From: Deltaproteobacteria bacterium
GTDB taxonomy: Bacteria; Desulfobacterota; Syntrophorhabdia; Syntrophorhabdales; Syntrophorhabdaceae
NCBI GenBank assembly: GCA_022711595.1
Contig: JAKLET010000002.1
Span: 124,001 to 188,000 of the forward strand
Direction of reading: 5' to 3'
Length of the DNA stretch: 64,000 nucleotides
Part shown: piece after piece, positions 1 through 64,000 of the stretch
Layout: each line of letters begins with the position of its first letter
How positions within the stretch are numbered: the first letter of the stretch is position 1
The notes under the pieces: generated by a model
What the model was told of the DNA's origin: nothing
Seen by the model: the letters and a program-made list of their open reading frames with translations, nothing else
The model's database searches: none
Made by a program: the position numbers and the translations under genes

Positions 1-902
1 AAAAAAGCGGCAAAGGGAACATCCCGGCCTTCAAGGGCCGATTTGATGGTGTCAAGTCCCAGCCCAAGATATTTTGTTGAAAATACGAAGGCGAGCGCTA
101 CTATGGCACTGCCGCCGATGAGACTTTTGAATGGTTCCCAGATGGTGATCTTTTTGTTCAATTTTTCGAAATAACGGAGCACTTCGATGAAGACAAAGGA
201 ACAGAGGCCGAAGAAGATCCCGCCGAAACAAACCTTTGCGAACATGATCCCTGAAAAGACAGGAACAAAAGAGAGGGTTTCGTGAAAATACGTCACGCCG
301 AGATAGGACGATACCTGGTAGGCGACGAGGCCCGATATGAATGAGGGCAGTAGCACATCGTAGAGCACGCCGCCCACAAAGAGCACTTCCAGTCCGAAGA
401 GCGCGCCCGCAATGGGAGTGCCGAACACCGCGGCGAAACCCCCGCTGATCCCGCATATGACCAGTTTGCGCCTGTCTTTGTTTCCGAATTTGAGGATGCC
501 CGCAACGATCGATGAGAGGCCCGCGCCGATCTGGGCGCATGGGCCCTCTTTTCCGGCAGACCCGCCAAGGGCGAGGGTGATGATCGTTGCCAGGAGCTTT
601 ACGGGAACCACGGCAGGCTTGATCTTGCCGAACCTTTTATGGATCGCCTCGATGACCTTTTCTGTTCCATGCCCTTTGGCCTCGGGGGCCAGGTATCTCA
701 CGAGTATCGTACTTGCAAAGAGCGCCAGGGGAAGAAGGAGGAAGTAGTATTTGAAACCCGACGCATAGGACGTGCTGAGGTCAAGGAGCCTCAGGAACCC
801 CGCCGTGGCGGCGCCCACTATGATCCCTATGATGGTGGAGAGAAGCGACCACTTGACGATGCTCACAAAGAGAACCGATTCTTCGAGGAAACGTTTATTC
901 AT
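1..902 (-). CDS. ClC-family chloride channel/antiporter, 3' end cut by window edge
   Basis: The reading frame opens at ATG 902, has an in-frame TGA two codons upstream, and stays open to the window edge, so about 300 N-terminal residues are visible. ClC proteins move chloride (often Cl-/H+ exchange) across the inner membrane. Two signatures are clear: GSAGKEGPCAQIG, which carries the gating glutamate of the GxEGP motif, and GGFAAVFGTPIAGALFGLEV. Several hydrophobic helices precede and follow them. No good Shine-Dalgarno site lies before the ATG. The gene lies downstream of the muropeptide operon, separated by repeat-rich DNA, so it is probably a separate unit. Channel versus exchanger cannot be decided from the visible part. 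Confidence 0.9.
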   Translation of the reverse strand, partial: MNKRFLEESVLFVSIVKWSLLSTIIGIIVGAATAGFLRLLDLSTSYASGFKYYFLLLPLALFASTILVRYLAPEAKGHGTEKVIEAIHKRFGKIKPAVVPVKLLATIITLALGGSAGKEGPCAQIGAGLSSIVAGILKFGNKDRRKLVICGISGGFAAVFGTPIAGALFGLEVLFVGGVLYDVLLPSFISGLVAYQVSSYLGVTYFHETLSFVPVFSGIMFAKVCFGGIFFGLCSFVFIEVLRYFEKLNKKITIWEPFKSLIGGSAIVALAFVFSTKYLGLGLDTIKSALEGRDVPFAAF

Positions 903-1001
903 GGTTCAGAAGAAAGAGTATAAACGACCGAACTGCGGGTGTCAAAAAAAACCGGGCCGCACGCGGCAGGTGGCAGGTGAAAGAGCATAGAGACGGTTTT
1001 A

Positions 1002-1120
1002 TTGTTTGAGTGTTTGCGAACAGTTCCAGGGGAAGGGGTTAGTTTTTCTGTATCGATTCATGAACTTTCAAACTTTCAAACTCTGAAACTGTTTTTCCTG
1101 TCACCCATTACCTGACGTTG
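1002..1120. repeat. Intergenic palindromic repeat locus R1
   Basis: The gap holds iterated words such as TTTGAGTGTTTG on the left and CTTTCAAACTTTCAAACTC on the right, which are imperfect reverse complements, followed by a T-run and the word CCTGTCACCCATTACCTGA. The last word includes the stop codon of the epimerase gene. Same nested layout as the loci at 21728 and 22860. Confidence 0.65.
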
Positions 1121-2163
1121 TAAGCCGGTCCTGTTATTTCCAGTGACCCTTGTTTTTTCCTGTGATTAAGGAAGAATATGGAGTCAAGGTCAATGTAGTC
1201 GAAGGCCCCCGTCCCGAGAGCGAGATTTATTCCTGCGGAAAGACCGGTCATGGTTTCCGTCATGCAGCCGATCATGAGCTTGAAACCATGCTTTTTTGCG
1301 AGGTCAAGGATAACGAGGGATTCTCCCACCCCGCTCTTTGCAGTTTTGATGTTCACACCGTGGCCGAGGCCCTCTTCGACGGCAAGCTCCATGTCGTGTA
1401 CCGTGAAGACCGTCTCATCGAGAATGACGGGTATGTGTGAGCGCCTGGAAACCTCCCGCAGACCTTGGTGATCGTCCTTTTTCAGCGGCTGCTCAAAAAG
1501 CTCTACGGGATACCCCTTCTTTTTGATATGATCGGTGAAGGCAAGAAAGGCAGGCGCCGAAAAGCCCTGGTTCCCGTCGAGGCGCAGGGTGAAGGCCCCT
1601 GGTTGCCTCGCGAGCATGGATACAACGGATGAGATGATCCATTCATCATCTGCCGCGTTGCCGCTCACTTTTATCTTGTAGGTCGTGAAACCCTGTTTGG
1701 CCGTGTAGGCCGTCCATGCGCCAAGGACGCCCCTGTCTGTGGTGAAAGGTACGGTAATATCCGTGGTGATCTGACGCAGGGCCCCGCCGAACCAGGTGCG
1801 TTCCTCTTTGCCGGCGCTTTGAAGCCAGGCTCGAAAAAGGGCGATCTCCAGACCGGATATGGTCATCGGATAGCGCGGATATTTTTTTCGAAGCGCCTGG
1901 ATGATAAAAGAGAAGTCCCCGATCTTTCTGCCCGTCAGGCGCGGTCTTTCTTCATTGAGTATGCTTTTAATGGCATCTGCCGATTCATGAGGAAGGACAA
2001 AGCTTGTCGCGCATTCCCCGACCCCTTTCGATCCATCCTGCAGCATCGTTTCCACAATGACGCTTCTCATATGGTCCTTGCGGCCGAGAGATGTCGAAAA
2101 AGTTGTCTTTAAAGGGCGGACCATCTCTCTTAATCGTATGTTTTTTATCTCATCGCCGGTCAT
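1108..2163 (-). CDS. L-Ala-D/L-Glu epimerase (enolase superfamily dipeptide epimerase)
   Basis: The 351-residue protein has the enolase-superfamily barrel motifs in order: KIKVSG with the first catalytic lysine pair, then metal ligands in LRLDGNQG, LFEQPL and ILDET, and the second catalytic lysine in NIKTAK. Near the C terminus GAFDYIDLDS holds the D-x-D that in characterised L-Ala-D/L-Glu epimerases binds the dipeptide amino group. It would epimerise L-Ala-D-Glu released from peptidoglycan so that it can be degraded. It lacks a signal peptide, so it is cytoplasmic. It lies 49 bases after an NlpC/P60 endopeptidase gene that would supply its substrate, as in the ykfABC arrangement of Bacillus. 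Other dipeptide specificities are possible. Confidence 0.88.
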   Translation of the reverse strand: MTGDEIKNIRLREMVRPLKTTFSTSLGRKDHMRSVIVETMLQDGSKGVGECATSFVLPHESADAIKSILNEERPRLTGRKIGDFSFIIQALRKKYPRYPMTISGLEIALFRAWLQSAGKEERTWFGGALRQITTDITVPFTTDRGVLGAWTAYTAKQGFTTYKIKVSGNAADDEWIISSVVSMLARQPGAFTLRLDGNQGFSAPAFLAFTDHIKKKGYPVELFEQPLKKDDHQGLREVSRRSHIPVILDETVFTVHDMELAVEEGLGHGVNIKTAKSGVGESLVILDLAKKHGFKLMIGCMTETMTGLSAGINLALGTGAFDYIDLDSIFFLNHRKKQGSLEITGPAYNVR

Positions 2164-2212
2164 ATGCCGTATGTCCTTCGATCATCCAGGGCCGATAAAT
2201 ACAGGCACCGCT

Positions 2213-3160
2213 TCATCCGTCCCCCAGATAAGACCCGCAGAGTACTCGCCTGCTGCCGGCCGTGGAATCGTTTTTCAAAATATCTTCCCAGGTCCGGCCG
2301 AATTTTTCCCTGAATGTCCTGATCCCGACAGGCAAACCGGTTTCCGCCGCCTCAATAAATCTTTCTTCGTCAAGAAAGAGCATTACATGGACAATCCTGT
2401 CCGGACTGTCTTCTGAAGAAAGGAAAATGAGGTCGGCGGGTTTGAGTTTGTCGTGAGCGACCCTGCGCGACCCTGCCCACTGGTCGTGTGCATTGCGCGG
2501 GATGTCCAGCCCGCTTACACGAAAGGCGAGATTGGTCAGCCCCGAACAGTCCATTCCGGTTTTGCCGGTGTTGGATGGCATTCGGGTGCTCCGGCCGCCC
2601 CACAGGTACGGGGTGCCGACAAAGGACTTTGCTGCCGCGATGACCCGTTTTCTCTTTTCCCGGGGACTTTCCTGTGCCCGCGTTCCCGCGACATCATATT
2701 TGTATATCCAGCCTGTTTTGCCGTCGGGAAGATAAAAGCCGACAAGGTCGCCGACACTTTCTGCGTTCAGACGAAGCCGGGTTCCTGCCGGGAGGCTCAG
2801 GCCGCCTGTTGTCTTCGAAACGGGGCAGTTTATCACGGCACTTTCTCTGCTGACGACAACGTCAGTATCAGGGATGTCAACGATGAAGGCGACCTCATCC
2901 ATTTTTACCCATCCGGGGTAGCCGCCCCAGATGTTTACCCCGGCAAGCTTCTTTTGTTCCCGTGCTTCGACGTGATACCACCCTTTTTCTTCACCCAGAC
3001 ATATGAGAGTTTCGTTGAACAAAAGCTGTGTTTCCAACAGGTCATTTTCGCCGCGGCCGGCCGGTGTTTCGAGCGGTTTGTTCCTGAGGTCTGCAACAGG
3101 CACTGCAACTGTGAGAAAACTCTCCCTCGTTGCGGACCGGAAAGGGTGCCCCTTCATCAC
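2213..3160 (-). CDS. NlpC/P60 family gamma-D-glutamyl-L-diamino acid endopeptidase (YkfC-like)
   Basis: About 315 residues. The N-terminal half (about 20-165) looks like two bacterial SH3-type modules (LRNKPLETP..., then SLPAGTRLRL...GWIYKYDV). The C-terminal half (about 175-310) is NlpC/P60: TPYLWGGRS, catalytic Cys in GMDCSGLTN, His in RIVHVMLF. YkfC-type enzymes cut murein peptides between D-Glu and the diamino acid. There is no signal peptide, fitting cytosolic recycling rather than wall lysis. The start is GTG 3160 or ATG 3157; either overlaps the stop of the upstream cyclophilin-like gene, so the pair is translationally coupled. The epimerase follows directly. Confidence 0.85.
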   Translation of the reverse strand: MMKGHPFRSATRESFLTVAVPVADLRNKPLETPAGRGENDLLETQLLFNETLICLGEEKGWYHVEAREQKKLAGVNIWGGYPGWVKMDEVAFIVDIPDTDVVVSRESAVINCPVSKTTGGLSLPAGTRLRLNAESVGDLVGFYLPDGKTGWIYKYDVAGTRAQESPREKRKRVIAAAKSFVGTPYLWGGRSTRMPSNTGKTGMDCSGLTNLAFRVSGLDIPRNAHDQWAGSRRVAHDKLKPADLIFLSSEDSPDRIVHVMLFLDEERFIEAAETGLPVGIRTFREKFGRTWEDILKNDSTAGSRRVLCGSYLGDG

Positions 3161-3534
3161 CGGACCGGCTCAAGCAGGATCGATGAGGCGCCTTTTGCCT
3201 TTTTCAGGAGCGCCGCCTCGCCGGTGATCTTTCCGATGATATTCACTTCGCTTGCCGGAACCGGCTGAGGTCCGCTGCTGAGCGGTGTGGGACCGAAAAA
3301 AATGGCGACGGCGTTGCCAACAGGCCAGTATCCGATGTCCCCGATCTTTACGATGCGCGTTGCAGTCTCGTCGAGGGGGACATGAACGGGCACTTCGAAG
3401 TAGAACTCGTCGCCCCATTCGTTCACAGCGGCCTCAATAGGGAGTACTCCGATTACGGCCAGGGCGCAGGGGGTAGCGGCAAGTTCGGCCTCAACGGAAA
3501 CGGCGCCTGCCGTGATGCGGATCTTCGTGTTCAT
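3157..3534 (-). CDS. Cyclophilin-like fold protein (TM1367-type)
   Basis: The 125-residue product matches the small cyclophilin-like family: WGDEFYFEVPV, then VGDIGYWPVGNAVAIFFGPTP and VNIIGKI. These proteins share the cyclophilin barrel, but prolyl isomerase activity is not established for them. I chose ATG 3534 because AAGGAG ends five bases upstream; a GTG six bases earlier would overlap the ribosome site. It is the first gene of the operon with the murein endopeptidase and dipeptide epimerase, overlapping the former by four bases. A role in muropeptide use is suggested only by that context. Confidence 0.8.
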   Translation of the reverse strand: MNTKIRITAGAVSVEAELAATPCALAVIGVLPIEAAVNEWGDEFYFEVPVHVPLDETATRIVKIGDIGYWPVGNAVAIFFGPTPLSSGPQPVPASEVNIIGKITGEAALLKKAKGASSILLEPVR

Positions 3535-3589
3535 GATCACTCCTTTTAATTAATGTAGCCAACTTTCCGCTCTTTTGTCAAAAATGCCT

Positions 3590-3695
3590 GAAAGACATTT
3601 TTTAAGCTTCAAGCTGAAAGGCACGGCAGTCCTGAAGATTTCCTGCTTTTTATCTTTGCTTAACATTTAACACGTGAAACTTAAAACGTTTTTTT
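3590..3695. repeat. Intergenic repeat locus R2 in a divergent promoter region
   Basis: The gap between the cyclophilin-like gene (minus) and the sensor kinase (plus) holds related words (AAGCTTCAAGCTGAAAGG, then AACACGTGAAACTTAAAACG) ending in a T-run. It is less regular than the other loci. Promoters for both genes must lie here, but I cannot assign them. Confidence 0.4.
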
Positions 3696-3783
3696 ATTTT
3701 GCCCCGTCTCTTGACGAACCGCAAAAATAATGTATGATTGAAATAGTCAGTCAGACCTTTCACACTCCACGGAAAGGTGCATT

Positions 3784-6700
3784 ATGAAGAAAAGCCAGCC
3801 GGAACAAGAAGACAGTGCCAATTCAAAAGAAGAGACCCGGGAAGGGAGAGCCGATGCCAGAAACGGCAGCGGAGCAGGGAATGGACCCGATGGGGCCGGG
3901 ATACATTTTTTGGACCGCCAATTGAGAGATTTCATCCAGGTTGCAGCCCAGCCTATCATGGTGCTTGACACTCAGTTCAGGATAGTCACGGCCAACGGGG
4001 CGACATGCGAAATACTCGGTATTGATGAAGAGGGACTATTCGGAAAAAAGTGTCACAACATGTTCCACGGCAGCTCCTCTCCAGCCTCCGGGTGCCCCAT
4101 GAAAGCAATGCTGGAGAGGAGCTGCATTGAAACGGTCGAGATGGAGGTTGAGACAGTACACGGTACTTTTCTCGTATCCTGCATTCCCGTTTTTGATGCC
4201 TCCGGCCACCTTGCCGGTGCCATACACATGGCGACGGACATCACCGAGAAAAAGAAAAGCGATGCATTGCTCCGGCAGCAGGAGGAGAAATACAAGTACT
4301 TCTTCAATGATTCCCCGGCGGGAATGTTCAGGACCACCCTTGAAGGAAAGGTCGTGGACGCGAACAGCGCCTTGCTCAAGGCCTTCGGGGTCAAAGAGAA
4401 CGAAAGCCTCATGGCTGCCGACTTTTACGGCAATCCGGAGGACAGGGAAAGGGTGATCGAGACCATCAGGAAAAAAAAGGCCGTCAAGGGTCTCGAGATC
4501 AAGATGCGCAAAAAGGACGACTCCTTCATCTGGGCGCTTATGTCCGCGCGTCTTAATGAGCAGCAGCAATGTATCGAAGGTATCCTTTTTGATATCACCC
4601 CTCAAAAAAAGGCCGAAGAGGCCCTGCGGGAAAGCGAGGAACGCTACCGTACGGCCATTGAGAGCTCCAATGATTGCGTTGCCATATTCAGGGACGGTGT
4701 GTATGTCTATGTTAACCAGAAGTATGTCGAAACGTTGGGTATTGACGACCCTGCTGAAATACTGGGTACGAAGATAGGGCAATTTATCCATCCCGACGAT
4801 TATGGACGCATAGACCGCTACCGCGAGATTCGAAAGGCGGGAGGCGATGCTCCTTCACGCTATGAGCTGAGGATAGTCCGAAAAGATGGAAGGGTCCTGT
4901 ACTTCGAGGCATCCATTTCCACGATCACCTTGAAGGGTGAGCCTGCGACCCTTGTTTCCATGCGTGACATTACCGACAGGAAAGAGACGGAAAAGAAGCT
5001 TGAAGAGCAGGTCCATTTCCTCCAGACACTCATTGACGCCATGCCGAACCCGATATTCATCAAGGACCCGGAAGGGAAATACCTGTTATGCAACAAGGCC
5101 TTTGAGGATTACCACGGCGTTTCACGAAGCGAGGTCAAAGGGAAGAACGTTTTCCATATCAGGCCTCTCGATGAGGCGGACATCCATTGGGCAAAGGACC
5201 TCGCATTGCTTAAGAGTTCGGGGACCGTCGAATATGAATCAGTCCTTATTGATCCTTCAGGAAAGACCCATAACGTTATCGACAGGAAGGCCACCTTTTT
5301 AAAGCCTGACGGTACTCTCGGCGGTATCGTGGGTGTTATTATCGATATTACCGAGCTCAAAAGGGCCGAAGAACTGCTCAGGGAGTCGGAGGCAAAATAC
5401 CGCAGCATCGCAGAGGAATCGCACGTCGGTTTCTACATTATCCAGAACGGTCTTTTCAGGTATGTGAACAAAAGGCTTTGCGAGATCATCGGTTACAGCT
5501 ATGATGAGGTTGTTGACAGGATGGCGCCCCTTGATATCGCATATGATGAGGACCGGCATGTTGTGGAAGAGAATTTAAGGAAGCGGTTCCAGGGAGAGAT
5601 AGACAGCATACGCTACGGGTTCAGGATAAAACGGAAAGACGGCCACATTGCGAGGGTCGAGGTCATCGGAGGTGTTTGCAATTACCGGGGCAAGCCTGCC
5701 GCGTCCGGCACTCTTCTTGATATCACCAAGGAAACCATGCTGGAGCAGCAGCTTCAACAGGCGCAAAAAATGGAGGCCATAGGACAGCTTGCCGGAGGCA
5801 TTGCCCATGATTTCAACAATATCCTCACCACTGTTATCGGGTATTGCAGCCTTCTTCAGATGGAAATGGGAAAAGATGATCCCCAGGCGCTCTACGTGGA
5901 CCAGATCAGGATCGCATCCGAAAAGGCCGCCCAGTTCACGAGCAGTCTCCTGGCGTTCAGCAGGAAGCAGGTGATGGAATTAACAACTCAGAGATTCAAC
6001 ATCCTCATCAAGGGTGTTGAAAAGCTCCTGGAGAGGATGCTTCCCGAGGATGTGGTATTAAAGATACTCCCTGCGTGCGAGGATGCCACAATCATTGCGG
6101 ATTCTGCCCAGATCTATCAGCTGCTCATGAATCTTACTGCAAACGCCCGCGATGCCATGCCCCGCGGTGGTGTTCTGACTATCGAAACGGGTACGACCGT
6201 GATTGACGAGGATTTTATAGCAAAGAAAGGCTTCGGCGAAAAGGGGCATTATGCCCTTCTGTCTGTCAGTGACAGCGGTGAGGGAATGGACGCCAGAACA
6301 AAAGAAAAGATATTTGAACCTTTTTTTACAACGAAAGAACCGGGCAGGGGAACCGGCCTCGGCCTCTCTGTTGTTTACGGCATCGTGAAACAGCACAACG
6401 GTTTTATCAATGTTGAGAGCGAACCGGGGAAGGGGACAGCTTTTTTTGTGTATTTTCCTGTTGTAAAAGAAAGAAAGGAAAGAAAGCGCAGCAAGAGCAA
6501 GGAATTGACATACAGGGGCGGCAACGAGACGGTCCTTATTGCCGAAGACAGCGATGACGTGCGGGACCTCACGAGAGAGGTCCTGCGTAAAGCGGGCTAC
6601 AATGTTATCGAAGCCGCGGACGGGCTTGAAGCAATATCGCTTTTTCAGGAAGACCCCGGCGGTGTCGATCTTGCGGTCCTCGACGTGGTCATGCCTAAAA

Positions 6701-6891
6701 AGAACGGCAAGGAGGTTTACGATGAGATCACCCGCATCAGGCCGGATATGAAAGTGCTCTTTGTCAGCGGTTACACCGCGGATGTCCTTATCGATAAAGG
6801 AATACCCGACTGGTCTTTTGAATACTTGCCAAAACCGGTCTCACCGGTGTTATTGCTTAGAAAGGTGAGGGACCTGCTGGATAAGAAATAA
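3784..6891 (+). CDS. Multi-PAS hybrid sensor histidine kinase with receiver domain
   Basis: A soluble 1035-residue kinase with no membrane segment. A low-complexity N terminus (1-40) is followed by five PAS domains at about 45-160, 165-280, 285-405, 410-530 and 535-655, a HisKA domain with phospho-His 675 ([10 protein letters not shown]), an HATPase domain (N box [11 protein letters not shown] boxes DSGEGMD and GRGTGLGLS), and a C-terminal receiver (about 910-1033) with phospho-Asp 967 in [12 protein letters not shown]1 carries a cysteine-rich stretch (KKCHNMFHG...SGCPM) that might sense redox or a ligand. The Shine-Dalgarno site GGAAAGG precedes ATG 3784. No DNA-binding response regulator is adjacent, so its output partner is unknown. 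Confidence 0.95.
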
Positions 6892-6893
6892 TA

Positions 6894-7047
6894 GAGTTTC
6901 AACCGCTTAAACCGCTTAAACCGCTTCAGCAGTTAAAGACTTCAAGTTTTTTTCCAGTTTTTCCTGTTTAACAGCCTGTTGATAGGGGTTTCATTTTTTT
7001 GTCATTAACATTCAAGCTGCTCAAGCATTAAAGCGATTCAAGCTGTT
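6894..7047. repeat. Intergenic palindromic repeat locus R3 at a convergent junction
   Basis: Starts with three 9-nt units (AACCGCTTA twice, then AACCGCTTC) and ends with CTGCTCAAGC...GATTCAAGCTGTTTTT, directly adjoining the stop codon of the minus-strand nitroreductase. Left and right words are imperfect reverse complements. Poly-T tracts suit a bidirectional terminator. Confidence 0.65.
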
Positions 7048-7048
7048 T

Positions 7049-7621
7049 TTAGAGGTCGAGGATAAGTTCGTCAAGGGTGCGTTTGGGAACATAATGGACC
7101 TGGCCGGCATCGCGCCAGTACTTGATGTCACCGTCTTTCACATCGGTAATGACGACCTGTTCTTTGGGTTTACCCAGTGCGATGGCAAGGAGTATCTGGT
7201 AACGTTCAGGTATGCCCAGAAGGGTCGCGAGACGGCCCCGCTGAATGTTGGCTATCATGCAGCCGCCGAAGCCCATCTCCGTCGCTCCGAGCAGTATGCT
7301 CTGGGCGGCAATGCCATGATTGCAGCCGAAATCCTTTGCGATGGATGTGTCACCCAGTATTATTACATAACCCGAAGGCCTCTCGCCTTCTTCCGGTCCC
7401 GGCCAGTCTTTCAGGTAGCCGGCCCAGGCAAGGCACGAAAAAATGGCGTCGTTTTTACCTGCATCATTGGAAAGGATGAATTTCAAGGGCTGGAGATTCG
7501 CTGAGGACGGAGAGAGCCGGGCAAGTTCTATGAGGCCCTTGAGCTGTGCCGTGCTTATCAGCTCGTCCTGGTAAAACCGCCGGTAGCTCCTGCTTTTCGC
7601 GGCGAGCTCGTTTATCGTCAT
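7049..7621 (-). CDS. Nitroreductase family protein (paralogue 1)
   Basis: A 190-residue FMN-dependent nitroreductase-fold enzyme. The N-terminal SRSYRRF and the SPSSANLQPLKF segment are typical FMN-contact regions, and GATEMGFGGCM is the usual mid-protein motif. GAGG lies six bases before ATG 7621. The next gene upstream, 86 bases away, encodes a near-equal-length paralogue with about 60 percent identical residues by eye, so the two arose by tandem duplication. The natural substrate cannot be read from sequence; flavin-dependent reduction of nitro, quinone or enoate compounds is known in the family. Confidence 0.88.
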   Translation of the reverse strand: MTINELAAKSRSYRRFYQDELISTAQLKGLIELARLSPSSANLQPLKFILSNDAGKNDAIFSCLAWAGYLKDWPGPEEGERPSGYVIILGDTSIAKDFGCNHGIAAQSILLGATEMGFGGCMIANIQRGRLATLLGIPERYQILLAIALGKPKEQVVITDVKDGDIKYWRDAGQVHYVPKRTLDELILDL

Positions 7622-7642
7622 AAGATGCCTCGTGTAAAAATA

Positions 7643-7706
7643 AGGTTATGGGTCATAGGTGATGGAAAAAAGCCTATAACCTATGGTCTACCACCCGTTA
7701 CTTGCT
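7643..7706. repeat. Intergenic repeat locus R4
   Basis: Between the paired nitroreductase genes lies GGTTATGGGTCATAGGTG, then an A-run, then CCTATAACCTATGG and ACCACCCGTTAC, an imperfect palindrome made of the same outer words seen at 21728 and 22860. Confidence 0.55.
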
Positions 7707-7707
7707 G

Positions 7708-8280
7708 TCAGAGGTCCAGTATTATCTCGTCGAGGGGGCGTTTCGGGACGTAATGGACCTTGTTGATGTCTCGCCAGTATTTGATCTCGCCGTTCTTTGC
7801 GTCCGTGATGACCACGCGTTCCCTGGGCACGCCCAGCGCGATCACCATGAGTATCTGGTAACGTGTGGGTATCTTGAGCAGGGACCTGAGCTGGTCATGC
7901 TTTATTTCGGCGAACATGTAACCGCCGAAGCCCATCTCCGTCGCTCCGAGCAGTATGCTCTGGGCGGCGATGCCGTGATTGCAGCCGAAATCCTTCGTGA
8001 TGGACGTGTCGCCGAGCGTCACGATATATGCGGCGGGACGTTTCCCCTCATTAGGGCCGGGCGAATCCTTGATGTAACTTTCCCACGTGAGGCAGGAAAA
8101 GATGGCCTCGTTCCCGCGAGGGTCATTGGAGAGGAAGAATTTAAGGGGCTGAAGGTTCCCGGCCGATGGAGACAGCCTGGCAAGATCGACAAGGTTCCTT
8201 AGCTGCTGCATGCTTATAGGTTCGCTTTGCTGAAAGCGCCGGTAGCTCCTGTTCTTCGTCACCAGTTCAAATATATTCAT
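7708..8280 (-). CDS. Nitroreductase family protein (paralogue 2)
   Basis: A 190-residue nitroreductase-fold protein closely matching its downstream neighbour: NRSYRRF, SPSAGNLQPLKF, CNHGIAAQSILLGATEMGFGG and a shared C terminus ending in VHYVPKRPLDEIILDL. ATG 8280 is preferred over a longer frame because it gives the same N terminus and exactly the same length as the paralogue. It forms a tandem minus-strand pair with a repeat-bearing gap between the genes. Substitutions around the flavin pocket (SAGN versus SSAN, YMFAEI versus CMIANI) hint that the copies differ in specificity, but that is inference. Confidence 0.88.
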   Translation of the reverse strand: MNIFELVTKNRSYRRFQQSEPISMQQLRNLVDLARLSPSAGNLQPLKFFLSNDPRGNEAIFSCLTWESYIKDSPGPNEGKRPAAYIVTLGDTSITKDFGCNHGIAAQSILLGATEMGFGGYMFAEIKHDQLRSLLKIPTRYQILMVIALGVPRERVVITDAKNGEIKYWRDINKVHYVPKRPLDEIILDL

Positions 8281-8354
8281 ACAGAAACTATAGCATAGGT
8301 ATATAATGATGCAAGAAAAAAGTAAGAAGCCTGGTACGGAAAAAACCAGCGGCC

Positions 8355-8398
8355 GGATCTCAATAACCAATTTTCAAATTCCAATGATCAGGCTATAA
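8355..8398. repeat. Intergenic repeat locus R5 (CAATAACCA / CCAATGATCA words)
   Basis: CAATAACCA followed by ATTCCAATGATCA lies downstream of the GalT-like gene. The reverse complement of the gap at 29750-29855 holds the same two words in the same order, so this is a dispersed word family and not chance. Confidence 0.5.
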
Positions 8399-8417
8399 AT
8401 ATTTTTTTGAATACCCC

Positions 8418-9461
8418 TTATTGGTTGTTAAAGTAAGGTTTAATGTCCCGGCACAGGTCTTCGGGCAGGACCACGCAGACGGGCTCGGACAGGACGGCCT
8501 GGAAGAAGTTCAGGTCAGGGGCGAAATCACGCATGTTCAGGAACGTCCTGGGAACGATCCGGAAGAAACTGCAGAAATGGTCCTGGCCTGCCGGGCCCAG
8601 TGAAAGCGATGCGTTGAAGCTGAAGATCCCCGACTCCTCGTAAAAGCGAAAGACACGCAAAAGGCCGTAAACAAGGTCGTCCATGTCGGCGTCTGTGAGG
8701 TCGCGGATGGAAAAGACCCCGGGGAAGACGCACATGATCTCACCCAGCAGTCCCAGTGAAGTGAACGGGGCCAGCCAGTGTCCGCGGCCCTTCTGGCATA
8801 TGTAGCGTTCACCTTTTTCCGCCTCCAGGTTCACAAGGCTGTGCCAGTAATTCTGATTATGTTCATGTGAGAACCGTTTCGATGCAGCCAGTTCGTCCAT
8901 GAACTGGTTTCCCGGGAATGCCGTGGCGAAATATTGCTGGTGGGGATGAACAAGGCCGCCTCCCGAAGGGGGCATATAGTTCCAGGTCATGAGGTGGTAG
9001 GGGAGTGACGGGTCGAGATCGGCGATGTTCCGCAAAAAATCGATACCCAGGGAAATGGCGTCGCGGAGCCTGTCCCCGGTGAACCCTGACAGCGGCACCA
9101 CGTGATCGTCGGTCATGATGGCGACACCGCTGTGGATGTCGTAGGGGAAAAGGTTCGGGACCAGCAAAGCCTCTCCGCGGGCCAGCCTTCCTTCAGGAAC
9201 GACGTCGGGAGAGAACCTGGGTGTTGCCTTTTCGCGTTTTTCAGGGCAGAAAGGACAGAAGCCTTTTACATCGGCGTGATGGTATCTGCTGAGATCGAGC
9301 TTTTGAGATCTTATGGCGCCGAAATGGGAAAAATGACATGTCCTGCCGGTCAACGGGTCATAACGGACCTGGAAGCGTATCGTGGCGGGAGAGAACCCTT
9401 TTCTCGGATCCAGAAAAGTGCTCTCCGACTCGATGATCCTGAAATTTATAAGTGGTGTCAA
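8418..9461 (-). CDS. Galactose-1-phosphate uridylyltransferase family protein
   Basis: About 347 residues of the GalT/HIT-superfamily fold. CPFCP (zinc-binding pair) lies near the N terminus and GGGLVHPHQQYFA carries the HPHxQ nucleotidyl-transfer histidine motif. The family swaps nucleotidyl groups between sugar 1-phosphates; UDP-glucose plus galactose 1-phosphate is the classical reaction, and ADP-sugar phosphorylase-type members also exist. The open frame extends to 9626, but that would overlap the zinc-ribbon gene by 140 bases, so TTG 9461 or CTG 9464, nine or more bases after an AGGGAAG site, is more likely; the start is uncertain. Proximity to ADP-glucose genes makes a sugar-nucleotide role plausible. 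Confidence 0.75.
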   Translation of the reverse strand: MTPLINFRIIESESTFLDPRKGFSPATIRFQVRYDPLTGRTCHFSHFGAIRSQKLDLSRYHHADVKGFCPFCPEKREKATPRFSPDVVPEGRLARGEALLVPNLFPYDIHSGVAIMTDDHVVPLSGFTGDRLRDAISLGIDFLRNIADLDPSLPYHLMTWNYMPPSGGGLVHPHQQYFATAFPGNQFMDELAASKRFSHEHNQNYWHSLVNLEAEKGERYICQKGRGHWLAPFTSLGLLGEIMCVFPGVFSIRDLTDADMDDLVYGLLRVFRFYEESGIFSFNASLSLGPAGQDHFCSFFRIVPRTFLNMRDFAPDLNFFQAVLSEPVCVVLPEDLCRDIKPYFNNQ

Positions 9462-9483
9462 CAGGGTTCGGATCTTCCCTGTC

Positions 9484-9789
9484 TTATTTGGTAAAAACAG
9501 AGAAAAGCTTATCCAGCGCCGATTTTTCCAGATTGGCCACGGACTCGAATTCGCCGGCGTCCAGCCATATCCCTGAACATTCCGAGCATTCATCGACCTT
9601 AATACCTTTATAGTCAATCTCGACAAGTTCCATGCCGCACTTGGGGCATTTCATGAAATGGAGCTTTTTAAGAGACTCCTTTTCTGTTTCTGCCAGCTCC
9701 TTTTGTTTTTCATGCTGCAGTTCCTTAAGTTTTTCCAGTTCCATGCGTGCGAAATATTCTTCTTCATTTTCGCTTGGTTTATCGATCAT
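9484..9789 (-). CDS. TFIIB-type zinc-ribbon (zf-TFIIB) protein
   Basis: 101 residues: a charged, probably coiled-coil N-terminal half (residues 5-45, rich in E, K and L) followed by one zinc ribbon, MKCPKCGMELVEI...VDECSECSGIWLDAGE, with the usual two CxxC pairs and the GIWLDAGE ending of the zf-TFIIB family. AAGGAG sits eight bases before ATG 9789. The function of these small proteins is unknown. It lies 22 bases upstream of the GalT-like gene on the same strand and is probably co-transcribed with it. Confidence 0.85.
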   Translation of the reverse strand: MIDKPSENEEEYFARMELEKLKELQHEKQKELAETEKESLKKLHFMKCPKCGMELVEIDYKGIKVDECSECSGIWLDAGEFESVANLEKSALDKLFSVFTK

Positions 9790-9869
9790 GGCGCGCTCCT
9801 TGAGGTGATTTGATCAAGCAATATTGACAAAAAAAGGACGCATTGTCAATACGTTGTTTCAAGGTTCTT

Positions 9870-10571
9870 CTAAAGATGGTCGATCTCGTCCCGTGTTTCT
9901 TCTTTTTTACTTTCTATGTTTTTTTCAAGGTAATCTTTTGCCATCTTTCTGCCGCCGAAACCGAAGGCGATGGCAAGGGCGAGGACGATCCCGCCGAAGA
10001 CGATCGCAAATGCTATGATGACCGTTTCCCTGCCGATGCCGAGCTGTTCAAGGGCCATGGTGGCGGAGAGGATGAAAACAGTGATCTTGACTAGCCTGCC
10101 CAGCGTGCCCGCTTTTTTCAGTCCGGCATTGACACAGGCGATGAGGGCCGCCCTGCCGAAGAAGTTGCCCAGGACATAACCGAACAGGAGGATCACGGCC
10201 GCGGTGAAGACGTTCGGCAAATAGAGGAAGAACCTCTCGAGGAGGTGTTCCACCGTGGGGATCTTCAATGTTTGCAGCGCTACGACGGCGAATGTGAAGA
10301 TCGTGAGCCACTCGATGATCCTTGCAATGAAGGATGAAGGAGGTTCCTTGATCCCGCTCTTTGAGAACATTTCGAAGAGCCCCAGCCGTTCCGTGGCCCT
10401 GTCGAGGTTGACGGCCCTGAATATCCTCAGGAAGATGACCCTGAGAACGACACCGAGGATGATGCCGGCAATGAACAGGGCCAGCGAGGTCAGGAAATAA
10501 GGGAGAAATGTCAGCATTTTTTCGTAGCAGCTCTCAAACGGCTCTATGATTATCCTTTGAAGAAAGTTCAT
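9870..10571 (-). CDS. MscS-related membrane protein of the conserved TM-helix type
   Basis: 233 residues with at least four hydrophobic helices (about 20-45, 85-105, 115-140, 165-205) and a short charged tail. The stretch VFGGIVLALAIAFGFGGRKMAKDYLE resembles the pore-lining helix repeat of small mechanosensitive-channel-related proteins, but the large cytoplasmic beta-domain of MscS is absent. GGAGG precedes ATG 10571 by seven bases, and the gene starts only 17 bases after the glycosyltransferase stop, so it probably closes the trehalose operon. An inner-membrane role in osmotic response is inferred from the family and context. Confidence 0.78.
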   Translation of the reverse strand: MNFLQRIIIEPFESCYEKMLTFLPYFLTSLALFIAGIILGVVLRVIFLRIFRAVNLDRATERLGLFEMFSKSGIKEPPSSFIARIIEWLTIFTFAVVALQTLKIPTVEHLLERFFLYLPNVFTAAVILLFGYVLGNFFGRAALIACVNAGLKKAGTLGRLVKITVFILSATMALEQLGIGRETVIIAFAIVFGGIVLALAIAFGFGGRKMAKDYLEKNIESKKEETRDEIDHL

Positions 10572-10588
10572 GTCATAACCTCCTTTCG

Positions 10589-11851
10589 TTACGTCCAGCG
10601 GTTTGCAAAGGATGGTTTCAGTTGTTCATATACCCTGCAGAGATGTTCGATCTTTTCTTCCACCTCGGGAGCGTTGCTTTCCCAGGCCTCGATCACGAAG
10701 GATGCTGTCCGGCCGATGTATAAAGGCGTCAATGATTTGAGAAGGTGCTCCTGGTTGATGATCTTGCTGTGCGCGGCTAGGGCGAAGCTGTACACGATGT
10801 CGGCCCATATCTCGTCGGGCATTCTGAACTTTTTCTGGGAAGCCTGGGAGAGCTTCCTGAGGAAGCCGAGGGTGTCGCCCGAAAGGATGTTCTCCCAGAT
10901 GGGGACCAGTTCCCTGGTGCCAAGTGTGAACTTGTCTATCATGCGCTGGATGTTGACGCTGACGGGTTCGAGACCGACCTCGTAATGGAAGCCGAAGACG
11001 GGTACTTTTTTAGTTTCAGAAACCTTTTTCCACATCGATACATATTCCTCCATGAGCCCGAAAGTGGCGGCCACAACCTGGAACAGCATGGCGCTCAGGT
11101 CCGCCCCCGGGTCCTTGGCATCGTGGATCTTTGCCCCCAAAAATGACTGGCAGACACTGAAGCCGTTCGCGATGGCGGTGGTCGTCATCCAGATATCGAT
11201 GCCGTACCTTGCGACATCCGTTTCCCAGACGTCTTTTGTCAGGTAAAATTGGGCAAGTTTTCCCGAGAACCCGAAATCCCCTCCGATTGGTTGGCGCACG
11301 ATCTTTCCGTAGAGGGACCGCGTGAGGGGGTAAACGATGCTGTTTGTTATCGTCCCGTCGTATTTATGGCGATGGTAAAGAGGGGAAACGTAATCGTAAC
11401 CGTCGTTGACAACGGGCTTGATAAGGAGCTCGATCCATTCGGGCGTGATGCTCCTGAGGTCGGAATCAACGACGGCACAGGCCTTTACCCCCAGGGCTCT
11501 CGCTATCTCGAAGACGGTCCTGAAGGCGCTCCCTTTGCCGGGGATGCCGTGATAGGGGGTCGCTATCTTTGAAAAGGATGCCACCCGGTGCGAAAGGAGG
11601 ATGGAGCTGAAATCATCGATGGTAGTGGCCTGTACGACATCCATCGTGCCGTCCGTGGAGCCGCCGTCCGAGTTGACGAGCACCGTCCTTTTGTCGGGAA
11701 AGTACTTCGCAAACCCTGCCTGCACCGCCTTTACCACGTGGCCGATGGTGCGGGCGTTATTGTAGCTCGGGATGCCGACGAGTATATCGGCCTCGCCTAT
11801 CCCGGTTATTCGCTCATGGACACCCTCTCTCTGAGTGACCGCACCGGTCAT
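10589..11851 (-). CDS. GT-A fold glycosyltransferase, glycosylglycerate-synthase-like
   Basis: 420 residues. The N terminus is a GT-A nucleotide-sugar domain (ILVGIPSYNNARTI, DGGSTDGT, metal-binding D-x-D in VVDSDLRSITPEW). The following segment, DYVSPLYHR...IVRQPIGGDFGFS...YGIDIWMTT, and the long helical C-terminal half resemble mannosylglycerate/glucosylglycerate synthases from memory (GT78/GT81-like), more than ordinary GT2 enzymes. Its ATG overlaps the stop of the GlgC-type gene by four bases (ATGA), so it is co-translated with sugar-nucleotide synthesis. A sugar-glycerate or related compatible-solute product is the best inference; donor and acceptor are unknown. Confidence 0.8.
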   Translation of the reverse strand: MTGAVTQREGVHERITGIGEADILVGIPSYNNARTIGHVVKAVQAGFAKYFPDKRTVLVNSDGGSTDGTMDVVQATTIDDFSSILLSHRVASFSKIATPYHGIPGKGSAFRTVFEIARALGVKACAVVDSDLRSITPEWIELLIKPVVNDGYDYVSPLYHRHKYDGTITNSIVYPLTRSLYGKIVRQPIGGDFGFSGKLAQFYLTKDVWETDVARYGIDIWMTTTAIANGFSVCQSFLGAKIHDAKDPGADLSAMLFQVVAATFGLMEEYVSMWKKVSETKKVPVFGFHYEVGLEPVSVNIQRMIDKFTLGTRELVPIWENILSGDTLGFLRKLSQASQKKFRMPDEIWADIVYSFALAAHSKIINQEHLLKSLTPLYIGRTASFVIEAWESNAPEVEEKIEHLCRVYEQLKPSFANRWT

Positions 11852-13119
11852 GTTGTCTCATAGCCTCCGGTGACCGTTTCTCCGTCCCCTATGTTTGTCC
11901 CGGAAAAGTCTTCGGCAGGGATCAGCGGGTAGATAATGCAGTTCGTCCCAACGGTGATGCCCGGGGGAATGTCTGTCCTCTTGCCGATCACGGTCAGGCC
12001 GGAGTAAAGATGTTCGGGATGCGCGGCATTGACCGTTTTGGGGTCGCCCCGGCCAACCGTTGTGCCTGCACCAACGGCCACTTCTTTATCGAGGATGGAC
12101 CTTTCCACCTGGGCGCCTTTTTCTATACGGCAGTCGTGCATGATGATGGAGTCAGACACGCGGGCGCCCTGCTCGATGGTGACACCCGGCGAAAGCACGC
12201 AGTTCACCACCGTTCCGCGTATGGTGCAGCCGGGCGATACTATGGATCTTTGCACGTGTCCGGTGGAAGAAACGCATACGGGGGGTCTGTCGAAGGCAGG
12301 CCCGGCGGCATTTATGTTGGTCATGGTCCGCCACGATCCGGGGTGTATCCCCGACGCAGGGTCGAAAAGGTCCATGTTGGCGTCCCAGTAAGCCTGCACG
12401 GTACCCACATCGCGCCAGTAGCCGTTGAAGGGATAGGCATAGACAACCCCTTCCCCAAGGGCCATGGGAATGATGTGATGGCCGAAATCGGCCTCCTTGC
12501 TTTCCGTAAGAAGGGCCACAAGGTAGTCCCTGTCGAAGACATAGATACCCATGGATGCCAGGTTGGATCTCGCGCGGGGTGATTTTTCCTCCCATTCCAC
12601 TATCCTGTTTTCGTTGTTTGTGACGGCCGTGCCGAACTGGTGGGTCTCTTCCCAGGGGACGGTTATGGTGGCTATGGTGACGCGCGCTTTTTTTGCCCGG
12701 TGAAAGTCGACCATGAGCCGGTAATCCATGTGATAGACATGATCTCCCGAGAGTATCATGATCTCGTCGCTTTTGGCGGAGGTGACAAAGGAGATGTTCT
12801 GTCTCACAGCATCAGCTGTTCCGTGATACCAGTCCCAGTCTTTCTCGCCTGTTTTGGGAGGGAAGATCTTGACGCGCCTTGTCCGCCCGGAAAGGTCCCA
12901 GGATTCGCCGTTGCCAATATGGTCCATAAGGGAAAGCGGTTTATACTGGGTGAGAACGGCCACATCGGTGATCCCTGAATTGGCGATATTGCTCAGCGTA
13001 AAATCAATGATGCGGTAGATGCCGCCGAAGGGGACCGCGGGTTTTGCCCTTTGCCTGACCAGGATATTGAGCCTGCTTCCCACGCCGCCTGCCAGAAGTA
13101 TGGCCGCCGGGTTTCTCAT
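11848..13119 (-). CDS. glgC: Glucose-1-phosphate adenylyltransferase (GlgC-type)
   Basis: 423 residues with an intact nucleotidyltransferase signature (LLAGGVGSRLNILVRQRAKPAVPFGG in pieces: GGVGSRL, RAKPAVPFGG), SGDHVYHMDYR with the catalytic Asp, WEEKSPRA with the sugar-phosphate Lys, and a C-terminal left-handed beta-helix of hexapeptides. It makes ADP-glucose from ATP and glucose 1-phosphate. I chose ATG 13119 because it forms an ATGA overlap with the upstream paralogue and starts exactly at the signature; the open frame runs further but adds non-homologous residues. Adjacent to a degenerate paralogue, it could form a GlgC/GlgD-like heteromer. ADP-glucose could feed TreT or glycogen synthesis. 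Confidence 0.88.
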   Translation of the reverse strand: MRNPAAILLAGGVGSRLNILVRQRAKPAVPFGGIYRIIDFTLSNIANSGITDVAVLTQYKPLSLMDHIGNGESWDLSGRTRRVKIFPPKTGEKDWDWYHGTADAVRQNISFVTSAKSDEIMILSGDHVYHMDYRLMVDFHRAKKARVTIATITVPWEETHQFGTAVTNNENRIVEWEEKSPRARSNLASMGIYVFDRDYLVALLTESKEADFGHHIIPMALGEGVVYAYPFNGYWRDVGTVQAYWDANMDLFDPASGIHPGSWRTMTNINAAGPAFDRPPVCVSSTGHVQRSIVSPGCTIRGTVVNCVLSPGVTIEQGARVSDSIIMHDCRIEKGAQVERSILDKEVAVGAGTTVGRGDPKTVNAAHPEHLYSGLTVIGKRTDIPPGITVGTNCIIYPLIPAEDFSGTNIGDGETVTGGYETT

Positions 13120-14348
13120 TGCACCACCTCCCCCGGGAGGTATTCCTGCCTTGCGAATATGTCTTCCCTGAGCTTGGGGTGGACGGTGACTCCGCCGTGG
13201 ATCCTTGTTTCTTCCGGGACGGCAGTTTCCATGCCGATTACGGTGAGGCCGTCCGGGCCCCCGCCTATGTCGGACCGCCGCCCGATCGTGCACCCGGTGT
13301 CAGCGATAGTGCGGCGCACAACAGACCCGCTTCGGACAGTGGCATCGAAGAAGAGGATGGAGTCTTCCACAACAGCACCTTCTTCGATGGTGACCCCGGG
13401 AAAGAGGATCGACCGGGCGACGCGGCCATTGACGTTGCATCCGCAGTGAAAGAGGACGTCTTCCGTTGTTGCTGACGGACCGATGAAGGCGGGCGGTCTG
13501 TCGCGTATGCTCCTGTCGGACATGTTGGTCCGGATCTGCCAGGAACGGATATCGACCCTCGGGTTGGCGCCAAGGAGGTCCATGCTTGTACGGTAGTATT
13601 CCTCAATGGTGCGGGTGTATCCCCAGTAACCGCTGTGTTTGTAGCCGTACACCCTGTGATTCTCCATGAATATCGGGATGATGTCCTTTCCGAACTCGTG
13701 GGACGAGGCGGGCTCGTTCTCCATGAGGGCCCTGATGAGCAGCTGGGTCCGGAAAACGTAGATGGTGAGCGAGGCCCACTCCAGGCGGGAACTTTTCGGC
13801 TTCTCCCTGTACACGGTGAGGCGCCCCCCGCGGGGTTCCTCGTCTTCTATGGAGCCGAGGCCGAAACGCGAAGACCCTTCCGGCGGGACCTTTGTGAAGG
13901 CCACGGTGAGATCGGCATTCTTTTCCAGGTGGAAAAGTATGATATCACGGTAATCCATCCGATAGATGTGGTCCCCGGAAATGACCACAACTATCTCGGG
14001 GCTGTGGAGCCTTATGAAATCTATGTTCTGCGCGACGGCATCGGCGGTGCCCTTGTACCAGTCGGAGGCGCCGCGGCCCTGAAAGGGGGGGAGGATAACA
14101 GCGCAGCGCTGCCTGCCCGTCATGTCCCATGGCTCCCCGTTGGCTGTATGATTGATCAGCTCGAAAGGCCTGTACTGGGAAAGAATACCAACGTTCTCGA
14201 TATCGGAGTGCATGAGGTTGCTCATGGGAAAATCGATGACCCGATAGAGCCCCCCGTAGGGAAGGACCGATTTGGGGCGAAAGAACGTGAGAACGCCAAG
14301 CTCGCCCACCCTTCCTCCCGCGAGAACCATTGCAAGCACCTGTGCCAT
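13116..14348 (-). CDS. GlgC paralogue with degenerate signature (GlgD-like)
   Basis: 410 residues with the same fold as the next gene: SGDHIYRMDYRD, VYREKPKS, and a beta-helix C terminus (SILFPGVTIEEGAVVEDS). The P-loop-like signature is altered: VLAGGRVGELGVLTFFRPKSVLPYGG lacks the canonical GxGxRL arginine, and the usual SMGIYVF is SLTIYVF. In Bacillus, GlgD is a similar non- or weakly catalytic partner of GlgC, so a regulatory subunit is likely, though a different sugar nucleotide is possible. AGGAGG precedes ATG 14348. It starts 14 bases after treY ends. Confidence 0.8.
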   Translation of the reverse strand: MAQVLAMVLAGGRVGELGVLTFFRPKSVLPYGGLYRVIDFPMSNLMHSDIENVGILSQYRPFELINHTANGEPWDMTGRQRCAVILPPFQGRGASDWYKGTADAVAQNIDFIRLHSPEIVVVISGDHIYRMDYRDIILFHLEKNADLTVAFTKVPPEGSSRFGLGSIEDEEPRGGRLTVYREKPKSSRLEWASLTIYVFRTQLLIRALMENEPASSHEFGKDIIPIFMENHRVYGYKHSGYWGYTRTIEEYYRTSMDLLGANPRVDIRSWQIRTNMSDRSIRDRPPAFIGPSATTEDVLFHCGCNVNGRVARSILFPGVTIEEGAVVEDSILFFDATVRSGSVVRRTIADTGCTIGRRSDIGGGPDGLTVIGMETAVPEETRIHGGVTVHPKLREDIFARQEYLPGEVVQ

Positions 14349-14362
14349 ATCTGCTTACCTCC

Positions 14363-17300
14363 TCAAACAGGTCCGTGAACGCTTTCAAGGAGAGCCACGG
14401 GAAAGCTGAGAAAGGCATCGCGGCACGCAAGGCCCGTAATCCCTTCTTTTTCAGTTTTCATGAGGGTCTCTCCGGTAAGGACGTTGACATAACCCAGGTC
14501 GTTTGTCCCTGCGTGCGTGACTATCATGGTGTCTTCCCATATATCATGAAAGAGTGCATCGGATAACGGCAGTATTTTCGTGAGGAACCTCGGCACGACA
14601 GCAATGATCGTCGTATCAAGGAAACGGCGCGCGAAGGCTATGACATGCTCCGAACGTGTCCCTATAGCTTCAAGCGGTATATACTCACCTTTTTCAAAAA
14701 TTTCGCGCATTTCTTTCCTGAGCCGCAGTGCCCTGTATGCTGCATATAACTTTATTCTGCCGTCTTCCATGGTCTTTGTCAATTCATTCGCGTATTCGAG
14801 GGGGCCTTTTTTATCAAGTTCCTGTTTCATTTCATCGAGTATGCGTGTGCGTGATGTGAAATCTACGGACCTCCTGTTGTCGGGGTCGACGAGGCTTAAG
14901 TCCCACAGCTCCGTGCCCTGATAGAAGTCGGGAATGCCGGGAGCACATATCTTGAGAAGGACCTGGGAGACAGAATTGTACATGCCGAAGAAGGCTATCT
15001 TTTTCTGAAAGGGCATGAAATCATCAAGGAAGGGGTTTTCCCTGCTTCTGTCCAGAATGGAATCGATGAACACCGTGAGGGCTTCTTCATAGATCGTGTA
15101 CGGATTGATCCAGCTCGTGTTGACCTTGGATTCCTTTGCCGCTTTTATCATGTAGTCCTTGATCCTTTTTTTATACAGGGCGTATTCCTCTTCGTTCTGT
15201 TCACCGAATGGCCAGCTTCCCAGGAGGGTCTGGTAGAGGAGATATTCTTCATTCCTGTCCGGTACGCGGAGGTTATTGACAATGATCTTTTTCTTTCTGT
15301 TTATTTTCGCCCAGAGGAGCAAATGACCCTGCCACTCGCCGGGTATCTCGGAGAGGACACTGATCCGCGCCCTCACGTCCTCCCCGCGCTTTGTGTCGTG
15401 GGTGGCCGATGTGATGAGCGCGTATGGCCAGTTCTTGATCCGTTCTATATTCTGCCCGTGAAAGGTGTCGGGGAGTGTGCCGAAGCGATCAGGGCTGCCC
15501 CCGACCTCGTTAAGACATACAAGGCGATTGTAGATGTAAAATGCTGTATCTTCAACGCCCTTCGCCATGACGGGCCCGGTGATCTGCTGGAACCTCATGA
15601 CAAAATTGAGCCACCCATTTTTCGTTTTGTCATCCATGCCGGGGTGATATTTCAAAAGAAGCACGTCTTTCATAAACAGGAATATGGATTCGTTCATGAC
15701 GGGGTTTCTTCTTGCCGCCCTGGAGACCGCAAGTTCAATGTAGTGCCGGTCCCTTTCTTTCACATCGGGCCCGTTGATGTAGGTCCTGTAGACGGGAAAA
15801 CAGGCGATGATCTCAATGATGGTTTTGATAAGACTGTTAAGAGTGAAATCGCGGGTCTGGCGGTTCTGCTCGGTTATCAGGTTCAGGTGGTGCCCGAGTG
15901 TGTTGACCTCGCTCGACATTGCCACCTGCATGACAAGCTTTTTGCTTTCGTACACTATCTCCTGGAAATCCATCTGCAGTCTTGTGAATTTGCGGTAAAG
16001 GGCGTCAAAGGCCTTGACATTGCGGCTGTCAACGAATAGCCCGGTCAATGAATTGAGAAAGACATAGCCTGTTGTACTGAAAAGCGGCCATTCGGCGGGC
16101 ATGATCTCGCCCCGGCCCAGTATCTTCTCGGCGACGATGTAAAAAGGTTTGAAACGACTTTCGGACTGCAGCATTTCGTCGTAACGCTTTGAAATGGATG
16201 ACTCGATGTATCCATTGCCATAGGGGAGGTCCACATCTTCCCTTACTTTTTCAACATGGGACATCATGGCGATCGAGAAGCAGCGTCGCTGGAGACGGTC
16301 AAAATATTCGGACGGGTCGTACAGCCCGTCAGGATGGTCCACCCTGAGCCCGGTCACTTTCCCGGTCCCGATGAGATCGAAGATGAACCGGTGTGTTTCT
16401 TCAAAGACCGATGGTTCTTCGACCCTTATGGAGGCGAGGCTGTTGATGTCAAAAAACCTCCGGTAATTGATCTCTTCCGTGGCGACCTGCCAATGCGACA
16501 GGCGGTAGATCTGTCTGGAAAGCAGGCCGTCAAGAAGATCGAAGCTCTCCCTGTCGCCGGGGGTTCCGTTGAAAGCGGCGACATTTGAATCGATCAGGGT
16601 CTGCATGTCTGCATCCGACCGGTATACTTCAAAGAGCCTCTTTTTTATGATCTCTTTCTCCCGGCTTCTCACGGCCGCCATGGCCGGATCGGTCTGCGTA
16701 TATGGCGGAAGGTTCTCGATGGCGGTGATGATGCTCAGCAGTTCGTTGAAGCCGTCATCGCTGTCCGTTCCGGTCCCGCCAACCCCGTGGATGTTCAGGG
16801 CCAGGATGTCCCGGTATGTCTCCGGCAGCACCGGCAGCCGGTGATCGTAAAATCTGATGAAAAATGAACCTTCGTCGAAAAAGAGCTGTATCTCACCATT
16901 CTCCAGCACGTTGCCATACTGGTCGCCAAGAAAAGGCAGAAGGACCTTGTTGAAGAGTTCGTCCTTTACGGGGTCCCAGTCGATATCAAAAAAAGCGGCA
17001 AAAGTGGAGGATGGCCCATTTTCCATCACATCCATCCAGTATGCGTTCTCACCCCCCGTGATACACATGTGGTTGGGAACGATGTCGAGCACCTGTCCCA
17101 TGCCGTACCGCTTCAGTATGTCAACGAACAGATCGTATTCTTCCTGAGTCCCGATCTCCCGGTTTATCCGGGTGTGGTCCGTTATATCGTAACCATGAAG
17201 GCTGCCGGGGCGGGCAGCCAGGTAGGGAGAGGCATAGACATCGCTTATGCCAAGCTCGGCAAGATAGGGGACGATTGCCGCCGCATCGGTGAAGCGGAAA

Positions 17301-17368
17301 TTCCTGTTGAACTGGACCCTGTAGGTCGCAACGGGTATGCGGAGATTATGAAAGAAAGGCCTTTCCAT
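14363..17368 (-). CDS. treY: Malto-oligosyltrehalose synthase
   Basis: 1001 residues, GH13 family 26. It isomerises the reducing-end alpha-1,4 bond of malto-oligosaccharides to an alpha,alpha-1,1 bond. Visible motifs: TYRVQFN at the start, YASPYLAARPGSLHGYD, region I LDIVPNHM, region II GLRVDHPDG with the nucleophile Asp, region III YIVAEKIL with the acid Glu, region IV TSATHDTKRGED. GAGGTAAACC lies before ATG 17368 and is formed by the end of the GH57 gene, three bases upstream. With TreZ in the same operon it completes the glucan-to-trehalose route. The length is somewhat over the usual 700-950. Confidence 0.95.
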   Translation of the reverse strand: MERPFFHNLRIPVATYRVQFNRNFRFTDAAAIVPYLAELGISDVYASPYLAARPGSLHGYDITDHTRINREIGTQEEYDLFVDILKRYGMGQVLDIVPNHMCITGGENAYWMDVMENGPSSTFAAFFDIDWDPVKDELFNKVLLPFLGDQYGNVLENGEIQLFFDEGSFFIRFYDHRLPVLPETYRDILALNIHGVGGTGTDSDDGFNELLSIITAIENLPPYTQTDPAMAAVRSREKEIIKKRLFEVYRSDADMQTLIDSNVAAFNGTPGDRESFDLLDGLLSRQIYRLSHWQVATEEINYRRFFDINSLASIRVEEPSVFEETHRFIFDLIGTGKVTGLRVDHPDGLYDPSEYFDRLQRRCFSIAMMSHVEKVREDVDLPYGNGYIESSISKRYDEMLQSESRFKPFYIVAEKILGRGEIMPAEWPLFSTTGYVFLNSLTGLFVDSRNVKAFDALYRKFTRLQMDFQEIVYESKKLVMQVAMSSEVNTLGHHLNLITEQNRQTRDFTLNSLIKTIIEIIACFPVYRTYINGPDVKERDRHYIELAVSRAARRNPVMNESIFLFMKDVLLLKYHPGMDDKTKNGWLNFVMRFQQITGPVMAKGVEDTAFYIYNRLVCLNEVGGSPDRFGTLPDTFHGQNIERIKNWPYALITSATHDTKRGEDVRARISVLSEIPGEWQGHLLLWAKINRKKKIIVNNLRVPDRNEEYLLYQTLLGSWPFGEQNEEEYALYKKRIKDYMIKAAKESKVNTSWINPYTIYEEALTVFIDSILDRSRENPFLDDFMPFQKKIAFFGMYNSVSQVLLKICAPGIPDFYQGTELWDLSLVDPDNRRSVDFTSRTRILDEMKQELDKKGPLEYANELTKTMEDGRIKLYAAYRALRLRKEMREIFEKGEYIPLEAIGTRSEHVIAFARRFLDTTIIAVVPRFLTKILPLSDALFHDIWEDTMIVTHAGTNDLGYVNVLTGETLMKTEKEGITGLACRDAFLSFPVALLESVHGPV

Positions 17369-17371
17369 GGT

Positions 17372-19822
17372 TTACCTCATCTGCTTCCCCGGTATCGAGC
17401 CGGTATCGAAATTGAACGTTTCCCCGAGCTTGAGGAAAGCCCGTACCCATAGCGCAGCGTCGGGGTCTTCCTGCGCGGTTTTTTTCGATATATCGTGATA
17501 GACAGACCGTGTCATGGCATAGTAGGTGTTCTGCGCCTCCCAGAGGTTTACATTGATGGGGAGGAGCCGGGCAAGTTCCATCGTTGTCTGCATGGCGTCT
17601 GGGAGCGACAGGTCGAATGGGTTTTCCTGAAAACGGGTCATGAGGTCCTTGAGCCTGCCCCTTATGATCAATTCTGTCTCGAGCGTATCGTAAGAGAGGC
17701 CCCATTTTACGATCTCCCTTACAATGCCCGAGATCATATTGCCGTCGGGAGTGTCCTGTAAAAAGGCCTTTCTCAGGTCGAGGTTGAGAATGAACTCCGC
17801 GGCGGCAAGGAACGCGTTCGGGACGGTCATGCCCGCTTCGCGGAAGAAGTTCATAAGGATCCGTTCGCTTTCAAAGAGGTCCCTGTAAACGATCTCGTAT
17901 TTCTCGAAAGTGTCTTTGAGGAGGAGGTCCATGACCGCGCGCTGCCGGTCCCTGAAAAGGCTGGTAAAGGAGTAATTGTGCATGCCGAAGTGGTCGTCCA
18001 TCAGGTGGAAGATGTCCGCGAAATCGCCCCTTTCGAAGGCGTTGATGATCTCTGAGCGCATTGCCCTGAATACATCCTCTCCGCGGTATTCCCTCGCGCC
18101 GCCATTGAAGGCGTGACCTCCCATGTGCAGGAGGGCGAAGCTTATGAGTTCCGAATCGCACGTTATCCGCGAAGTGACAAGGACCTTGCCGATGGCCAGG
18201 GTTGTCTTGCCGGCGGGTATTTTGAAATAATCCTCCCTGTCCACCGAAAAACTGTATATTTCAGTGTGGTCCCCGAAATCCTCGATCACCGAGGACACCG
18301 CATAGTGGACGGCGACCTTTTTTAGATCAATCGCAACGGGTTTTACGAACTTCTCGAAGATGCCGGCGCCATCCTTGTGCTCGGGGATGTTGCTTTTCGC
18401 CTTCCTGAGCATTGATGTGAAAGCCTTTTCCAGGTCATTTCCGTGGACCTGTCCGGCGAGCTGGATCGCCCGCCCGGCGTATTGCAGGACCTGGACTGTT
18501 TCTATACCTGACAGCTCATCGAAGAACCATCCGCAGCTCGTATACATGAGAAGGCAGTGTCGCTGCGCTTCAAGGAGCTTTAATGCGGAAGCCCTTTCAT
18601 CGGCTGAAAGTGGCTTTCGGCCGTGTTTCTCGAAAAAATTGTCGAGAGTCCCTGTGCTACGATCCAGGATGACCTCTATGTAGTCATCGCGGGCCGCCCA
18701 GGGATCGTGGAGATATCCGATCGCGCTTGTGGTATACAGATCGGCGAGCTCATCGCGAAGCCAGTCGAGGGCATCACGCAGCGGGCTCCTCCACATCTGG
18801 TTCCATTCGGGATATCCTCCTGAATTGCACCCACAGTCGCTGCGCCAGCGTTCGATGCCGTGAGCGCAACTCCAGGACGTGTTCTCATAGATCTTTACCT
18901 CGTGCCCGGGGGGGAATTTTTCCAGGAATTCACCGTAATTGGTCAAAGCGGCAAGATTGTTCTTTTCTATATGATGCAAAGCAAAGGCAAGCGCCATATC
19001 GCCGAAGGTGTGATGGTGGCCGTATGTTTCCCCGTCTGTTGCTATATGCATGAGCTGACTCCAGGGTCTTGCATCGGAAAACCCGGAGAGGAGTCTTTGC
19101 GCCAGGTCTTCCCCGCTTTTAAGAAGGCCCTCGAAGGCAACAGCACGTGATATCGGACCGTCGTAGAAGAATACTGTTATCCTTTGTCCCGAAGGGAGCC
19201 TGACCAGGTAGGGGCGTGTGGGGTCTATGCGTCCCGCGCTCACATCCTTCCACTTGCCTGCACCTGTCTTTCTCACTCTCCAGGCCTGGTGGGGCGCGAG
19301 GATGGTGAAGCGGATCCCCGCCCGGGCGAGGTGCTCGAGCGTCTCAAGGTCCACAGCAGTCTCGGCAAGCCACATACCTTCGGGGAGGCGCCCGAACCTT
19401 TTCTGGAAATCCCTGATCCCCCAGATGACCTGGGTGCGCTTGTCACGAGAGTTGGCCAAGGGCATTATTATATGGTTGTATACCTGGGCCAGGGCGCTGC
19501 CGTGCCCCGAGTGCATGGAGGCGCTGAGCCTGTCGGCTTCGAGTATCGCTTCATAGACCGCGGGGGCGAATTTTTCCATCCATGCAAGCAGCGTCGGGCC
19601 GAAATTGAAGCTGATCTTTGAATAATTGCTGACAATATCGGTGATACGGCCGCCGCCGTTGAAGATCCTTGACGCACAGTTCGGCGCATAGCACTCCGCG
19701 GTTATGCGTTCGTTCCAATCGTGATAAGGATAGGCCGAGTCCTGCAACTCGACGGATTCGAGCCATGGGTTCTCCCGGGGGGGTTGATAGAAATGACAGT
19801 GAACGCAGATATAACGTTCCAT
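17372..19822 (-). CDS. GH57 family glycoside hydrolase (DUF3536-type)
   Basis: 816 residues. The N-terminal GH57 barrel starts HCHFYQPPRENPW; the likely nucleophile Glu is in GMWLAETAVD and the acid Asp in IATDGETYGHHHTFG. The large C-terminal region (about 400-816) fits the DUF3536-type architecture. GH57 enzymes act on alpha-glucans as amylases, glucanotransferases or branching enzymes; the activity of this subgroup is not established as far as I know. Its start overlaps the treZ stop by one base (TGATG), and treY follows three bases after its end, so it is embedded in the trehalose pathway and probably trims, debranches or elongates the glucan substrate. Confidence 0.85.
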   Translation of the reverse strand: MERYICVHCHFYQPPRENPWLESVELQDSAYPYHDWNERITAECYAPNCASRIFNGGGRITDIVSNYSKISFNFGPTLLAWMEKFAPAVYEAILEADRLSASMHSGHGSALAQVYNHIIMPLANSRDKRTQVIWGIRDFQKRFGRLPEGMWLAETAVDLETLEHLARAGIRFTILAPHQAWRVRKTGAGKWKDVSAGRIDPTRPYLVRLPSGQRITVFFYDGPISRAVAFEGLLKSGEDLAQRLLSGFSDARPWSQLMHIATDGETYGHHHTFGDMALAFALHHIEKNNLAALTNYGEFLEKFPPGHEVKIYENTSWSCAHGIERWRSDCGCNSGGYPEWNQMWRSPLRDALDWLRDELADLYTTSAIGYLHDPWAARDDYIEVILDRSTGTLDNFFEKHGRKPLSADERASALKLLEAQRHCLLMYTSCGWFFDELSGIETVQVLQYAGRAIQLAGQVHGNDLEKAFTSMLRKAKSNIPEHKDGAGIFEKFVKPVAIDLKKVAVHYAVSSVIEDFGDHTEIYSFSVDREDYFKIPAGKTTLAIGKVLVTSRITCDSELISFALLHMGGHAFNGGAREYRGEDVFRAMRSEIINAFERGDFADIFHLMDDHFGMHNYSFTSLFRDRQRAVMDLLLKDTFEKYEIVYRDLFESERILMNFFREAGMTVPNAFLAAAEFILNLDLRKAFLQDTPDGNMISGIVREIVKWGLSYDTLETELIIRGRLKDLMTRFQENPFDLSLPDAMQTTMELARLLPINVNLWEAQNTYYAMTRSVYHDISKKTAQEDPDAALWVRAFLKLGETFNFDTGSIPGKQMR

Positions 19823-21699
19823 CAGCCCACCTTTCTGTATACGACCGAGTTAAAGGGGCCGATCGTGATGGACGGTATTGACTCTCCGGTTGCCGAAAGC
19901 CCGATGTCAGGGGGAGCCGTCTCTCCTTCGCCGCCCCATCGCGGTGACGCGGTGTCGACGATCTTTGTCCAGGAGGCTGCAGGCAGCGGGGAGCGGATGG
20001 GAACCCCAGATCCACTGAAGTTGAAAAAGCAGGAAATATCGCCGGTTCTGAGGGGCATGAGAACACGCAGAACATTGTTTCCGCTCAGCAGTTTCACTCC
20101 GGGCCGTTTCTTTTTCATCTCCCAGGGCCGCAGGGAACGGCGAAGTCCCGTAAGGTGCCTGTAAAAGTCATACAGCGAGCTGTGCGGTTCGGCAAAACGG
20201 ACCTCCCTGTTGACCTTTGACCGCATGAAGGTCTCTTCCGACTGTGGATCGGGGATGTCCCCTTTCCAGCCAAAAGAGGAGAACTCTTCAGCGCGGCCTG
20301 ACCTGACAGCGTCAATAAGCGTTTTGTCCGAATGGTCAACGAAATAGAGGAATGGGGCAGTTTCACCGTATTCTTCCCCCATGAAAATAAGGGGGATGCT
20401 GGATGAAAGAAGGACGGCGACGGCCGCTGTCCTCAATTCTGCCATCGTCACCATGCTCGCAAGTCTGTCACCCAGGGCCCTGTTGCCCACCTGGTCATGG
20501 TTCTGGGAGAATACGACGAACCTGGCTGCGGGCATGTGCCTTGAGGGGCTTCCATGCCTTTTCCGGCGATAGTGTGAATATTGGCCGGTGTATACATAAC
20601 CCTCTCGGTGCGCCTTTGCCAGGCATTCGATAGTGCCGAAGTCGCAATAATACCCGCTTCGCTCCCCCGTCAGGATAGTGTGGAGGGCATGGTGAAAATC
20701 GTCGTTCCACTGAGCGTCAAATCCGGACCCTCCCTGTTTTGTCGGGGTCACGGTACGGATGTCGTTGAGGTCGCTCTCGGCTATGAGGTGTGCCGTCCTC
20801 CCGAGTTCGCGGCCCCGCTTGTTGACCGCTTCTGACAGCTCTTCCAGAAAGGTCTGCGCGCTGAAGTCGAAGATACCGTGTATCGCGTCTATTCTCAAGG
20901 CGTCGATGTGGTAATCAGTTATCCATGCAAGGGCGCTTTCAATGAAAAAATGCCGGACCTCGTCGCTGAAGGGGCCATCAAAATTGATGGCATCTCCCCA
21001 GGGCGTGCGGTAACGATCGGTAAAATACGGGCCGTATCTGCCGAGATAGTTGCCCTCGGGGCCAAGATGGTTGTACACAACATCAAGAATGACGGAAATA
21101 TCCTGTTTGTGGCATGCGTCTACAAAGGTTTTAAGACCTTCGGGGCCGCCATAGGAGTTATGGACCGCGAATGGGAATGTGCCGTCATAACCCCAATTGT
21201 ATCTCCCCGGGAACTGGGCAACGGGCATGAGCTCAACCGCGTTGACGCCAAGGTCTTTCAGGTATTCGATACACCCCGCAGCCGCTTTAAGGGTCCCTTC
21301 ACCTGTGAAGGCGCCTGTATGAATCTCGTATATAATATACCGGGCAAGAGGTATGCCTTTCCATGCCCTATCGCTCCAGCTGAACAGGGTGTGGTCCACG
21401 ATCCGGGAAGGGCCGTGAACACCGTCCGGCTGGGACCGGGAAGCGGGATCGGCAAGCGGGTATCTGCCGTCGATGATGTAGCGGTACATGCCGTAATGCC
21501 CGGTGTTGTCCACGGATCCTTCAAAATAGTCTCCCTTGCAGCGTATGAGGTCCGTAGTATGGTGCATGTCATGTTCCAACCCTGTTTCGACGGATACCAT
21601 GCTGGCAAAGGGTGCCCATACGCGGAAGAATGTTGAGCCGTCCCGAAAGGGCAGGGCGCCAAGGTACGTTCCGATACGTATGTCATTCGATTTCTTCAT
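19822..21699 (-). CDS. treZ: Malto-oligosyltrehalose trehalohydrolase
   Basis: 625 residues. An N-terminal carbohydrate-binding-48-like domain (about 1-110) precedes a GH13 family 10 barrel. Motifs: WGYDGTFPFAVH, region I LDVVYNHLGPEG, region II ALRIDAIHG with the nucleophile, region III LIAESDLND, region IV FSQNHDQVGNR. TreZ releases free trehalose from maltooligosyl-trehalose made by TreY. ATG 21699 has only a weak ribosome site. It is the first gene of the treZ-GH57-treY-glgC-type operon; its promoter must lie in the repeat-rich 290-base gap upstream, which also holds a terminator for the preceding small gene. Confidence 0.94.
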   Translation of the reverse strand: MKKSNDIRIGTYLGALPFRDGSTFFRVWAPFASMVSVETGLEHDMHHTTDLIRCKGDYFEGSVDNTGHYGMYRYIIDGRYPLADPASRSQPDGVHGPSRIVDHTLFSWSDRAWKGIPLARYIIYEIHTGAFTGEGTLKAAAGCIEYLKDLGVNAVELMPVAQFPGRYNWGYDGTFPFAVHNSYGGPEGLKTFVDACHKQDISVILDVVYNHLGPEGNYLGRYGPYFTDRYRTPWGDAINFDGPFSDEVRHFFIESALAWITDYHIDALRIDAIHGIFDFSAQTFLEELSEAVNKRGRELGRTAHLIAESDLNDIRTVTPTKQGGSGFDAQWNDDFHHALHTILTGERSGYYCDFGTIECLAKAHREGYVYTGQYSHYRRKRHGSPSRHMPAARFVVFSQNHDQVGNRALGDRLASMVTMAELRTAAVAVLLSSSIPLIFMGEEYGETAPFLYFVDHSDKTLIDAVRSGRAEEFSSFGWKGDIPDPQSEETFMRSKVNREVRFAEPHSSLYDFYRHLTGLRRSLRPWEMKKKRPGVKLLSGNNVLRVLMPLRTGDISCFFNFSGSGVPIRSPLPAASWTKIVDTASPRWGGEGETAPPDIGLSATGESIPSITIGPFNSVVYRKVG

Positions 21700-21727
21700 A
21701 TGCGGTTCTATATAATTTCAGTATAGC

Positions 21728-21910
21728 AGAAAGACAGGTAACAGGTTATGGGTGGTGTAAAAAAACTGTTTCAGGGTTTGAACGTTTCAGAGTTCCAAAA
21801 CTGTTAGGCGTAAAGCGTGAGACGTTAAAGACAAAGTCCATCACCTGTGTTTTTGTATTGAAACAGTTTTTCCCATGGCCTAAAACCTGTGACCCATTGC
21901 CTGTCTTTTT
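21728..21910. repeat. Intergenic nested palindromic repeat locus R6
   Basis: Upstream of treZ. The left arm reads GACAGGTAACAGGTTATGGG, an A-run, then CTGTTTCAGGGTTTGAACG; the right arm reads TTGAAACAG, a T-run, then CCTGTGACCCATTGCCTGTC. Outer and inner words are reverse complements in nested order. The centre has GGCGTAAAGCGTGAGACG, the reverse complement of the 7-nt word family at 47822 and 49078. Confidence 0.7.
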
Positions 21911-21951
21911 AAAATATTGCCCGGAAGGCGCGTTATGGCCGCCTCCCGGGC
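21911..21951 (-). terminator. Rho-independent terminator
   Basis: On the minus strand GCCCGGGAGGCG pairs with CGCCTTCCGGGC (12 base pairs, one G-U) around a 9-base loop, followed by AATATTTT. It lies 38 bases after the small secreted-protein gene at 21990. Confidence 0.75.
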
Positions 21952-21989
21952 GCCCGGAGTCGGGGCATGTTGTGTGACACAAGGCCCGA

Positions 21990-22310
21990 TTATCTCTTCA
22001 TGATCGATTTCGCATAGAGGTCATTGTTTTCAAGGAGATATCGTAAAATGACCCTGTCACCCTCCCTGATGTCTCCAATAGATAGTTTCTCTTTACGGGA
22101 GGAAATGACCGTTCTGTTGTCAATTATGGCCCCGACAATGAATTCTTTACCACCTATGTCAGCGGTTACCACAATGCCCTTCCCTTGGCCGTCAATATAT
22201 TTCACAACACCGCTCACCTGTCTCATGTGAACGGTATCGGCAAGGCAATAAACGGTCAGCACGAGGCAAAGGAAGGGAAGAATGAATCCTGCCACCTTTA
22301 AAAGCCTCAT
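21990..22310 (-). CDS. Small secreted protein of unknown function
   Basis: 106 residues with an N-terminal signal-type hydrophobic segment (residues 5-24, ending near CLADT), then a compact beta-rich region (VSGVVKYIDGQGKGIVVTADIGGKEFIVGAII...GDIREGDRVILRYL) reminiscent of small OB-like metal-tolerance or DUF5666-type periplasmic domains. A strong AAGGAGG lies seven bases before ATG 22310, so it is a real gene. It is the last of three tiny envelope genes transcribed toward treZ, followed by a good terminator. No function is assigned. Confidence 0.75.
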   Translation of the reverse strand: MRLLKVAGFILPFLCLVLTVYCLADTVHMRQVSGVVKYIDGQGKGIVVTADIGGKEFIVGAIIDNRTVISSRKEKLSIGDIREGDRVILRYLLENNDLYAKSIMKR

Positions 22311-22382
22311 TGTTTTACCTCCTTCTTGATGTCTTTTCCCCGAAGGGTGGCATTGCTGCTGCGTGCATGTCCTTTTACCGCT

Positions 22383-22487
22383 TTATTGATGTTCATGCGG
22401 TTTTTTGTTTCCGAACACGATTGTGAGCACAATGGCCAGGATGCCAAGCAGTATTGCCCCTGCGATAACAAGCGTTGTTGTTGTCAT
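22383..22487 (-). CDS. 34-residue single-span membrane protein
   Basis: ATG 22487 is preceded by a near-perfect GGAGGTG six bases upstream. The short frame is MTTTTLVIAGAILLGILAIV plus a 14-residue tail (LTIVFGNKKPHEHQ): one transmembrane helix and a charged, histidine-containing tail. The open frame continues upstream, but without homology-like composition. Such micro-proteins are easily missed; this one sits between two other small envelope genes. Function unknown. Confidence 0.55.
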   Translation of the reverse strand: MTTTTLVIAGAILLGILAIVLTIVFGNKKPHEHQ

Positions 22488-22539
22488 GAGAACACCTCCA
22501 TATGGTTTATTGCAACGGGGCCTTACCGGCGCCCCGGCT

Positions 22540-22761
22540 CTATGGAACCGCGAATTGATCAGCATGGATCTCCCTGACCAATCCTTCAATATATGGATCG
22601 TTCTGTTGCACCTGTGATTCACCGGGCAGCCGCGCATTTTTTTCACGGGCGGTCCCGGCAAACATCTGCTTCAAGGACCTGATAGGGACCAGCAATGAGA
22701 GGGCATATCCAGTCATAAAACTCAGCGCCAGGCCTGGTATTAAGTACCTGCATTGTTTCAT
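22540..22761 (-). CDS. 73-residue membrane-anchored protein of unknown function
   Basis: ATG 22761 has GGAGATGAC directly upstream (AAAGGAG, spacing 5). The N terminus (residues 5-27) is hydrophobic, CRYLIPGLALSFMTGYALSL, followed by a charged tail with PIRSLKQMF and DPYIEGLVREIHADQF. It looks like a one-span inner-membrane protein with a short soluble part. It is the first of three small genes between treT and treZ. I do not recognise the family. Confidence 0.6.
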   Translation of the reverse strand: MKQCRYLIPGLALSFMTGYALSLLVPIRSLKQMFAGTAREKNARLPGESQVQQNDPYIEGLVREIHADQFAVP

Positions 22762-22859
22762 GTCATCTCCTTTCCCCGGTTTATGTCATGAAAAGGGTGC
22801 ACTATCTCATTAACCTTACTGTATTTTTAGCACAGAGATGTCGATCGGTCTGTCAAGCA

Positions 22860-23021
22860 GGTTACAAAAAGACAGGCGATGGGTCATGGGTGATAGAAAA
22901 AACAGTTTGAGTGTTTATGAAGCGTTTGACAGTTTATGAAGCGTTTCAAGGGAAGCAACCGGTTTTTCTGTATCGCTTTACAAACTTTCAAATCCTCAAA
23001 CTGTTTTTTTATGACCTGTCT
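22860..23021. repeat. Intergenic nested palindromic repeat locus R7
   Basis: Immediately downstream of the treT stop. A perfect 15-bp inverted repeat (22897-22911 and 22995-23009, AAAAAACAGTTTGAG and its complement) encloses repeated GTTTATGAAGCGTTT words. It is flanked by GACAGGCGATGGGTCATGGG on the left and ATGACCTGTC on the right. The T-run after the right arm and the A-run before the left arm would allow termination in both directions. Confidence 0.75.
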
Positions 23022-24233
23022 TTATAGTTCTATAAGGCTTTTGCCTTTCGACAACATTGTGTACCAGACGGAGAGATAGTCCCTTGTCTGCCGCGTTATG
23101 AGGAAGTTCTGGCGAACATACTCCCGCGCGTGCTGTCCCATCCGTGCGGCCATTTCATCGTTGTTGAGCAGTTGCCGCATCCTGAAGGCGGTCCCTTCTA
23201 TGGAATGGACAAGAAACCCCGTTATGCCGTGTATTATCTGCAAAGGTATCCCGCCTGCCGCACCCCCGATGACGGGCTTGCCTTTCCACATTCCCTCGGC
23301 AACGGTGAGTCCGAAGCCCTCCTTGAGAGATTTTTGAAGGATTACCGTGGCCATCCTCTGAAGAGCGTTGATGTCCTTGTCGCTGAAAGGGGGCAATAGA
23401 AGGATGTGGACATCAGGATCGTTTGACGCAAAATCCCGGACCTCGCTGAGGACCTCGGCGCCTTCGGGATCATCTGTTGCCGGGCTTCCCGCCAGGACAA
23501 GGACACAGTCGTTGTATTTTTTTACCATTCGGTAGGCCATGATGACACCCGTGGGGTCTTTGAACCTGTCGAACCGGGAAACCTGCAGGATGACCGACCT
23601 GTCCGTGGGGATGCCGAGCCTGTTTGCTGTCTCGGCGATCTCCTCGATGGTGAGTTCCCTGTTCTTCTCGGAAAGCGGGTCGATAGACGGCGGTATGATA
23701 AACTCGTTGGGGCACATTGCGCCGGCGAAACGGGAAACGGAATATATGGCCGCATCGAATTTATTCGCGTATGTTCCGATCTCTTTGAAGACATCCCGTT
23801 GCGGATTTGAAACATCGATATGGCAGCGCCAAATCCAGACGCCCCCCGTGCGGAACGACACGAGCGGGGCAGGCTGAGGGTCGTGGATGAGAACGGCGTC
23901 GGCATCGAGGTCCAGTTTGGCGGCGTTCTCTTCGTTGACCTTGTAGTGATGTTCCCACATGGCCTTGTCGATGAATTCCGTATAACCCTGGAGAGCGTTG
24001 TGCACCTTTTTCGTCATATCGAAGAACCTGTCATCCCCCTTTATGATATCCCAGCGTGCCTTGATGCCGAGGCTTGAAAGGATGGGAACCATCCTCTGGA
24101 GTATCTCTGCCACGCCGCCGCCTTCACGCGTGGAGTTGACGTGAAGAAATGTTTTTCCCGCGAGGTTGTCTGCAAGCTTCCTCAGGAGGAGCAGGTCTCC
24201 TCTCGGAGAGATGCCCTTGTAGGATTCTATCAT
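23022..24233 (-). CDS. treT: Trehalose synthase, glycosyltransferring (TreT-type GT4)
   Basis: 403 residues of GT4 fold. The N terminus carries HVNSTREGGGVAEILQRMVP, WDIIKGDDRFF and HNALQGY, which are diagnostic of TreT-type trehalose synthases. The C-terminal donor domain has VSRFDRFKDP and KEGFGLTVAEG (the E-x7-E motif). TreT joins the glucose of a nucleoside diphosphate glucose to free glucose to give trehalose, reversibly in some archaea. Its ATG overlaps the stop of the DUF5752 gene by four bases. With TreYZ nearby, the organism has two trehalose routes, and GlgC could supply the ADP-glucose donor. Confidence 0.9.
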   Translation of the reverse strand: MIESYKGISPRGDLLLLRKLADNLAGKTFLHVNSTREGGGVAEILQRMVPILSSLGIKARWDIIKGDDRFFDMTKKVHNALQGYTEFIDKAMWEHHYKVNEENAAKLDLDADAVLIHDPQPAPLVSFRTGGVWIWRCHIDVSNPQRDVFKEIGTYANKFDAAIYSVSRFAGAMCPNEFIIPPSIDPLSEKNRELTIEEIAETANRLGIPTDRSVILQVSRFDRFKDPTGVIMAYRMVKKYNDCVLVLAGSPATDDPEGAEVLSEVRDFASNDPDVHILLLPPFSDKDINALQRMATVILQKSLKEGFGLTVAEGMWKGKPVIGGAAGGIPLQIIHGITGFLVHSIEGTAFRMRQLLNNDEMAARMGQHAREYVRQNFLITRQTRDYLSVWYTMLSKGKSLIEL

Positions 24234-24919
24234 GGACGCACCCCCGATTTTTCCATGTCTGCGCTTACTTCCGCCATGATCATCTCGGAAATATGGGCGC
24301 GTATCTCTTCCGTGGTGTGCATGAAAGGATCAATGGCCCTCACCTTTTCCGCAAGTTCTTTCTTCAGCAGGGTGTCCTCGAGCCATCTCGAAAAATCGTC
24401 GACCCCTCCGGCGACGCGATTACGCGCCTCGTAAAAGTGGTAATAGATCGGGCCGTTGTCTATGAATTTCAGGGCGATAAGAAATTCCGCCAGGTTTTTC
24501 GCCCATACTCCCACAGGGAAGACGTAAGTGACCGTTTCGTTGAAAAAAAACTCGTCACCGGGAAGGGAATCGCGGGGCTCAGGAAATTTATCGAGGTAGG
24601 AATCGATGACCGCGACCAGGGCTGACCGGACATCCTGGATCGTTTCCGAGCCGTAAGGATCGATGTTGGACAATTGTTCCGCCAGGGCCCGTTCCTCGAG
24701 GCTTTCCCCGGCCCACTGGGCAAAATCGTTGGTGTATTCAAGGATGTGTTCTTTCAAAAAGTATTGATAGGTATGATGGAAGATCGAATCGTCGCTCACG
24801 GTTGCGATGATCTCCCGAAGCTGCCTCAGGCTTGAAGCTTTTTTGCCCGTGGACTTGATAATGCTTATGCACTGCCGGAACTCAAAGGAATGTTCCCTTT
24901 CATCGATTATTTCTTCCAT
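24230..24919 (-). CDS. DUF5752-like helical protein
   Basis: 229 residues, almost entirely alpha-helical. FHHTYQYFLKEHILEYTNDF and PIYYHFYEARNRVAGGVDDF are related segments, so the protein looks like an internal duplication (each followed by an acidic AEQLSNIDPY or AEKVRAIDPF). It matches what I remember of DUF5752. GAGGAG lies six bases before ATG 24919; the start overlaps the mscS end by 13 bases, and treT overlaps its end by four. This tight sandwich suggests a role tied to trehalose synthesis or turgor sensing, but no activity is known to me. Confidence 0.75.
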   Translation of the reverse strand: MEEIIDEREHSFEFRQCISIIKSTGKKASSLRQLREIIATVSDDSIFHHTYQYFLKEHILEYTNDFAQWAGESLEERALAEQLSNIDPYGSETIQDVRSALVAVIDSYLDKFPEPRDSLPGDEFFFNETVTYVFPVGVWAKNLAEFLIALKFIDNGPIYYHFYEARNRVAGGVDDFSRWLEDTLLKKELAEKVRAIDPFMHTTEEIRAHISEMIMAEVSADMEKSGVRP

Positions 24920-25917
24920 TGTTTCTCCTCGCTTATATGGACGGTCCTTTGCGGAAAGGGAATCTCGATGCCTTCAGCGCGGAACCTTGCAAAGATCTGC
25001 TTTCTCAGTTCGTGCTGGGCCAGGTACTGGTCCACAAACTCGCCAACCTGGCAGATCAAGGTGAAATCCAGGGAGCTTTCGCCGAATCCTGGCATGAAGC
25101 GGACAAAAGGTTCGGGTTCGCCAAGAAGCCCTGGGATATTGCCCACAGCTTTTTTTGCCTCGTCGACAAGCACCTGTTCCACCATGGCCGGGTCGCAGCT
25201 GTAGCTGACCGAGACCGGTATCAGGAGAGAGAGGCGCTTTTCGGGAAGATAATAATTAGTGACAATGCTTTTCGCAAGCTTGTTGTTTGGTATGATGACC
25301 ATGTTGTTGGGGAGCATCCGAACCCTTGTTGTCCTCCAGGTGATGTCTTCAACGTAACCCTCCTGGCCTGACTCAAGCTTCACGAAATCACCTATCCTTA
25401 CGGACCGCTCGAGCAGGATGTGGACCCCGGCAAAGAGATTGGACAGCGTGTCCTGGAGCGCAAGGGCCACGGCAAGGCCTCCCACTCCAAGGGCTGTTAT
25501 AAGGGGAGTAATGGAGATCCCGAGCATGTTAAGGATTATGAGACAGCCTATGATGATTATCGTACCTTTTATGACGCCCTGCATCAGACCGGTCGTTGGA
25601 ATGGGCAGGTTCGAGGTTTCGACGTAATTGGAAAAGAGCCTCCCGACGAGGTTGGCGGTCGCGATCGTTATCGACAGGACGACGAGGGCATCTATGGTGA
25701 GATTTATATAGCGGAGGTAGCGCGAGGGTATATCGGACAGGGCTATCCCGACGGAAAGTGATATCGCGATACACCAGTATACAGAAGGCGTGCTGAGAGA
25801 GGAAACGATTATATTGTCCACTTTGGTCGATGTTTTTGCGCTCCAGTGACGAAGGAGCTTGAGAACAATGAACCGGATCAACAGAAGAACGATAAAGGAA
25901 CCGGCAGCGATGATCAT
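24907..25917 (-). CDS. MscS-family mechanosensitive ion channel
   Basis: 336 residues or slightly more. Four or five hydrophobic helices lead into the pore helix LITALGVGGLAVALALQDTLSNLFAG, followed by the MscS beta-domain (RIGDFVKLESGQEGYVEDITWRTTRVR, MVIIPNNKLAKS) and the C-terminal domain. It releases solutes on hypo-osmotic shock. The first ATG (25917) has no ribosome site; a strong AAAGGAGG lies inside the end of the M23 gene 32 bases further up, so translation may begin at a non-ATG codon (CTG/ATC) near 25950, adding about 11 residues. It precedes DUF5752 and treT in the same operon. Confidence 0.92.
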   Translation of the reverse strand: MIIAAGSFIVLLLIRFIVLKLLRHWSAKTSTKVDNIIVSSLSTPSVYWCIAISLSVGIALSDIPSRYLRYINLTIDALVVLSITIATANLVGRLFSNYVETSNLPIPTTGLMQGVIKGTIIIIGCLIILNMLGISITPLITALGVGGLAVALALQDTLSNLFAGVHILLERSVRIGDFVKLESGQEGYVEDITWRTTRVRMLPNNMVIIPNNKLAKSIVTNYYLPEKRLSLLIPVSVSYSCDPAMVEQVLVDEAKKAVGNIPGLLGEPEPFVRFMPGFGESSLDFTLICQVGEFVDQYLAQHELRKQIFARFRAEGIEIPFPQRTVHISEEKQWKK

Positions 25918-25949
25918 GGGTGTGGCGAAACGTTGATACGAAGTGATGA

Positions 25950-27203
25950 TCAGCCTCCTTTCGGTTGTGTTCCGGACGCCGTCATCGCCGGCAGCGGCGG
26001 ACCTTTCGAGATAGCCGCGAGTTCAAGACGGAGGTCCATGGACCTTACAAACTCCTTAAAACGGGGCATTTCGCCTGCGCGCAGAGGTTCTTTGTTTACG
26101 GGTTTGACCGAGAACGGGTTGACAGGTTTTCCTGCCACTCTCATCTCAAAGTGGAGATGGGGGCCTGTTGCAAGGCCCGTCGTGCCTACAAAGCCCACGA
26201 TGTCACCCTGGGCGACCCGGGCACTCCTCCTAATATCCCTTTGGATGCGTGACAGGTGTCCGTAATATGTACTGTAGCCGTTACGGTGCCTGATGATCAC
26301 GAGTTTTCCGTAACCGCCCCGGTAACCGGCGTAACTGATGGTACCGTCGCCAAGTGCCGATACAGGTGTTCCTGCGGCTGCCGCGTAATCGATCCCCATG
26401 TGCGGCCTGTATCTCTTCAGGATGGGGTGATATCTTTTTTTCGTGTATAAGGAACTGATCCTCCTGAAATTGAGGGGCGCCTTGAGAAATGCTTTTTTGA
26501 GGGGCGTTCCTGCGGCATCGTAATACTCTGCCGAAGCACCCGTTCCGAACCTGTATGCCGTGTAACTTTCGCCGTTATTTACAAATTCGGCGGACAGGAT
26601 AGAACCGAACTTTCTGAAAGTGTTTCCCATATAGAGGCCCTCGACAACGATCCTGTATGTGTCCCCTTCCCTCAGGTCGGTCGTGAAATCTATGTCCCAG
26701 GCAAAGATGTCTGAAAGATCGAGGGCAAGGAGCAGCGCATCCCTGCCGGCGCCAAGGGATTCGATAAGGTTCTCTTTAATGGTGCCGCCGAAAGAGATGA
26801 TCCGGCGGTCGTATTCAACCGTTCCAAGGGTGGCCGTGAAGGAGCTTCCTTCCCGTGAAACCTCAAGATATGTATCGTCATCGACACTATAGGTCAGGGA
26901 AGTGAGCCTGTGCTCCCGGTCGATGGTGATGCTGTAAGGGTGGTCTGAGCAGAGTTCCCCGAGATCATAGATGCCGTCCGTGACATCTCTTGCGCGTTTG
27001 AGGTCGGCAATATTCAGCTTGTTGTGCTTAAAGAGCTGAGAGAGCGTGTCCCCCTTTTTGATAGTGCCGGTTATCTTCCTGAGCATCCCATCGCCGCGTT
27101 TTGTCCCTGGTCCCCCGGCCCTGCGGTTTTGGCCGATAAAGGCGATAATGCAGGCGATCGCGATGAGGACGAGAAGTAACCTTGCAATCTTTCCCGTGTT
27201 CAT
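25950..27203 (-). CDS. M23-family peptidoglycan endopeptidase, membrane-anchored
   Basis: 417 residues: an N-terminal membrane anchor (residues 6-24), an OapA/LysM-like region (GTIKKGDTLSQLFKHNKLN at about 48), a beta-rich middle domain, and a C-terminal M23 domain with zinc ligands in RPHMGIDYAA and GPHLHFEM. These lysostaphin-type enzymes cut peptide cross-links in the periplasm. ATG 27203 was chosen since it overlaps the stop of the lapA-like gene (ATGA) and begins a proper anchor; the longer open frame would cover that gene. It precedes mscS, so wall remodelling is co-encoded with osmolyte functions. Confidence 0.9.
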   Translation of the reverse strand: MNTGKIARLLLVLIAIACIIAFIGQNRRAGGPGTKRGDGMLRKITGTIKKGDTLSQLFKHNKLNIADLKRARDVTDGIYDLGELCSDHPYSITIDREHRLTSLTYSVDDDTYLEVSREGSSFTATLGTVEYDRRIISFGGTIKENLIESLGAGRDALLLALDLSDIFAWDIDFTTDLREGDTYRIVVEGLYMGNTFRKFGSILSAEFVNNGESYTAYRFGTGASAEYYDAAGTPLKKAFLKAPLNFRRISSLYTKKRYHPILKRYRPHMGIDYAAAAGTPVSALGDGTISYAGYRGGYGKLVIIRHRNGYSTYYGHLSRIQRDIRRSARVAQGDIVGFVGTTGLATGPHLHFEMRVAGKPVNPFSVKPVNKEPLRAGEMPRFKEFVRSMDLRLELAAISKGPPLPAMTASGTQPKGG

Positions 27204-27460
27204 AGATCGGCATCCCCGGCTTGTTTGCGTGTGATCTCTGATTCGTTGTTTTTCCCGGCCCCATGTTTTTTGGATAATCTGATGAAAAAGGAGGACAGGG
27301 CACCGATAACGATGCCGGAAACAACTGACAGGAACACCACTATGGCGAGGGATGCTTGAAATTTCCAGGCAAGGAACGAAACGGAAACGGGCAGCGAGTT
27401 CTGGGTTGAAAAAATGGCGACGAGAACAACGATGCATATGATAAGAACAAGAAAACGCAT
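27200..27460 (-). CDS. LapA-domain (DUF1049-like) inner-membrane protein
   Basis: 86 residues with two transmembrane helices (about 2-20 and 35-60: SLAIVVFLSVVSGIVIGAL) separated by the STQNSLPVSVSFLAWKFQAS loop, then a charged cytoplasmic tail. This is the layout of the LapA family linked to LPS assembly. GGGAGG precedes ATG 27460 by four bases; an upstream ATG at 27472 lies within the ribosome site. The M23 gene overlaps it by four bases. Confidence 0.8.
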   Translation of the reverse strand: MRFLVLIICIVVLVAIFSTQNSLPVSVSFLAWKFQASLAIVVFLSVVSGIVIGALSSFFIRLSKKHGAGKNNESEITRKQAGDADL

Positions 27461-27526
27461 CACACCTCCCATCCGGAATTTGTCCGTGCCCTCACGCCGA
27501 AACCCGAGGGTGCGGGCCGCACGGGT

Positions 27527-28735
27527 CTATCGATTGTCTTCTCCCACAGATTCCCGTATCCTGTCGAGGATATCAGGCAATGCGGCGGTCACCCTGTCCC
27601 AGCTCGATATGAGGGGGACGCCCAGCGGATCTTTCGTGATGACCTCGGCCGCCCTTTTGATGCCGCTCGTGAAGGTTTCCACGGAAAGGCTTTCTTCGTG
27701 ACGGTCAAAAAGCAGGCTGTTGATGGAGGCATCGTCCTCGTATCGCTTGAGCATGTCCTGCGCGGTGCGGGCATAGGTTGCAACGAGTGTCTTGAAAAAG
27801 CCGTCGGAAAAAATGATCCCTTCAGAGGCGAGGGTGCGGAAAATGGATTTGCAGATATCGACACACATCTTGTTGAGGCCCTTTGACGCGTCTTCCGGTG
27901 AAAGACTCTGGTGCTTGTGTTCGTAGTTCTCCGCGATGTCGACCTGACACACGCGGTTGATGGAGGTATTTTTATAGACCTCGGCGAGGGTCCCCACTTC
28001 AAGGCCCCAGTCACCGGGGATCTTGTTGACGCGGGCGAGGTTTATGTCCATGGAGAACTCGCCGGCAAGGATATAGCGAAAACTGTCGAAGAAAACCAAA
28101 AGCGGATGGTCGCCTATCAGTTTTTCTAATGCCCGTATGAGCGGGGTCACAAGAAGGCGCGTTACCCTTCCGTGCATCTTGCCGGTGACCCGCGAGTAGT
28201 ATCCTTTGCAGAAATCGTAGTCAAGGCTGGGATTCGTGACCGGATAGCAGAGCCGTGCGAGCATATCGCGGGAATACGTCACGATATCGCAGTCATGAAG
28301 GGCGATTGAATTGAATTCACGCTGCGCAAGAACGTAGCCGTAAGCCATCCAGACGGATCGTCCCTTGCCTTCAAGACCGGTCGGAAGGTCTTCGGCCTCT
28401 ATTGCCCGGTATATTTTTTTCATTCTCTTGCCGCTGTTCCATATAATGCTTGTTTTCTGGGGAAGAACGGAAAAGAACTGCTTTGCATTCTGAAATTCCC
28501 TGTCCGATGTCGGGCCCAGCGTTACGACAATTTCCTTTATGTATTTGACCTCTTTGAGCTGGTCGATTATCCTCGAAAGGGCATCGCCGGCAAGTTCACT
28601 GTAAAGCGACGGCAGAACAAGAGCGATGGGCCTTTCCCGTGCGTAACTCTCAAGTTTTGATTCGATTTCCTCGAGATTGCCTTTTCCGAGCTTATGGAAG
28701 GTTGCGACAACTCCTGTCTGGTAAAAATCGGACAT
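27527..28735 (-). CDS. gpgS: Glucosyl-3-phosphoglycerate synthase (GT81-type)
   Basis: 402 residues with a GT-A core: ALVLPSLYSELAGDAL, LEGKGRSVWMAYGY, metal-binding ALHDCDIVTYSRDML, GEFSMDINLARVNKIPGDWGLEVGTLAEV and the long C-terminal helical part seen in GpgS enzymes of Persephonella and mycobacteria. It transfers glucose from a nucleotide sugar to 3-phosphoglycerate. AAGGAGG lies six bases before ATG 28735. It heads the gpgS-lapA-M23-mscS-DUF5752-treT gene string, and its partner phosphatase gpgP diverges from it 178 bases away, which supports the assignment. A mannosyl donor cannot be excluded. Confidence 0.88.
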   Translation of the reverse strand: MSDFYQTGVVATFHKLGKGNLEEIESKLESYARERPIALVLPSLYSELAGDALSRIIDQLKEVKYIKEIVVTLGPTSDREFQNAKQFFSVLPQKTSIIWNSGKRMKKIYRAIEAEDLPTGLEGKGRSVWMAYGYVLAQREFNSIALHDCDIVTYSRDMLARLCYPVTNPSLDYDFCKGYYSRVTGKMHGRVTRLLVTPLIRALEKLIGDHPLLVFFDSFRYILAGEFSMDINLARVNKIPGDWGLEVGTLAEVYKNTSINRVCQVDIAENYEHKHQSLSPEDASKGLNKMCVDICKSIFRTLASEGIIFSDGFFKTLVATYARTAQDMLKRYEDDASINSLLFDRHEESLSVETFTSGIKRAAEVITKDPLGVPLISSWDRVTAALPDILDRIRESVGEDNR

Positions 28736-28913
28736 ATTCGCCTCCTTTGCGTGTGGCTTAACAATCTATTCGAGAAGGGATATGGTGTCTGTAAACTACT
28801 TTACACTTTTTTTTATGCTTTGGATAGTAGGATAATACTATACCGGTGTATGGGCACGCCAGGCGCGTGATATTTCGGCCGGGCCTTGAAAAAGGTCCTG
28901 AGGGGGCGGAAAA

Positions 28914-29747
28914 ATGAAAAAAATTATAATTATCACCGATCTGGACGGTACCCTTCTCGATCCTGGGTCCTATTCCTTCGATGCCGCCCTTCCCGCCCTC
29001 GCGCTCATAAAGGAACGGCACATTCCCCTTGCCGTCTGCTCGAGCAAGACAAGAATTGAGATAGAGCATTACCGGGGAAAGCTTGAAAATAGCCATCCTT
29101 TTATATCCGAAAACGGCGGCGCCGTTTTTATACCAGAGGGGTATTTCCCGCGGGAGGCGCAGCCGCCCATACCCCGCGAAGATGTCGGGGGCGGCTACAG
29201 GATCATTCGCCTTGGCGCAATGTACCGGGACTTGCGCAGGGCCGTTTTCGAACTGCGCGACGACGGTTTCCATATACGTGGTTTCGGGGACATGACCGTG
29301 GAAGAGATAGCGGCCGTGACGGGCCTTAACGAACATGAGGCTGCCATGGCAAAAATGAGGGAGTTTGACGAGCCTTTTATTTTCCGTGGCGGCCCCGAAG
29401 ATCACGAAAAGCTTGCAAACGCCGTTAAAGGAAAGGGTTTCAACGTCACCAGAGGCATTTTTCACCATATCATCGGGGACAGTGATAAGGGAAAGGCTGT
29501 CGAAATCCTTATCGGCATGTACCGGAGAGAATACGGGAAGGTTTCAACGGTTGCCATCGGGGACAGCCACAATGACCTCCCCATGCTGCGCCGTGTTGAT
29601 CTTCCGGTCATCGTGGAAAAGAGCGGGGGCGGTTACGATCCGTGTTTTGACGGCGAGGCCTTCGAGCGGTCAGAGGGCGTGGGGCCCCGGGGATGGAACA
29701 GGGCGGTGATAAAGCTGCTGTCACAGAAATATCCAATTACCCGATAA
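28914..29747 (+). CDS. gpgP: Glucosyl/mannosyl-3-phosphoglycerate phosphatase (HAD-IIB)
   Basis: 277 residues of the HAD superfamily, subclass IIB. Motif I ITDLDGTLLD holds the nucleophile, SSKTRIEIEHY and ISENGGAVF are typical of the MPGP group, and GDSHNDLPMLRRVD is motif IV. The family dephosphorylates glucosyl- or mannosyl-3-phosphoglycerate to the free compatible solute. It is transcribed divergently from gpgS, forming a complete two-step glucosylglycerate pathway. The shared 178-base gap contains an AT-rich stretch (TTTACAC...GGATAATACTAT) that may hold promoters, but I could not fix -35/-10 boxes with normal spacing. Confidence 0.87.
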   Translation: MKKIIIITDLDGTLLDPGSYSFDAALPALALIKERHIPLAVCSSKTRIEIEHYRGKLENSHPFISENGGAVFIPEGYFPREAQPPIPREDVGGGYRIIRLGAMYRDLRRAVFELRDDGFHIRGFGDMTVEEIAAVTGLNEHEAAMAKMREFDEPFIFRGGPEDHEKLANAVKGKGFNVTRGIFHHIIGDSDKGKAVEILIGMYRREYGKVSTVAIGDSHNDLPMLRRVDLPVIVEKSGGGYDPCFDGEAFERSEGVGPRGWNRAVIKLLSQKYPITR

Positions 29748-29749
29748 TC

Positions 29750-29855
29750 AATTTATCAACTCAATGTTTTTTTGGTTCTGGCGATAGAAACTGTTTCAGG
29801 CGGTTTTCTTGATCGTCATTGATCATTGGAATCTGGTTATTGGCCATGATCTGGT
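29750..29855. repeat. Intergenic repeat locus R8 at a convergent junction
   Basis: Between gpgP (plus) and dctM (minus). It contains GAAACTGTTTCAGGCGGTTTTC and then TGATCATTGGAATCTGGTTATTGG, whose reverse complement matches the gap at 8355. Confidence 0.55.
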
Positions 29856-31160
29856 TCACTTAATAAAGAACAGGACTATCTGCGGGAAGGCGAGGACCAG
29901 ACCGAGGGTTATCAGGTTGCAGAGAATGAAGGGCAGGGCGGCCGTATATATGTCCACCATGGTGATGTCATCGGAAACGATACCCTTCATGACAAAAAGG
30001 AGCAGGCCAAAAGGCGGCGTGGTGAAACCGATATCGAGAGCGATGAGCATCATGAGGCCGAACCACAGGGGATTGATATTGACCTGAAAGATGATGGGCA
30101 TGAAAAGAGGCATGGTCACCATCATCATCGATACCTGGTCCATGAAACAGCCCAGGAAAAGCAACACGGAAAGCATGAGGAGAATGAGCACTGTATCGGG
30201 CAGGTTGAGAGACGTGACACATCCTATCAACCCGGTGCCTGCACCGGTGAACGAGATGATCTGGCTGTATCCGATTGATCCCGCAATGATGAGAAAGATC
30301 ATGCAACTCGTTTTCAGGGTGGACCGCAGTGTGTCGTAAAGGACCTTGAGTGTCAGTTTTTTGTATGCGAGGGTCAGGGCGAGAGAGCCCACGCAGCCCA
30401 GGGACGCTGCCTCTGTGGGTGTTGCGATCCCCATGTATATTGGTCCCAGTACAAGGATGATGACAGAGAAAAGAGGCAGTACATAGATGAGAAATTCTTT
30501 GAATATGTTTCCGGGGCTGATCCTGTTTATTTCGTAATCGGGAGCTATGGAGGGGTCGATGATACTCCTGGTGATGATATAGAGGGAGTAGAGCGAGGCC
30601 ATAATGAGGGCCGGCAGGATGCCGCCGATGAGAATGCCCGATATCGATATGTGTGCCACGGACCCCAGGACAACAGCCAGGGCGCTTGGCGGGATCATCA
30701 TGGCAAGTCCGCCTGTCCCGACAATGGGGCCGATCATAAGAGGCTTCCCGTAGCCCCGTTTGTGCATTTCCGGCATAAGAGAGGAGGCAAGCAGCGCCGT
30801 ATTGGAGATGGCCGAGCCTGTCAGTCCAGAAAAGAATGTGGAGGCGGCCACGGCGAGAATGCCGAGGCGGCCGGGTATTTTTCCAAAGAATTTGTCGAAA
30901 ACATTCAAAGCGTTATTGGCTATACCGGACCTGAAAATGATCTCACCCATGAGAATGAAAAGCGGTATCGGTGTGAGCGTGAAATTGCCAAGGGCGCTGT
31001 ACATATTAAGGGTAAGCTGCTTGATGCCCTCCACACCGCCCATAAAAAGAAAGGCGCCGACGATATTGATGAGGAAAAAGGCAAAGGCTATGGGGAAGCC
31101 GGTCAATATGAGGACGACGAAGCCGCCAAAGAAGAAAAGAAGAACGGTCCACCATTCCAC
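29856..31160 (-). CDS. dctM: TRAP transporter large permease (DctM)
   Basis: 434 residues with about 12 hydrophobic helices and typical DctM sequences: FIAGEIIFRSG-like region LFILMGEIIFRSGIANNAL, FFSGLTGSAISNTALLASSLMPEM, GIATPTEAASLGCVG and GCFMDQVSMMMVTMPLFMP. It is the sodium-coupled translocation subunit of a tripartite periplasmic transporter. I chose GTG 31160, which has AGGGGGAA seven bases upstream and follows the dctQ stop directly; an ATG-like start at 31190 would overlap dctQ. The substrate, probably an organic acid, is not readable. Confidence 0.93.
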   Translation of the reverse strand: MEWWTVLLFFFGGFVVLILTGFPIAFAFFLINIVGAFLFMGGVEGIKQLTLNMYSALGNFTLTPIPLFILMGEIIFRSGIANNALNVFDKFFGKIPGRLGILAVAASTFFSGLTGSAISNTALLASSLMPEMHKRGYGKPLMIGPIVGTGGLAMMIPPSALAVVLGSVAHISISGILIGGILPALIMASLYSLYIITRSIIDPSIAPDYEINRISPGNIFKEFLIYVLPLFSVIILVLGPIYMGIATPTEAASLGCVGSLALTLAYKKLTLKVLYDTLRSTLKTSCMIFLIIAGSIGYSQIISFTGAGTGLIGCVTSLNLPDTVLILLMLSVLLFLGCFMDQVSMMMVTMPLFMPIIFQVNINPLWFGLMMLIALDIGFTTPPFGLLLFVMKGIVSDDITMVDIYTAALPFILCNLITLGLVLAFPQIVLFFIK

Positions 31161-31164
31161 CGCG

Positions 31165-31641
31165 CTATTCCCCCTGCCTGATATGGGCAAACAGCCTCAC
31201 CAGGAATTCAATGGCAAGCAGCAACATTCCTGCGGGTATAGGCATGATAACGATCCATTTGGGTACCTCGAGCGTTTTGATGACGGGGGTGCCAAGCATC
31301 ATCTGTTCGTATGTTATGATCCCGGAAAAGACCGAAAGCGCCGTTGCGACGGCAACACCCAATATATCGGTAATGACGGCGCATGTTCTTTTCCACGATG
31401 GGCCGAAACGGTTGACGGCGATATCGAGGGCGACATGCCCTTTTTGCCTGAGCACCCATGCGGCGCTTAAAAAAACAAAATAGATCTGCAGGTATTCCGA
31501 TATCTCAACAGTCCACATGAGAGGATGGTTGAACAGGTATCTGCCAAGCACTTCGTAACAGATCGAAAGGGCGATAAACAGTATGCACAGGGCCGAAACG
31601 GCGGCCGTGGCGTCGAGGAGTCTTGTGAAGAATCGGCCCAG
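31165..31641 (-). CDS. dctQ: TRAP transporter small permease (DctQ), non-AUG start
   Basis: The conserved DctQ N terminus, LLDATAAVSALCILFIALSICYEVLGRYLF, extends well upstream of the first ATG/GTG/TTG (GTG 31551), so the true start is probably CTG 31641 (or ATA 31647), preceded by TGGAG at the end of dctP. That gives about 158 residues with four membrane helices, the usual DctQ length, with WTVEISEYLQIYFVFLSAAWVLRQKGHV as its signature. DctQ joins the binding protein to DctM. It lies between dctP and dctM in one operon. Confidence 0.85.
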   Translation of the reverse strand: MGRFFTRLLDATAAVSALCILFIALSICYEVLGRYLFNHPLMWTVEISEYLQIYFVFLSAAWVLRQKGHVALDIAVNRFGPSWKRTCAVITDILGVAVATALSVFSGIITYEQMMLGTPVIKTLEVPKWIVIMPIPAGMLLLAIEFLVRLFAHIRQGE

Positions 31642-31643
31642 TG

Positions 31644-32627
31644 TTATTGCTCCATCAGTCTTTTCAAATGCTGACCGGTGCGGGGGGTTTTTGCGAGAAC
31701 CTTTTCCCAGCCTGCCCGGTAGGCGGTATCGGTATAAAACTGACCCATGGCGTCTTTGAATTCTATAACCTTTATACCCTTGCCGATGAGGAGCTGTTTT
31801 TCCTGATCAGCCATTTTGCGTGAAAGATCGTAGCTTTCACGTTCCGCTTTTTCCATGGTGTCGCTGAGGTGTTTTTGCTCTTCCGCGGCCAGGCTTTCCC
31901 ATTTCTTTTTGTTCATGAGCACACAAACGTCGGTCTGGTAGAAACCCGGTTCAATGATGTAGCGGACAACTTCCTGCCATCCCATTTCGTGCATACCGAT
32001 GGAAGGCCAGCCGAATCCATCGACGATGGCCCTCTCGAGTGCAACGTAGACCTCGCCCGGCGCGGTTGTCACACCAACTCCTCCAAGTGCTTTCACAAAA
32101 GGTTCATAGATCGGTGTTATCCGTATCTTGAGACCTGTCAGATCGGGTTTGCTCACCGGTCTTTTAAGATAAAAATGATAGCTCACGCCGCCGGCAATTT
32201 TACCGAGATAGATGACGTTGAGCTCTTTTGCCATCAACTGTCTGTAGAACGCGAAGATACCGTTCTTTCTTTCTTCCATCGGGGAATGACGGGAGAGCTT
32301 CATGGCGTCCGCCTCAGGCAATTGGGGGACGAAATAAGCGGCCGGAAGCAGCGCGACGTCTACAACGCCCCGTCTTATGGCCTCGATCTGCTCGAAGGGG
32401 GGTATGGCCTCAGGCCCGCCAACGAAGAGAAAACGGGTCCCATGCTTCGAGCCCCGGGAAGCGGCATCCGTGAAAAGATGGAATTGCCTTACCCATACAC
32501 TGTTCGTCGCGGCGAAGGTGACCGTTTTCAGGAAGGAAGCGCAATGGGCTGATGTAAGAAAAAAGAAAGACAAAAAGAAAAGAGCAATGCCGCATATGAC
32601 TGCAGGACAGGTACGGGATCTATTCAT
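31644..32627 (-). CDS. dctP: TRAP transporter substrate-binding protein (DctP)
   Basis: 327 residues with a signal peptide (residues 1-29, cleavage near AHCAS). DctP features are GGPEAIPPFEQIEAIRRGVVDVALLPAAYF, LTGLKIRI with the conserved ligand Arg region, PGEVYVALERAIVDGFGWP and a long helical C terminus. It binds the solute in the periplasm. It overlaps the Crp-type regulator gene by eight bases, so regulator and transporter are co-expressed. Its WP/GFG pocket differs little from generic family members; the ligand is unknown. Confidence 0.92.
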   Translation of the reverse strand: MNRSRTCPAVICGIALFFLSFFFLTSAHCASFLKTVTFAATNSVWVRQFHLFTDAASRGSKHGTRFLFVGGPEAIPPFEQIEAIRRGVVDVALLPAAYFVPQLPEADAMKLSRHSPMEERKNGIFAFYRQLMAKELNVIYLGKIAGGVSYHFYLKRPVSKPDLTGLKIRITPIYEPFVKALGGVGVTTAPGEVYVALERAIVDGFGWPSIGMHEMGWQEVVRYIIEPGFYQTDVCVLMNKKKWESLAAEEQKHLSDTMEKAERESYDLSRKMADQEKQLLIGKGIKVIEFKDAMGQFYTDTAYRAGWEKVLAKTPRTGQHLKRLMEQ

Positions 32628-33330
32628 TGGACTCTACGAACGACTCGAGCTTTTCCCGGTCTATGATCGTATATTTGAGGCGGCCTTTGGTGATGAGCCT
32701 AAGCCTGTTGAGATGGTTGAGAACATTCGTTACCGTTACCCGTGAAAGGCCTGTGATGTTTGCCAGGTCTTCATGGGTGATCCGTTTTTTGATAAGAATA
32801 CCGGTGCCGGTAACCTCTCCGACCTCTTGCATCAGTTTTAAAAGAATGTGGGCAACCCTTTTCTGCGCGTCCAGGAAGGAGAGGTCTTCCACCTGGAGGC
32901 CGAGAAGCCTGAGTTTCCTGATAATGGCGGTGATGATGAGCAGGGAAACCTCTGGATGTGCCTTTATGAGGGACTCGGCCTCATCGATATTGATCACATG
33001 TATGTCGGACTCCTCAAGGGCCGTGGCGGTTGCGAAATACGGGTATCGGTCAAAGGCGGCGCTTTCTCCAAAGAAGGTATTGTCTTCCTGGATGGCGAGT
33101 ATCTTTTCCGACCCGTTTTCCCTGAAAATGCTTATTTTCACTTTACCCTGTCCCAGGAAGTAAAAACACCTGCTCCTCTCGCCTTGCATGTAAATGATCT
33201 GGCCGTTCTGGTACCGTCTGGCCCTTGATATGGTCAGAAGCGTTTTCAACTCATCGCCAAACTTACCCACGTTGTCAGTTACGTATGGAGAGTTGGGGAA
33301 ATAAGGCATCCCGTCCTTGTTTTGGTTCAT
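32620..33330 (-). CDS. Crp/Fnr-family transcriptional regulator
   Basis: 236 residues: a cyclic-nucleotide-binding fold (about 25-140; GQGKVKISIFRENGSEKIL, TFFGESAAFDRYP), a dimer helix, and a C-terminal winged helix-turn-helix (RITHEDLANITGLSRVTVTNVLNHL). There is no FNR-type N-terminal cysteine cluster, so oxygen sensing by 4Fe-4S is unlikely. It is the first gene of the regulator-dctP-dctQ-dctM unit and probably controls that TRAP system, possibly with autoregulation. The effector is not known. Confidence 0.92.
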   Translation of the reverse strand: MNQNKDGMPYFPNSPYVTDNVGKFGDELKTLLTISRARRYQNGQIIYMQGERSRCFYFLGQGKVKISIFRENGSEKILAIQEDNTFFGESAAFDRYPYFATATALEESDIHVINIDEAESLIKAHPEVSLLIITAIIRKLRLLGLQVEDLSFLDAQKRVAHILLKLMQEVGEVTGTGILIKKRITHEDLANITGLSRVTVTNVLNHLNRLRLITKGRLKYTIIDREKLESFVESNE

Positions 33331-33480
33331 AGATTATTACCTTTAGTTTATTAAATAGCACGAATGTAGCCTGTTTTACAGAAAAAAGTCCTGTTGTATT
33401 GGGATAATACACATGCTTGCCGTTGCCGGGGACCGGTTGCGGCCCGCAAATTACTTTACGCAAAGAGGATGGCAGCGCAC

Positions 33481-33594
33481 GTGTCATTCGAACTGGTTTT
33501 ATTGATGCTTGGGATACTGGTTTCTTTCGGCATAATTGCGCTGGTTGTAGTCCGCCTCAGCAACAGCCACAGGTCCCGGACAGGACAGCGGTGA
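33481..33594 (+). CDS. Putative 37-residue single-span membrane micro-protein
   Basis: From GTG 33481 (AGAGG 12 bases upstream), or from ATG 33469 with AGAGG abutting it, a frame encodes SFELVLLMLGILVSFGIIAL plus VVVRLSNSHRSRTGQR: one hydrophobic helix and a basic tail, like the 34-residue gene at 22383. It is followed 79 bases later by a strong terminator, which supports transcription. The start site is weak and no homologue is known to me. Confidence 0.35.
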   Translation: MSFELVLLMLGILVSFGIIALVVVRLSNSHRSRTGQR

Positions 33595-33672
33595 AAAGGG
33601 GGCGCATGTTTTTTCAGGTTTCCTTGAAAAAGAAATAAAGAATGCAGGGCAGCTGGCTTGCCTGCTTCGGTG

Positions 33673-33707
33673 CCGGGGGAGATTTTTTCCGGGTCTCCCC
33701 CGGTTTT
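33673..33707 (+). terminator. Rho-independent terminator
   Basis: CCGGGGGAG at 33673 pairs perfectly with CTCCCCCGG at 33695, followed by TTTTATT. An outer GGTGC/GCACC pair extends the hairpin. It would end transcripts from the micro-ORF region before the tRNA promoter. Confidence 0.75.
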
Positions 33708-33799
33708 ATTAAGCACCGGGATCCAGGGAAAGGCGATGCACGGTAAGCCATTTCTTCTCTGAACCCGGCCCCTATTTCCCTCACTCCGCTCTTTCAATC

Positions 33800-33828
33800 T
33801 TGACATGAGGGATAAGTTTATATTATAA
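33800..33828 (+). promoter_or_regulatory. Sigma70-type promoter for tRNA-Gly
   Basis: TTGACA at 33800-33805 and TATTAT/TTATAA at 33821-33828 (15 or 17 base spacer) stand 10 bases before the tRNA 5' end, in an AT-rich run. Confidence 0.65.
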
Positions 33829-33838
33829 AAAACAACGC

Positions 33839-33913
<75 letters not shown>

Positions 33914-33983
33914 TAAAGAACATGTCGCGGGTGAAGATGCCCGCTCCATAAAGAACATGTCGCGGGTGAAGATGCCCGTAAAA
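33914..33983 (+). repeat. Two 35-bp tandem units derived from the tRNA-Gly 3' end
   Basis: Units 33914-33948 and 33949-33983 are identical for 30 of 35 bases (the last five differ, CTCCA versus TAAAA). Each has GTCGCGGGTGAAGATGCCCG, which aligns with the T arm of the tRNA (GTCGCGGGTTCAAATCCCG), and the first also ends CTCCA like the tRNA. Each unit could form a 6-bp hairpin. Confidence 0.8.
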
Positions 33984-34030
33984 ACGTGAATGAGTTGCCA
34001 ATAGCAGGCTCGCACGGTCCTTAAATCAAT

Positions 34031-34105
34031 GGCGGCATAGCCAAGTGGTAAGGCGACGGTCTGCAAAACCGTTATTCTCCGGTTCAAATCCGGATGCCGC
34101 CTCCA
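34031..34105 (+). tRNA. tRNA-Cys (GCA)
   Basis: Acceptor GGCGGCA/TGCCGCC, anticodon loop CTGCAAA with GCA, T arm CCGGTTCAAATCCGG, discriminator T and encoded CCA (34103-34105). It is probably co-transcribed with tRNA-Gly from the promoter at 33800. Confidence 0.95.
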
Positions 34106-34109
34106 AACT

Positions 34110-34293
34110 AAAAACACAGTTTGAACAGCCTGAATGCTTGAGCCGCTTGAATGTTGGAGACAAAAAAATCGTCAAACCGGTGTTCACCGAAATGACGATT
34201 TAAAGTTTAAATACGATTTTTTTATTTCCTTATCTTATCGCTCAAGCCCTCAAACGGTTCAAGCATTCAAGCGGCTCAAGCATTCAGGCCGTC
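34110..34293. repeat. Long palindromic repeat locus R9 at a convergent junction
   Basis: A perfect 25-bp inverted repeat (34129-34153 and 34264-34288), made of 9-nt words like GCTTGAGCC and GCTTGAATG, encloses a second 9-bp inverted repeat (34166-34174 and 34193-34201, AAATCGTCA) and ends in T-runs. It separates tRNA-Cys from the convergent minus-strand gene. Confidence 0.8.
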
Positions 34294-34294
34294 T

Positions 34295-34759
34295 TTAATC
34301 CAGTATGAAATCCCAGGCGGTTTCATTGATCCAGATGCTGTAATAACCTCTTCCGAGGAGTCCTTTGGGCTTGACGGTGTAAAGGTCTTTTCCCTGGGGC
34401 TTTATATCAAAATCTACGTTCTTGCCGAATGCAAAGCGTGGTTTACCCACTGCTGAGGGCTGCATGAACAGCATTGGATTCAAGGTAAGGACGCTCAGGT
34501 CATACTTGCCGTAAAGAACGAAGTACTGGAAATCTTTCAGAAAATAATGGGTAGGATTGTTCGATTCCACGAAGATGGCATTGCCCTCGTCAAAGACGAT
34601 GTTCGGCAAAAGCCTGATAAGGCCCTTGCTTGTTTTTATATAGGCTCCGGGTTCCTTGGGGGTGGTTATTTTTTCATTTTTTGCGTGAAGTGTCAGCGAA
34701 AAGGCCCCCATAAGAATACAGCACAGTGCTGCAACCATCAATACTTTTACTGTTTTCAT
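34295..34759 (-). CDS. Secreted protein of unknown function
   Basis: 154 residues from ATG 34759, which has GGAG six bases upstream; a longer frame starts at 34783. A signal peptide spans residues 1-25 (MVAALCCILMGAFSLTLHAK). The mature part has no recognised domain: PGAYIKTSKGLIRLLPNIVF, LKDFQYFVLYGKYD, then a C-terminal YYSIWINETAWDFIL typical of a beta-rich periplasmic protein. It starts 42 bases after the YjbQ gene stop on the same strand. No function is assigned. Confidence 0.75.
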   Translation of the reverse strand: MKTVKVLMVAALCCILMGAFSLTLHAKNEKITTPKEPGAYIKTSKGLIRLLPNIVFDEGNAIFVESNNPTHYFLKDFQYFVLYGKYDLSVLTLNPMLFMQPSAVGKPRFAFGKNVDFDIKPQGKDLYTVKPKGLLGRGYYSIWINETAWDFILD

Positions 34760-34801
34760 AGCAGTCTCCATTTTTTGTTTCATTCACCAGCCCTGGGATG
34801 T

Positions 34802-35185
34802 TCACAGGAGGCTGATAATTACCTTTCTTTCCCTCGGTCCGTCGAATTCCATCAGGAAGATGCCCTGCCACGTTCCGAGACGCGGAGAATCCCCGGAAAA
34901 GGGAACGGTAACGGATGCTCCTACCAGGACCGATTTGATGTGGGCGTCTGAATTCCCCTCGACGTGGCGGTAGTGGTGTGTGGAGGGCACCAGCCGCTCC
35001 AATGCCTCGATGATATCGCGCATAACGTCGGGATCGCCATCCTCGTTGATCGTGACGGCACACGTGGTGTGCGGGGTATATACGTGGAGGAGCTTGCCTG
35101 TTCGTCCTTTTATTGCGCCGACGACTTGGTCGGTGATGTTCACCGCCTCAATCCTTTTAGATGTTCTCACATGCAGTTCGGTCAT
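34802..35185 (-). CDS. yjbQ: YjbQ family (UPF0047) protein
   Basis: 127 residues, full length for the family. The signature HTTCAVTINEDGDPDVMRDI and the closing HVEGNSDAHIKSVLVGASVTVPF...GTWQGIFLMEFDGPR are unmistakable. Escherichia coli YjbQ has weak thiamine-phosphate synthase activity, but its main role is unsettled. It lies nine bases after the IscU-like gene on the same strand, so the two are likely co-translated. Confidence 0.93.
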   Translation of the reverse strand: MTELHVRTSKRIEAVNITDQVVGAIKGRTGKLLHVYTPHTTCAVTINEDGDPDVMRDIIEALERLVPSTHHYRHVEGNSDAHIKSVLVGASVTVPFSGDSPRLGTWQGIFLMEFDGPRERKVIISLL

Positions 35186-35194
35186 GAAACGCCG

Positions 35195-35578
35195 CTACTT
35201 CCCCTGTTTTTTTCTATAGTCTTCTATGGCTGCCCGCAGGGCGTCCTCGGCCATGACCGAACAGTGATGTTTCGCGGGGGGAAGCCCTCCGAGGTGCTCG
35301 GTCACGGTCTCATTGGTCAGCTTCATGGCCTCATCGAGGGTCTTTCCCTTGATGAGCTCGGTTGTCATACTGCTCGAAGCGATGGCAGCTGCGCAGCCGA
35401 AGGTCTTGAACTTCACATCGACGATGCGGTCGCCCTCTATCTTGAGATAGAGCTTTGTGACATCGCCGCAGGTAGGATTACCTACCTCGGCCACGCCGTC
35501 TGCTTCTTCTATTTCACCCATGTTGCGGGGGTTCTCGAAATGGTCTATTACTGTGTCGCTATATGGGCCCTGTGGCAT
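35195..35578 (-). CDS. Iron-sulfur cluster scaffold protein (IscU/NifU N-terminal type)
   Basis: 127 residues with the three cluster-ligand cysteines of the IscU family: NPTCGDV, TFGCAAAIASSS and KHHCSVMAEDAL, plus the ligand-region Asp in the first motif. It assembles 2Fe-2S/4Fe-4S clusters from cysteine-desulfurase sulfur. No iscS/nifS, hscA or regulator is adjacent; the neighbour is yjbQ. The 138-base gap upstream is shared divergently with the aminotransferase gene. Confidence 0.93.
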   Translation of the reverse strand: MPQGPYSDTVIDHFENPRNMGEIEEADGVAEVGNPTCGDVTKLYLKIEGDRIVDVKFKTFGCAAAIASSSMTTELIKGKTLDEAMKLTNETVTEHLGGLPPAKHHCSVMAEDALRAAIEDYRKKQGK

Positions 35579-35716
35579 ACTTGACCTCCTGCCGTCTTTT
35601 ACATTGAACTATAGCAGAAATATAGCACAAAAGGCCTGTATTTTGTAATATCATTTTCCTTGACGTTTTTAAGGCTAATCTGTTAGAAAGTAACATTAAA
35701 ATTTAGGAGGTTAACA

Positions 35717-36856
35717 ATGCAGAAACGGTACTTGCTCGCACCGGGTCCCACCCAGATTCCACCCGAAGTGCTTTTAAAAATGGCTGAACCGATCATCCAT
35801 CACCGCAACCCCATGTTCGAAACAGTGGTGGAAGAGGTCCGGGAAAATCTGAAATATCTCTTCGGCACCAAGAACGAGGTGCTCATTTTCTCTTCATCGG
35901 GCACGGGCGCAATGGAAGGCGCAGTGACCAACATGCTTTCACCCGGCGACAAGGCCATCGTGGTGCGCAGCGGTAAATTCGGCGAACGCTGGGCCAATAT
36001 CTGCAAGGCATATGGTGTTGAGGCGATCAATATCGACCTCCCCTGGGGCGATGTGCTCGATCCCGGGGTGATCGAAAAAGCGCTCAAGGAAAACCCCGGC
36101 GTGAAGGCGGTCTATACGCAGGCCACTGAAACATCCACGGGGACCAGGTTTCCCACCAAGGAGATCGCGGCGATCGTAAAGAATTATCCCGACACCCTCA
36201 TGGTCGTGGACGGTATCACTGGTGTGGGAGTCTTTGCGCTGCCCATGGACGAATGGGGCATCGATATCCTTGTGGGCGGTTCCCAGAAAGCCCTCATGCT
36301 GCCGCCGGGTCTGGCATTCGCGGGTGTCAGCGACAAGGCGTGGGAATTCAACAAGAATTCGAAAATACCTAAATTCTATTTTAATTGGGCGAAAGAACTG
36401 GACAATCTGAAAAAGAACCAGACAAATTTCACCCCCGCCATATCCCTTATCATAGGACTTCGCGAATCTCTCAAGATGATAAAGGAAGAAGGGCTTGAGA
36501 ACGTCTACAAAAGAAGCGAGATCCTTGCGAATGCGACACGGGAAGGCGCCATGGCCCTGGGTCTCAAGATTTTCTCCAGGAACCCCTCTCCGGCGGTCAC
36601 GGCAATATATGCTCCGGAAGGCATTGACGGCCAGGCAATTTACAAGACCCTCTGGAAGAAATATGGTGTCACCGGCGCCGGCGGGCAGGACCAGCTCAAG
36701 GGCAAGATATTCAGGCTGGCAACCCTCGGTTATGCCGACAAATACGATGTTATAACAGCCGTAGCGGCCATTGAGTTCACGCTCAAGGACCTGGGGTACA
36801 AGTTCCAGATGGGCGCAGGGGTCGCAAAAGCGGTAGATTGCTTGAAAGACCTATAA
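35717..36856 (+). CDS. Class V aminotransferase (serine/alanine-glyoxylate type), probably for serine synthesis
   Basis: 379 residues. LLAPGPTQIPPEVLLKM, FSSSGTGAMEGA and the pyridoxal-phosphate lysine in GGSQKALMLPPG identify the alanine-glyoxylate/serine-pyruvate/phosphoserine-type aminotransferase group. The next gene, 19 bases on, is serA, which makes 3-phosphohydroxypyruvate, so phosphoserine aminotransferase activity is the likely role, as seen for such enzymes in methanogens and clostridia; classical SerC is a different subgroup. TTAGGAGG precedes ATG 35717. A TTGACG at about 35662 may mark the promoter. Confidence 0.88.
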   Translation: MQKRYLLAPGPTQIPPEVLLKMAEPIIHHRNPMFETVVEEVRENLKYLFGTKNEVLIFSSSGTGAMEGAVTNMLSPGDKAIVVRSGKFGERWANICKAYGVEAINIDLPWGDVLDPGVIEKALKENPGVKAVYTQATETSTGTRFPTKEIAAIVKNYPDTLMVVDGITGVGVFALPMDEWGIDILVGGSQKALMLPPGLAFAGVSDKAWEFNKNSKIPKFYFNWAKELDNLKKNQTNFTPAISLIIGLRESLKMIKEEGLENVYKRSEILANATREGAMALGLKIFSRNPSPAVTAIYAPEGIDGQAIYKTLWKKYGVTGAGGQDQLKGKIFRLATLGYADKYDVITAVAAIEFTLKDLGYKFQMGAGVAKAVDCLKDL

Positions 36857-36875
36857 TAATGTTTGGGGGTACAAG

Positions 36876-38471
36876 GTGAAGGCAGAAAAGATCAAAGTGC
36901 TCATTGCAGATCAGTTGTCTGACAAGGCAATAGAAATATTGAAATCGAACAAGCTTGCAGTGGATATAAAAACAGGCCTCAAGGCTGAAGACCTGGAGGC
37001 CATTATCGGCGATTATGACGCCCTTGTCGTCCGCAGCGCCACGAAGGCGACAAAGGGCATCATAGAGAAGGCCGACAAGCTGAGAATAATCGGCAGGGCC
37101 GGTATCGGCGTAGACAATGTCGATGTTGCGACGGCAACGGAGAAAGGCGTCATCGTTATGAACACACCGCAGGGCAACGCCCTTGCGGCAGCCGAGCACT
37201 CCATCGCCCTCATGTTTGCGGCGGCAAGGAACGTGGCCGAGGCTGACAGGACCATGAAGGAAGGCAAGTGGGAAAAGAAGGCCCTCATGGGCACCGAGAT
37301 TTTTGAAAAGACCCTCGGCGTCATCGGTATCGGCAACATCGGTATCCTCGTGGCCGAAAAGGCCCTTGCCCTTGGCATGCGGGTCATCGCGTATGACCTC
37401 TATGTTTCGCAGGAGTTTGCTGAAAGCAAAGGCATCAAGCTCGTGGATTTTAACACGTTGCTCAAGGAAAGCGATTTCATCGCTGTTCACGTACCCCTGG
37501 TAAAAGAAACGAGAAACCTTCTCAACAAAGAGACCCTGGCGAAAACGAAAAAAGGCGTCATCATCGTCAACGTGGCACGCGGGCCAATAGTGAACGAAAA
37601 AGACCTGCTGGCAGCCCTCGAAAGCGGCCAGGTTGCCAAGGCGGGCCTCGATGTCTTCGATGAGGAGCCGACACCAAAGGATAACCCGCTGGTCCTTTCC
37701 ACGAAGACCGTCTGTACACCCCACTTGGGAGCGTCTACAAAAGAGGCCCAGGACAAGGTGGCCATCGACATAGCGAACCAGATCGTTGATTATTTCAAGA
37801 ACGGTGTCATCAAGAACAGCGTGAACGCCCCCTCTGTTTCTCTCGAAGTGGCGAAGCAGATCGCGCCGTACCTCACGCTCGCGGAGAATCTGGGGAAGAT
37901 CGTATCGGGCATTACTGATTTCCCAATTGAAGAGATCCTTGTCAACTATATGGGGGACATCTCGAAGATGGATACAAAGGTCTTGTCCCAGGGGATCATC
38001 AAGAACGTTCTTATTGCCCAGGTTGAGGGCGTGAACTATGTCAACGCACCGCTTGTGGCAAAGAGCCGGGGCATCAAGATAGTGGAATCAAAATCGGCGG
38101 AACACCCCGATTTCACATCACTTCTCTCCATTACCGTCAAGGCCGGGAAAAAACAGAATACCATTGAGGGAACGCTTCTTGGGAAAAAGGAACCCAGGCT
38201 TATAAAGGTCAACAATATATATGTCGAGGCGGACCTTTCCGGGCATACCCTGTTTATTTACAATAATGATAAGCCCGGCGTAATTGCCAGTATCTCCAAT
38301 ATTCTTTACAAAAAGGCGATCAATATAGGCGGCATGCATTTCGGGCGCGAGACCGAAGGAGGCCTTGCGGTATCCCTCCTGGATCTCGACAAGACAGTGG
38401 ATGACAGCGTGATAAAGGAAATAGAATCACTTCCCAATATCATTTCTGCCAAGCTGATCGACCTCCAGTAG
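36876..38471 (+). CDS. serA: D-3-phosphoglycerate dehydrogenase
   Basis: 531 residues, the long form. Substrate/NAD domain: catalytic VVRSATKATK and Arg in VNVARGPIVN, NAD motif GIGNIG, Glu in LDVFDEEP and His in CTPHLGAST. An intervening ASB-type domain (about 320-450) and a C-terminal ACT domain (LFIYNNDKPGVIASISNIL) follow, implying feedback by serine. It starts with GTG 36876 after GGGGGT. It oxidises 3-phosphoglycerate, the first step of serine synthesis, and is coupled with the upstream aminotransferase. Confidence 0.96.
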   Translation: MKAEKIKVLIADQLSDKAIEILKSNKLAVDIKTGLKAEDLEAIIGDYDALVVRSATKATKGIIEKADKLRIIGRAGIGVDNVDVATATEKGVIVMNTPQGNALAAAEHSIALMFAAARNVAEADRTMKEGKWEKKALMGTEIFEKTLGVIGIGNIGILVAEKALALGMRVIAYDLYVSQEFAESKGIKLVDFNTLLKESDFIAVHVPLVKETRNLLNKETLAKTKKGVIIVNVARGPIVNEKDLLAALESGQVAKAGLDVFDEEPTPKDNPLVLSTKTVCTPHLGASTKEAQDKVAIDIANQIVDYFKNGVIKNSVNAPSVSLEVAKQIAPYLTLAENLGKIVSGITDFPIEEILVNYMGDISKMDTKVLSQGIIKNVLIAQVEGVNYVNAPLVAKSRGIKIVESKSAEHPDFTSLLSITVKAGKKQNTIEGTLLGKKEPRLIKVNNIYVEADLSGHTLFIYNNDKPGVIASISNILYKKAINIGGMHFGRETEGGLAVSLLDLDKTVDDSVIKEIESLPNIISAKLIDLQ

Positions 38472-38493
38472 ACAAGGATTATTTGCCAGCGAC

Positions 38494-38528
38494 AGGGTAG
38501 ACAGGTTTTCGCCTGTCTACCCTTTTTA
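38494..38528 (+). terminator. Strong rho-independent terminator after serA
   Basis: AGGGTAGACAGG pairs perfectly over 12 bp with CCTGTCTACCCT around the loop TTTTCG, followed by five Ts. Confidence 0.92.
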
Positions 38529-38538
38529 AACGGTATGT

Positions 38539-39192
38539 ATGACCATGATCAGCGCGGCCATATTTGATTTTGACGGTACCCTGACACCTCTTACACTTGA
38601 TTTTGCGTATTTGCGCGTGAAGGTCGAAGAGCTTGCGCGGCAATACGTTGACGACGCGCTCATCGCCGCGCAAGCGCACCTTTACATCATTGAAACGATA
38701 CATGCCATAGGGGACGCACTGGGCCACAGGGGCCAGGAATTTCAGGAGAAGGCCTTTCGGCTGCTTTGCGATCTTGAGGTTAAGGCCGCCCGGGGCAAAG
38801 ACCTTTATCCCTGTGCGAGGGATGTTCTCACCCGGCTTAAAGCGGCTGGCATAGGTGTTGCCATAATAACCCGCACCTGTGCTGATGTCATAGAGACCGT
38901 ATTCCCGGACCTTTGGGACTACGTCGATGTGGTGGTGACGCGTGACGATACGCGGCATGTGAAGCCTGATCCGGAGCATGTCCATATGGCCCTCACCCGG
39001 CTCGGTGTGGCACCCGCTCAGGCGGTCCTTGCGGGCGATCACCCGACAGATATCGAAGCAGGGAAGGCTTCCGGTACCATAACGGCCGGCGTTCTCACGG
39101 GGAGGACACGCCGGGAGCAATTCACCGAGGCCGGAGCGGATTACGTGTTTGAGGATATAAGGGGGATCCTCGGGATAGTTTCAGCCGCTTGA
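38539..39192 (+). CDS. HAD-family phosphatase (phosphoglycolate-phosphatase-like)
   Basis: 217 residues, HAD subfamily IA. Motif I IFDFDGTLTPL with nucleophile Asp, helical cap (about 20-90), motif II IITRT, motif III KPDPEH and motif IV GDHPTDIEAGKASG. The substrate could be phosphoglycolate, a nucleotide or phosphoserine. Its position after the aminotransferase and serA invites a phosphoserine phosphatase guess, but a terminator separates it from serA and the fold is not classical SerB. ATG 38539 has no clear ribosome site. Confidence 0.82.
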   Translation: MTMISAAIFDFDGTLTPLTLDFAYLRVKVEELARQYVDDALIAAQAHLYIIETIHAIGDALGHRGQEFQEKAFRLLCDLEVKAARGKDLYPCARDVLTRLKAAGIGVAIITRTCADVIETVFPDLWDYVDVVVTRDDTRHVKPDPEHVHMALTRLGVAPAQAVLAGDHPTDIEAGKASGTITAGVLTGRTRREQFTEAGADYVFEDIRGILGIVSAA

Positions 39193-39316
39193 GCCGTTTC
39201 AACCGCTTGAACGCCATAGGTAAAAAGATCACCTGCAATGTAACGCCTGAACCTTTTCTGTTTCTTGTTTTTCAACGTTCAAGCTGTTCAAGCTGTTCAA
39301 GCTGTTTTTTCTGTAG
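39178..39316. repeat. Intergenic palindromic repeat locus R10
   Basis: Left words GCCGCTTGAGCC, TTTCAACCGCTTGAACG; right arm has three exact tandem TTCAAGCTG units (39278-39304) followed by six Ts. The left arm begins inside the last codons of the HAD gene. Confidence 0.75.
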
Positions 39317-39431
39317 ACTTATTCCCGAAAACTACGTAAAATCATAACCGTTACGCGGGAATTGGTACTGGATGTCAAAACCCATTCAAGGTTTCTTCGG
39401 GTACGCCCGGATCGAACCTGGGGAATTAAGT

Positions 39432-40166
39432 ATGATCACCTTTACAGAGGTCAACAAGTGGTTCAAGGAACTCCATGTGCTGAAGGACATCAACCTTCAC
39501 GTCAACCAGGGCGAAGTGGTCGTGGTCTGCGGCCCCTCCGGTTCCGGCAAGTCGACGCTCATCAGGACCATAAACAAGCTTGAGCCTATCAACAGCGGGA
39601 CCCTTATCGTGGACGGGATGGACCTTTCAGATAAGAAAGCCGATATCAACAGGCTAAGGGCGGAGATCGGCATGGTCTTTCAACAGTTCAATCTTTACCC
39701 CCACCTCTCGGTTCTGAAAAATATCACCCTCGCTCCTATCAAGATCCGAAAACTGAGCAAAAAGGATGCAGAAAGTGATGCCATGGCGCTTCTCGAAAGG
39801 GTGGGCCTTACCGAAAAACGCGGGGCCTATCCGACACAGCTCTCCGGAGGGCAGCAGCAGCGTGTTGCGATCGCCCGGGCCCTTGCCATGAAACCGCGCA
39901 TCATGCTTTTTGATGAACCGACATCCGCACTTGATCCCGAGATGATCGGAGAGGTGCTTTACGTCATGAAAGACCTTGCGCAATCGGGCATGACCATGAT
40001 GGTCGTTACCCATGAGATGGGTTTCGCAAGCGAGGTGTCGGACCGGGTGATTTTCATGGACGAAGGAGAGATACTCGAAGAGGCCCACCCGAAGGATTTT
40101 TTCAAGAACCCGAAACACGAAAGAGCGCAGCAGTTCCTGAAGGAAGTGCTGTCGCCCATGCATTGA
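39432..40166 (+). CDS. Polar amino-acid ABC transporter ATP-binding protein
   Basis: 244 residues from ATG 39432; the frame is open further up, but family length and GGGGAAT upstream support this start. Walker A GPSGSGKS, signature [16 protein letters not shown], Walker [15 protein letters not shown]-loop VVTHEMGF. It belongs to the GlnQ/GltL/HisP group powering uptake of polar amino acids. The next three genes encode the binding protein and two permeases, an order (ATPase first) unlike E. coli gltIJKL. Confidence 0.95.
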
Positions 40167-40186
40167 TACTTTAAAGGAGGAGCATT

Positions 40187-41002
40187 ATGAAGAGAGCAGT
40201 CGTATTGATGGCGGCATTCTGTTTTATTGTTGCCATGGGGGGCATTGCCTTTGCGGCCGATACTCTTGAGACGGCCAAGAAGAAAGGCGTCCTCGTAGCA
40301 GGGGTCAAGGATTCCACGCCGGGATTTGGTTATGTCGATGAGAAGACCCGCGAGATCGTTGGTTATGATGTGGATTTTGTGAAGGCCATAGCAAAAAAGC
40401 TTGGCGTCAAGCTTGAACTCAAACCTGTCACATCAGCAAGCCGTATGCCGCAGCTCGTTGAAGGCAATATTGACATAATCGCCGCCACCATGACAAAGAC
40501 GGCGGAGAGGGCAAAACAGATCGATTTCAGCAACACATACTTTTTCACTGGGCAGAAATTTATCGTCAAAAAGGGTACGGTCAGGTCTCTTGCTGATCTC
40601 GACGGCAAAAGGATAGGAACGGCAAAGGGATCGACATCGGAGCAGAACGCCAAGAAGGCTCTGCCCAAGGCGACGATACTTTCCTTTGATGACTACCCGC
40701 AGGCCCTTCTTGCGCTCCAGCAGGGGAAGGTGTTTGCCGTAACGACGGACGAATCTATTCTCGCCAATCTGCTCGGCAAGGCGCCCAACAAAGAACAGTA
40801 CGAGATCCCCGACATTCAGATTTCCGATGAGCCTTACGGCCTTGGCATGCGCAAGGGAGACAAGAACTTTGTCGCCTTCGTGAACAAGACACTGCTTGAA
40901 ATGGAAAAAAGCGGCGAGGCCAAGAGGATATTCGATAAATGGTTTGGGCCCAATTCTCAGACACCGCTCAAGAGAAATTTCAAGATTACGGCCGATAAAT
41001 AG
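40187..41002 (+). CDS. Polar amino-acid ABC transporter periplasmic binding protein
   Basis: 271 residues, signal peptide 1-24 (cleavage after GGIAFA). SBP family 3: GVLVAGVKDSTPGFGYVDEK, VGYDVDFVKAIAKKLGVKLEL, RMPQLVEGNIDIIAATMTKT, IGTAKGSTSEQN, and the C-terminal KWFGPNSQTPLKR. The ligand Arg-containing segment and the two-permease context suit glutamate/aspartate, but glutamine or others remain possible. AAAGGAGGAG precedes ATG 40187. Confidence 0.93.
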   Translation: MKRAVVLMAAFCFIVAMGGIAFAADTLETAKKKGVLVAGVKDSTPGFGYVDEKTREIVGYDVDFVKAIAKKLGVKLELKPVTSASRMPQLVEGNIDIIAATMTKTAERAKQIDFSNTYFFTGQKFIVKKGTVRSLADLDGKRIGTAKGSTSEQNAKKALPKATILSFDDYPQALLALQQGKVFAVTTDESILANLLGKAPNKEQYEIPDIQISDEPYGLGMRKGDKNFVAFVNKTLLEMEKSGEAKRIFDKWFGPNSQTPLKRNFKITADK

Positions 41003-41011
41003 AGCATGGTC

Positions 41012-41046
41012 AATTCGGGGGCGGGCCATTTGGCCGCCCCCGAATT
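41012..41046 (+). promoter_or_regulatory. Stable intercistronic hairpin between binding-protein and permease genes
   Basis: AATTCGGGGGCGG and its complement CCGCCCCCGAATT form a near-perfect stem with a one-base bulge and an ATTT loop, without a proper T-tract. Such hairpins commonly protect the binding-protein mRNA and lower permease expression. Confidence 0.7.
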
Positions 41047-41100
41047 TATGCGGGAGGGCATTGCTCTTCATGCGCTCCGGTCTGAAAGAGGTCATGGGCA

Positions 41101-41808
41101 TTGTTTAAGTATCAATTCGATTGGTCGGTTGTTTTATCCGGTCAGTATGCCGAGTGGCTGCTCTCCGGCATCAAGGTAACCTTCCAGCTTTCAGTTGTTT
41201 CCATTATTTTCTCGTTTCTCCTCGGGCTGCTCATTGCCGTAATGCGTATGAGCAACGTCCGGCCTGTCCGATGGTTTGCACACGGTTATCTGGAATTCTT
41301 CCGTAACACACCGCTTCTTGTGCAGATCTTTTTCTGGTATTTTGGTTCTTACAAGATATTGCCCATGGTGATAAACGACTGGCTAAACAGGACGAACTTC
41401 GAGTTTGCCGCGGCCGTGATCGCCCTGACCATATACACCTCGGCCTTCATCGCCGAGGACATACGCTCCGGCGTGAGGTCCATCCCCAAGGAACAGATGG
41501 AGGCGGCACGGAGCAGCGGTTTTTCATATATACGGTCCATGCAGTATATCATCCTGCCGCAGGCAGTGAGGATCACCGTTCCGCCGCTGATCAACCAGTT
41601 TCTCAACCTGACGAAGAACTCCTCCCTTGCCATGACGATAGGGGTGATGGAACTGACCTACCAGGCGCGGCAGGTTGAGTCGTACACTTTCAAGGGTTTT
41701 GAAGCTTTTACGGCGGCGACGCTGGTCTATGTGGTCATATCGATGATCATCGCCGGCCTGATGACACTCTACAGCAGAAAAGTGTTGAATCCCATAAGGG
41801 CGAAGTGA
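41101..41808 (+). CDS. Polar amino-acid ABC transporter permease 1
   Basis: 235 residues with five membrane helices and the BPD-type cytoplasmic loop EQMEAARSSGFSYIRSMQYIILPQAVRITVPP. VYLEFFRNTPLLVQIFFWYF-like sequence GYLEFFRNTPLLVQIFFWYF is typical of GltJ/GlnP. The start is TTG 41101, since GAGG lies nine bases upstream and an alternative ATG at 41094 is out of frame. The second permease begins two bases after its stop. Confidence 0.92.
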   Translation: MFKYQFDWSVVLSGQYAEWLLSGIKVTFQLSVVSIIFSFLLGLLIAVMRMSNVRPVRWFAHGYLEFFRNTPLLVQIFFWYFGSYKILPMVINDWLNRTNFEFAAAVIALTIYTSAFIAEDIRSGVRSIPKEQMEAARSSGFSYIRSMQYIILPQAVRITVPPLINQFLNLTKNSSLAMTIGVMELTYQARQVESYTFKGFEAFTAATLVYVVISMIIAGLMTLYSRKVLNPIRAK

Positions 41809-41809
41809 T

Positions 41810-42505
41810 ATGGACGCAGGATTCGATTTTTCAGTCATCTGGAGGAACATAACCTATTTCTTTATAGGCCGTTTCCCTCACGGGGCACTCGGAGGTATAG
41901 CGCTCACCCTGTATCTCGCCGTAATTGCCTGCGTGCTTTCCTTTTTCGGCGGGCTCATCCTGGGGATGCTCAATATTTCCCATAACCGCGTGGTAAAGTA
42001 TGTCTCCCTTGCTGTTGTCAATATCATCCGGGGAATGCCCCTGTTGATGGTCATTTTTTGGATGTATTTCCTTTTGCCGGCTTTCATGGGAAAGACGGTA
42101 TCGGAGAGCTGGACCGTCATAATGGCCCTGACGCTTTTCACATCCGCCTATATGTCGCAAATAGTCAAAGCGGGTATTGACAGCATTCCGAGGGGACAGA
42201 CGGAAGCGGGCCTTTCCTCGGGCCTTTATCCCTGGCAGGTCATGGTCTATATAGTCCTGCCCCAGGGCTTGAGGAACATGATCCCATCCTTTGTAAACCA
42301 GTTCGTTTCCATGATCAAGGACACCTCGCTGGCCTTTATTGTCGGCGTGTCAGAGCTTACACACGTGGCGACACAGATCAACAACCGGACCATTATATAT
42401 CCCACGGAGATATTCTTCTTCATTGCCGTCATATATTTCATTATCTGCTACGCCTTCACAAGCCTTTCCCGCTGGCTTGAGAGGCGCCTTGCCTGGCGCA
42501 GATGA
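41810..42505 (+). CDS. Polar amino-acid ABC transporter permease 2
   Basis: 231 residues, same family as the previous gene (GltK-like): NIIRGMPLLMVIFWMYFLLP, the EAA-loop GQTEAGLSSGLYPWQVMVYIVLPQGLRNMIPSF and KDTSLAFIVGVSELTHVATQIN. It forms a heterodimeric channel with permease 1. It is the last gene of the four-gene operon; no obvious terminator follows within the next 200 bases. Confidence 0.92.
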   Translation: MDAGFDFSVIWRNITYFFIGRFPHGALGGIALTLYLAVIACVLSFFGGLILGMLNISHNRVVKYVSLAVVNIIRGMPLLMVIFWMYFLLPAFMGKTVSESWTVIMALTLFTSAYMSQIVKAGIDSIPRGQTEAGLSSGLYPWQVMVYIVLPQGLRNMIPSFVNQFVSMIKDTSLAFIVGVSELTHVATQINNRTIIYPTEIFFFIAVIYFIICYAFTSLSRWLERRLAWRR

Positions 42506-42723
42506 CCCTTCTGCTCCCGGTCTTTTCCCTTCCCTTTCAACTCATATCGGTCCGTGGTGAGCTAAGCAGGGTGAAAAGCCTTGCGAATAAAGACGCCCTC
42601 CTTATTGTTATCGGTGCCTGATACATAAAACCTGATGTCCTTTTTTAATAATTATTCATGGCAATTGGCCGGCGTCGGTGATATATTTGGACGACCGACC
42701 GTTACCAAGGAGGAAAGATAAAA

Positions 42724-43467
42724 ATGACTTCGAAATGTTTGCGAATACTGATACTTGTAATGTCGCTCGCCGTTTTTCTCGCGGCAGGCGGTTTGTGTGC
42801 CGAGCCTTACGAGGATGCCTTCAAGAAGGCGTATCCCCAGATAGCTTTTGATTCGATGAAGCCGGCAGGTATCAAAGGTGTCTATGAGGTGGTCAAGGGG
42901 GGGGAGATCATATATTTCCTCGAAGAGCCGGGCCTTCTTTTTGTCGGAGAGATCATAGACAGGACGGGGAAGAGCCTGACAGATACAAGGAGGGCCGAGA
43001 TACTCATGGCCAACGCGAAGAACCTTCCCCTCGATAAGGCCGTCAGGGTCGGTAGCGGGAAACAGACCGTCATAGAATTCACCGACCCCGATTGTCCATA
43101 TTGCCGCAGGGCGGCGACATTTCTCGAATCCAGGAAAGATGTGACGCGCTATGTCTTTTTCTTCCCCCTGCCGTCCCACAAGGACGCGGAGAACAAGATC
43201 AAGTACATCTTCTGTGCCGCCGACAAGGCAAAGGCATACGAAGATGCGATGAAGGGCAAGCTGGATACCCAGAAGTATGCGGCCTGCAAGACCAAAGATG
43301 CTGCAGACCTCCTTGTGATTCACAAGGAGGCAGGCAGGCGCATTGGTGTGGGCGGGACCCCTATGTTCATTATAAACGGCAAGGAATTGATCATGGGCGC
43401 CAACCTGCCCGCCATAGAGGCCGCTTTGCAGGCTGAACCCAAAAAAGATGAACCTAAAAAGCCCTGA
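42724..43467 (+). CDS. DsbC/DsbG-type periplasmic thiol:disulfide protein
   Basis: 247 residues with a signal peptide (1-26, ending GGLCA), a short N-terminal dimerisation-like domain (about 30-95), and a thioredoxin fold with the active site DPDCPYCRRA and the cis-proline loop GVGGTPMFIINGKEL. It should isomerise or reduce disulfides in secreted proteins. The C terminus ends in a Lys/Pro/Glu-rich tail. AAGGAGG precedes ATG 42724. No dsbD-like partner is adjacent. Confidence 0.9.
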   Translation: MTSKCLRILILVMSLAVFLAAGGLCAEPYEDAFKKAYPQIAFDSMKPAGIKGVYEVVKGGEIIYFLEEPGLLFVGEIIDRTGKSLTDTRRAEILMANAKNLPLDKAVRVGSGKQTVIEFTDPDCPYCRRAATFLESRKDVTRYVFFFPLPSHKDAENKIKYIFCAADKAKAYEDAMKGKLDTQKYAACKTKDAADLLVIHKEAGRRIGVGGTPMFIINGKELIMGANLPAIEAALQAEPKKDEPKKP

Positions 43468-43544
43468 TGTTAAGGAACAGAATATCAGATGATAAACTGT
43501 CAGATATTTTTTATGAGATGGTGAACTGATGCGAGGCCATGGGA

Positions 43545-44066
43545 ATGCTTTACGAGTATGACGGAAAGAGACCGATTGTCGGCAGGGACAGTTATGTAAG
43601 CGAAACCGCCCATGTCATCGGCAGTGTCACCATAGGCGACAATTGCTACATCGGTCATGGGGCTATCCTCCGGGGTGATTACGGCTCTATAGTGATAGGG
43701 AACGGAACAGCCGTAGAGGAGGGTGTCGTTGTGCACGCACCTCCCGATAAATTATGCCTCATTGGAGAAAGGGTGACAATGGGCCATGGTGCGGTCATAC
43801 ATGCCGCTAAGGTGGGCGATTTTGCCGTGATCGGTATGGGTGCCGTACTGAGCATTGAAAGCGAGGTCGGCCGATACAGTATTGTCGCGGAAGGCGCGGT
43901 AGTGAAGATGCGGCAGGTGATCCCCGAGGAGGTAGTTGCGGGCGGAAACCCCGCGCGCGTGATCAGGAAGACAGCACAAAAGGACATTGAGTTCTGGACG
44001 GCGGGAAAGCAGCTCTATGTGGATCTGGCAAAAAAATATCTCGAAAAGGGAATGAAGCCATTGTGA
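43545..44066 (+). CDS. Gamma-class carbonic anhydrase family protein (PaaY/CaiE-like)
   Basis: 173 residues of left-handed beta-helix hexapeptide repeats (HVIGSVTIGDNCYIGHGAILRGD), with metal-binding His residues in VVVHAPP, TMGHGAVIHAAKV, and the closing VAGGNPARVIRK. Family members bind zinc or iron; carbonic anhydrase activity varies. ATG 43545 has GAGG eight bases upstream and matches the family N terminus; ATG 43539 is too close to it. It is followed by a cupin gene and an unknown gene on the same strand. Confidence 0.9.
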   Translation: MLYEYDGKRPIVGRDSYVSETAHVIGSVTIGDNCYIGHGAILRGDYGSIVIGNGTAVEEGVVVHAPPDKLCLIGERVTMGHGAVIHAAKVGDFAVIGMGAVLSIESEVGRYSIVAEGAVVKMRQVIPEEVVAGGNPARVIRKTAQKDIEFWTAGKQLYVDLAKKYLEKGMKPL

Positions 44067-44121
44067 TGATACGTGAGTTATTGACGGTCTTGCGGGCGCG
44101 GTTCCTTTTTGCGGAACGGAC

Positions 44122-44517
44122 ATGAAAAAAGTGTTTATCGAAAATCTTCCCGAGACCAGGGAGCCTGAGGGCGCGAAGCGCTGGGTCGATGAAAAGGGCG
44201 AATTCGCGCAGATCTCTTACCGGGAGGACATAGGCCATCTCGCTTTTTTTGAATTGCGCGAAGGACAGACCAGGGCCAATCATTACCATGAACGCAAAGA
44301 AGAGGTCTTCTATGTTGTTTCTGGAAAGATAAAGGCCGTTTTCCTCGATCCGGCGAACGGTGAAAAAGAAACCTTTATTTTGGGAAAAGGCATGAAGTTA
44401 AGGGTAAAGACAGGGGTGGGCCACCTGTTCTACGGTATTGAAGATTCCCGCGTTATCGAGTACAGTCCGCAGTATTATGATAAGACCGATGCCCACAGAA
44501 TTGATATGGGGGAATGA
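44122..44517 (+). CDS. Cupin-domain protein
   Basis: 131 residues, single cupin barrel. Motif 1 is TRANHYHERKEEVFYVVSG (metal ligands HxH and E) and motif 2 includes VGHLFYGIEDSRVIEYSP. It resembles WxcM/dTDP-sugar isomerase-like and capsular cupins but has no clear assignment. Only a weak ribosome site precedes ATG 44122. The next gene starts one base after its stop, indicating co-translation. Confidence 0.82.
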   Translation: MKKVFIENLPETREPEGAKRWVDEKGEFAQISYREDIGHLAFFELREGQTRANHYHERKEEVFYVVSGKIKAVFLDPANGEKETFILGKGMKLRVKTGVGHLFYGIEDSRVIEYSPQYYDKTDAHRIDMGE

Positions 44518-44518
44518 T

Positions 44519-45052
44519 ATGGCGGAGATAAAGAGCGCAATAGAATTGGCCATGGAAAAGACCAGGGGCCTTGTCATGGACGATAAGGAAAAAAGCTCCC
44601 TTGCCCGGAAAGAACTGGCCGGCATCGTCAAGACCATCTTCAGGCGCCACCGTGAATGCCTGATCGATGAAGACGGGGCAAAGGCGGAACTCCAGGCGCT
44701 CGACTGTGATGACGATATTAAGAGGAAGATCGTCCTCGATCTTTTGACCGATGAATTTGAGCTCTCGGAGGATCTTCCGGCGACGGCGCAGCTTTTCTCG
44801 TTTGTCGGTTTTGCCATTGACGAGGGGCCGCACAGGGAATTGAAGCTTATCGAAAAGGCCTATCGGGAAGAACTTGAAAAGATGAAAGCAGGCATACGCT
44901 CCCGGATAGCCGAGGAGCTTGCTTCAAAAGGGATATCGGGAGACAGCGTGGAGGCGAACGTTGAGGCATGGCCGAAGTGGAAGGAGGCCTCAGATGACGT
45001 CCGCCGTGTTTTCCGGAAGCAGATAGAGAAGTGGAAGGAAAAACTGGCATAA
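44519..45052 (+). CDS. Helical protein of unknown function
   Basis: 177 residues from ATG 44519, directly after the cupin stop and with GGGGGA upstream; the longer open frame from 44438 overlaps the cupin gene and is not preferred. It is acidic, strongly alpha-helical and without membrane segments: MAEIKSAIELAMEKTRGLVM, RKELAGIVKTIFRRH, then a C-terminal helical part with EANVEAWPKWKEASDDVRRVFRKQ. I do not recognise a named family with certainty. Confidence 0.75.
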   Translation: MAEIKSAIELAMEKTRGLVMDDKEKSSLARKELAGIVKTIFRRHRECLIDEDGAKAELQALDCDDDIKRKIVLDLLTDEFELSEDLPATAQLFSFVGFAIDEGPHRELKLIEKAYREELEKMKAGIRSRIAEELASKGISGDSVEANVEAWPKWKEASDDVRRVFRKQIEKWKEKLA

Positions 45053-45128
45053 AGAAGTTTCAGCCGTTTCAGCGTCAAAAACAAAAAAAAGTCTTTTTTT
45101 AACGGTTGATACTGTTGAAACTCCTTCT
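45053..45128. repeat. Intergenic palindromic repeat locus R11 at a convergent junction
   Basis: AGTTTCAGCCGTTTCAGCG on the left and CGGTTGATACTGTTGAAACT on the right are imperfect reverse complements flanking A- and T-runs; a likely bidirectional terminator. Confidence 0.65.
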
Positions 45129-45130
45129 TT

Positions 45131-46777
45131 TTACCCCTTCACCCTGAACTTCGCCGTCGTGCTTCCCAGTACCCCGGTGATCTCAACCAGCTTGTTCACC
45201 TCGAACATGACCTGGCCCGATACCTCTTCGATCTCTTTCGCGATGGTAGAGGTGGAGGTTATATTCTTTGCTATCTCTTCAGATGTGGCCGACTGCTGCT
45301 CCACGGCAGTGGCGATCTGCATGATCTGATCGCGGACTTGCCGGGAAGATGCAACGATATTGTTAAGCGAATGCTCGACCTCCTTCATATACTGAGTTAC
45401 CCGTTCCACCTCTGCCGAGGTGACTTCCATGGATTTGGTGGTTTCCCGTGATTCCTTCTGGACCGTAACGAGGTGGTCGGTTATCTCCTTTGTCGCATTC
45501 ATCGTTTTTTCCGCGAGCTTTTTCACCTCATCCGCGACAACGGCGAACCCCCGCCCGTGCTCGCCCGCCCGTGCCGCCTCAATGGCCGCGTTCAGCGCCA
45601 GGAGGTTTGTCTGATCGGCGATGTCATCGATAATTGTGATGATCTTGGCGACCTCGCTTACCCTCTGATCGAGCTTCTGGATGGTACTTGCCAGTTGCGC
45701 CGAGGAATCGCGGACATTTCCCACCTCCTCAACGGCCTCCTGGGTCACTTTTTTCCCGCTCATCGCGGCTTCCATGGCATTTGTCGAGGCTTCCTTGACC
45801 CCGGTAGCGTTGTTTGCCACATCTATGATAGTCTGGCTCATTTCCTCGGCCGATACGGATATCTGGTTTGCCTGGTCGGACTGTGTCCTGGTGCTTTCAG
45901 ATGTTCTGACGGCAAGCGTTTTGATGGTTCCAACAGATATGTCAAGATTCTGGACCGACGCCTTGATGTTCCCTACCATGGTGTTAAAGGAGGCTATCAT
46001 GTTTTTCATGGAATCCAGTAGCTGGCCGGACTCGTCGGAACCGGTCGATTCTATGTCGATGCTGAGATCGCCTCCGGACAGACATCTGCTTGCGTCAACG
46101 GCCTTATTCAGATCCCTCTGTATGCTGTTGGCGATAAGGTAGCTCAGTCCAAGAACGATAAGGGCGCAAATCAAGGTGGTACCTATGATGATCCAGCGGA
46201 ACTTCGCGATCTCGCGGTTCACGTCGTCGAGAAATATGCCGGAGCCTACGATCCATCCCCAGGGCTCAAAGTACTTGACGTAGGATTGTTTTCTGGCCGG
46301 CGTTTTTGTTCCCGGTTTCGTCCAGTAATACTCGTAAAAACCTGCTTTTTTGTCCTTTGCTATCCCGGTCATCTCAACGAAGATCTTCTTTTTTGTTTTG
46401 GGGTCTTCAAAGCCTGACAGGTCCTGTCCTTCCAGATCTGTTTTGCCCGGGTTCGAGAGCATCTTAGGCTCGGTGTTGTTGATCCAGAAGTATTCGCTGC
46501 CGCGATAACGCAGCTGCTGGATCGATTTTATGGCCCCAATTTGGGCCTCTCCCATTTCTATATCGTGTATTTTCACCCTTTTATCGTAATCGGCAAGCGT
46601 GCTGAAGGCAACGTCCACCACATCCTTGACGGCGTTCTGTTTTTCCGTCATCATGATCCGCTCCACCTGGGGCAGGAAATAGAGTAAATTCCAAAGAATT
46701 ATAAGGACGATCATAATGACGGATATCCCCATTATTTTGTAGAAAATTCCCAGGTCCTTCAGTTTTCGGATTCTCAC
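45131..46777 (-). CDS. Methyl-accepting chemotaxis protein with Cache sensor
   Basis: 548 residues: transmembrane helix 1 (about 14-35), a periplasmic single-Cache domain (about 40-190; [40 protein letters not shown]), helix 2 (about 195-215), HAMP, and the signalling coiled coil with the conserved tip [27 protein letters not shown] precedes GTG 46777. The small-molecule ligand is unknown. No other chemotaxis genes are in the window. Confidence 0.95.
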
Positions 46778-46957
46778 CTGAACGTACCTCCTCGTTATTT
46801 TTTATTGCTAAACGGCAGAGGCATTATGATTGACATTTGGTGCGGAAATTGCCTGTTTTAATATTATCGGTTATCTGCTGGCAGACTTTAGCTGAATATA
46901 TGGTCTTGCACGAGAGGGCCCATGGTCTTTCGCGGCATTTTCAGGGCAAGGACATTC

Positions 46958-46987
46958 TTGACAGCGGTCGGTGAGAGCGGGTATGTA
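46958..46987 (+). promoter_or_regulatory. Possible sigma70 promoter upstream of hisF
   Basis: TTGACA (46958-46963) and TATGTA (46982-46987) with an 18-base spacer, 54 bases before the hisF ATG. Confidence 0.45.
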
Positions 46988-47041
46988 TTATGAGCGTGCG
47001 AAAGAGACACAGCGTACAATAACGAAATAAAGGAGCCATTT

Positions 47042-47806
47042 ATGAAAACGATAAAGATCATGCCATGTCTCGATATGAAGAACGGGCGGGTAGTGAAGGG
47101 AGTGCATTTCGTGGATCTCAAGGACGCCGGAGACCCCGTTGAAAATGCTTCCTATTATCAGAAGGAGGGGGCCGACGAGCTTGCCATGCTCGATATTGCC
47201 GCCACCGTGGAGAACCGCAAGACACGTCTTGAATGGGTCAAAGAGGTTTCGGCGGTTATCACCATACCGCTCACCGTAGGCGGCGGGATCAACACGACAG
47301 AGGATATCGAGCTTGTCCTCAATGCCGGGGCCGGCAAGGTGTCCATGAACAGCGCGGCCGTCAGGAACCCGGACCTTGTAAAAGAGGCCGCCGCCAGATT
47401 CGGCAGCGACAAGGTTGTGATAGCCGTCGATGCCAGGCGCAACAAGGCTATGCCCTCTGGTTTCGAGCTTGTTGTGGCCGGAGGGACAACACCTGTTGGC
47501 AAGGATGCCGTCGAATGGGCAAAGCGCTGCCAGGACCTTGGCGCCGGAGTGATACTGCCGACGAGCATGGACGGCGACGGTACCCTTGCGGGATATGACC
47601 TGGAGTTTACGAAGGCCATATCTGATGCGGTGACACTGCCGGTGATAGCTTCCGGCGGTGCAGGGACCCTGGAGCATTTCTATGATGGTGTCGTCAAGGG
47701 TGGGGCAAGTGTGCTTTTGGCGGCATCGGTCTTCCATTTCCGGACCTTCACGGTACGTCAGGTGAAAGAGTACCTCAAAGGGAAAGGGATCCCGGTGGAT
47801 CTCTGA
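47042..47806 (+). CDS. hisF: Imidazole glycerol phosphate synthase cyclase subunit
   Basis: 254 residues. A TIM barrel with catalytic Asp in MPCLDMKNGRVVKG and TSMDGDGTLAGYD, plus VGGGIN and ASGGAGTLEH phosphate loops. HisF closes the imidazole ring of histidine using ammonia from HisH. It is isolated here, with no hisH or other his gene adjacent, and has small departures from the commonest motif (MDGDG for MDRDG). AAAGGAG precedes ATG 47042. A specialised HisF paralogue is possible, but all key aspartates are present. Confidence 0.92.
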   Translation: MKTIKIMPCLDMKNGRVVKGVHFVDLKDAGDPVENASYYQKEGADELAMLDIAATVENRKTRLEWVKEVSAVITIPLTVGGGINTTEDIELVLNAGAGKVSMNSAAVRNPDLVKEAAARFGSDKVVIAVDARRNKAMPSGFELVVAGGTTPVGKDAVEWAKRCQDLGAGVILPTSMDGDGTLAGYDLEFTKAISDAVTLPVIASGGAGTLEHFYDGVVKGGASVLLAASVFHFRTFTVRQVKEYLKGKGIPVDL

Positions 47807-47821
47807 GAAGAGAGCATTATC

Positions 47822-47872
47822 GTGAAGCAAAACACGACGCTTCACGCCTTACGCCTGACGCTTCACGTTCTA
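47822..47872. repeat. Heptameric repeat locus R12 at a convergent junction
   Basis: Consecutive 7-nt units CTTCACG, CCTTACG, CCTGACG, CTTCACG, TTCTAAC run into the end of the rlmI-like gene and include its stop codon. The leading GTGAAGC is complementary to GCTTCAC. Confidence 0.65.
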
Positions 47873-49035
47873 ACAAAGAAACACTTCAAATATTCCCCCT
47901 CCGTGAAGGGAACAAGCCGGGGATGATCGATCCCGTGGGTGTGGACCTCCAGGAAGGTCAGCATTCTTTTTGTTCTTGCACCCGCCTCAGACAACAGGAA
48001 ACGGAAATCGTTCAGGGTAAGATGGGCGGAGCAGGAACAGGTCAGAAGGACACCACCTTGTGACAGGGCCCTTAAGGCCATCTCGTTGATCGCCCGGTAA
48101 CCTGCGGCGCCCTCGTTTTTTTTCCTTCGGTCCTTGATGAACGCAGGGGGGTCGAGAATGATCGATTCGAAGTGTAATGAAGGTTCTCTCAGATAACGTT
48201 TCACGTCGTCACATATAAATTCACAGCGGGAAAGATCGAAGCCGTTGAGGGATACATTCTCCCGGGCGATCTCAAGGGCGCGCTGAGAGGAATCGACGCT
48301 TACCACCCGGCGCGCATTGCCGCCCAGGGCGTAGACAGAAAAGCCCCCGGTGTAGGAAAAACAATTGAGGACATCCCTCTCTTCGGCATATTTCATGAAC
48401 GCATGCCGTTTGTCGCGCTGATCGAGAAAGAAGCCTGTTTTTTGCCCCTCCTTGACATCGACGAGGAACTTAAAGCCATTCTCCATTATTTCTATGATGT
48501 CGGGGACCTCCCCGCTTAAGGGGCCCCTGACGGCATCGAGTTTGTCTGCCGCCCTCACTGAGACGTCAGAGCGTTCGTATATGCCTTTTGGCCGGAGCGT
48601 TTCTTCAAGGGCTTCGACGATACCGCCCCTCCATCGCTCGATACCCCGTGTGTGAAATTGTACAACGAGGTACTGCCCGTATTTATCTACGATAAGCCCC
48701 GGCAGAAGATCACTCTCTCCGTTTATAAGGCGGCAGGCATTTGTGTCGGGGGATAAAACGTAGCGTTTCCGTATCTCCAATGCCTTCCCGATCCTCCGGC
48801 TGAAGAATTCCCTTCCGACAACCTCGTCCTTTTCTTGCCCCCAGAGCCGCACGGATATTTGCCCGTAGGAATTGAAATAACCGGAAGCGATGAACGATCC
48901 GGATTCGTCGAACAGCTCGACCGGCTCACCTGACCGAAGGCCTTCCGGGATCGTCTTCAATGCTTTCGAGAAGACCCAGGGGTGGAATCCCCTGACAGGT
49001 CCGCTGCGGTCCTGCCTGACGGTCAGTTTTATCAT
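47863..49035 (-). CDS. Class I SAM-dependent rRNA cytosine methyltransferase (RlmI-like)
   Basis: 390 residues from ATG 49035; the open frame continues but homology starts at IKLTVRQDRSGPVRGFHPWVF. A PUA domain (1-75), a central EEHEE-like domain and a Rossmann methyltransferase (NCFSYTGGFSVYAL, VVSVDSS, FESIILDPPAFIKD, LLTCSCSAHL). RlmI makes 5-methylcytosine in 23S rRNA; the ILDPPAF and TCSCSAH motifs fit. Its 3' end is embedded in repeat DNA convergent with hisF. Confidence 0.9.
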   Translation of the reverse strand: MIKLTVRQDRSGPVRGFHPWVFSKALKTIPEGLRSGEPVELFDESGSFIASGYFNSYGQISVRLWGQEKDEVVGREFFSRRIGKALEIRKRYVLSPDTNACRLINGESDLLPGLIVDKYGQYLVVQFHTRGIERWRGGIVEALEETLRPKGIYERSDVSVRAADKLDAVRGPLSGEVPDIIEIMENGFKFLVDVKEGQKTGFFLDQRDKRHAFMKYAEERDVLNCFSYTGGFSVYALGGNARRVVSVDSSQRALEIARENVSLNGFDLSRCEFICDDVKRYLREPSLHFESIILDPPAFIKDRRKKNEGAAGYRAINEMALRALSQGGVLLTCSCSAHLTLNDFRFLLSEAGARTKRMLTFLEVHTHGIDHPRLVPFTEGEYLKCFFVRT

Positions 49036-49077
49036 GGAGTCAGTATAGAATAACCGGATGCAAAAGGGAACAGGAAC

Positions 49078-49150
49078 CGTGAATGAAACGGCTGAAACAG
49101 TTCTCACGCCTCACGCCTCACGCCTTACGCTTTACGGTCTCTAACACGTT
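49078..49150. repeat. Heptameric repeat locus R13 in a divergent gap
   Basis: GAAACGGCTGAAACAG is followed by 7-nt units TCACGCC three times, then TTACGCT and TTACGGT. It combines the 9-nt and 7-nt word families in one gap. Confidence 0.7.
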
Positions 49151-49213
49151 TTACGGCATTCCCCGGTTCCCTTCGGCCGTTGATTGTTATATTATGTGAC
49201 AAAGGAGGTTCTC

Positions 49214-49819
49214 ATGAGTCGCTTAAAAGATCTGAACACACCGGTATTCTGGGCTGAAGGCCATCCGGGAAGCCTCGACCGGGAGGGTTGGGAGATCAAT
49301 GTGACAGGGCTCTGCGAGGCACCGCGGACCTTTGCATGGAAAGACCTGCTTTCCATGCCGAAGACCGTCGCCGATGCCAGGCTCACGAGCGTGACTCGTT
49401 TCAGCGTGAGGGGTCGATGGGCAGGAGTGAGGGTGTCCGATATCTTGAAGGAGGTCCGGGCCACCCCGGCAGTCACACACGTAAGGTTCTGGTCTGTAAG
49501 GAGCGTTTATGATACCTCGATCCCGGTCGGGACTGCGATCAGGGAACGGACGCTCCTTGCGTATGAGTTTGACGGAGAATACCTCGAAGAAGATTACGGC
49601 GGGCCAGTTCGTGCCTTCGTGCCTTACCTGTGGGGGTACAAGTCCGCAAAGAGCGTTGTCCGCATTGAGCTCATGGACCATTACCTCTCTGGGTACTGGG
49701 AAAAAAGAGGTTATACCGATGAGGCATACATAGAGGCGGGCCTTGTCAGGGACATGAACGAAGGTGGCAGGGCAAGGCGCATTGCCGACGGAGAGGTGAT
49801 AGACTTCATAAGCGAGTGA
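49214..49819 (+). CDS. Sulfite-oxidase-fold molybdopterin protein lacking the Mo-ligand cysteine
   Basis: 201 residues from ATG 49214 (AAAGGAGG six bases upstream). The fold is clear: WEINVTGLCEAPRTFAWKDL, GRWAGVRVSDIL, DYGGPVRAFVPYLWGYKSAKSVVRIEL and GYWEKRGYTD match SUOX/YedY-like proteins. At the site where these have HCVTRWS the protein has TSVTRFS, so the cysteine that coordinates molybdenum is Ser 59. There is no Tat signal, so it would stay in the cytoplasm. Either Ser replaces Cys as ligand, or the protein binds cofactor without catalysis. No redox partner is adjacent. Confidence 0.85.
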   Translation: MSRLKDLNTPVFWAEGHPGSLDREGWEINVTGLCEAPRTFAWKDLLSMPKTVADARLTSVTRFSVRGRWAGVRVSDILKEVRATPAVTHVRFWSVRSVYDTSIPVGTAIRERTLLAYEFDGEYLEEDYGGPVRAFVPYLWGYKSAKSVVRIELMDHYLSGYWEKRGYTDEAYIEAGLVRDMNEGGRARRIADGEVIDFISE

Positions 49820-49824
49820 TGCGG

Positions 49825-49853
49825 TTGACAACGGTCTTCCAAAGGCTTAAGTA
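49825..49853 (+). promoter_or_regulatory. Possible promoter for trxA
   Basis: TTGACA (49825-49830) and TAAGTA (49848-49853), 17-base spacer, in an AT-rich gap 94 bases before the thioredoxin start. Confidence 0.4.
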
Positions 49854-49946
49854 TTATAAACAACTTCGGCCGGACTGATGCACTTTGCCTGATCGTGCCG
49901 GGAAGCCGGACGTTTTGTAGAGAGTTCGATAAAAAAGGAGGTTGTC

Positions 49947-50270
49947 ATGAGCAACGCCAAAGCCGTAACGGATAGCGAATTCAAAGTGGAGGTCCTTGAT
50001 TCGAATATACCCGTTCTTGTCGATTTCTGGGCGGTGTGGTGCGGCCCGTGCCAGATGATGGGGCCCGTCATCGATGCCCTTGCCGGAGAATATGAAGGAA
50101 AAGTGAAGATCATGAAGATCAATGTCGACGAAAATCCCCAAACTCCCGCGCAGTACGGGGTACGCGGCATCCCGACCCTGATCGTCTTCAAGGGCGGCCA
50201 GGAGGTCCAGCGCATTGTCGGGGCCCAGCCCAAGAACAATGTGGAAGATGTCCTGAAAAAGGTCATATAA
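49947..50270 (+). CDS. trxA: Thioredoxin
   Basis: 107 residues, standard length. Active site [15 protein letters not shown], cis-proline [14 protein letters not shown]. It reduces protein disulfides in the cytoplasm. AAAAGGAGG lies six bases before ATG 49947. The thioesterase gene follows after five bases, so the two form an operon. The residue before CGPC (VW rather than EW/PW) is an ordinary variation. Confidence 0.95.
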
Positions 50271-50275
50271 AAGGC

Positions 50276-50701
50276 ATGGACGACCGGAAAAGAAACGCCT
50301 ATTTCAACAAGGTCGGACAAGAGCCCTTCGCGCGCCTTCTTGACATAAACCTGAAGGATGTCGCGGAGGGTTACGCCCTGTGCGAGATGCGCTACACGGG
50401 GGAAATGGACAATATTTACGGCAATGCCCACGGAGGGGCGATCTTCGGCCTCATCGACGAGGCATTCGAGATATCATCGAACAGCCATGATAATATTGCC
50501 GTTGCACTCAATATGAACGTAACCTACATGAAGCCCCCGAAAAAAGGGTCCACGCTTGTTGCCGAATCGAAGGAGACGCATAAGACGAAACGGACGGCCT
50601 CCTATTATATTACGGTGAAGGACGGAGACGATATGATCGCCGTCTGCCAGGCGCTGGTCTACAGGAAATCCGACGCCATCCCGTTCCTGGAAGGAACTTA
50701 A
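50276..50701 (+). CDS. PaaI-type hotdog-fold thioesterase
   Basis: 141 residues with the hotdog signature NIYGNAHGGAIFGLIDEAFEI (the conserved HGG and catalytic Asp) and NVTYMKPPKKGSTLVAESKE. Such enzymes hydrolyse aryl- or acyl-CoA thioesters and often relieve CoA trapping during aromatic degradation; the substrate is not readable. Co-transcribed with trxA. Confidence 0.9.
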   Translation: MDDRKRNAYFNKVGQEPFARLLDINLKDVAEGYALCEMRYTGEMDNIYGNAHGGAIFGLIDEAFEISSNSHDNIAVALNMNVTYMKPPKKGSTLVAESKETHKTKRTASYYITVKDGDDMIAVCQALVYRKSDAIPFLEGT

Positions 50702-50824
50702 AAGACGGTTTGAACAGTTTGGGCCGTTTGAACGTTAAAAACAAAAAGGAATATGCATTGGTTTGAGATCCTGGTCTTTGCCTTTTACGTTCAAGCGGTT
50801 CAGGCCGTTCAAGCTGCTGCGGTT
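50702..50824. repeat. Intergenic palindromic repeat locus R14 at a convergent junction
   Basis: Left CAGTTTGGGCCGTTTGAACG and right ACGTTCAAGCGGTTCAGGCC are imperfect reverse complements (G-U tolerant in RNA), with an intervening 50-base loop. It lies between the thioesterase and the BamD-LptA-like gene. Confidence 0.75.
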
Positions 50825-50841
50825 TAATGCATCTTTTTTAG

Positions 50842-52326
50842 CTATTTCTTCGGATAAATGGTGACCTTGGCCTTTTTTGATTTATCTCCGTCGACTATCG
50901 CGAGGTCTTCGTTGACATAATAGGTGACGACGTCACCTTCGACCCTGTCCTTGCCGGATGTGACCACGGCGTTCCCCGTGAGTATGATCTCACCTTGATT
51001 GTTATCGAAAAAAGCCTCCCTGCATGTCGCGGTCCTGTTCTGTTTAATGATCTTGACATTGCCTTTGGCATTGGCCTTTTCGATCTCGTTGGTGTCTGCG
51101 TTCATGAAGGCTTCCATGGTGTCTGAATAGATATATAGGTCATCCTGCTTGGCAATGACGTTGCCCTTGAAGACGACGTAGTTCTCCTTGTCGAAACCTT
51201 CCATGGTATCGGAAACTATGTCGATGGGTTTTTTCTTGTCAATGAACCCCAGCCCCTCTTTGGCCTTCGGCTTGTCCTGACCAGGCTGTTTTGAGGAGGT
51301 ATCCGCCGGAGTCGCTTTCGCCGTCTCTGTCTTTGGCGCCAGCGGTTTAGTTGTTTCGACAGGCGAGGCTTTCGCCGTCTGTGGTGCCTGGGGTTTGTCT
51401 GACGGAGCTGTTTTTTCCGGTTGTGCCGCCTGTGGCGCCGGCGGTTTCAGATCGATGTCCCTCTTTTTCTGTTCGGTATAGGCAGGGGGTGCCTGGGGTT
51501 TGTCTGACGGGGCTGTTTTTTCCGGTTGTGCCGCCTGTGGTGCCGGGGTGCCGACGCCTGTTTTTGATGGTTTCTCATCAACGGGAACTATCTTGAGGGA
51601 TTTGCGCTCCCTTGTGGTAGTACGGGCGTAAATGCTTTTCGGATATTCAATGCGCAGCCTCTCCAGGTAACGATCGCTCTTGTCCTGGTTGCCAAGTTCC
51701 CTGTGCGACTGTACGAGATAGAAAAGGGCCTTGGCCGTGTTTTTGGAATCAGGGAACTGTTTGAGCATGCCTTCAAGCCTGATGATCGCACCGTTATACT
51801 GGGCTGTCTTAAAATAGAACTCACCGACATAAAGCTCGCGGTCGGCAAGCTTCTGGATGAACTTTTCAAGTCTCGGCTGAGCTTCTCTGGCGTAATTGCT
51901 TGCGGGGTAGCGGTTTTTGAGATACGTGATCCTTTCGATCCCTTTGATCGTGTAAGCCTGGTCCCGGTCAACGCTTGGCGAGAGTTTTTCGTAACATTCA
52001 CTGAGACGGAAAAGAACGTAGGGAATGTTTTCCTCGTCGGGGTGGGCCTTGAAATAATCTTCATAGGTGCCCGAGGCAAGTACGTAGTCTTTTTTCAGAA
52101 AATAGGTGTCACCGAGCTTAACGGTAGCGACAAGGGCCATTGGATCAAAAGGGTATTGCTCGCGTATGGCATTGAACTTCGCGATGGCCTTTTCGTATTT
52201 TTTTGCTTTCATGAGGTCGACACCGGCGACATAGAGGTCGACGGGGTTTTCGGCCTTTTTCGGCGCTTTTGACGCGCAGGAAACCAGTACAACAAAAACA
52301 ATGAGGAGAAGAGCAATTTTTCGCAT
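50842..52326 (-). CDS. BamD-like lipoprotein fused to an LptA/OstA-like domain
   Basis: 494 residues. A lipoprotein signal peptide has lipobox LVSC with Cys 17. Residues about 28-245 are TPR helices in BamD order (YVAGVDLMKAKKYEKAIAKFNAI, SECYEKL, YPASNYAREA). A Pro/Ala/Lys-rich linker (about 255-360) contains a 35-residue unit occurring twice in tandem. Residues about 365-490 form an OstA/LptA-type beta domain (DIVSDTMEGFDKENYVVFKGNVIAKQ, IYSDTMEAF, GNAVVTSGKDRVEGD). BamD helps insert outer-membrane proteins; LptA bridges LPS across the periplasm. One outer-membrane-anchored protein combining both is unusual. It diverges from rsmG. Confidence 0.85.
   Translation of the reverse strand: MRKIALLLIVFVVLVSCASKAPKKAENPVDLYVAGVDLMKAKKYEKAIAKFNAIREQYPFDPMALVATVKLGDTYFLKKDYVLASGTYEDYFKAHPDEENIPYVLFRLSECYEKLSPSVDRDQAYTIKGIERITYLKNRYPASNYAREAQPRLEKFIQKLADRELYVGEFYFKTAQYNGAIIRLEGMLKQFPDSKNTAKALFYLVQSHRELGNQDKSDRYLERLRIEYPKSIYARTTTRERKSLKIVPVDEKPSKTGVGTPAPQAAQPEKTAPSDKPQAPPAYTEQKKRDIDLKPPAPQAAQPEKTAPSDKPQAPQTAKASPVETTKPLAPKTETAKATPADTSSKQPGQDKPKAKEGLGFIDKKKPIDIVSDTMEGFDKENYVVFKGNVIAKQDDLYIYSDTMEAFMNADTNEIEKANAKGNVKIIKQNRTATCREAFFDNNQGEIILTGNAVVTSGKDRVEGDVVTYYVNEDLAIVDGDKSKKAKVTIYPKK
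51383..51545 (-). repeat. 105-bp duplication within the linker of the BamD-LptA-like gene
   Basis: About 58 bases beginning at 51383 recur nearly unchanged from 51488, a 105-base period that encodes the 35-residue linker repeat (PAPQAAQPEKTAPSDK core). Confidence 0.8.
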
Positions 52327-52372
52327 GGCATTAGTATAACAGAAGAAAAAAAATTATGCTATTCTTTAAAAC

Positions 52373-52990
52373 GTGAACCTTGAAGAGCTGATAGGAAAGA
52401 CCATGGAGCGCCTGTGCGTGCCCGAGGCGCAAGGGGTCCCGCAGATGCTTGCCCGCTTCCTGGGGGAGCTGGAAAAATGGAACCGCAGGGTCAATCTTGT
52501 CGGCGTGAAGGATGTGGAACGGGTCTGCCGGGAGCTTATGGCCGATGCCTTTTTCCTCAATCATTATTTGAAGGACAGGCATCACATTGTGGATATCGGT
52601 TCGGGATCGGGTATCCTCGGGATACCAATTGCCGTTCTCAATGGGAGCATCACTGTGTATTCAGTAGACGGCAATCTCAAAAAGGTCCAGTTCCAGCGTC
52701 ACATCCGCCGGGAACTCGGGCTGGCCAATTTCTTTCCCATCCGGGGCCGGACAGAGATGATAGACCCTCTTGGTGCGGATGGCCTCATCGCCAAGGCTTT
52801 CGGGACGACGGAATCGATACTTGACGCCGCCGAAAGGCACCTGGGTGTGTCAGGAAAGGTGTTCATCGTTAAAGGAAAAGACGGGCAGGGAAAGGACCAC
52901 CCCCGTTACCGGCTCGAAAAGGAGCTCTCCTATATGCTTCCCGATGTTGAGAAAACCTACCGGCTTTTCATTTATAAAAAAGTTTCCTAA
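52373..52990 (+). CDS. rsmG: 16S rRNA (guanine-527-N7) methyltransferase
   Basis: 205 residues. NRRVNLVGV, the SAM motif HIVDIGSGSGILGIPIAV, and AKAFGTTESILD are typical of RsmG (GidB). It methylates G527 of 16S rRNA. Translation appears to start at GTG 52373 with no clear Shine-Dalgarno; a start at ATG 52403 would cut the conserved N terminus. It precedes parA and parB, the very common gidB-parAB order near replication origins. Confidence 0.92.
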   Translation: MNLEELIGKTMERLCVPEAQGVPQMLARFLGELEKWNRRVNLVGVKDVERVCRELMADAFFLNHYLKDRHHIVDIGSGSGILGIPIAVLNGSITVYSVDGNLKKVQFQRHIRRELGLANFFPIRGRTEMIDPLGADGLIAKAFGTTESILDAAERHLGVSGKVFIVKGKDGQGKDHPRYRLEKELSYMLPDVEKTYRLFIYKKVS

Positions 52991-53025
52991 GACATGTCTT
53001 ATTGTGGTATGGTAATGAAATCGTC

Positions 53026-53790
53026 ATGGTAATCTCCATCGCGAATCAAAAAGGCGGGGTTGGCAAAACTACGACCGCGGTTAATCTCTCGGCTTCCATA
53101 GCGGTCTCCGAACGCAGGACCCTCGTCATAGACATGGACTCCCAGTGTAATACCACTTCGGGCTTCGGGATATCATATAATAGCCTTGGTGACAACATAT
53201 ACCATGTTCTCATAGGCGAGAAGACCATTTCGGAGGTTGTACGGAAGACTGCCATCCCGTTCCTCGATATTGTCCCGTCCCATCCGGATCTGATCGGCGC
53301 CGAGATCGAACTTCTCGATACGACGGAGCGGGAATATGCCCTCCGGAAGGCCATCGCGACGCTCGGAGACACATACCAGTACATATTCATCGATTGTCCT
53401 CCGTCTCTGGGGCTTCTGACGATCAATTCGCTGGCCGCGTCAGATTGCGTCATCATCCCCCTTCAATGTGAATATTTTGCCCTTGAGGGCCTCGCGATGC
53501 TGCTTCGGACCATCTCGATCATTCAGAAGAAGCTCAACCCGGGACTTGAGGTGCTTGGCATTCTCCTCACCATGTTCGACAGAAGGAACAACCTTTCTTT
53601 CAGGGTCTGGGAAGAGGTGAACAAGTGCTTCAACGACAGCGTCTTTAAAACGGTCATCCCCAGGAACGTGAAATTGAGCGAATCGCCAAGCCACGGAAAG
53701 CCGGCCCTTCTTTATGATATAAGCTCACGGGGTGCGGAGAGCTATCTCCAGCTTGCCTCGGAAATATTGGAGAGGAGGAGCCGGGTGTGA
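53026..53790 (+). CDS. parA: ParA-family chromosome partitioning ATPase (Soj)
   Basis: 254 residues from ATG 53026; the open frame from TTG 53002 adds eight unlikely residues. Deviant Walker A KGGVGKTTTAVNL, Walker A' IDMDSQCN, Walker B FIDCPPSLG, all intact. ParA moves ParB-bound origin regions along the nucleoid. It overlaps parB by four bases (GTGA). Length and sequence fit chromosomal Soj rather than plasmid types. Confidence 0.94.
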   Translation: MVISIANQKGGVGKTTTAVNLSASIAVSERRTLVIDMDSQCNTTSGFGISYNSLGDNIYHVLIGEKTISEVVRKTAIPFLDIVPSHPDLIGAEIELLDTTEREYALRKAIATLGDTYQYIFIDCPPSLGLLTINSLAASDCVIIPLQCEYFALEGLAMLLRTISIIQKKLNPGLEVLGILLTMFDRRNNLSFRVWEEVNKCFNDSVFKTVIPRNVKLSESPSHGKPALLYDISSRGAESYLQLASEILERRSRV

Positions 53791-54593
53791 AAAAGGACCC
53801 CCTGGGAAGAGGACTCTCTGCCATACTCAAGGACATAGAGGATAAAGGATCTGCAAGGCTTATAGCCGTGGACCAGATCACACCGAACCCTGCCCAGCCC
53901 CGCGTCAGAATGGACGAAAAGGGGATCGGCGAGCTTGCGGCCTCGATCGGCGAAAAAGGGCTCCTTCAGCCGATCATTCTGAAACGCAGGGACGTGGGAT
54001 ATGAGATCATAGCAGGTGAGCGGCGCTACCGGGCTGCCCTGATGGCGGGCCTCAAGGAGATCCCCGCGATGGTCCGCGACGTCGACGACAGGGAGGCCCT
54101 CGAGATTGCCCTTACCGAAAACCTCCAGAGGGAGGACCTGAACCCCCTCGAGATAGCCGCGGTTTATGAAAAATTCATAGAGGAATTCGCATATACCCAT
54201 GAAGAACTGGCAAAAAAGATGGGTGTCGATCGCAGTTCGGTAACGAACAGCCTGCGGCTTCTCAAGCTTCCGCAGTGGATACTGGACCTCTTATCGGAGG
54301 GGAAGCTGACCCAGGGTCACGCGCGCGTCATTCTTTCGCTGAAAAGCGAAAAAGAACAGAAGCGGTTTGTTGAAAAGGTTCTGCGCGAAGGAACATCGGT
54401 CCGTGAACTGGAGCGGCAGGTAAAGAAAAATGCACCCCCGAAACACCCCGATGCCGTCTATTTCGAGGAGGCCCTCGTTAAGGCGCTGCAGACGAAGGTC
54501 AATATCACGCTCAGAAAGAACCGCGGCAAGATCATCGTAGAGTTCTATTCGCGCGAAGACCTCGAGCGGTTAACAGAATTGATAACCGGCTGA
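53787..54593 (+). CDS. parB: ParB-family chromosome partitioning protein (Spo0J)
   Basis: 268 residues starting at GTG 53787 with AGGAGG upstream. Box I/II: ITPNPAQPRV, GERRYRAALMAG (CTP-binding arginines), ENLQREDLNPLE; helix-turn-helix THEELAKKMGVDRSSVTNSLR; C-terminal dimer domain. It loads at parS and spreads as a CTP-dependent clamp. No convincing parS (TGTTTCACGTGAAACA) is present in this window, so the centromere lies elsewhere. Confidence 0.94.
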   Translation: MKKDPLGRGLSAILKDIEDKGSARLIAVDQITPNPAQPRVRMDEKGIGELAASIGEKGLLQPIILKRRDVGYEIIAGERRYRAALMAGLKEIPAMVRDVDDREALEIALTENLQREDLNPLEIAAVYEKFIEEFAYTHEELAKKMGVDRSSVTNSLRLLKLPQWILDLLSEGKLTQGHARVILSLKSEKEQKRFVEKVLREGTSVRELERQVKKNAPPKHPDAVYFEEALVKALQTKVNITLRKNRGKIIVEFYSREDLERLTELITG

Positions 54594-54758
54594 AGATATT
54601 TCTGATTTTCATATATAAATCATGATGTTACGAAGTTGTTAACCAGTTGGTCGGGCACCCTTCCAAAAATCTTGAGAAAAATAATTGAAATAATGGCACG
54701 AATTATGTTAGAAAGCTACGAACAACTGAATTCCACTCTGAAACGTAGGATTATTCTT

Positions 54759-55184
54759 ATGATTAATTTTGACGTAACAATCCTGTATCAATTTGTCCAT
54801 TTCCTTATTCTTCTTTTCCTTCTTAATTTCCTGCTCTTTAAGCCTGTTCTTAAGGCCATAGGCAAGAGACAGGACGCGATCAAGGGCCTGGCGGACGGCG
54901 TCGATAAAGCAAAAGAGGACACCAAGAACTTTGAGAAGGATTACGATCAGGCATTGGTGAGCAAGAAGCAGCCCATCATCTCGAACAGGGATGCAATCAT
55001 TTCCGGGGCGAACACCGAGGCGATGCATGTGATCGAAAAAGCGAGAAACGAGTTGGCCGCGGAGCTTGCGAAGATCAAGGGCGAGATCGAACAGGAGGGC
55101 AAAAAGGTCTATGCCGCCCTAAAGGCGGATGTTGACCGGCTCTCAACAGATGCGGCGCAGAAAATATTGAAAAGGAGTCTTTGA
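54759..55184 (+). CDS. atpF2: ATP synthase subunit b' (F0)
   Basis: 141 residues: one N-terminal membrane helix (about 6-28, ILYQFVHFLILLFLLNFLLF), then a long charged coiled coil. Together with the next gene it gives a heterodimeric b/b' peripheral stalk, as in many deltaproteobacteria and photosynthetic bacteria. ATG 54759 with TAGGA eight bases upstream is preferred over the longer open frame from 54636, which would lack a first-helix start. The genes for F0 a and c are not adjacent. Confidence 0.88.
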   Translation: MINFDVTILYQFVHFLILLFLLNFLLFKPVLKAIGKRQDAIKGLADGVDKAKEDTKNFEKDYDQALVSKKQPIISNRDAIISGANTEAMHVIEKARNELAAELAKIKGEIEQEGKKVYAALKADVDRLSTDAAQKILKRSL

Positions 55185-55678
55185 TGGCAGCCGGCGGCGA
55201 GTCCCTCTGGTCAATAGTATTCAAGTTTGTCAATTTCGGTATCCTCGTGGCGGCGCTTATCTATTTTGTGGGAAAACCGCTGAAGAAGTTCCTTGCGAAC
55301 CGCCATAAAACAATAAAGGACAAGATCGAAGAAACGCAAAAGGCCTTAAACGAGGCCCAGGAACTGCGCACCCGCTACCAGGACAGGCTTGCAAAGCTGG
55401 ATGAGGAGATCGAGGCATTTAAAAAGCAGATCCTTGCGGAAGCCGAAGAAGAAAAGAAGAAAATTGTTGATGACGCCGTGAAGTTCTCGGTAAAGATCAA
55501 AGAGCAGGCACGCCTGACAGCACAACAGGAACAAAAGGAAATTGCCCGTAGAATAAAGGAAGAGATCGCACGGCTTACCGTTGAGGATGCGGAAAAGCTT
55601 ATTGCGGAAAAGATCACCAAAGCGGATCACGAAAAAATGGTCGATGATTTCATCGTCAAACTGAGGAGCTTGAATTGA
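55184..55678 (+). CDS. atpF: ATP synthase subunit b (F0)
   Basis: 164 residues: a membrane helix (about 8-28, IVFKFVNFGILVAALIYFVG), the PLKKFLANRHKTIKDKIEE turn, then a long coiled coil (KLDEEIEAFKKQILAEAEEEKKK). The start overlaps the b' stop by one base (TGATG) with AAGGAG upstream. It overlaps atpH by four bases. Confidence 0.92.
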   Translation: MAAGGESLWSIVFKFVNFGILVAALIYFVGKPLKKFLANRHKTIKDKIEETQKALNEAQELRTRYQDRLAKLDEEIEAFKKQILAEAEEEKKKIVDDAVKFSVKIKEQARLTAQQEQKEIARRIKEEIARLTVEDAEKLIAEKITKADHEKMVDDFIVKLRSLN

Positions 55679-56217
55679 TAAGCCGGTCCATTGCTAAAAG
55701 ATACGCAAAAGGGTTGTTCAATGTCGGTGAAAAGAACGGGAAATACAAGGAGTACCAGCTTGAGATCAATGGTGTTCTTGGTGTTTTCGATAAGGAAGAC
55801 CGACTGAAAAAAGCCATTATGCTTCCCCTCGTGGAAGTGAAAAAGCGCAGGGAACTGCTGAGCGACGTCTTGAAATCGCTCAATGTTTCCGCTCCCCTCG
55901 CCAGTATGTTCACCATGCTTCTCGAAAAGAACAGGATGGGCTATCTTGCCGATATCAGGGAAGTTTATGATGAGCTGGTAGATGAAAAGGAAGGCAGGGT
56001 CAAGGGGATCCTTTGGACTGCATTCCCTGTTGACGATGCAGCCAGGGGAAGAATAGAGAGTGAATTGGGCGCGAAGCTCGGCAAAGAGGTCACGCTGACC
56101 GCCCTGGAGGATAAAGATCTCATCGGTGGAGTAAAGGTGATGATCAAAGGGACCATAATCGACGGAAGCGTGAGAAAACAGCTTCAAACATTGCAGGAAA
56201 ATATACTGAAGGAGTAG
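55675..56217 (+). CDS. atpH: ATP synthase delta subunit
   Basis: 180 residues, typical length. [15 protein letters not shown] at the start and [36 protein letters not shown] at the end are the family signature. It begins with TTG 55675 (GAGGAG six bases upstream) inside the atpF stop. It links F1 to the b/b' stalk. Confidence 0.92.
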
Positions 56218-56222
56218 TGTAT

Positions 56223-57731
56223 ATGGAGATCAGGGCCGACGAAATAAGCAGGATCATAGAGCAGAAAATATCGGGCTTCGAAAAGGAGATCAATCTCCAG
56301 GAGACCGGTGTCATCATGACTGTGGGCGATGGCATTGCAAGGATTTACGGACTTGAGAACGCCATGGCCGGCGAGCTCCTCGAAATGCCCCACGGCATCA
56401 CCGGCATGGTGCAGAACCTCGAGGAAGACAACATCGGTGCCGTTATCTTCGGCGAGGACTACAAGATAAAAGAAGGCGACCTGGCAAAGAGGACGGGGAA
56501 GATCGCGCAGGTTCCCGTCGGTGAAGCCCTGATCGGCAGGGTTGTCGATGCCCTCGGAAATCCCATAGACGGTAAAGGACCAATTGAAGCAAAAGAGTTC
56601 CGCGGAGTTGAGCAGATGGCCCCGGGCGTTGTCGTGCGTCAGCCCGTTAAAGAGCCTCTGCAGACAGGCATAAAAGAGATCGATGCCCTGATTCCGATAG
56701 GCAGGGGCCAGAGGGAGCTGATAATTGGCGACAGGGGCACCGGGAAGACGATCGTCGCCCTTGATACGATCATTAACCAGAAGGGCAAGGATGTTTTCTG
56801 CATTTATGTGGCCATCGGTCAGAAAAGGTTTTCTGTTGCGAGGATAGTCGACCTGCTGACGGAGTACGGCGCGATGGAATACACCACGGTTGTTGCGGCT
56901 ACCGCAAGCGATTCCGCCCCGCTTCAGTTTCTCGCACCCTTCGCGGGAACATCGATGGGCGAATATTTCCGGGACAACGGGAAGCACGCGCTCATCGTGT
57001 ATGATGACCTTTCAAAGCATGCCGTCGCATACAGGCAGCTCGCATTGCTCCTCAGACGGCCGCCCGGACGTGAAGCATATCCCGGCGACATATTCTATCT
57101 CCATTCAAGACTTCTCGAGAGATCAGCGAAGTGGGACGACGCACACGGCGGCGGTTCACTGACAGCCCTTCCCATCATCGAAACACAAGCGGGTGACGTT
57201 TCTGCATACATCCCCACAAACGTTATATCCATTACTGATGGACAGATATACCTGGAACCGGAATTGTTCTATGCCGGTGTAAGGCCCGCCATCAATGTCG
57301 GTATTTCTGTATCAAGGGTCGGCGGCAACGCCCAGACAAAGGCGATGAAACAGGTCGCCGGCAGATTGAGACTGGAAATGGCGCAGTACCGTGAGATGGC
57401 CGCATTCGCCAAGTTCGGAAGCGACCTGGACAAGGCGACGCAGGCACTTCTTGCCAGGGGCTCAAGACTGACGGAACTTTTCAAACAGGGACAGTATGCA
57501 CCGATCGCTGTTGAGAAGCAGATTGTTCTTCTTTATGCTGCTGCCAACGGATTTATCGATACATACCCCGAGCGCGCGCTTAAGAAATATGAATTGGAAC
57601 TGTTAAAGTTCATGGATTCAAAACACGCAGATGTCCTGAAGGACATTGATACGAAAAAAGCTATCGATGCGTCAATCGATGAAAAGCTTACCAAGGCGCT
57701 CAACGAATTCAGGGAAGGATTTACCTACTAA
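56223..57731 (+). CDS. atpA: ATP synthase alpha subunit
   Basis: 502 residues from ATG 56223, eight bases after AAGGAG; the GTG at 56217 is too close to that site. Walker [25 protein letters not shown], and the ATP synthase signature [14 protein letters not shown]. It forms the non-catalytic nucleotide sites of F1. Confidence 0.97.
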
Positions 57732-57742
57732 GGGAGCTTTCA

Positions 57743-58603
57743 GTGGCTACGTTAAGAGATATTAAGAGAAAGATAGGAAGCATCAACAGCACACAGACCA
57801 TCACGAGAACGATGAAGATGGTTTCCGCCTCAAAACTGAGGCGCGCACAAAGTGAGCTGGAAAAGATCAAGGACTACGCACTGAAGATGGAAGAACTCAC
57901 CGGGCGGGTCATCAAGAACATGCCCGAGGACGCACACCCGCTTCTTGCTGCGAGGGAAGAGGTCAAAAAAGTGCTCATAGTTTCCGTGGGATCCGACAGG
58001 GGTCTTTGCGGCGGCTTTAACACCAACGTGGCATTAAATGCCGAGAATTTTGCGAAACAGAACCGCGACAATTACGAAAGGGTCGGGGTGTACCTCTTCG
58101 GACGCAAGATACGCGACTATCTGACGAGAAGGAAAGCGGATATCGTGAAGGATTGGGTCGATATAAAGAAGGTCGACCAGGAACTTGTCGATGCCGTTGC
58201 GGAAGAGCTCATCGGCCTTTACCTGAGCGGCGAGTTCGACAAGATCTACCTTTCATACACTTATTTTGCATCTCCCGTTAAACAGGAGGTCGTGTTTGAT
58301 GAGTTCATCCCCATCAAAACTCCCGGGGACGTGGAGTATATCGATTACATATGTGAACCGGAACGGACAAAGATAGTGGAATCGCTCATTCCGCGCTACA
58401 TTAGCACAAAGATATATTATTCTCTCATTGAATCCCAGACGTCGGAACACGCGGCCCGGATGAGCGCCATGGAGAACGCCACAAGCAACTGCGGCGAAAT
58501 GGTGAGATACCTCACTCTTGTTTATAACAAGAGAAGACAGGAAGGTATAACCAACGAAATGATGGATATCGTTGGCGGCGCTGAAGCCTTGCGAGGAACA
58601 TAA
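57743..58603 (+). CDS. atpG: ATP synthase gamma subunit
   Basis: 286 residues. N-terminal IKRKIGSINSTQTITRTMKMVSASKLRRAQ and C-terminal ARMSAMENATSNCGEMV are the conserved rotor ends. GTG 57743 follows GGGAG by six bases. It is the central shaft of F1. Confidence 0.96.
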   Translation: MATLRDIKRKIGSINSTQTITRTMKMVSASKLRRAQSELEKIKDYALKMEELTGRVIKNMPEDAHPLLAAREEVKKVLIVSVGSDRGLCGGFNTNVALNAENFAKQNRDNYERVGVYLFGRKIRDYLTRRKADIVKDWVDIKKVDQELVDAVAEELIGLYLSGEFDKIYLSYTYFASPVKQEVVFDEFIPIKTPGDVEYIDYICEPERTKIVESLIPRYISTKIYYSLIESQTSEHAARMSAMENATSNCGEMVRYLTLVYNKRRQEGITNEMMDIVGGAEALRGT

Positions 58604-58619
58604 TTAAGGAGGAAGATAG

Positions 58620-60041
<1,422 letters not shown>

Positions 60042-60050
60042 TAATACAAA

Positions 60051-60452
60051 ATGCTCAATCTTGAGATAATTACCCCTGAGAAAACGGTTGTCAAAGATGA
60101 AGTCGACATGTTGGAAGCAACGGGAGCTGAAGGTGAATTCGGGATAATGCCAGGACACACCCAGTTCCTCACAACCCTCGGGATCGGTGAGATCCGGTAC
60201 ACGAAAAACGGAGCAACGACTCATATTGCGTCAAGTGCCGGATTAGCCGAGGTTGTCGATGATAAAGTGACGATCCTTGTCGATACCGCAGAGTCTGCAA
60301 AAGATATAGATATCGAGCGTGCGAAGAAAGCAATGGAGCGTGCAGAGGCCATGCTGAAGTCCATTCCATTCGATCATACGGAATACCGGATGTACGAACT
60401 GGCACTTCTGAGGGCCATTGCCCGCATTGGCGTTGCGTCTAAAAAATTGTAA
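60051..60452 (+). CDS. atpC: ATP synthase epsilon subunit
   Basis: 133 residues: the N-terminal beta sandwich (LEIITPEKTVVKDEVDMLEATGAEGEFGIMPGHT) and a C-terminal helical pair. The stop overlaps the next gene by one base (TAATG), so the B3/B4 protein below is translated with the ATP synthase. Confidence 0.95.
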   Translation: MLNLEIITPEKTVVKDEVDMLEATGAEGEFGIMPGHTQFLTTLGIGEIRYTKNGATTHIASSAGLAEVVDDKVTILVDTAESAKDIDIERAKKAMERAEAMLKSIPFDHTEYRMYELALLRAIARIGVASKKL

Positions 60453-61150
60453 TGATTTTTGCCGTCGATGAAGGGCTTTTCGGCCTTTTTCCTGCATTGA
60501 AGATAGGTGTTGTCGTATGCGAGATCGACAACATCAGGTATGGTGAGGACGGGCTCGAAGAGGTCATCGACGATCTTATAATTCATTTTACATTCGAGCG
60601 TACACAGGATCATCCCAATATTAAGGTATGGCGGGAGGCCTTCAAGAAGATGGGCATACCCGTTACAAAGTACCAGAGCTCCATGGAGACCCTTCTTAAA
60701 CGGGCGCTGAAAGGCGGGCCGTTCCCGCGGTTCAGCCCCGTCGTCGATCTTTACAATGCAATTTCTCTAAAACACCTGGTGCCCATAGGAGGTCATGCAA
60801 TAGGCGGGATAGATGGGAACATCCGTCTCGGTTTTGCTGACGGTACGGAAACATTCATTCCCCTCGATATGGGGGAAAGAGAGAACGTGGACAAAGGCGA
60901 AGTGGTATACAAAGATGACAAGGAAGTGCTGACCCGCAGGTGGGTCTGGAGACAGTCGAACAAAGACAGGATCGAAAGCGAGACCACCAGGGTCTTTCTT
61001 CCTGTGAATGTAATGTCGGGATTGCCTGAATGGTTGTGCGAAAGCGTCGTAAGGGATCTGTCCGAAAGCGTTCTGGTAAACGAATACGGAAGGATCGTGC
61101 ACAGGGAGATACTTACAAAGGACAAAAGGGAAACGGAGTTTTCCTTTTAA
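60452..61150 (+). CDS. B3/B4-domain protein (tRNA-synthetase editing-domain-like)
   Basis: 232 residues. PNIKVWREAFKKMGIPVTKYQSSMETLLKRALKGG followed by VVDLYNAISLKHLVPIGGHAIGGIDGNIRLGFADG matches the free-standing B3/B4 domain related to the editing domain of phenylalanyl-tRNA synthetase beta. Free-standing copies may clear mischarged tRNAs or have other substrates. It is translationally linked to atpC, an unusual neighbour, and followed 50 bases later by a nitroreductase gene. Confidence 0.85.
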   Translation: MIFAVDEGLFGLFPALKIGVVVCEIDNIRYGEDGLEEVIDDLIIHFTFERTQDHPNIKVWREAFKKMGIPVTKYQSSMETLLKRALKGGPFPRFSPVVDLYNAISLKHLVPIGGHAIGGIDGNIRLGFADGTETFIPLDMGERENVDKGEVVYKDDKEVLTRRWVWRQSNKDRIESETTRVFLPVNVMSGLPEWLCESVVRDLSESVLVNEYGRIVHREILTKDKRETEFSF

Positions 61151-61200
61151 GCCGGCGTCATACGTCATCAGTGTTCTTCAAAGGCAGGAGGTGTGAATAT

Positions 61201-61854
61201 ATGGACTTGATTGATGTTATAAAGAACAGGAAGAGTGTCCGTGCCTTCAAGTCCGATCCGGTTTCAAGGGAACAGCTTGAAGAGATATTGGGCCTTGTCA
61301 TTAATGCGCCTTCCGCGATCAACCTCCAGCCGTGGGAATTTGTTGTTGTCATGGGGGAAGAAAAACAGCGGTTGAGCCGCAGGCTGGTCAAACTCTACCG
61401 TGAAAAACAGATCTCCTGCAGCCCGGGAAACGTAAAGCCTCTTGCGGCGCAATTCAGCAAGAGAGGGGCCGAATCATTCATACTTATGAATCCTTATCTT
61501 GAGAAGATGGGCCAGGAGTTCAACCGTTTCGTGAATGAGGGAAGCTGCAATTTCTACGGTGCTCCAGCCGCGGTGATCTTTTGCCTCGATAATGCTTTTT
61601 CCGAGGCGCGCCTTGTAGACATTGGCATCGCTCTTGGATGCTTCGTTCTTGTTGCCCACCATTTCGGCCTTTCCACATGTCCAATCGGGCTTATCAACGC
61701 CTATGAGGACGATATTAAAGAGATGCTCAATATCCCTGACAACAAAGATGTTGTTATAGGCGCAGCCATCGGCTATGCCGACCCTCAGAGCCCTATCAAT
61801 GAGTTCAAATCCCCAAGGGACACCCTGGAGCACTTTGTGCGGTGGATAGACTAA
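61201..61854 (+). CDS. Nitroreductase family protein (paralogue 3)
   Basis: 217 residues from ATG 61201 (AGGAGG nine bases upstream); an open frame from 61030 overlaps the previous gene and is rejected. NRKSVRAFKSDPVSREQLEEIL, NAPSAINLQPWEFVVV and DIGIALGCFVLVAHHFGLSTCPIG are the FMN-binding segments. It differs from the tandem pair at 7-8 kb, with a longer central insertion (KQISCSPGNVKPLAAQF). Substrate unknown. Confidence 0.9.
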   Translation: MDLIDVIKNRKSVRAFKSDPVSREQLEEILGLVINAPSAINLQPWEFVVVMGEEKQRLSRRLVKLYREKQISCSPGNVKPLAAQFSKRGAESFILMNPYLEKMGQEFNRFVNEGSCNFYGAPAAVIFCLDNAFSEARLVDIGIALGCFVLVAHHFGLSTCPIGLINAYEDDIKEMLNIPDNKDVVIGAAIGYADPQSPINEFKSPRDTLEHFVRWID

Positions 61855-61857
61855 AAA

Positions 61858-61905
61858 AATAGGCTTGAAAGTTTGGGTGCCTGAACGGCTTGAAAGCTTG
61901 ATGTG
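61858..61905. repeat. Intergenic repeat locus R15 (short)
   Basis: GGCTTGAAAGTTTGGGTGCC and TGAACGGCTTGAAAGCTTGA are 9-nt words of the family, without a visible right arm. The rest of the 231-base gap to 62085 is AT-rich and holds a CAACGG/CCGTTG inverted repeat near 61968-61994; I see no gene in it. Confidence 0.5.
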
Positions 61906-62085
61906 AAAGACCTTCATTCCTGAATATTACCTTTAAATTTGAAATGCTAATGTATCCCAACGGTTAAGCGCCCGAGTGTTTTTTCCACCGTTGACATCAA
62001 TGTGCAATTGAGATATCGTTCTTTAATATTGTAATGTAATAAGTTACTTTGCAATGGTTTCGTAAAATGCAAAAAGGAGGCGTCT

Positions 62086-62667
62086 ATGTATCGGGAAAGA
62101 CGAAGAGGCACATTGGTCGGGCCGATCATCGTGTCGGCCTCACTGATAATACTTTCGGTCTTTTTATTTCCGATCTCCGGCAGTTCCCAGGTCACTTACG
62201 GTGCGAGGCTCCAGCAGAACCTGATCGAGCAGAACAACCTGAAGAGAAATATAAACTTTCTCATGCGCCTGAGCGACCAGGCAAAAGGCAGGGCGCAGCT
62301 CTCACGGACGGCCGGTGACCGAAAGGCCTACAATTACTGGAGAAATCAATATCGTGGCCTGCAGAATAGGATCAACCAGTATCAGCAGAGACTGGCATAT
62401 CTGCAGTCCCAGGAGCAGCAGCTGCGCTACGCTGTCAACACTTATGGTCCCAATGCCGGAGGAGGTTCTGTTACGGGCGGGTCATCGGGCGGAGGCTACG
62501 GTTCAGGCTCGGGCGGAGGCTACGGTTCAGGCTCGGGCGGAGGCTACGGTTCAGGCTCCTCAGGAGGTTCATCGGGGGGTAGATCAGGCGGCAATCAGGG
62601 TGGCAGCTCCGGAGGCGGAGGGCAATGCAAAGGATTGGATCTCCTGGGCAATTGTATAGAACGGTGA
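62086..62667 (+). CDS. Membrane-anchored coiled-coil protein with Gly/Ser/Tyr repeat tail
   Basis: 193 residues. AAAGGAGG precedes ATG 62086. An N-terminal hydrophobic segment (about 12-31, signal or anchor) leads to a coiled coil (about 40-115: ARLQQNLIEQNNLKRNINFL, YWRNQYRGLQNRINQYQQRL), then a low-complexity tail (about 125-180) with three exact copies of GGGYGSGS and more SSGG units, ending in a pair of cysteines (GQCKGLDLLGNCIER). The tail resembles flexible surface or adhesive sequences. No known family is recognised. Confidence 0.8.
   Translation: MYRERRRGTLVGPIIVSASLIILSVFLFPISGSSQVTYGARLQQNLIEQNNLKRNINFLMRLSDQAKGRAQLSRTAGDRKAYNYWRNQYRGLQNRINQYQQRLAYLQSQEQQLRYAVNTYGPNAGGGSVTGGSSGGGYGSGSGGGYGSGSGGGYGSGSSGGSSGGRSGGNQGGSSGGGGQCKGLDLLGNCIER
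62487..62558 (+). repeat. Three perfect 24-bp tandem repeats in the coding region
   Basis: The unit GGGCGGAGGCTACGGTTCAG plus GCTC occurs three times without a mismatch, encoding the eight-residue SGGGYGSG-type repeat. Perfect identity suggests recent expansion and length variability. Confidence 0.92.
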
Positions 62668-62755
62668 ATTGCTTGAATGCTGAACTTCCTTAGGAGAGGT
62701 CTGCATTTTATGCCGCTCAAACATTAAAAAGATTCGTGTATTCAAGCTGTTTTTT
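62668..62755. repeat. Intergenic palindromic repeat locus R16 at a convergent junction
   Basis: ATTGCTTGAATGCTGAAC on the left and GCCGCTCAAACATT...GTATTCAAGCTG on the right, ending in seven Ts directly before tRNA-Pro (minus). Confidence 0.65.
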
Positions 62756-62760
62756 TAATA

Positions 62761-62836
62761 TCGGGGCGACTGGATTTGAACCAGCGACCTCTTGCTCCCA
62801 AGGCAAGCGCGCTAAACCATGCTGCGCCACGCCCCG
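62761..62836 (-). tRNA. tRNA-Pro (TGG)
   Basis: On the minus strand: acceptor CGGGGCG/CGCCCCG, anticodon loop CTTGGGA with TGG inside the stem CTTGC/GCAAG, T arm CTGGTTCAAATCCAG, discriminator A. CCA is not encoded, unlike in the other two tRNAs of this window. Confidence 0.95.
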
Positions 62837-62945
62837 AACAGCCTGAGCATATCACAGAAACAAGTGTTTTTCAATAATCAGCACCTGTTTCAAGGCCCAC
62901 AAGAGCGTTGACTTTTTTTGCTTTTCAGCACAGAATAAGAGCATA

Positions 62946-64000
62946 ATGATCGGTATATCAAAGCTTTATTGCGGCGCCGTAGAAGCATCCGACCCGTTGC
63001 GTTACGGAAGGGAATCGGCGCATCTTCCGTCCCACCTTCTCCAGTTCTCGAAGGACAAAAAACCCGTTGTCGTATGGAACATGACAAAGCGCTGCAACCT
63101 CAGGTGCGTTCATTGCTATGCTTTCGCGGAGGGCGAAGGTTACAAGGGCGACGAGTTGTCGACAGAGGAAGGCAAGACACTCATCGACGACCTCGCGCAG
63201 TTCGGTGTCCCGGTCATCCTTTTTTCCGGAGGTGAGCCGGTCCTCAGGGAGGACCTGCCGGAGCTTATCGACCATGCTGTCAAGAGAGGTCTTCGGGCTG
63301 TGATATCAACGAACGGGACGCTCATCACCGGGGAAAAAGCGCACATTTTCTCGCGGTTCTCTCTATCATACATAGGGGTCAGCCTCGACGGCTTGAGCGA
63401 TATAAACGACGCCTTCCGGGGCGTGCGGGGGGCTTTTGAGAGAGCGATAGATGGCATGAGGAACGCGAAGAAGGCCGGTATCAAGGTGGGGCTCAGATTC
63501 ACCATCAATAGAAGGAACGTCGGTGAAATACCGAAGATCTTCGATCTCATAGAAGAAGAGGGCATAGAGCGCGTCTGCTTCTATCACCTGGTTTACGCCG
63601 GAAGGGGTTCCAAGCTTATGAACGAGGACCTCTCGCACGAGGAGACGCGCCGTGTTGTAGATCTTATCATGGACAGAACAAAAATGTTTTTCGATAAAGG
63701 CAGGCCCATAGAAGTGCTGACTGTTGATAATCATGCCGATGGCCCTTACATCTATCTCAGGCTCCTGAAGGAAGACCCCGCAAGGGCGAAGGAGGTACTT
63801 GAACTACTAAAAATGAACGAAGGCAACGCCTCCGGTGTCGGTATCGCCTGCATTGACGAAAAGGGCTTCGTTCACGCCGACCAGTTCTGGAGGCACTATA
63901 GCTTTGGAAATGTCAGACAGCGGCCATTCAGTGCCATCTGGAAAGATATGTCGGACCCCGTAATGGCTAAGCTGAAGGAAAAGAAAAAGCATGTGGGGGG
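62946..64000 (+). CDS. ahbC: AhbC-type radical SAM protein (12,18-didecarboxysiroheme deacetylase), 3' end cut off
   Basis: 351 residues visible. The opening IGISKLYCGAVEASDPLRYGR and the cluster motif WNMTKRCNLRCVHCYAF (CxxxCxxC) fit AhbC/NirJ-type enzymes, with ILFSGGEPVLREDLPEL as the SAM-binding GGE motif. AhbC removes two acetate side chains during siroheme-dependent heme b synthesis; NirJ does related chemistry for heme d1. The opening motif favours AhbC. The C-terminal auxiliary cluster region is partly beyond the window (a Cys occurs in GVGIACIDEKG). No partner gene is visible before it. Confidence 0.88.
   Translation, partial: MIGISKLYCGAVEASDPLRYGRESAHLPSHLLQFSKDKKPVVVWNMTKRCNLRCVHCYAFAEGEGYKGDELSTEEGKTLIDDLAQFGVPVILFSGGEPVLREDLPELIDHAVKRGLRAVISTNGTLITGEKAHIFSRFSLSYIGVSLDGLSDINDAFRGVRGAFERAIDGMRNAKKAGIKVGLRFTINRRNVGEIPKIFDLIEEEGIERVCFYHLVYAGRGSKLMNEDLSHEETRRVVDLIMDRTKMFFDKGRPIEVLTVDNHADGPYIYLRLLKEDPARAKEVLELLKMNEGNASGVGIACIDEKGFVHADQFWRHYSFGNVRQRPFSAIWKDMSDPVMAKLKEKKKHVG

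Follow-up and report, generated by a model that had tools for sequence, protein, structure and literature searches.

PruR is a protein of the sulfite-oxidase (SUOX) fold in which Trp replaces the molybdenum-ligating Cys; PMC13259868 describes it as preferring tetrahydromonapterin and acting on a c-di-GMP enzyme. According to the same source it has ~170 aa, is made with a secretion signal, has a truncated pocket and is encoded in an operon with DcpA or a sensor kinase, the partner carrying a WX7E motif in a periplasmic region of ~190 aa (PMC13259868). Replacement of the ligand Cys by Ser is known from chicken C185S (named in the titles of entries 3hbg and 3hbp) and human C207S sulfite oxidase, and PMC9370002 reports that human C207S retains its pterin dithiolene bands and that Ser-ligated molybdenum exists in the DMSO reductase family. 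These two proteins share the Cys-to-Ser change with the protein described here, but they are laboratory mutants of enzymes, whereas the Ser type is a natural and invariant clade. We found no account of such a clade in the full-text literature searched, a coverage that leaves out most subscription journals and in which PruR did surface.

The window (the whole stretch of DNA analysed, 64,000 nucleotides) encodes a protein of this kind, P0001, whose features are listed in Table 1. Its residues 18-162 match PF00174 (Oxidored_molyb) in Pfam with E 8.7e-32 and 110.5 bits (cut-off 24), as one would expect from the first-pass annotation, which had called the fold well kept. PF00174 is its only Pfam match, and the DMSO reductase-type PF00384 fold is absent. 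The MsrP, SoxC, SorA and SorT models match it as well, all far under their cut-offs, and among solved structures its sequence relatives are for the most part sulfite oxidases, nitrate reductase fragments and MsrP. Identity to its orthologues reaches 77%. By eye, its N-terminus has neither a signal peptide nor a Tat-like signal, in agreement with what had been noted before.

Table 1. Features of the window copy and its surroundings
Feature	Position in window	Strand	Basis or remark
Ser-type sulfite-oxidase-fold protein P0001	49214..49819	+	ATG to TGA, 201 aa plus stop; PF00174
Shine-Dalgarno-like AAAGGAGG	49201..49208	+	Read from sequence, upstream of the P0001 ATG
Motif RLTSVTRFS, residues 56-64	49379..49405	+	Alignment; holds Ser59 at the Mo-ligand Cys position
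Ser59 codon AGC	49388-49390	+	Opposite the Mo-ligand Cys
YGGPVRAFVPYLWGYKSAK, residues 128-146, retained cofactor-pocket stretch with Arg133 and Lys146	49595..49651	+	Invariance in Ser-type rows
Cys34 codon	49313-49315	+	Residue kept in the window's subclade
Thioredoxin gene	49947-50267		After the window copy; possible electron donor

In a MAFFT alignment of E. coli MsrP (L040) with the window protein, ARLTSVTRFSVRGRWAGV lies on YRMRCVEAWSMVVPWIGF without gaps, and Ser59 stands, with no gap nearby, opposite preprotein Cys146 in the MsrP motif YRMRCVEAWS. The His of the family motif HCVTRWS is also changed, to Thr58, Tyr128 occupies the position of MsrP Asn233, and the W.G that follows the motif is kept as in the PF00174 family. 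On this alignment the window protein is confirmed as a sulfite-oxidase fold with Ser59 at the position of the molybdenum-ligand Cys, which is what the first-pass annotation had proposed. It thus resembles MsrP (YedY) and the PF00174 family in fold, in motif order, in its Arg133/Lys146-type anchors and in the W.G; it differs in having Ser59 for Cys and in belonging to a type that occurs in genomes with neither MoaC nor MoeA detected.

The replacement is not confined to the window copy. Ser59 is present in 49/49 Ser-type rows (47 distinct, two duplicates), and in the same alignment Cys occupies the ligand position in 49/49 Cys-type rows (48 homologues and MsrP). So do another 11 homologues, read from a third phylum, and Cys was thus found in all 59 other profile-matched homologues read. 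One of these is in the window's own genome, the paralogue L013, which also matches PF00174 and keeps the classical Cys. The Ser type is further characterised by Arg56 (invariant along with Ser59), Leu57, Thr58, Tyr128, Gly130 and a G...D.N tail. In the maximum-likelihood tree a branch supported at 100/99 separates it from the other sequences, a distinct group as had been supposed, and it divides into an SVTR subclade, to which the window copy belongs, and an SVSG subclade. Over 54 distinct loci, a count that includes the broken L011 and the partial L038, the Ser59 codon is AGY in 42/42 SVTR and TCN in 12/12 SVSG genes. These two codon classes could reflect either a switch of codon class under selection for Ser or two Cys-to-Ser events.

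The gene is conserved and Ser59 invariant in the clade, in keeping with the earlier claim that it is under selection. A sequencing error, a pseudogene or chance would have to recur across dozens of separate assemblies and in two codon classes, and we regard this explanation as negligible; Ser in 49/49 rows of one type and Cys in 49/49 of the other is compatible neither with chance nor with a base error. Loss of the gene does happen, since the relative L011 is interrupted. In this locus (from 5998), apparently the same copy as that of genome G167 (L030, L061), the Ser-type gene is broken just past RLTSVTRF and is either decaying or mis-assembled.

Cys34 was also considered as the ligand and rejected. 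It is kept in the SVTR subclade but found in 1/11 SVSG rows, and the Cys-type L013 has Cys at position 34 in addition to its ligand Cys; being rare in SVSG and present beside a true ligand, Cys34 is no substitute ligand. It is present in 50/50 readable Cloacimonadota copies.

With a profile built from 29 Ser-type proteins, the 395 genomes of the window's phylum yielded 22 intact Ser-type copies, each scoring at least 283 bits, and the next intact match, at 158 bits, was the Cys paralogue. A broken copy (G167) and a partial second copy (in G081) were also found; the latter, L038 (G081:C97), lies beside an intact one. The Ser type occurs in 51/117 Cloacimonadota genomes, with Ser59 in 51/51 copies. 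Identity to the window protein is 57.5-68.5% for the 20 distinct Cloacimonadota copies in the tree, which form one clade (96/93) inside the window's subclade; two identical rows were left out of this tree and of the pocket statistics below. In the third phylum, 22 of 299 genomes had any match, and of the 26 matches the 12 that were read included one Ser type (L169). The group had been described as small, a description that does not survive 22 intact copies in 395 genomes, 51 carriers in 117 and one in 299. A scan of the species collection with exact peptides of the window protein, which finds close relatives only, gave 12 loci, and the viral contigs scanned held no relative. Plasmid searches (885 and 860 records) returned only homologues of <60% identity. 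Two weak matches were inspected as PruR candidates and proved not to be PruR-like.

We then compared the cofactor pocket with that of MsrP, whose contact positions we take to be N88, F91, Y92, C146, T181, N233, R238 and G249-K251. Seven of these ten mapped onto the Ser type; N88, F91 and Y92 did not. Arg133 and Lys146 are identical to MsrP; at Ser94, Tyr128 and Ser144 MsrP has other residues, although the clade itself is invariant there; and Ala145 varies. Y128, R133, S144 and K146 are found in 49/49 Ser-type rows and in 50/50 readable Cloacimonadota copies (the G465 copy stops at the contig edge). Across the 47 non-redundant Ser rows, 6/7 mapped contacts are invariant against a background of 33/201 positions (hypergeometric P 8e-5), and in the 20 Cloacimonadota rows all 7/7 are, against 65/201 (P 3e-4). 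A pocket serving the molybdenum cofactor (Moco) would be expected to decay without Moco; the Cloacimonadota pocket is instead invariant, which argues that these copies are not relics.

The gene content of the hosts differs between the phyla. Any molybdopterin requires MoaC, and many Moco enzymes have PF00384 as their catalytic domain. Searches of the window's genome found MoaC, MoaE (two matches) and PF00384 (five matches). Of 31 carriers searched (34 genomes minus G395, G402 and G405), 26 have MoaC, among them 21/21 high-quality genomes (one of which, G167, has the broken Ser-type copy); it was not found in G319, G398, G401 and two Cloacimonadota. With MoaC this frequent in the window's phylum, host gene content cannot settle the matter there. 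MoaE (PF02391) went undetected in 9/9 genomes of family f9 and 7/7 of family f17, of which 15/16 have MoaC, which raises the question of a divergent or different MPT synthase.

In Cloacimonadota, by searches that took in the same 117 genomes as that for the Ser type, MoaC was found in three (G417, G423, G520) and MoeA in two (G417, G423), none a Ser-type carrier, so that each is found in 0/51 carriers. FolE2 is present in 47/51 of these carriers (in G492 as a contig-edge fragment only) and FolE in 0/51; given this frequency of FolE2, assembly gaps do not in general explain the missing MoaC and MoeA. The carriers therefore probably make pterins, and apparently make no Moco. PF00384 has strong full-length matches in 5/51 of them. 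G404 and G427 encode a formate dehydrogenase alpha subunit over the curated cut-off and G488 a fragment just under it, all three with the dinucleotide-binding domain PF01568; these are genuine Moco or W enzymes. Neither MoaC nor MoeA was detected in the three genomes (loci L212, L213, L214), where the Moco pathway either lies in missing sequence or escapes the two markers, so a search for MoaC and MoeA may overlook a host in which the cofactor is probably present. Of the PF00384 matches that are not formate dehydrogenases four were identified, the strong ones of G429 and G504 and weak ones of G406 and G415; each is a GltD/NuoG-like fusion protein that lacks PF01568 and does not have to contain Moco. 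The 46 carriers with no strong match divide into 20 with weak matches above the Pfam cut-off (24 to 34.3 bits), 13 with weaker ones and 13 with none; most weak matches cover ~70 positions, that of G415 most of the model. The case for Moco-free hosts rests on 48/51 Cloacimonadota carriers, and G406 is the strongest of them: its Ser-type gene lies on a contig of 2,246,820 bases, about the whole genome (2.2 Mb), with no MoaC, no MoeA and a single 67-position PF00384 match inside the GltD/NuoG-like fusion protein.

Export signals point in the same direction. Proteins that hold Moco usually receive it in the cytosol and are then exported in folded form via Tat. In 8/20 Cloacimonadota copies (L129, L131, L132, L133, L134, L138, L139, L145) we saw by eye Sec- or lipoprotein-like signals without the twin Arg, which, given this route of loading and export, speaks against Moco. 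Within one operon type L132, L134, L138 and L139 look exported and L136, L144 and L146-L148 have no signal; export has apparently switched within one Cloacimonadota orthologous group.

Neighbouring genes, compared over 44 loci (L155, which had no anchor, was dropped), offer mixed hints overall. In the 20 Cloacimonadota loci, with families assigned by Pfam on representatives, an NAD(P)H-hydrate epimerase/dehydratase repair gene lies at -1 in 12, a two-TM sensor kinase with a loop of ~205 aa upstream at -2 in 12 and MazG at -3 in 11; at +1 are an EamA transporter in seven, an IF-2B-family gene in four and DHFR in two, the last perhaps through a single shared event. Two loci have a thiouracil desulfurase-DUF1722 gene at -1. 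The NAD(P)H-hydrate repair gene is beside 0/23 anchored non-Cloacimonadota loci (two pairs of which are from the same genomes). The neighbours of the window copy recur in close relatives only; a thioredoxin gene also follows the Ser-type copy in five of these, a neighbour that would suit a reductase.

The window protein shares with PruR a SUOX-type fold without the molybdenum-ligating Cys, and the Ser-type profile matches 7kos, one of the PruR structures (PDB 7KOS, 7KOU, 7KOM), with E 2.7e-4. A structure predicted for the window protein from 11 sequences was weak (pLDDT 59.6), so its Foldseek matches, the best being 1xdq (E 4.7e-7) and including 7kom with a TM-score of 0.61 by target length, are supportive only. 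The differences are several, the two being compared by description only. PruR has Trp at the Cys position and all Ser-type rows have Ser; PruR is a periplasmic protein of ~170 aa with a secretion signal, whereas the window copy has 201 aa and no visible signal; and PruR adjoins DcpA, while by eye no DcpA-type or kinase gene adjoins the window copy. The WX7E motif matched the kinase loop in 1/12 of the Cloacimonadota loci having that kinase. By the defining features of PruR, as far as they can be read from sequence, the Ser type is not a PruR.

The Ser-type clade has lost the Cys ligand, and we suggest that it has lost the molybdenum cofactor as well. The pocket residues Ser94, Tyr128, Arg133, Ser144 and Lys146, at positions that hold pterin and phosphate in the enzymes, have stayed and most likely bind a molybdenum-free ligand. 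This would most likely be a reduced and/or phosphorylated pterin: a pterin by the precedent of PruR, a Cys-less pterin binder of the same fold, and perhaps a phosphorylated one because the Arg and Lys of the cofactor site are kept. The protein would sense or carry pterins. In the window's phylum it would work in the cytosol, and some Cloacimonadota copies would act outside the inner membrane, partly as apparent lipoproteins. The retained pocket, the carriers that gave neither MoaC nor MoeA, FolE2, the signals without twin Arg and the DHFR gene adjoining in 2/20 loci support this molybdenum-free reading; against it count the Moco available in window-phylum hosts, the three formate dehydrogenase carriers, the weak PF00384 matches above the Pfam cut-off in 20 further carriers, the thioredoxin neighbour, the cofactor retention of C207S and the features in which PruR differs from the window copy. 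On balance we give it an even chance. We infer the absence of Moco from the hosts, the pterin nature of the ligand, the role as sensor or carrier and not enzyme, and that window-phylum copies act like those of Cloacimonadota. That the whole Ser clade has left molybdenum behind, with a reduced pterin or pterin phosphate, free of metal, for its ligand or signal, and so forms a second metal-free branch beside PruR, is a more tentative proposal, which we consider rather doubtful.

The first-pass annotation had offered serine ligation, or else cofactor storage or sensing, as the role. In a serine-ligated Mo- (or W-) MPT oxidoreductase the Ser59 oxygen would sit on the metal as in DMSO reductase and the protein would perform oxo-transfer in the cytosol. 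The DMSO reductase precedent, the retention of the other anchors, the MoaC, MoaE and PF00384 genes of the window's genome, a thioredoxin that could supply electrons and the formate dehydrogenases of three Cloacimonadota carriers all speak for it, and since C207S sulfite oxidase retains the dithiolene cofactor (PMC9370002), such ligation could occur in Moco-making hosts. However, 51 Cloacimonadota genomes that gave neither MoaC nor MoeA have the same invariant residues, and 48 of these genomes show no PF00384 match of formate-dehydrogenase strength. Some copies also have, by eye, export signals that lack the twin Arg. Molybdenum ligation by serine is thus possible but disfavoured, and we think it unlikely. 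Storage or sensing fits better if the ligand is other than Moco. A carrier or store of Moco or MPT in Moco-making hosts, with the Cloacimonadota copies moved to another use, would agree with the MoaC of window-phylum carriers and with a missing Cys that would prevent turnover; but there is no relaxation in Cloacimonadota, where Y128, R133, S144 and K146 persist in every readable copy, and this makes it quite improbable. The ligand might also be independent of Moco and yet not a pterin, the Ser type acting, for instance, in the repair of nucleotides or metabolites, with Ser59 as a possible nucleophile. Damage-control neighbours in Cloacimonadota (NAD(P)H-hydrate repair, MazG and thiouracil desulfurase-DUF1722) and the joint invariance of Ser59 and Arg56 suggest it, but the hydrate repair gene does not adjoin the anchored loci of other phyla and the retained pocket is a pterin pocket; we see a repair role as a minor prospect beside the molybdenum-free pterin reading.

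Because their matches to PF00174 (Oxidored_molyb) are strong, Ser-type genes risk being named molybdopterin oxidoreductases. If the Ser type uses no Moco, calls based on PF00174 overstate molybdenum use in anaerobes, and the sulfite-oxidase fold gains a second metal-free branch. A testable question follows, namely what ligand a sulfite-oxidase fold holds where the organism has no Moco genes. The Eubacteriales protein L012 (2801-4396), a distant tandem homologue (31%), has SUOX-like repeats, was kept out of the Ser/Cys counts and trees, and gave no useful match in a phmmer search. Its first repeat has no Cys at the ligand position, so Cys loss in the sulfite-oxidase fold is not unique to the Ser clade.

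What the first reader, a model, noticed from the sequence alone, without database searches (positions are those of the whole stretch)
50842..52326. Fusion of a BamD-like lipoprotein with an LptA/OstA-like domain
One open frame joins a lipobox, BamD-type TPRs, a long Pro/Ala-rich linker and an OstA beta domain. BamD belongs to the outer-membrane protein insertion machine and LptA to the LPS bridge; these are normally separate proteins of separate complexes. A lipid-anchored tether about 100 residues long could place the LPS-receiving domain next to the BAM complex, for example to assist LptD assembly. I know of no described system like this.
Basis: partly seen in the sequence, partly recalled or inferred. 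Interest (0 to 1): 0.75.

Follow-up and report, generated by a model that had tools for sequence, protein, structure and literature searches.

The report
BamD fused to an LptA domain
In a group of anaerobic bacteria the essential outer-membrane assembly protein BamD carries, on a long flexible arm, a copy of the LPS-carrying protein LptA, so two normally separate machines that build the outer membrane are joined in one conserved protein.

Summary
One intact 494-codon gene (50842-52326, minus strand) encodes a lipobox, a complete BamD, a linker of about 124 residues rich in Pro, Ala and Lys, and a complete LptA jellyroll. Both ends pass NCBI's curated cut-offs for BamD and LptA. The predicted fold of the C-terminal domain matches solved LptA best (Z 15.8).
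It is no artefact: the fusion is in 44 of 46 genomes of class Syntrophorhabdia (19 genera; the other two lack the gene altogether), with conserved gene order. The LptA domain is under strong purifying selection (dN/dS about 0.03).
The fusion is this genome's only BamD. No stand-alone LptA exists in the class: the canonical lptC-lptA place holds a second fusion, LptC-LptA. BamD-LptA fusions also occur in at least seven other Desulfobacterota families, and there a normal LptA is kept. So the BamD-borne domain is an extra LptA unit tethered to BAM, not merely a relocated LptA.
Best reading: it pairs with the LptD N-domain at the outer membrane and couples LptD assembly by BAM to the LPS bridge. 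This is inferred. I found no description of the fusion. New variant of known parts.

The parts
50842..52326 (-). Whole BamD-LptA fusion gene, 494 aa
   Evidence: one fused frame in 44 of 46 genomes of the class
52276..52326 (-). Lipoprotein signal peptide with lipobox LVSC (Cys17), residues 1-17
   Evidence: Read from sequence; Cys17 invariant in alignment A1
51613..52269 (-). BamD TPR domain, residues 20-238
   Evidence: TIGR03302 197.9 bits, YfiO 128.9 bits; solved BamD chains matched
51241..51612 (-). Pro/Ala/Lys-rich linker, residues 239-362; 47-193 residues in relatives
   Evidence: pLDDT under 50 over residues 240-360
51439..51480 (-). Conserved short motif inside the variable linker (YTEQKKRDIDLKPP), residues 283-296; candidate docking peptide
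   Evidence: Pattern found in 26 of 30 class sequences; invariant positions in A1
51382..51546 (-). Two exact copies of a 20-residue repeat (PAPQAAQPEKTAPSDKPQAP) at residues 261-280 and 296-315, flanking the motif
50845..51240 (-). LptA/OstA jellyroll domain, residues 363-494
   Evidence: TIGR03002 82.8 bits over cut-off; aligns to E. coli LptA 2r19 residues 6-141; predicted fold best matches LptA/LptH/LptD/LptC

Best explanation
The gene makes the organism's only BamD, with an LptA jellyroll hung from it on a long flexible linker. Shown: domain identities, lipobox, conservation, and absence of any stand-alone LptA in the class or of a second BamD in this genome. Inferred: BamD is lipid-anchored at the outer membrane and sits on BamA as usual; the linker (contour about 45 nm, typical reach about 7 nm) lets the LptA domain reach the N-terminal jellyroll of LptD while LptD is being inserted by BAM or just after, and pair with it edge to edge as free LptA does in E. 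coli. This would capture LptD at BAM and hand each new LPS translocon a bridge element, coupling LptD assembly to the LPS bridge. In Syntrophorhabdia, where the canonical LptA is fused to LptC, the inferred bridge would be LptC - LptA(on LptC) - LptA(on BamD) - LptD, with every unit membrane-tethered and no free LptA. The LptA domain can be the terminal bridge unit, an assembly aid for LptD, or both; I cannot separate these.
For: Both domains pass curated cut-offs. The LptA domain is full length, and the predicted model (pLDDT 73.6, pTM 0.70) has LptA as best solved match (Z 15.8, 2.7 A over 121 residues), followed by LptH, the LptD N-domain and LptC. The LptA domain is as constrained as BamD (dN/dS 0.031 and 0.047) while the linker is not (0.28). 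Fusion in 44 of 46 class genomes with no stand-alone LptA in any, and conserved neighbours. BamA, LptD, LptC-LptA, LptB and LpxC are present. In at least seven other families the fusion coexists with a stand-alone LptA of 177-240 aa, so it adds something beyond ordinary LptA. In E. coli, BamA and BamD directly coordinate LptD-LptE assembly (stated in PMC10567701), the LptD N-domain binds the LptA C-terminal region, and that contact is gated by LptD maturation (PMC3944529).
Against: No interaction with LptD, LptC-LptA or BamA was modelled or measured. Any LPS binding is inferred from homology. The LptD contact rests on E. coli biology. Some BamD-LptA domains in other families fall just below the LptA equivalog cut-off (59.6-70.8 bits against 71.7), and family f13 is very divergent, so function may differ there.
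Confidence: 0.5

Rival explanations
1. Simple relocation: in Syntrophorhabdia the BamD-borne domain is just the organism's LptA, anchored to the outer membrane for convenience, and BAM plays no part in LPS export.
For: No stand-alone LptA in the class. The BamD-borne domain passes the LptA equivalog cut-off while the LptC-borne one does not (82.8 and 43.9 bits against 71.7).
Against: The LptC-borne domain sits exactly at the canonical lptA place before lptB. Other families keep a normal LptA as well as the fusion, so the fusion is not generally a replacement.
Confidence: 0.22
2. LPS or lipid sensor: the jellyroll binds LPS (or another lipid) at the BAM complex and adjusts BAM activity to LPS supply, without being part of the bridge.
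For: Jellyrolls of this fold bind LPS (established for LptA); tethering to BamD puts it at BAM; the linker carries a conserved short motif that could dock on BamA or BamD.
Against: No direct evidence; the domain keeps the full LptA length, which a pure sensor would not need.
Confidence: 0.13
3. Unconnected fusion: the two domains work independently and the linkage has no functional meaning.
For: Domain shuffling around LptA is common in this phylum: FlgO-like-LptA and LptC-LptA forms exist.
Against: Kept in all genera of a class and in at least seven further families, with tightly conserved LptA domains and a conserved motif inside an otherwise variable linker.
Confidence: 0.12
4. Assembly or sequencing artefact joining two genes.
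For: None found.
Against: Independent genomes from public collections carry the same frame, with dN/dS far below 1 in both domains.
Confidence: 0.01

Closest known systems
BamD (YfiO; TIGR03302 / PF13525)
   Same: Lipobox, TPR domain of full length, sole copy in the genome, above curated cut-offs
   Different: Carries a 124-residue linker and a complete LptA jellyroll at the C-terminus
LptA (YhbN; TIGR03002) and LptH
   Same: Full-length jellyroll, aligned to E. coli LptA residues 6-141, above the equivalog cut-off; best fold match
   Different: Not a free periplasmic protein: fused to a lipid-anchored BAM subunit; no signal peptide of its own
LptM / LptE / BepA (helpers of LptD assembly at BAM in E. 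coli)
   Same: Proposed role: help LptD assembly or maturation at BAM; LptM and LptE are lipoproteins
   Different: No sequence relation claimed or tested; here the helper would be an LptA module built into BamD
LptC-LptA fusion of the same class (window genome C27, 308 aa)
   Same: Another LptA jellyroll fused to an envelope-machine subunit
   Different: Inner-membrane side, fused to LptC, no flexible linker, divergent jellyroll

Membership tests
BamD | Match to the BamD family model above curated cut-off | tested here: met
   TIGR03302 197.9 bits, cut-off 81.4
BamD | Lipoprotein signal with lipobox Cys, outer-membrane type | tested here: met
   LVSC17 with Ala at +2; Cys invariant in relatives
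BamD | Sole BamD of a genome that has BamA | tested here: met
   Only one TIGR03302 match in G000 at E<=1e-12; BamA 645 bits
BamD | Physical complex with BamA | not testable with these tools
   Would need complex prediction or pull-down
LptA | Match to the LptA equivalog model above curated cut-off | tested here: met
   TIGR03002 82.8 bits, cut-off 71.7
LptA | Jellyroll (beta-taco) fold | tested here: met
   Model of residues 359-494; LptA best match, Z 15.8
LptA | Free periplasmic protein with its own signal peptide | tested here: not met
   Domain is the C-terminal part of one frame with BamD
LptA | Gene between lptC and lptB | tested here: not met
   Gene lies between rsmG-parA-parB-atp and a thioesterase; the lptC-lptB place holds LptC-LptA
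LptA | Binds LPS and contacts LptC and LptD | not testable with these tools
   No complex prediction or assay available

The most novel reading that the evidence does not exclude
BAM and the LPS bridge are covalently coupled: the BamD-borne LptA domain captures LptD during insertion, so that every new LPS translocon is made already linked to the bridge; in Syntrophorhabdia the whole bridge consists of membrane-tethered units with no free LptA.
Probability: 0.35. Interest if true: 0.82.

Novelty: new variant of a known kind. Interest (0 to 1): 0.62.

Why it matters
How LptD assembly by BAM is coordinated with the LPS bridge is an open question. A natural, conserved covalent link between BamD and an LptA unit suggests the two machines meet at LptD, and gives a ready-made construct to test that. 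The LptC-LptA plus BamD-LptA arrangement of Syntrophorhabdia also predicts an LPS bridge with a fixed number of units, instead of the variable number usually assumed for free LptA.

Tried and rejected
Artefact or frameshift: rejected. Conserved Cys435 in the LptA domain as a mark of the fusion or a redox link to LptD: rejected, since stand-alone LptAs of several families have Cys at the same column and some fused ones have Ser. One origin of all BamD-LptA fusions: undecided. Holding them together as one clade is not rejected on either domain (AU p 0.37 for LptA, 0.08 for BamD), but families f74 and f96, in the same class as f10, give only a stand-alone LptA and have unfused BamD frames, and f13 groups with its own stand-alone LptA; the trees have too few columns. 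Full-length fold: poor (pLDDT 54, 9 sequences), so the LptA domain was folded alone. Paper searches found no description of a BamD-LptA fusion; most subscription journals and bioRxiv preprints are not in that library.

Full report
Observation. The window holds an uninterrupted frame at 50842-52326 on the minus strand, 494 codons. It begins MRKIALLLIVFVVLVSC, a lipoprotein signal with lipobox LVSC. Residues 1-232 match the BamD model TIGR03302 with 197.9 bits (cut-off 81.4), and residues 363-492 match the LptA equivalog model TIGR03002 over positions 5-141 of 142 with 82.8 bits (cut-off 71.7); Pfam agrees. The LptA-domain profile aligns to E. coli LptA of known structure over residues 6-141, and the BamD part matches solved BamD chains.

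Fold. A full-length model was poor (pLDDT 54.2, only 9 sequences) but places residues 240-360 below pLDDT 50, as expected for a disordered linker. The LptA domain alone (136 residues) gave pLDDT 73.6 and pTM 0.70. Its best solved matches are LptA (2r1a, Z 15.8, 2.7 A over 121 residues), then LptH, the LptD N-domain and LptC.

Not an artefact. The fusion lies in one frame in 44 of 46 genomes of the class, in 19 of 19 genera and three families; the remaining two genomes gave no match to either half, so the gene is missing from those assemblies rather than unfused. Named relatives include Syntrophorhabdus sp. PtaB.Bin184 and PtaB.Bin047, which places the window in Syntrophorhabdia. Gene order around the fusion is conserved in the closest relatives: atp genes, parB, parA, rsmG, fusion, thioesterase, thioredoxin. 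Pairwise codon comparison gives median dN/dS 0.047 for BamD, 0.28 for the linker and 0.031 for the LptA domain. So the LptA domain is at least as constrained as BamD.

Linker. It is 124 residues here, 47-193 in relatives, and contains two exact copies of a 20-residue repeat. Inside it lies a conserved island of the form [YF]xExKK[RK]xI[DE]LxP, found by pattern in 26 of 30 class sequences; family f10 linkers hold a similar (F/Y)EEExR segment. I suggest a docking peptide; this is a guess.

The rest of the machinery in the genome. The jellyroll family PF03968 occurs at exactly three places: the fusion, a 308-aa protein and a frame of 731 codons. The 308-aa protein is LptC (74.4 bits, above cut-off) followed by a divergent LptA domain (43.9 bits, below cut-off) and sits in the canonical locus, an SIS/CBS-domain KdsD-type isomerase - LptC-LptA - lptB - rpoN. 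The third is LptD. BamA (645 bits) and LpxC are present. The fusion is the only strong BamD. Across all 46 class genomes the same categories recur and no stand-alone LptA is seen (the 198-residue frame in G005 begins near a contig end).

Beyond the class. A scan of 395 Desulfobacterota genomes found further BamD frames of 405-953 aa and long LptA frames. Reading them showed BamD + LptA in families coded f10, f11, f13, f15, f23, f26 and f44. In one other class (f11 + f44, 22 genomes) long fused-size frames occur in 17 genomes, six of which I read directly. In f10 they occur in 16 of 17 genomes, while f74 and f96 of the same class give only a stand-alone LptA and have unfused BamD frames. All of these lineages also carry a stand-alone LptA of 177-240 aa in at least some genomes, and where I looked (f10, L111) it follows lptC. 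Only in Syntrophorhabdia has that LptA been absorbed into LptC. Hence the BamD-borne LptA is generally additional to the canonical one. Trees do not decide between one origin and several.

Mechanism. From E. coli work: LptD is inserted by BAM with direct help of BamA and BamD (stated in PMC10567701); [quoted passage not shown] a stable LptA oligomer is not strictly essential (abstract of PMC5575297). A jellyroll hanging from BamD by a flexible arm is well placed to meet the LptD N-domain as LptD is assembled. I therefore favour a role in joining LptD assembly to the LPS bridge. Shown: domains, fold, conservation, genome context. Inferred: outer-membrane location, contact with LptD, LPS passage.

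Novelty. BamD and LptA are well known; their fusion was not found in the papers searched (a 2026 BAM review, PMC13067283, was checked by term search). I rate it a new variant of a known kind, widespread and under strong selection, with a testable functional prediction.

Noticed in passing
Window genome G000:C27 (L002:937-1863; L154:2521-3447), and frames of about 305 aa in 43 of 46 class genomes: LptC fused to a divergent LptA jellyroll at the canonical lptC-lptA-lptB place; no free LptA was found in the class.
   Followed up: yes
L092-L096, L105, L107, L108 (families f36, f70, f76, f99, f108): LptA of other Desulfobacterota carries an N-terminal domain of about 200 residues with an AVLPFE-type start that weakly matches FlgO (tested on L094), followed by a linker and the LptA jellyroll; often next to lptC.
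   Followed up: partly
L080-L082 (family f23), L105: BamD-LptA proteins of 832-953 aa end in a Cds6_C-type NTF2-like domain (tested on L080) after a second long linker; L105, a FlgO-like-LptA protein, ends in a similar domain by eye.
   Followed up: partly
L083, L133-L135 (family f13): BamD followed by a very divergent LptA-like domain that may be a separate fusion event or a fast-evolving copy.
   Followed up: partly
Window 33839-33910 and 34031-34102: Two tRNA genes of equal length and near-equal score about 120 bases apart on the plus strand.
   Followed up: no
Window 14363-21699: Cluster of two alpha-amylase-family proteins and a GH57/DUF3536 protein, next to a nucleotidyltransferase and a glycosyltransferase.
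   Followed up: no
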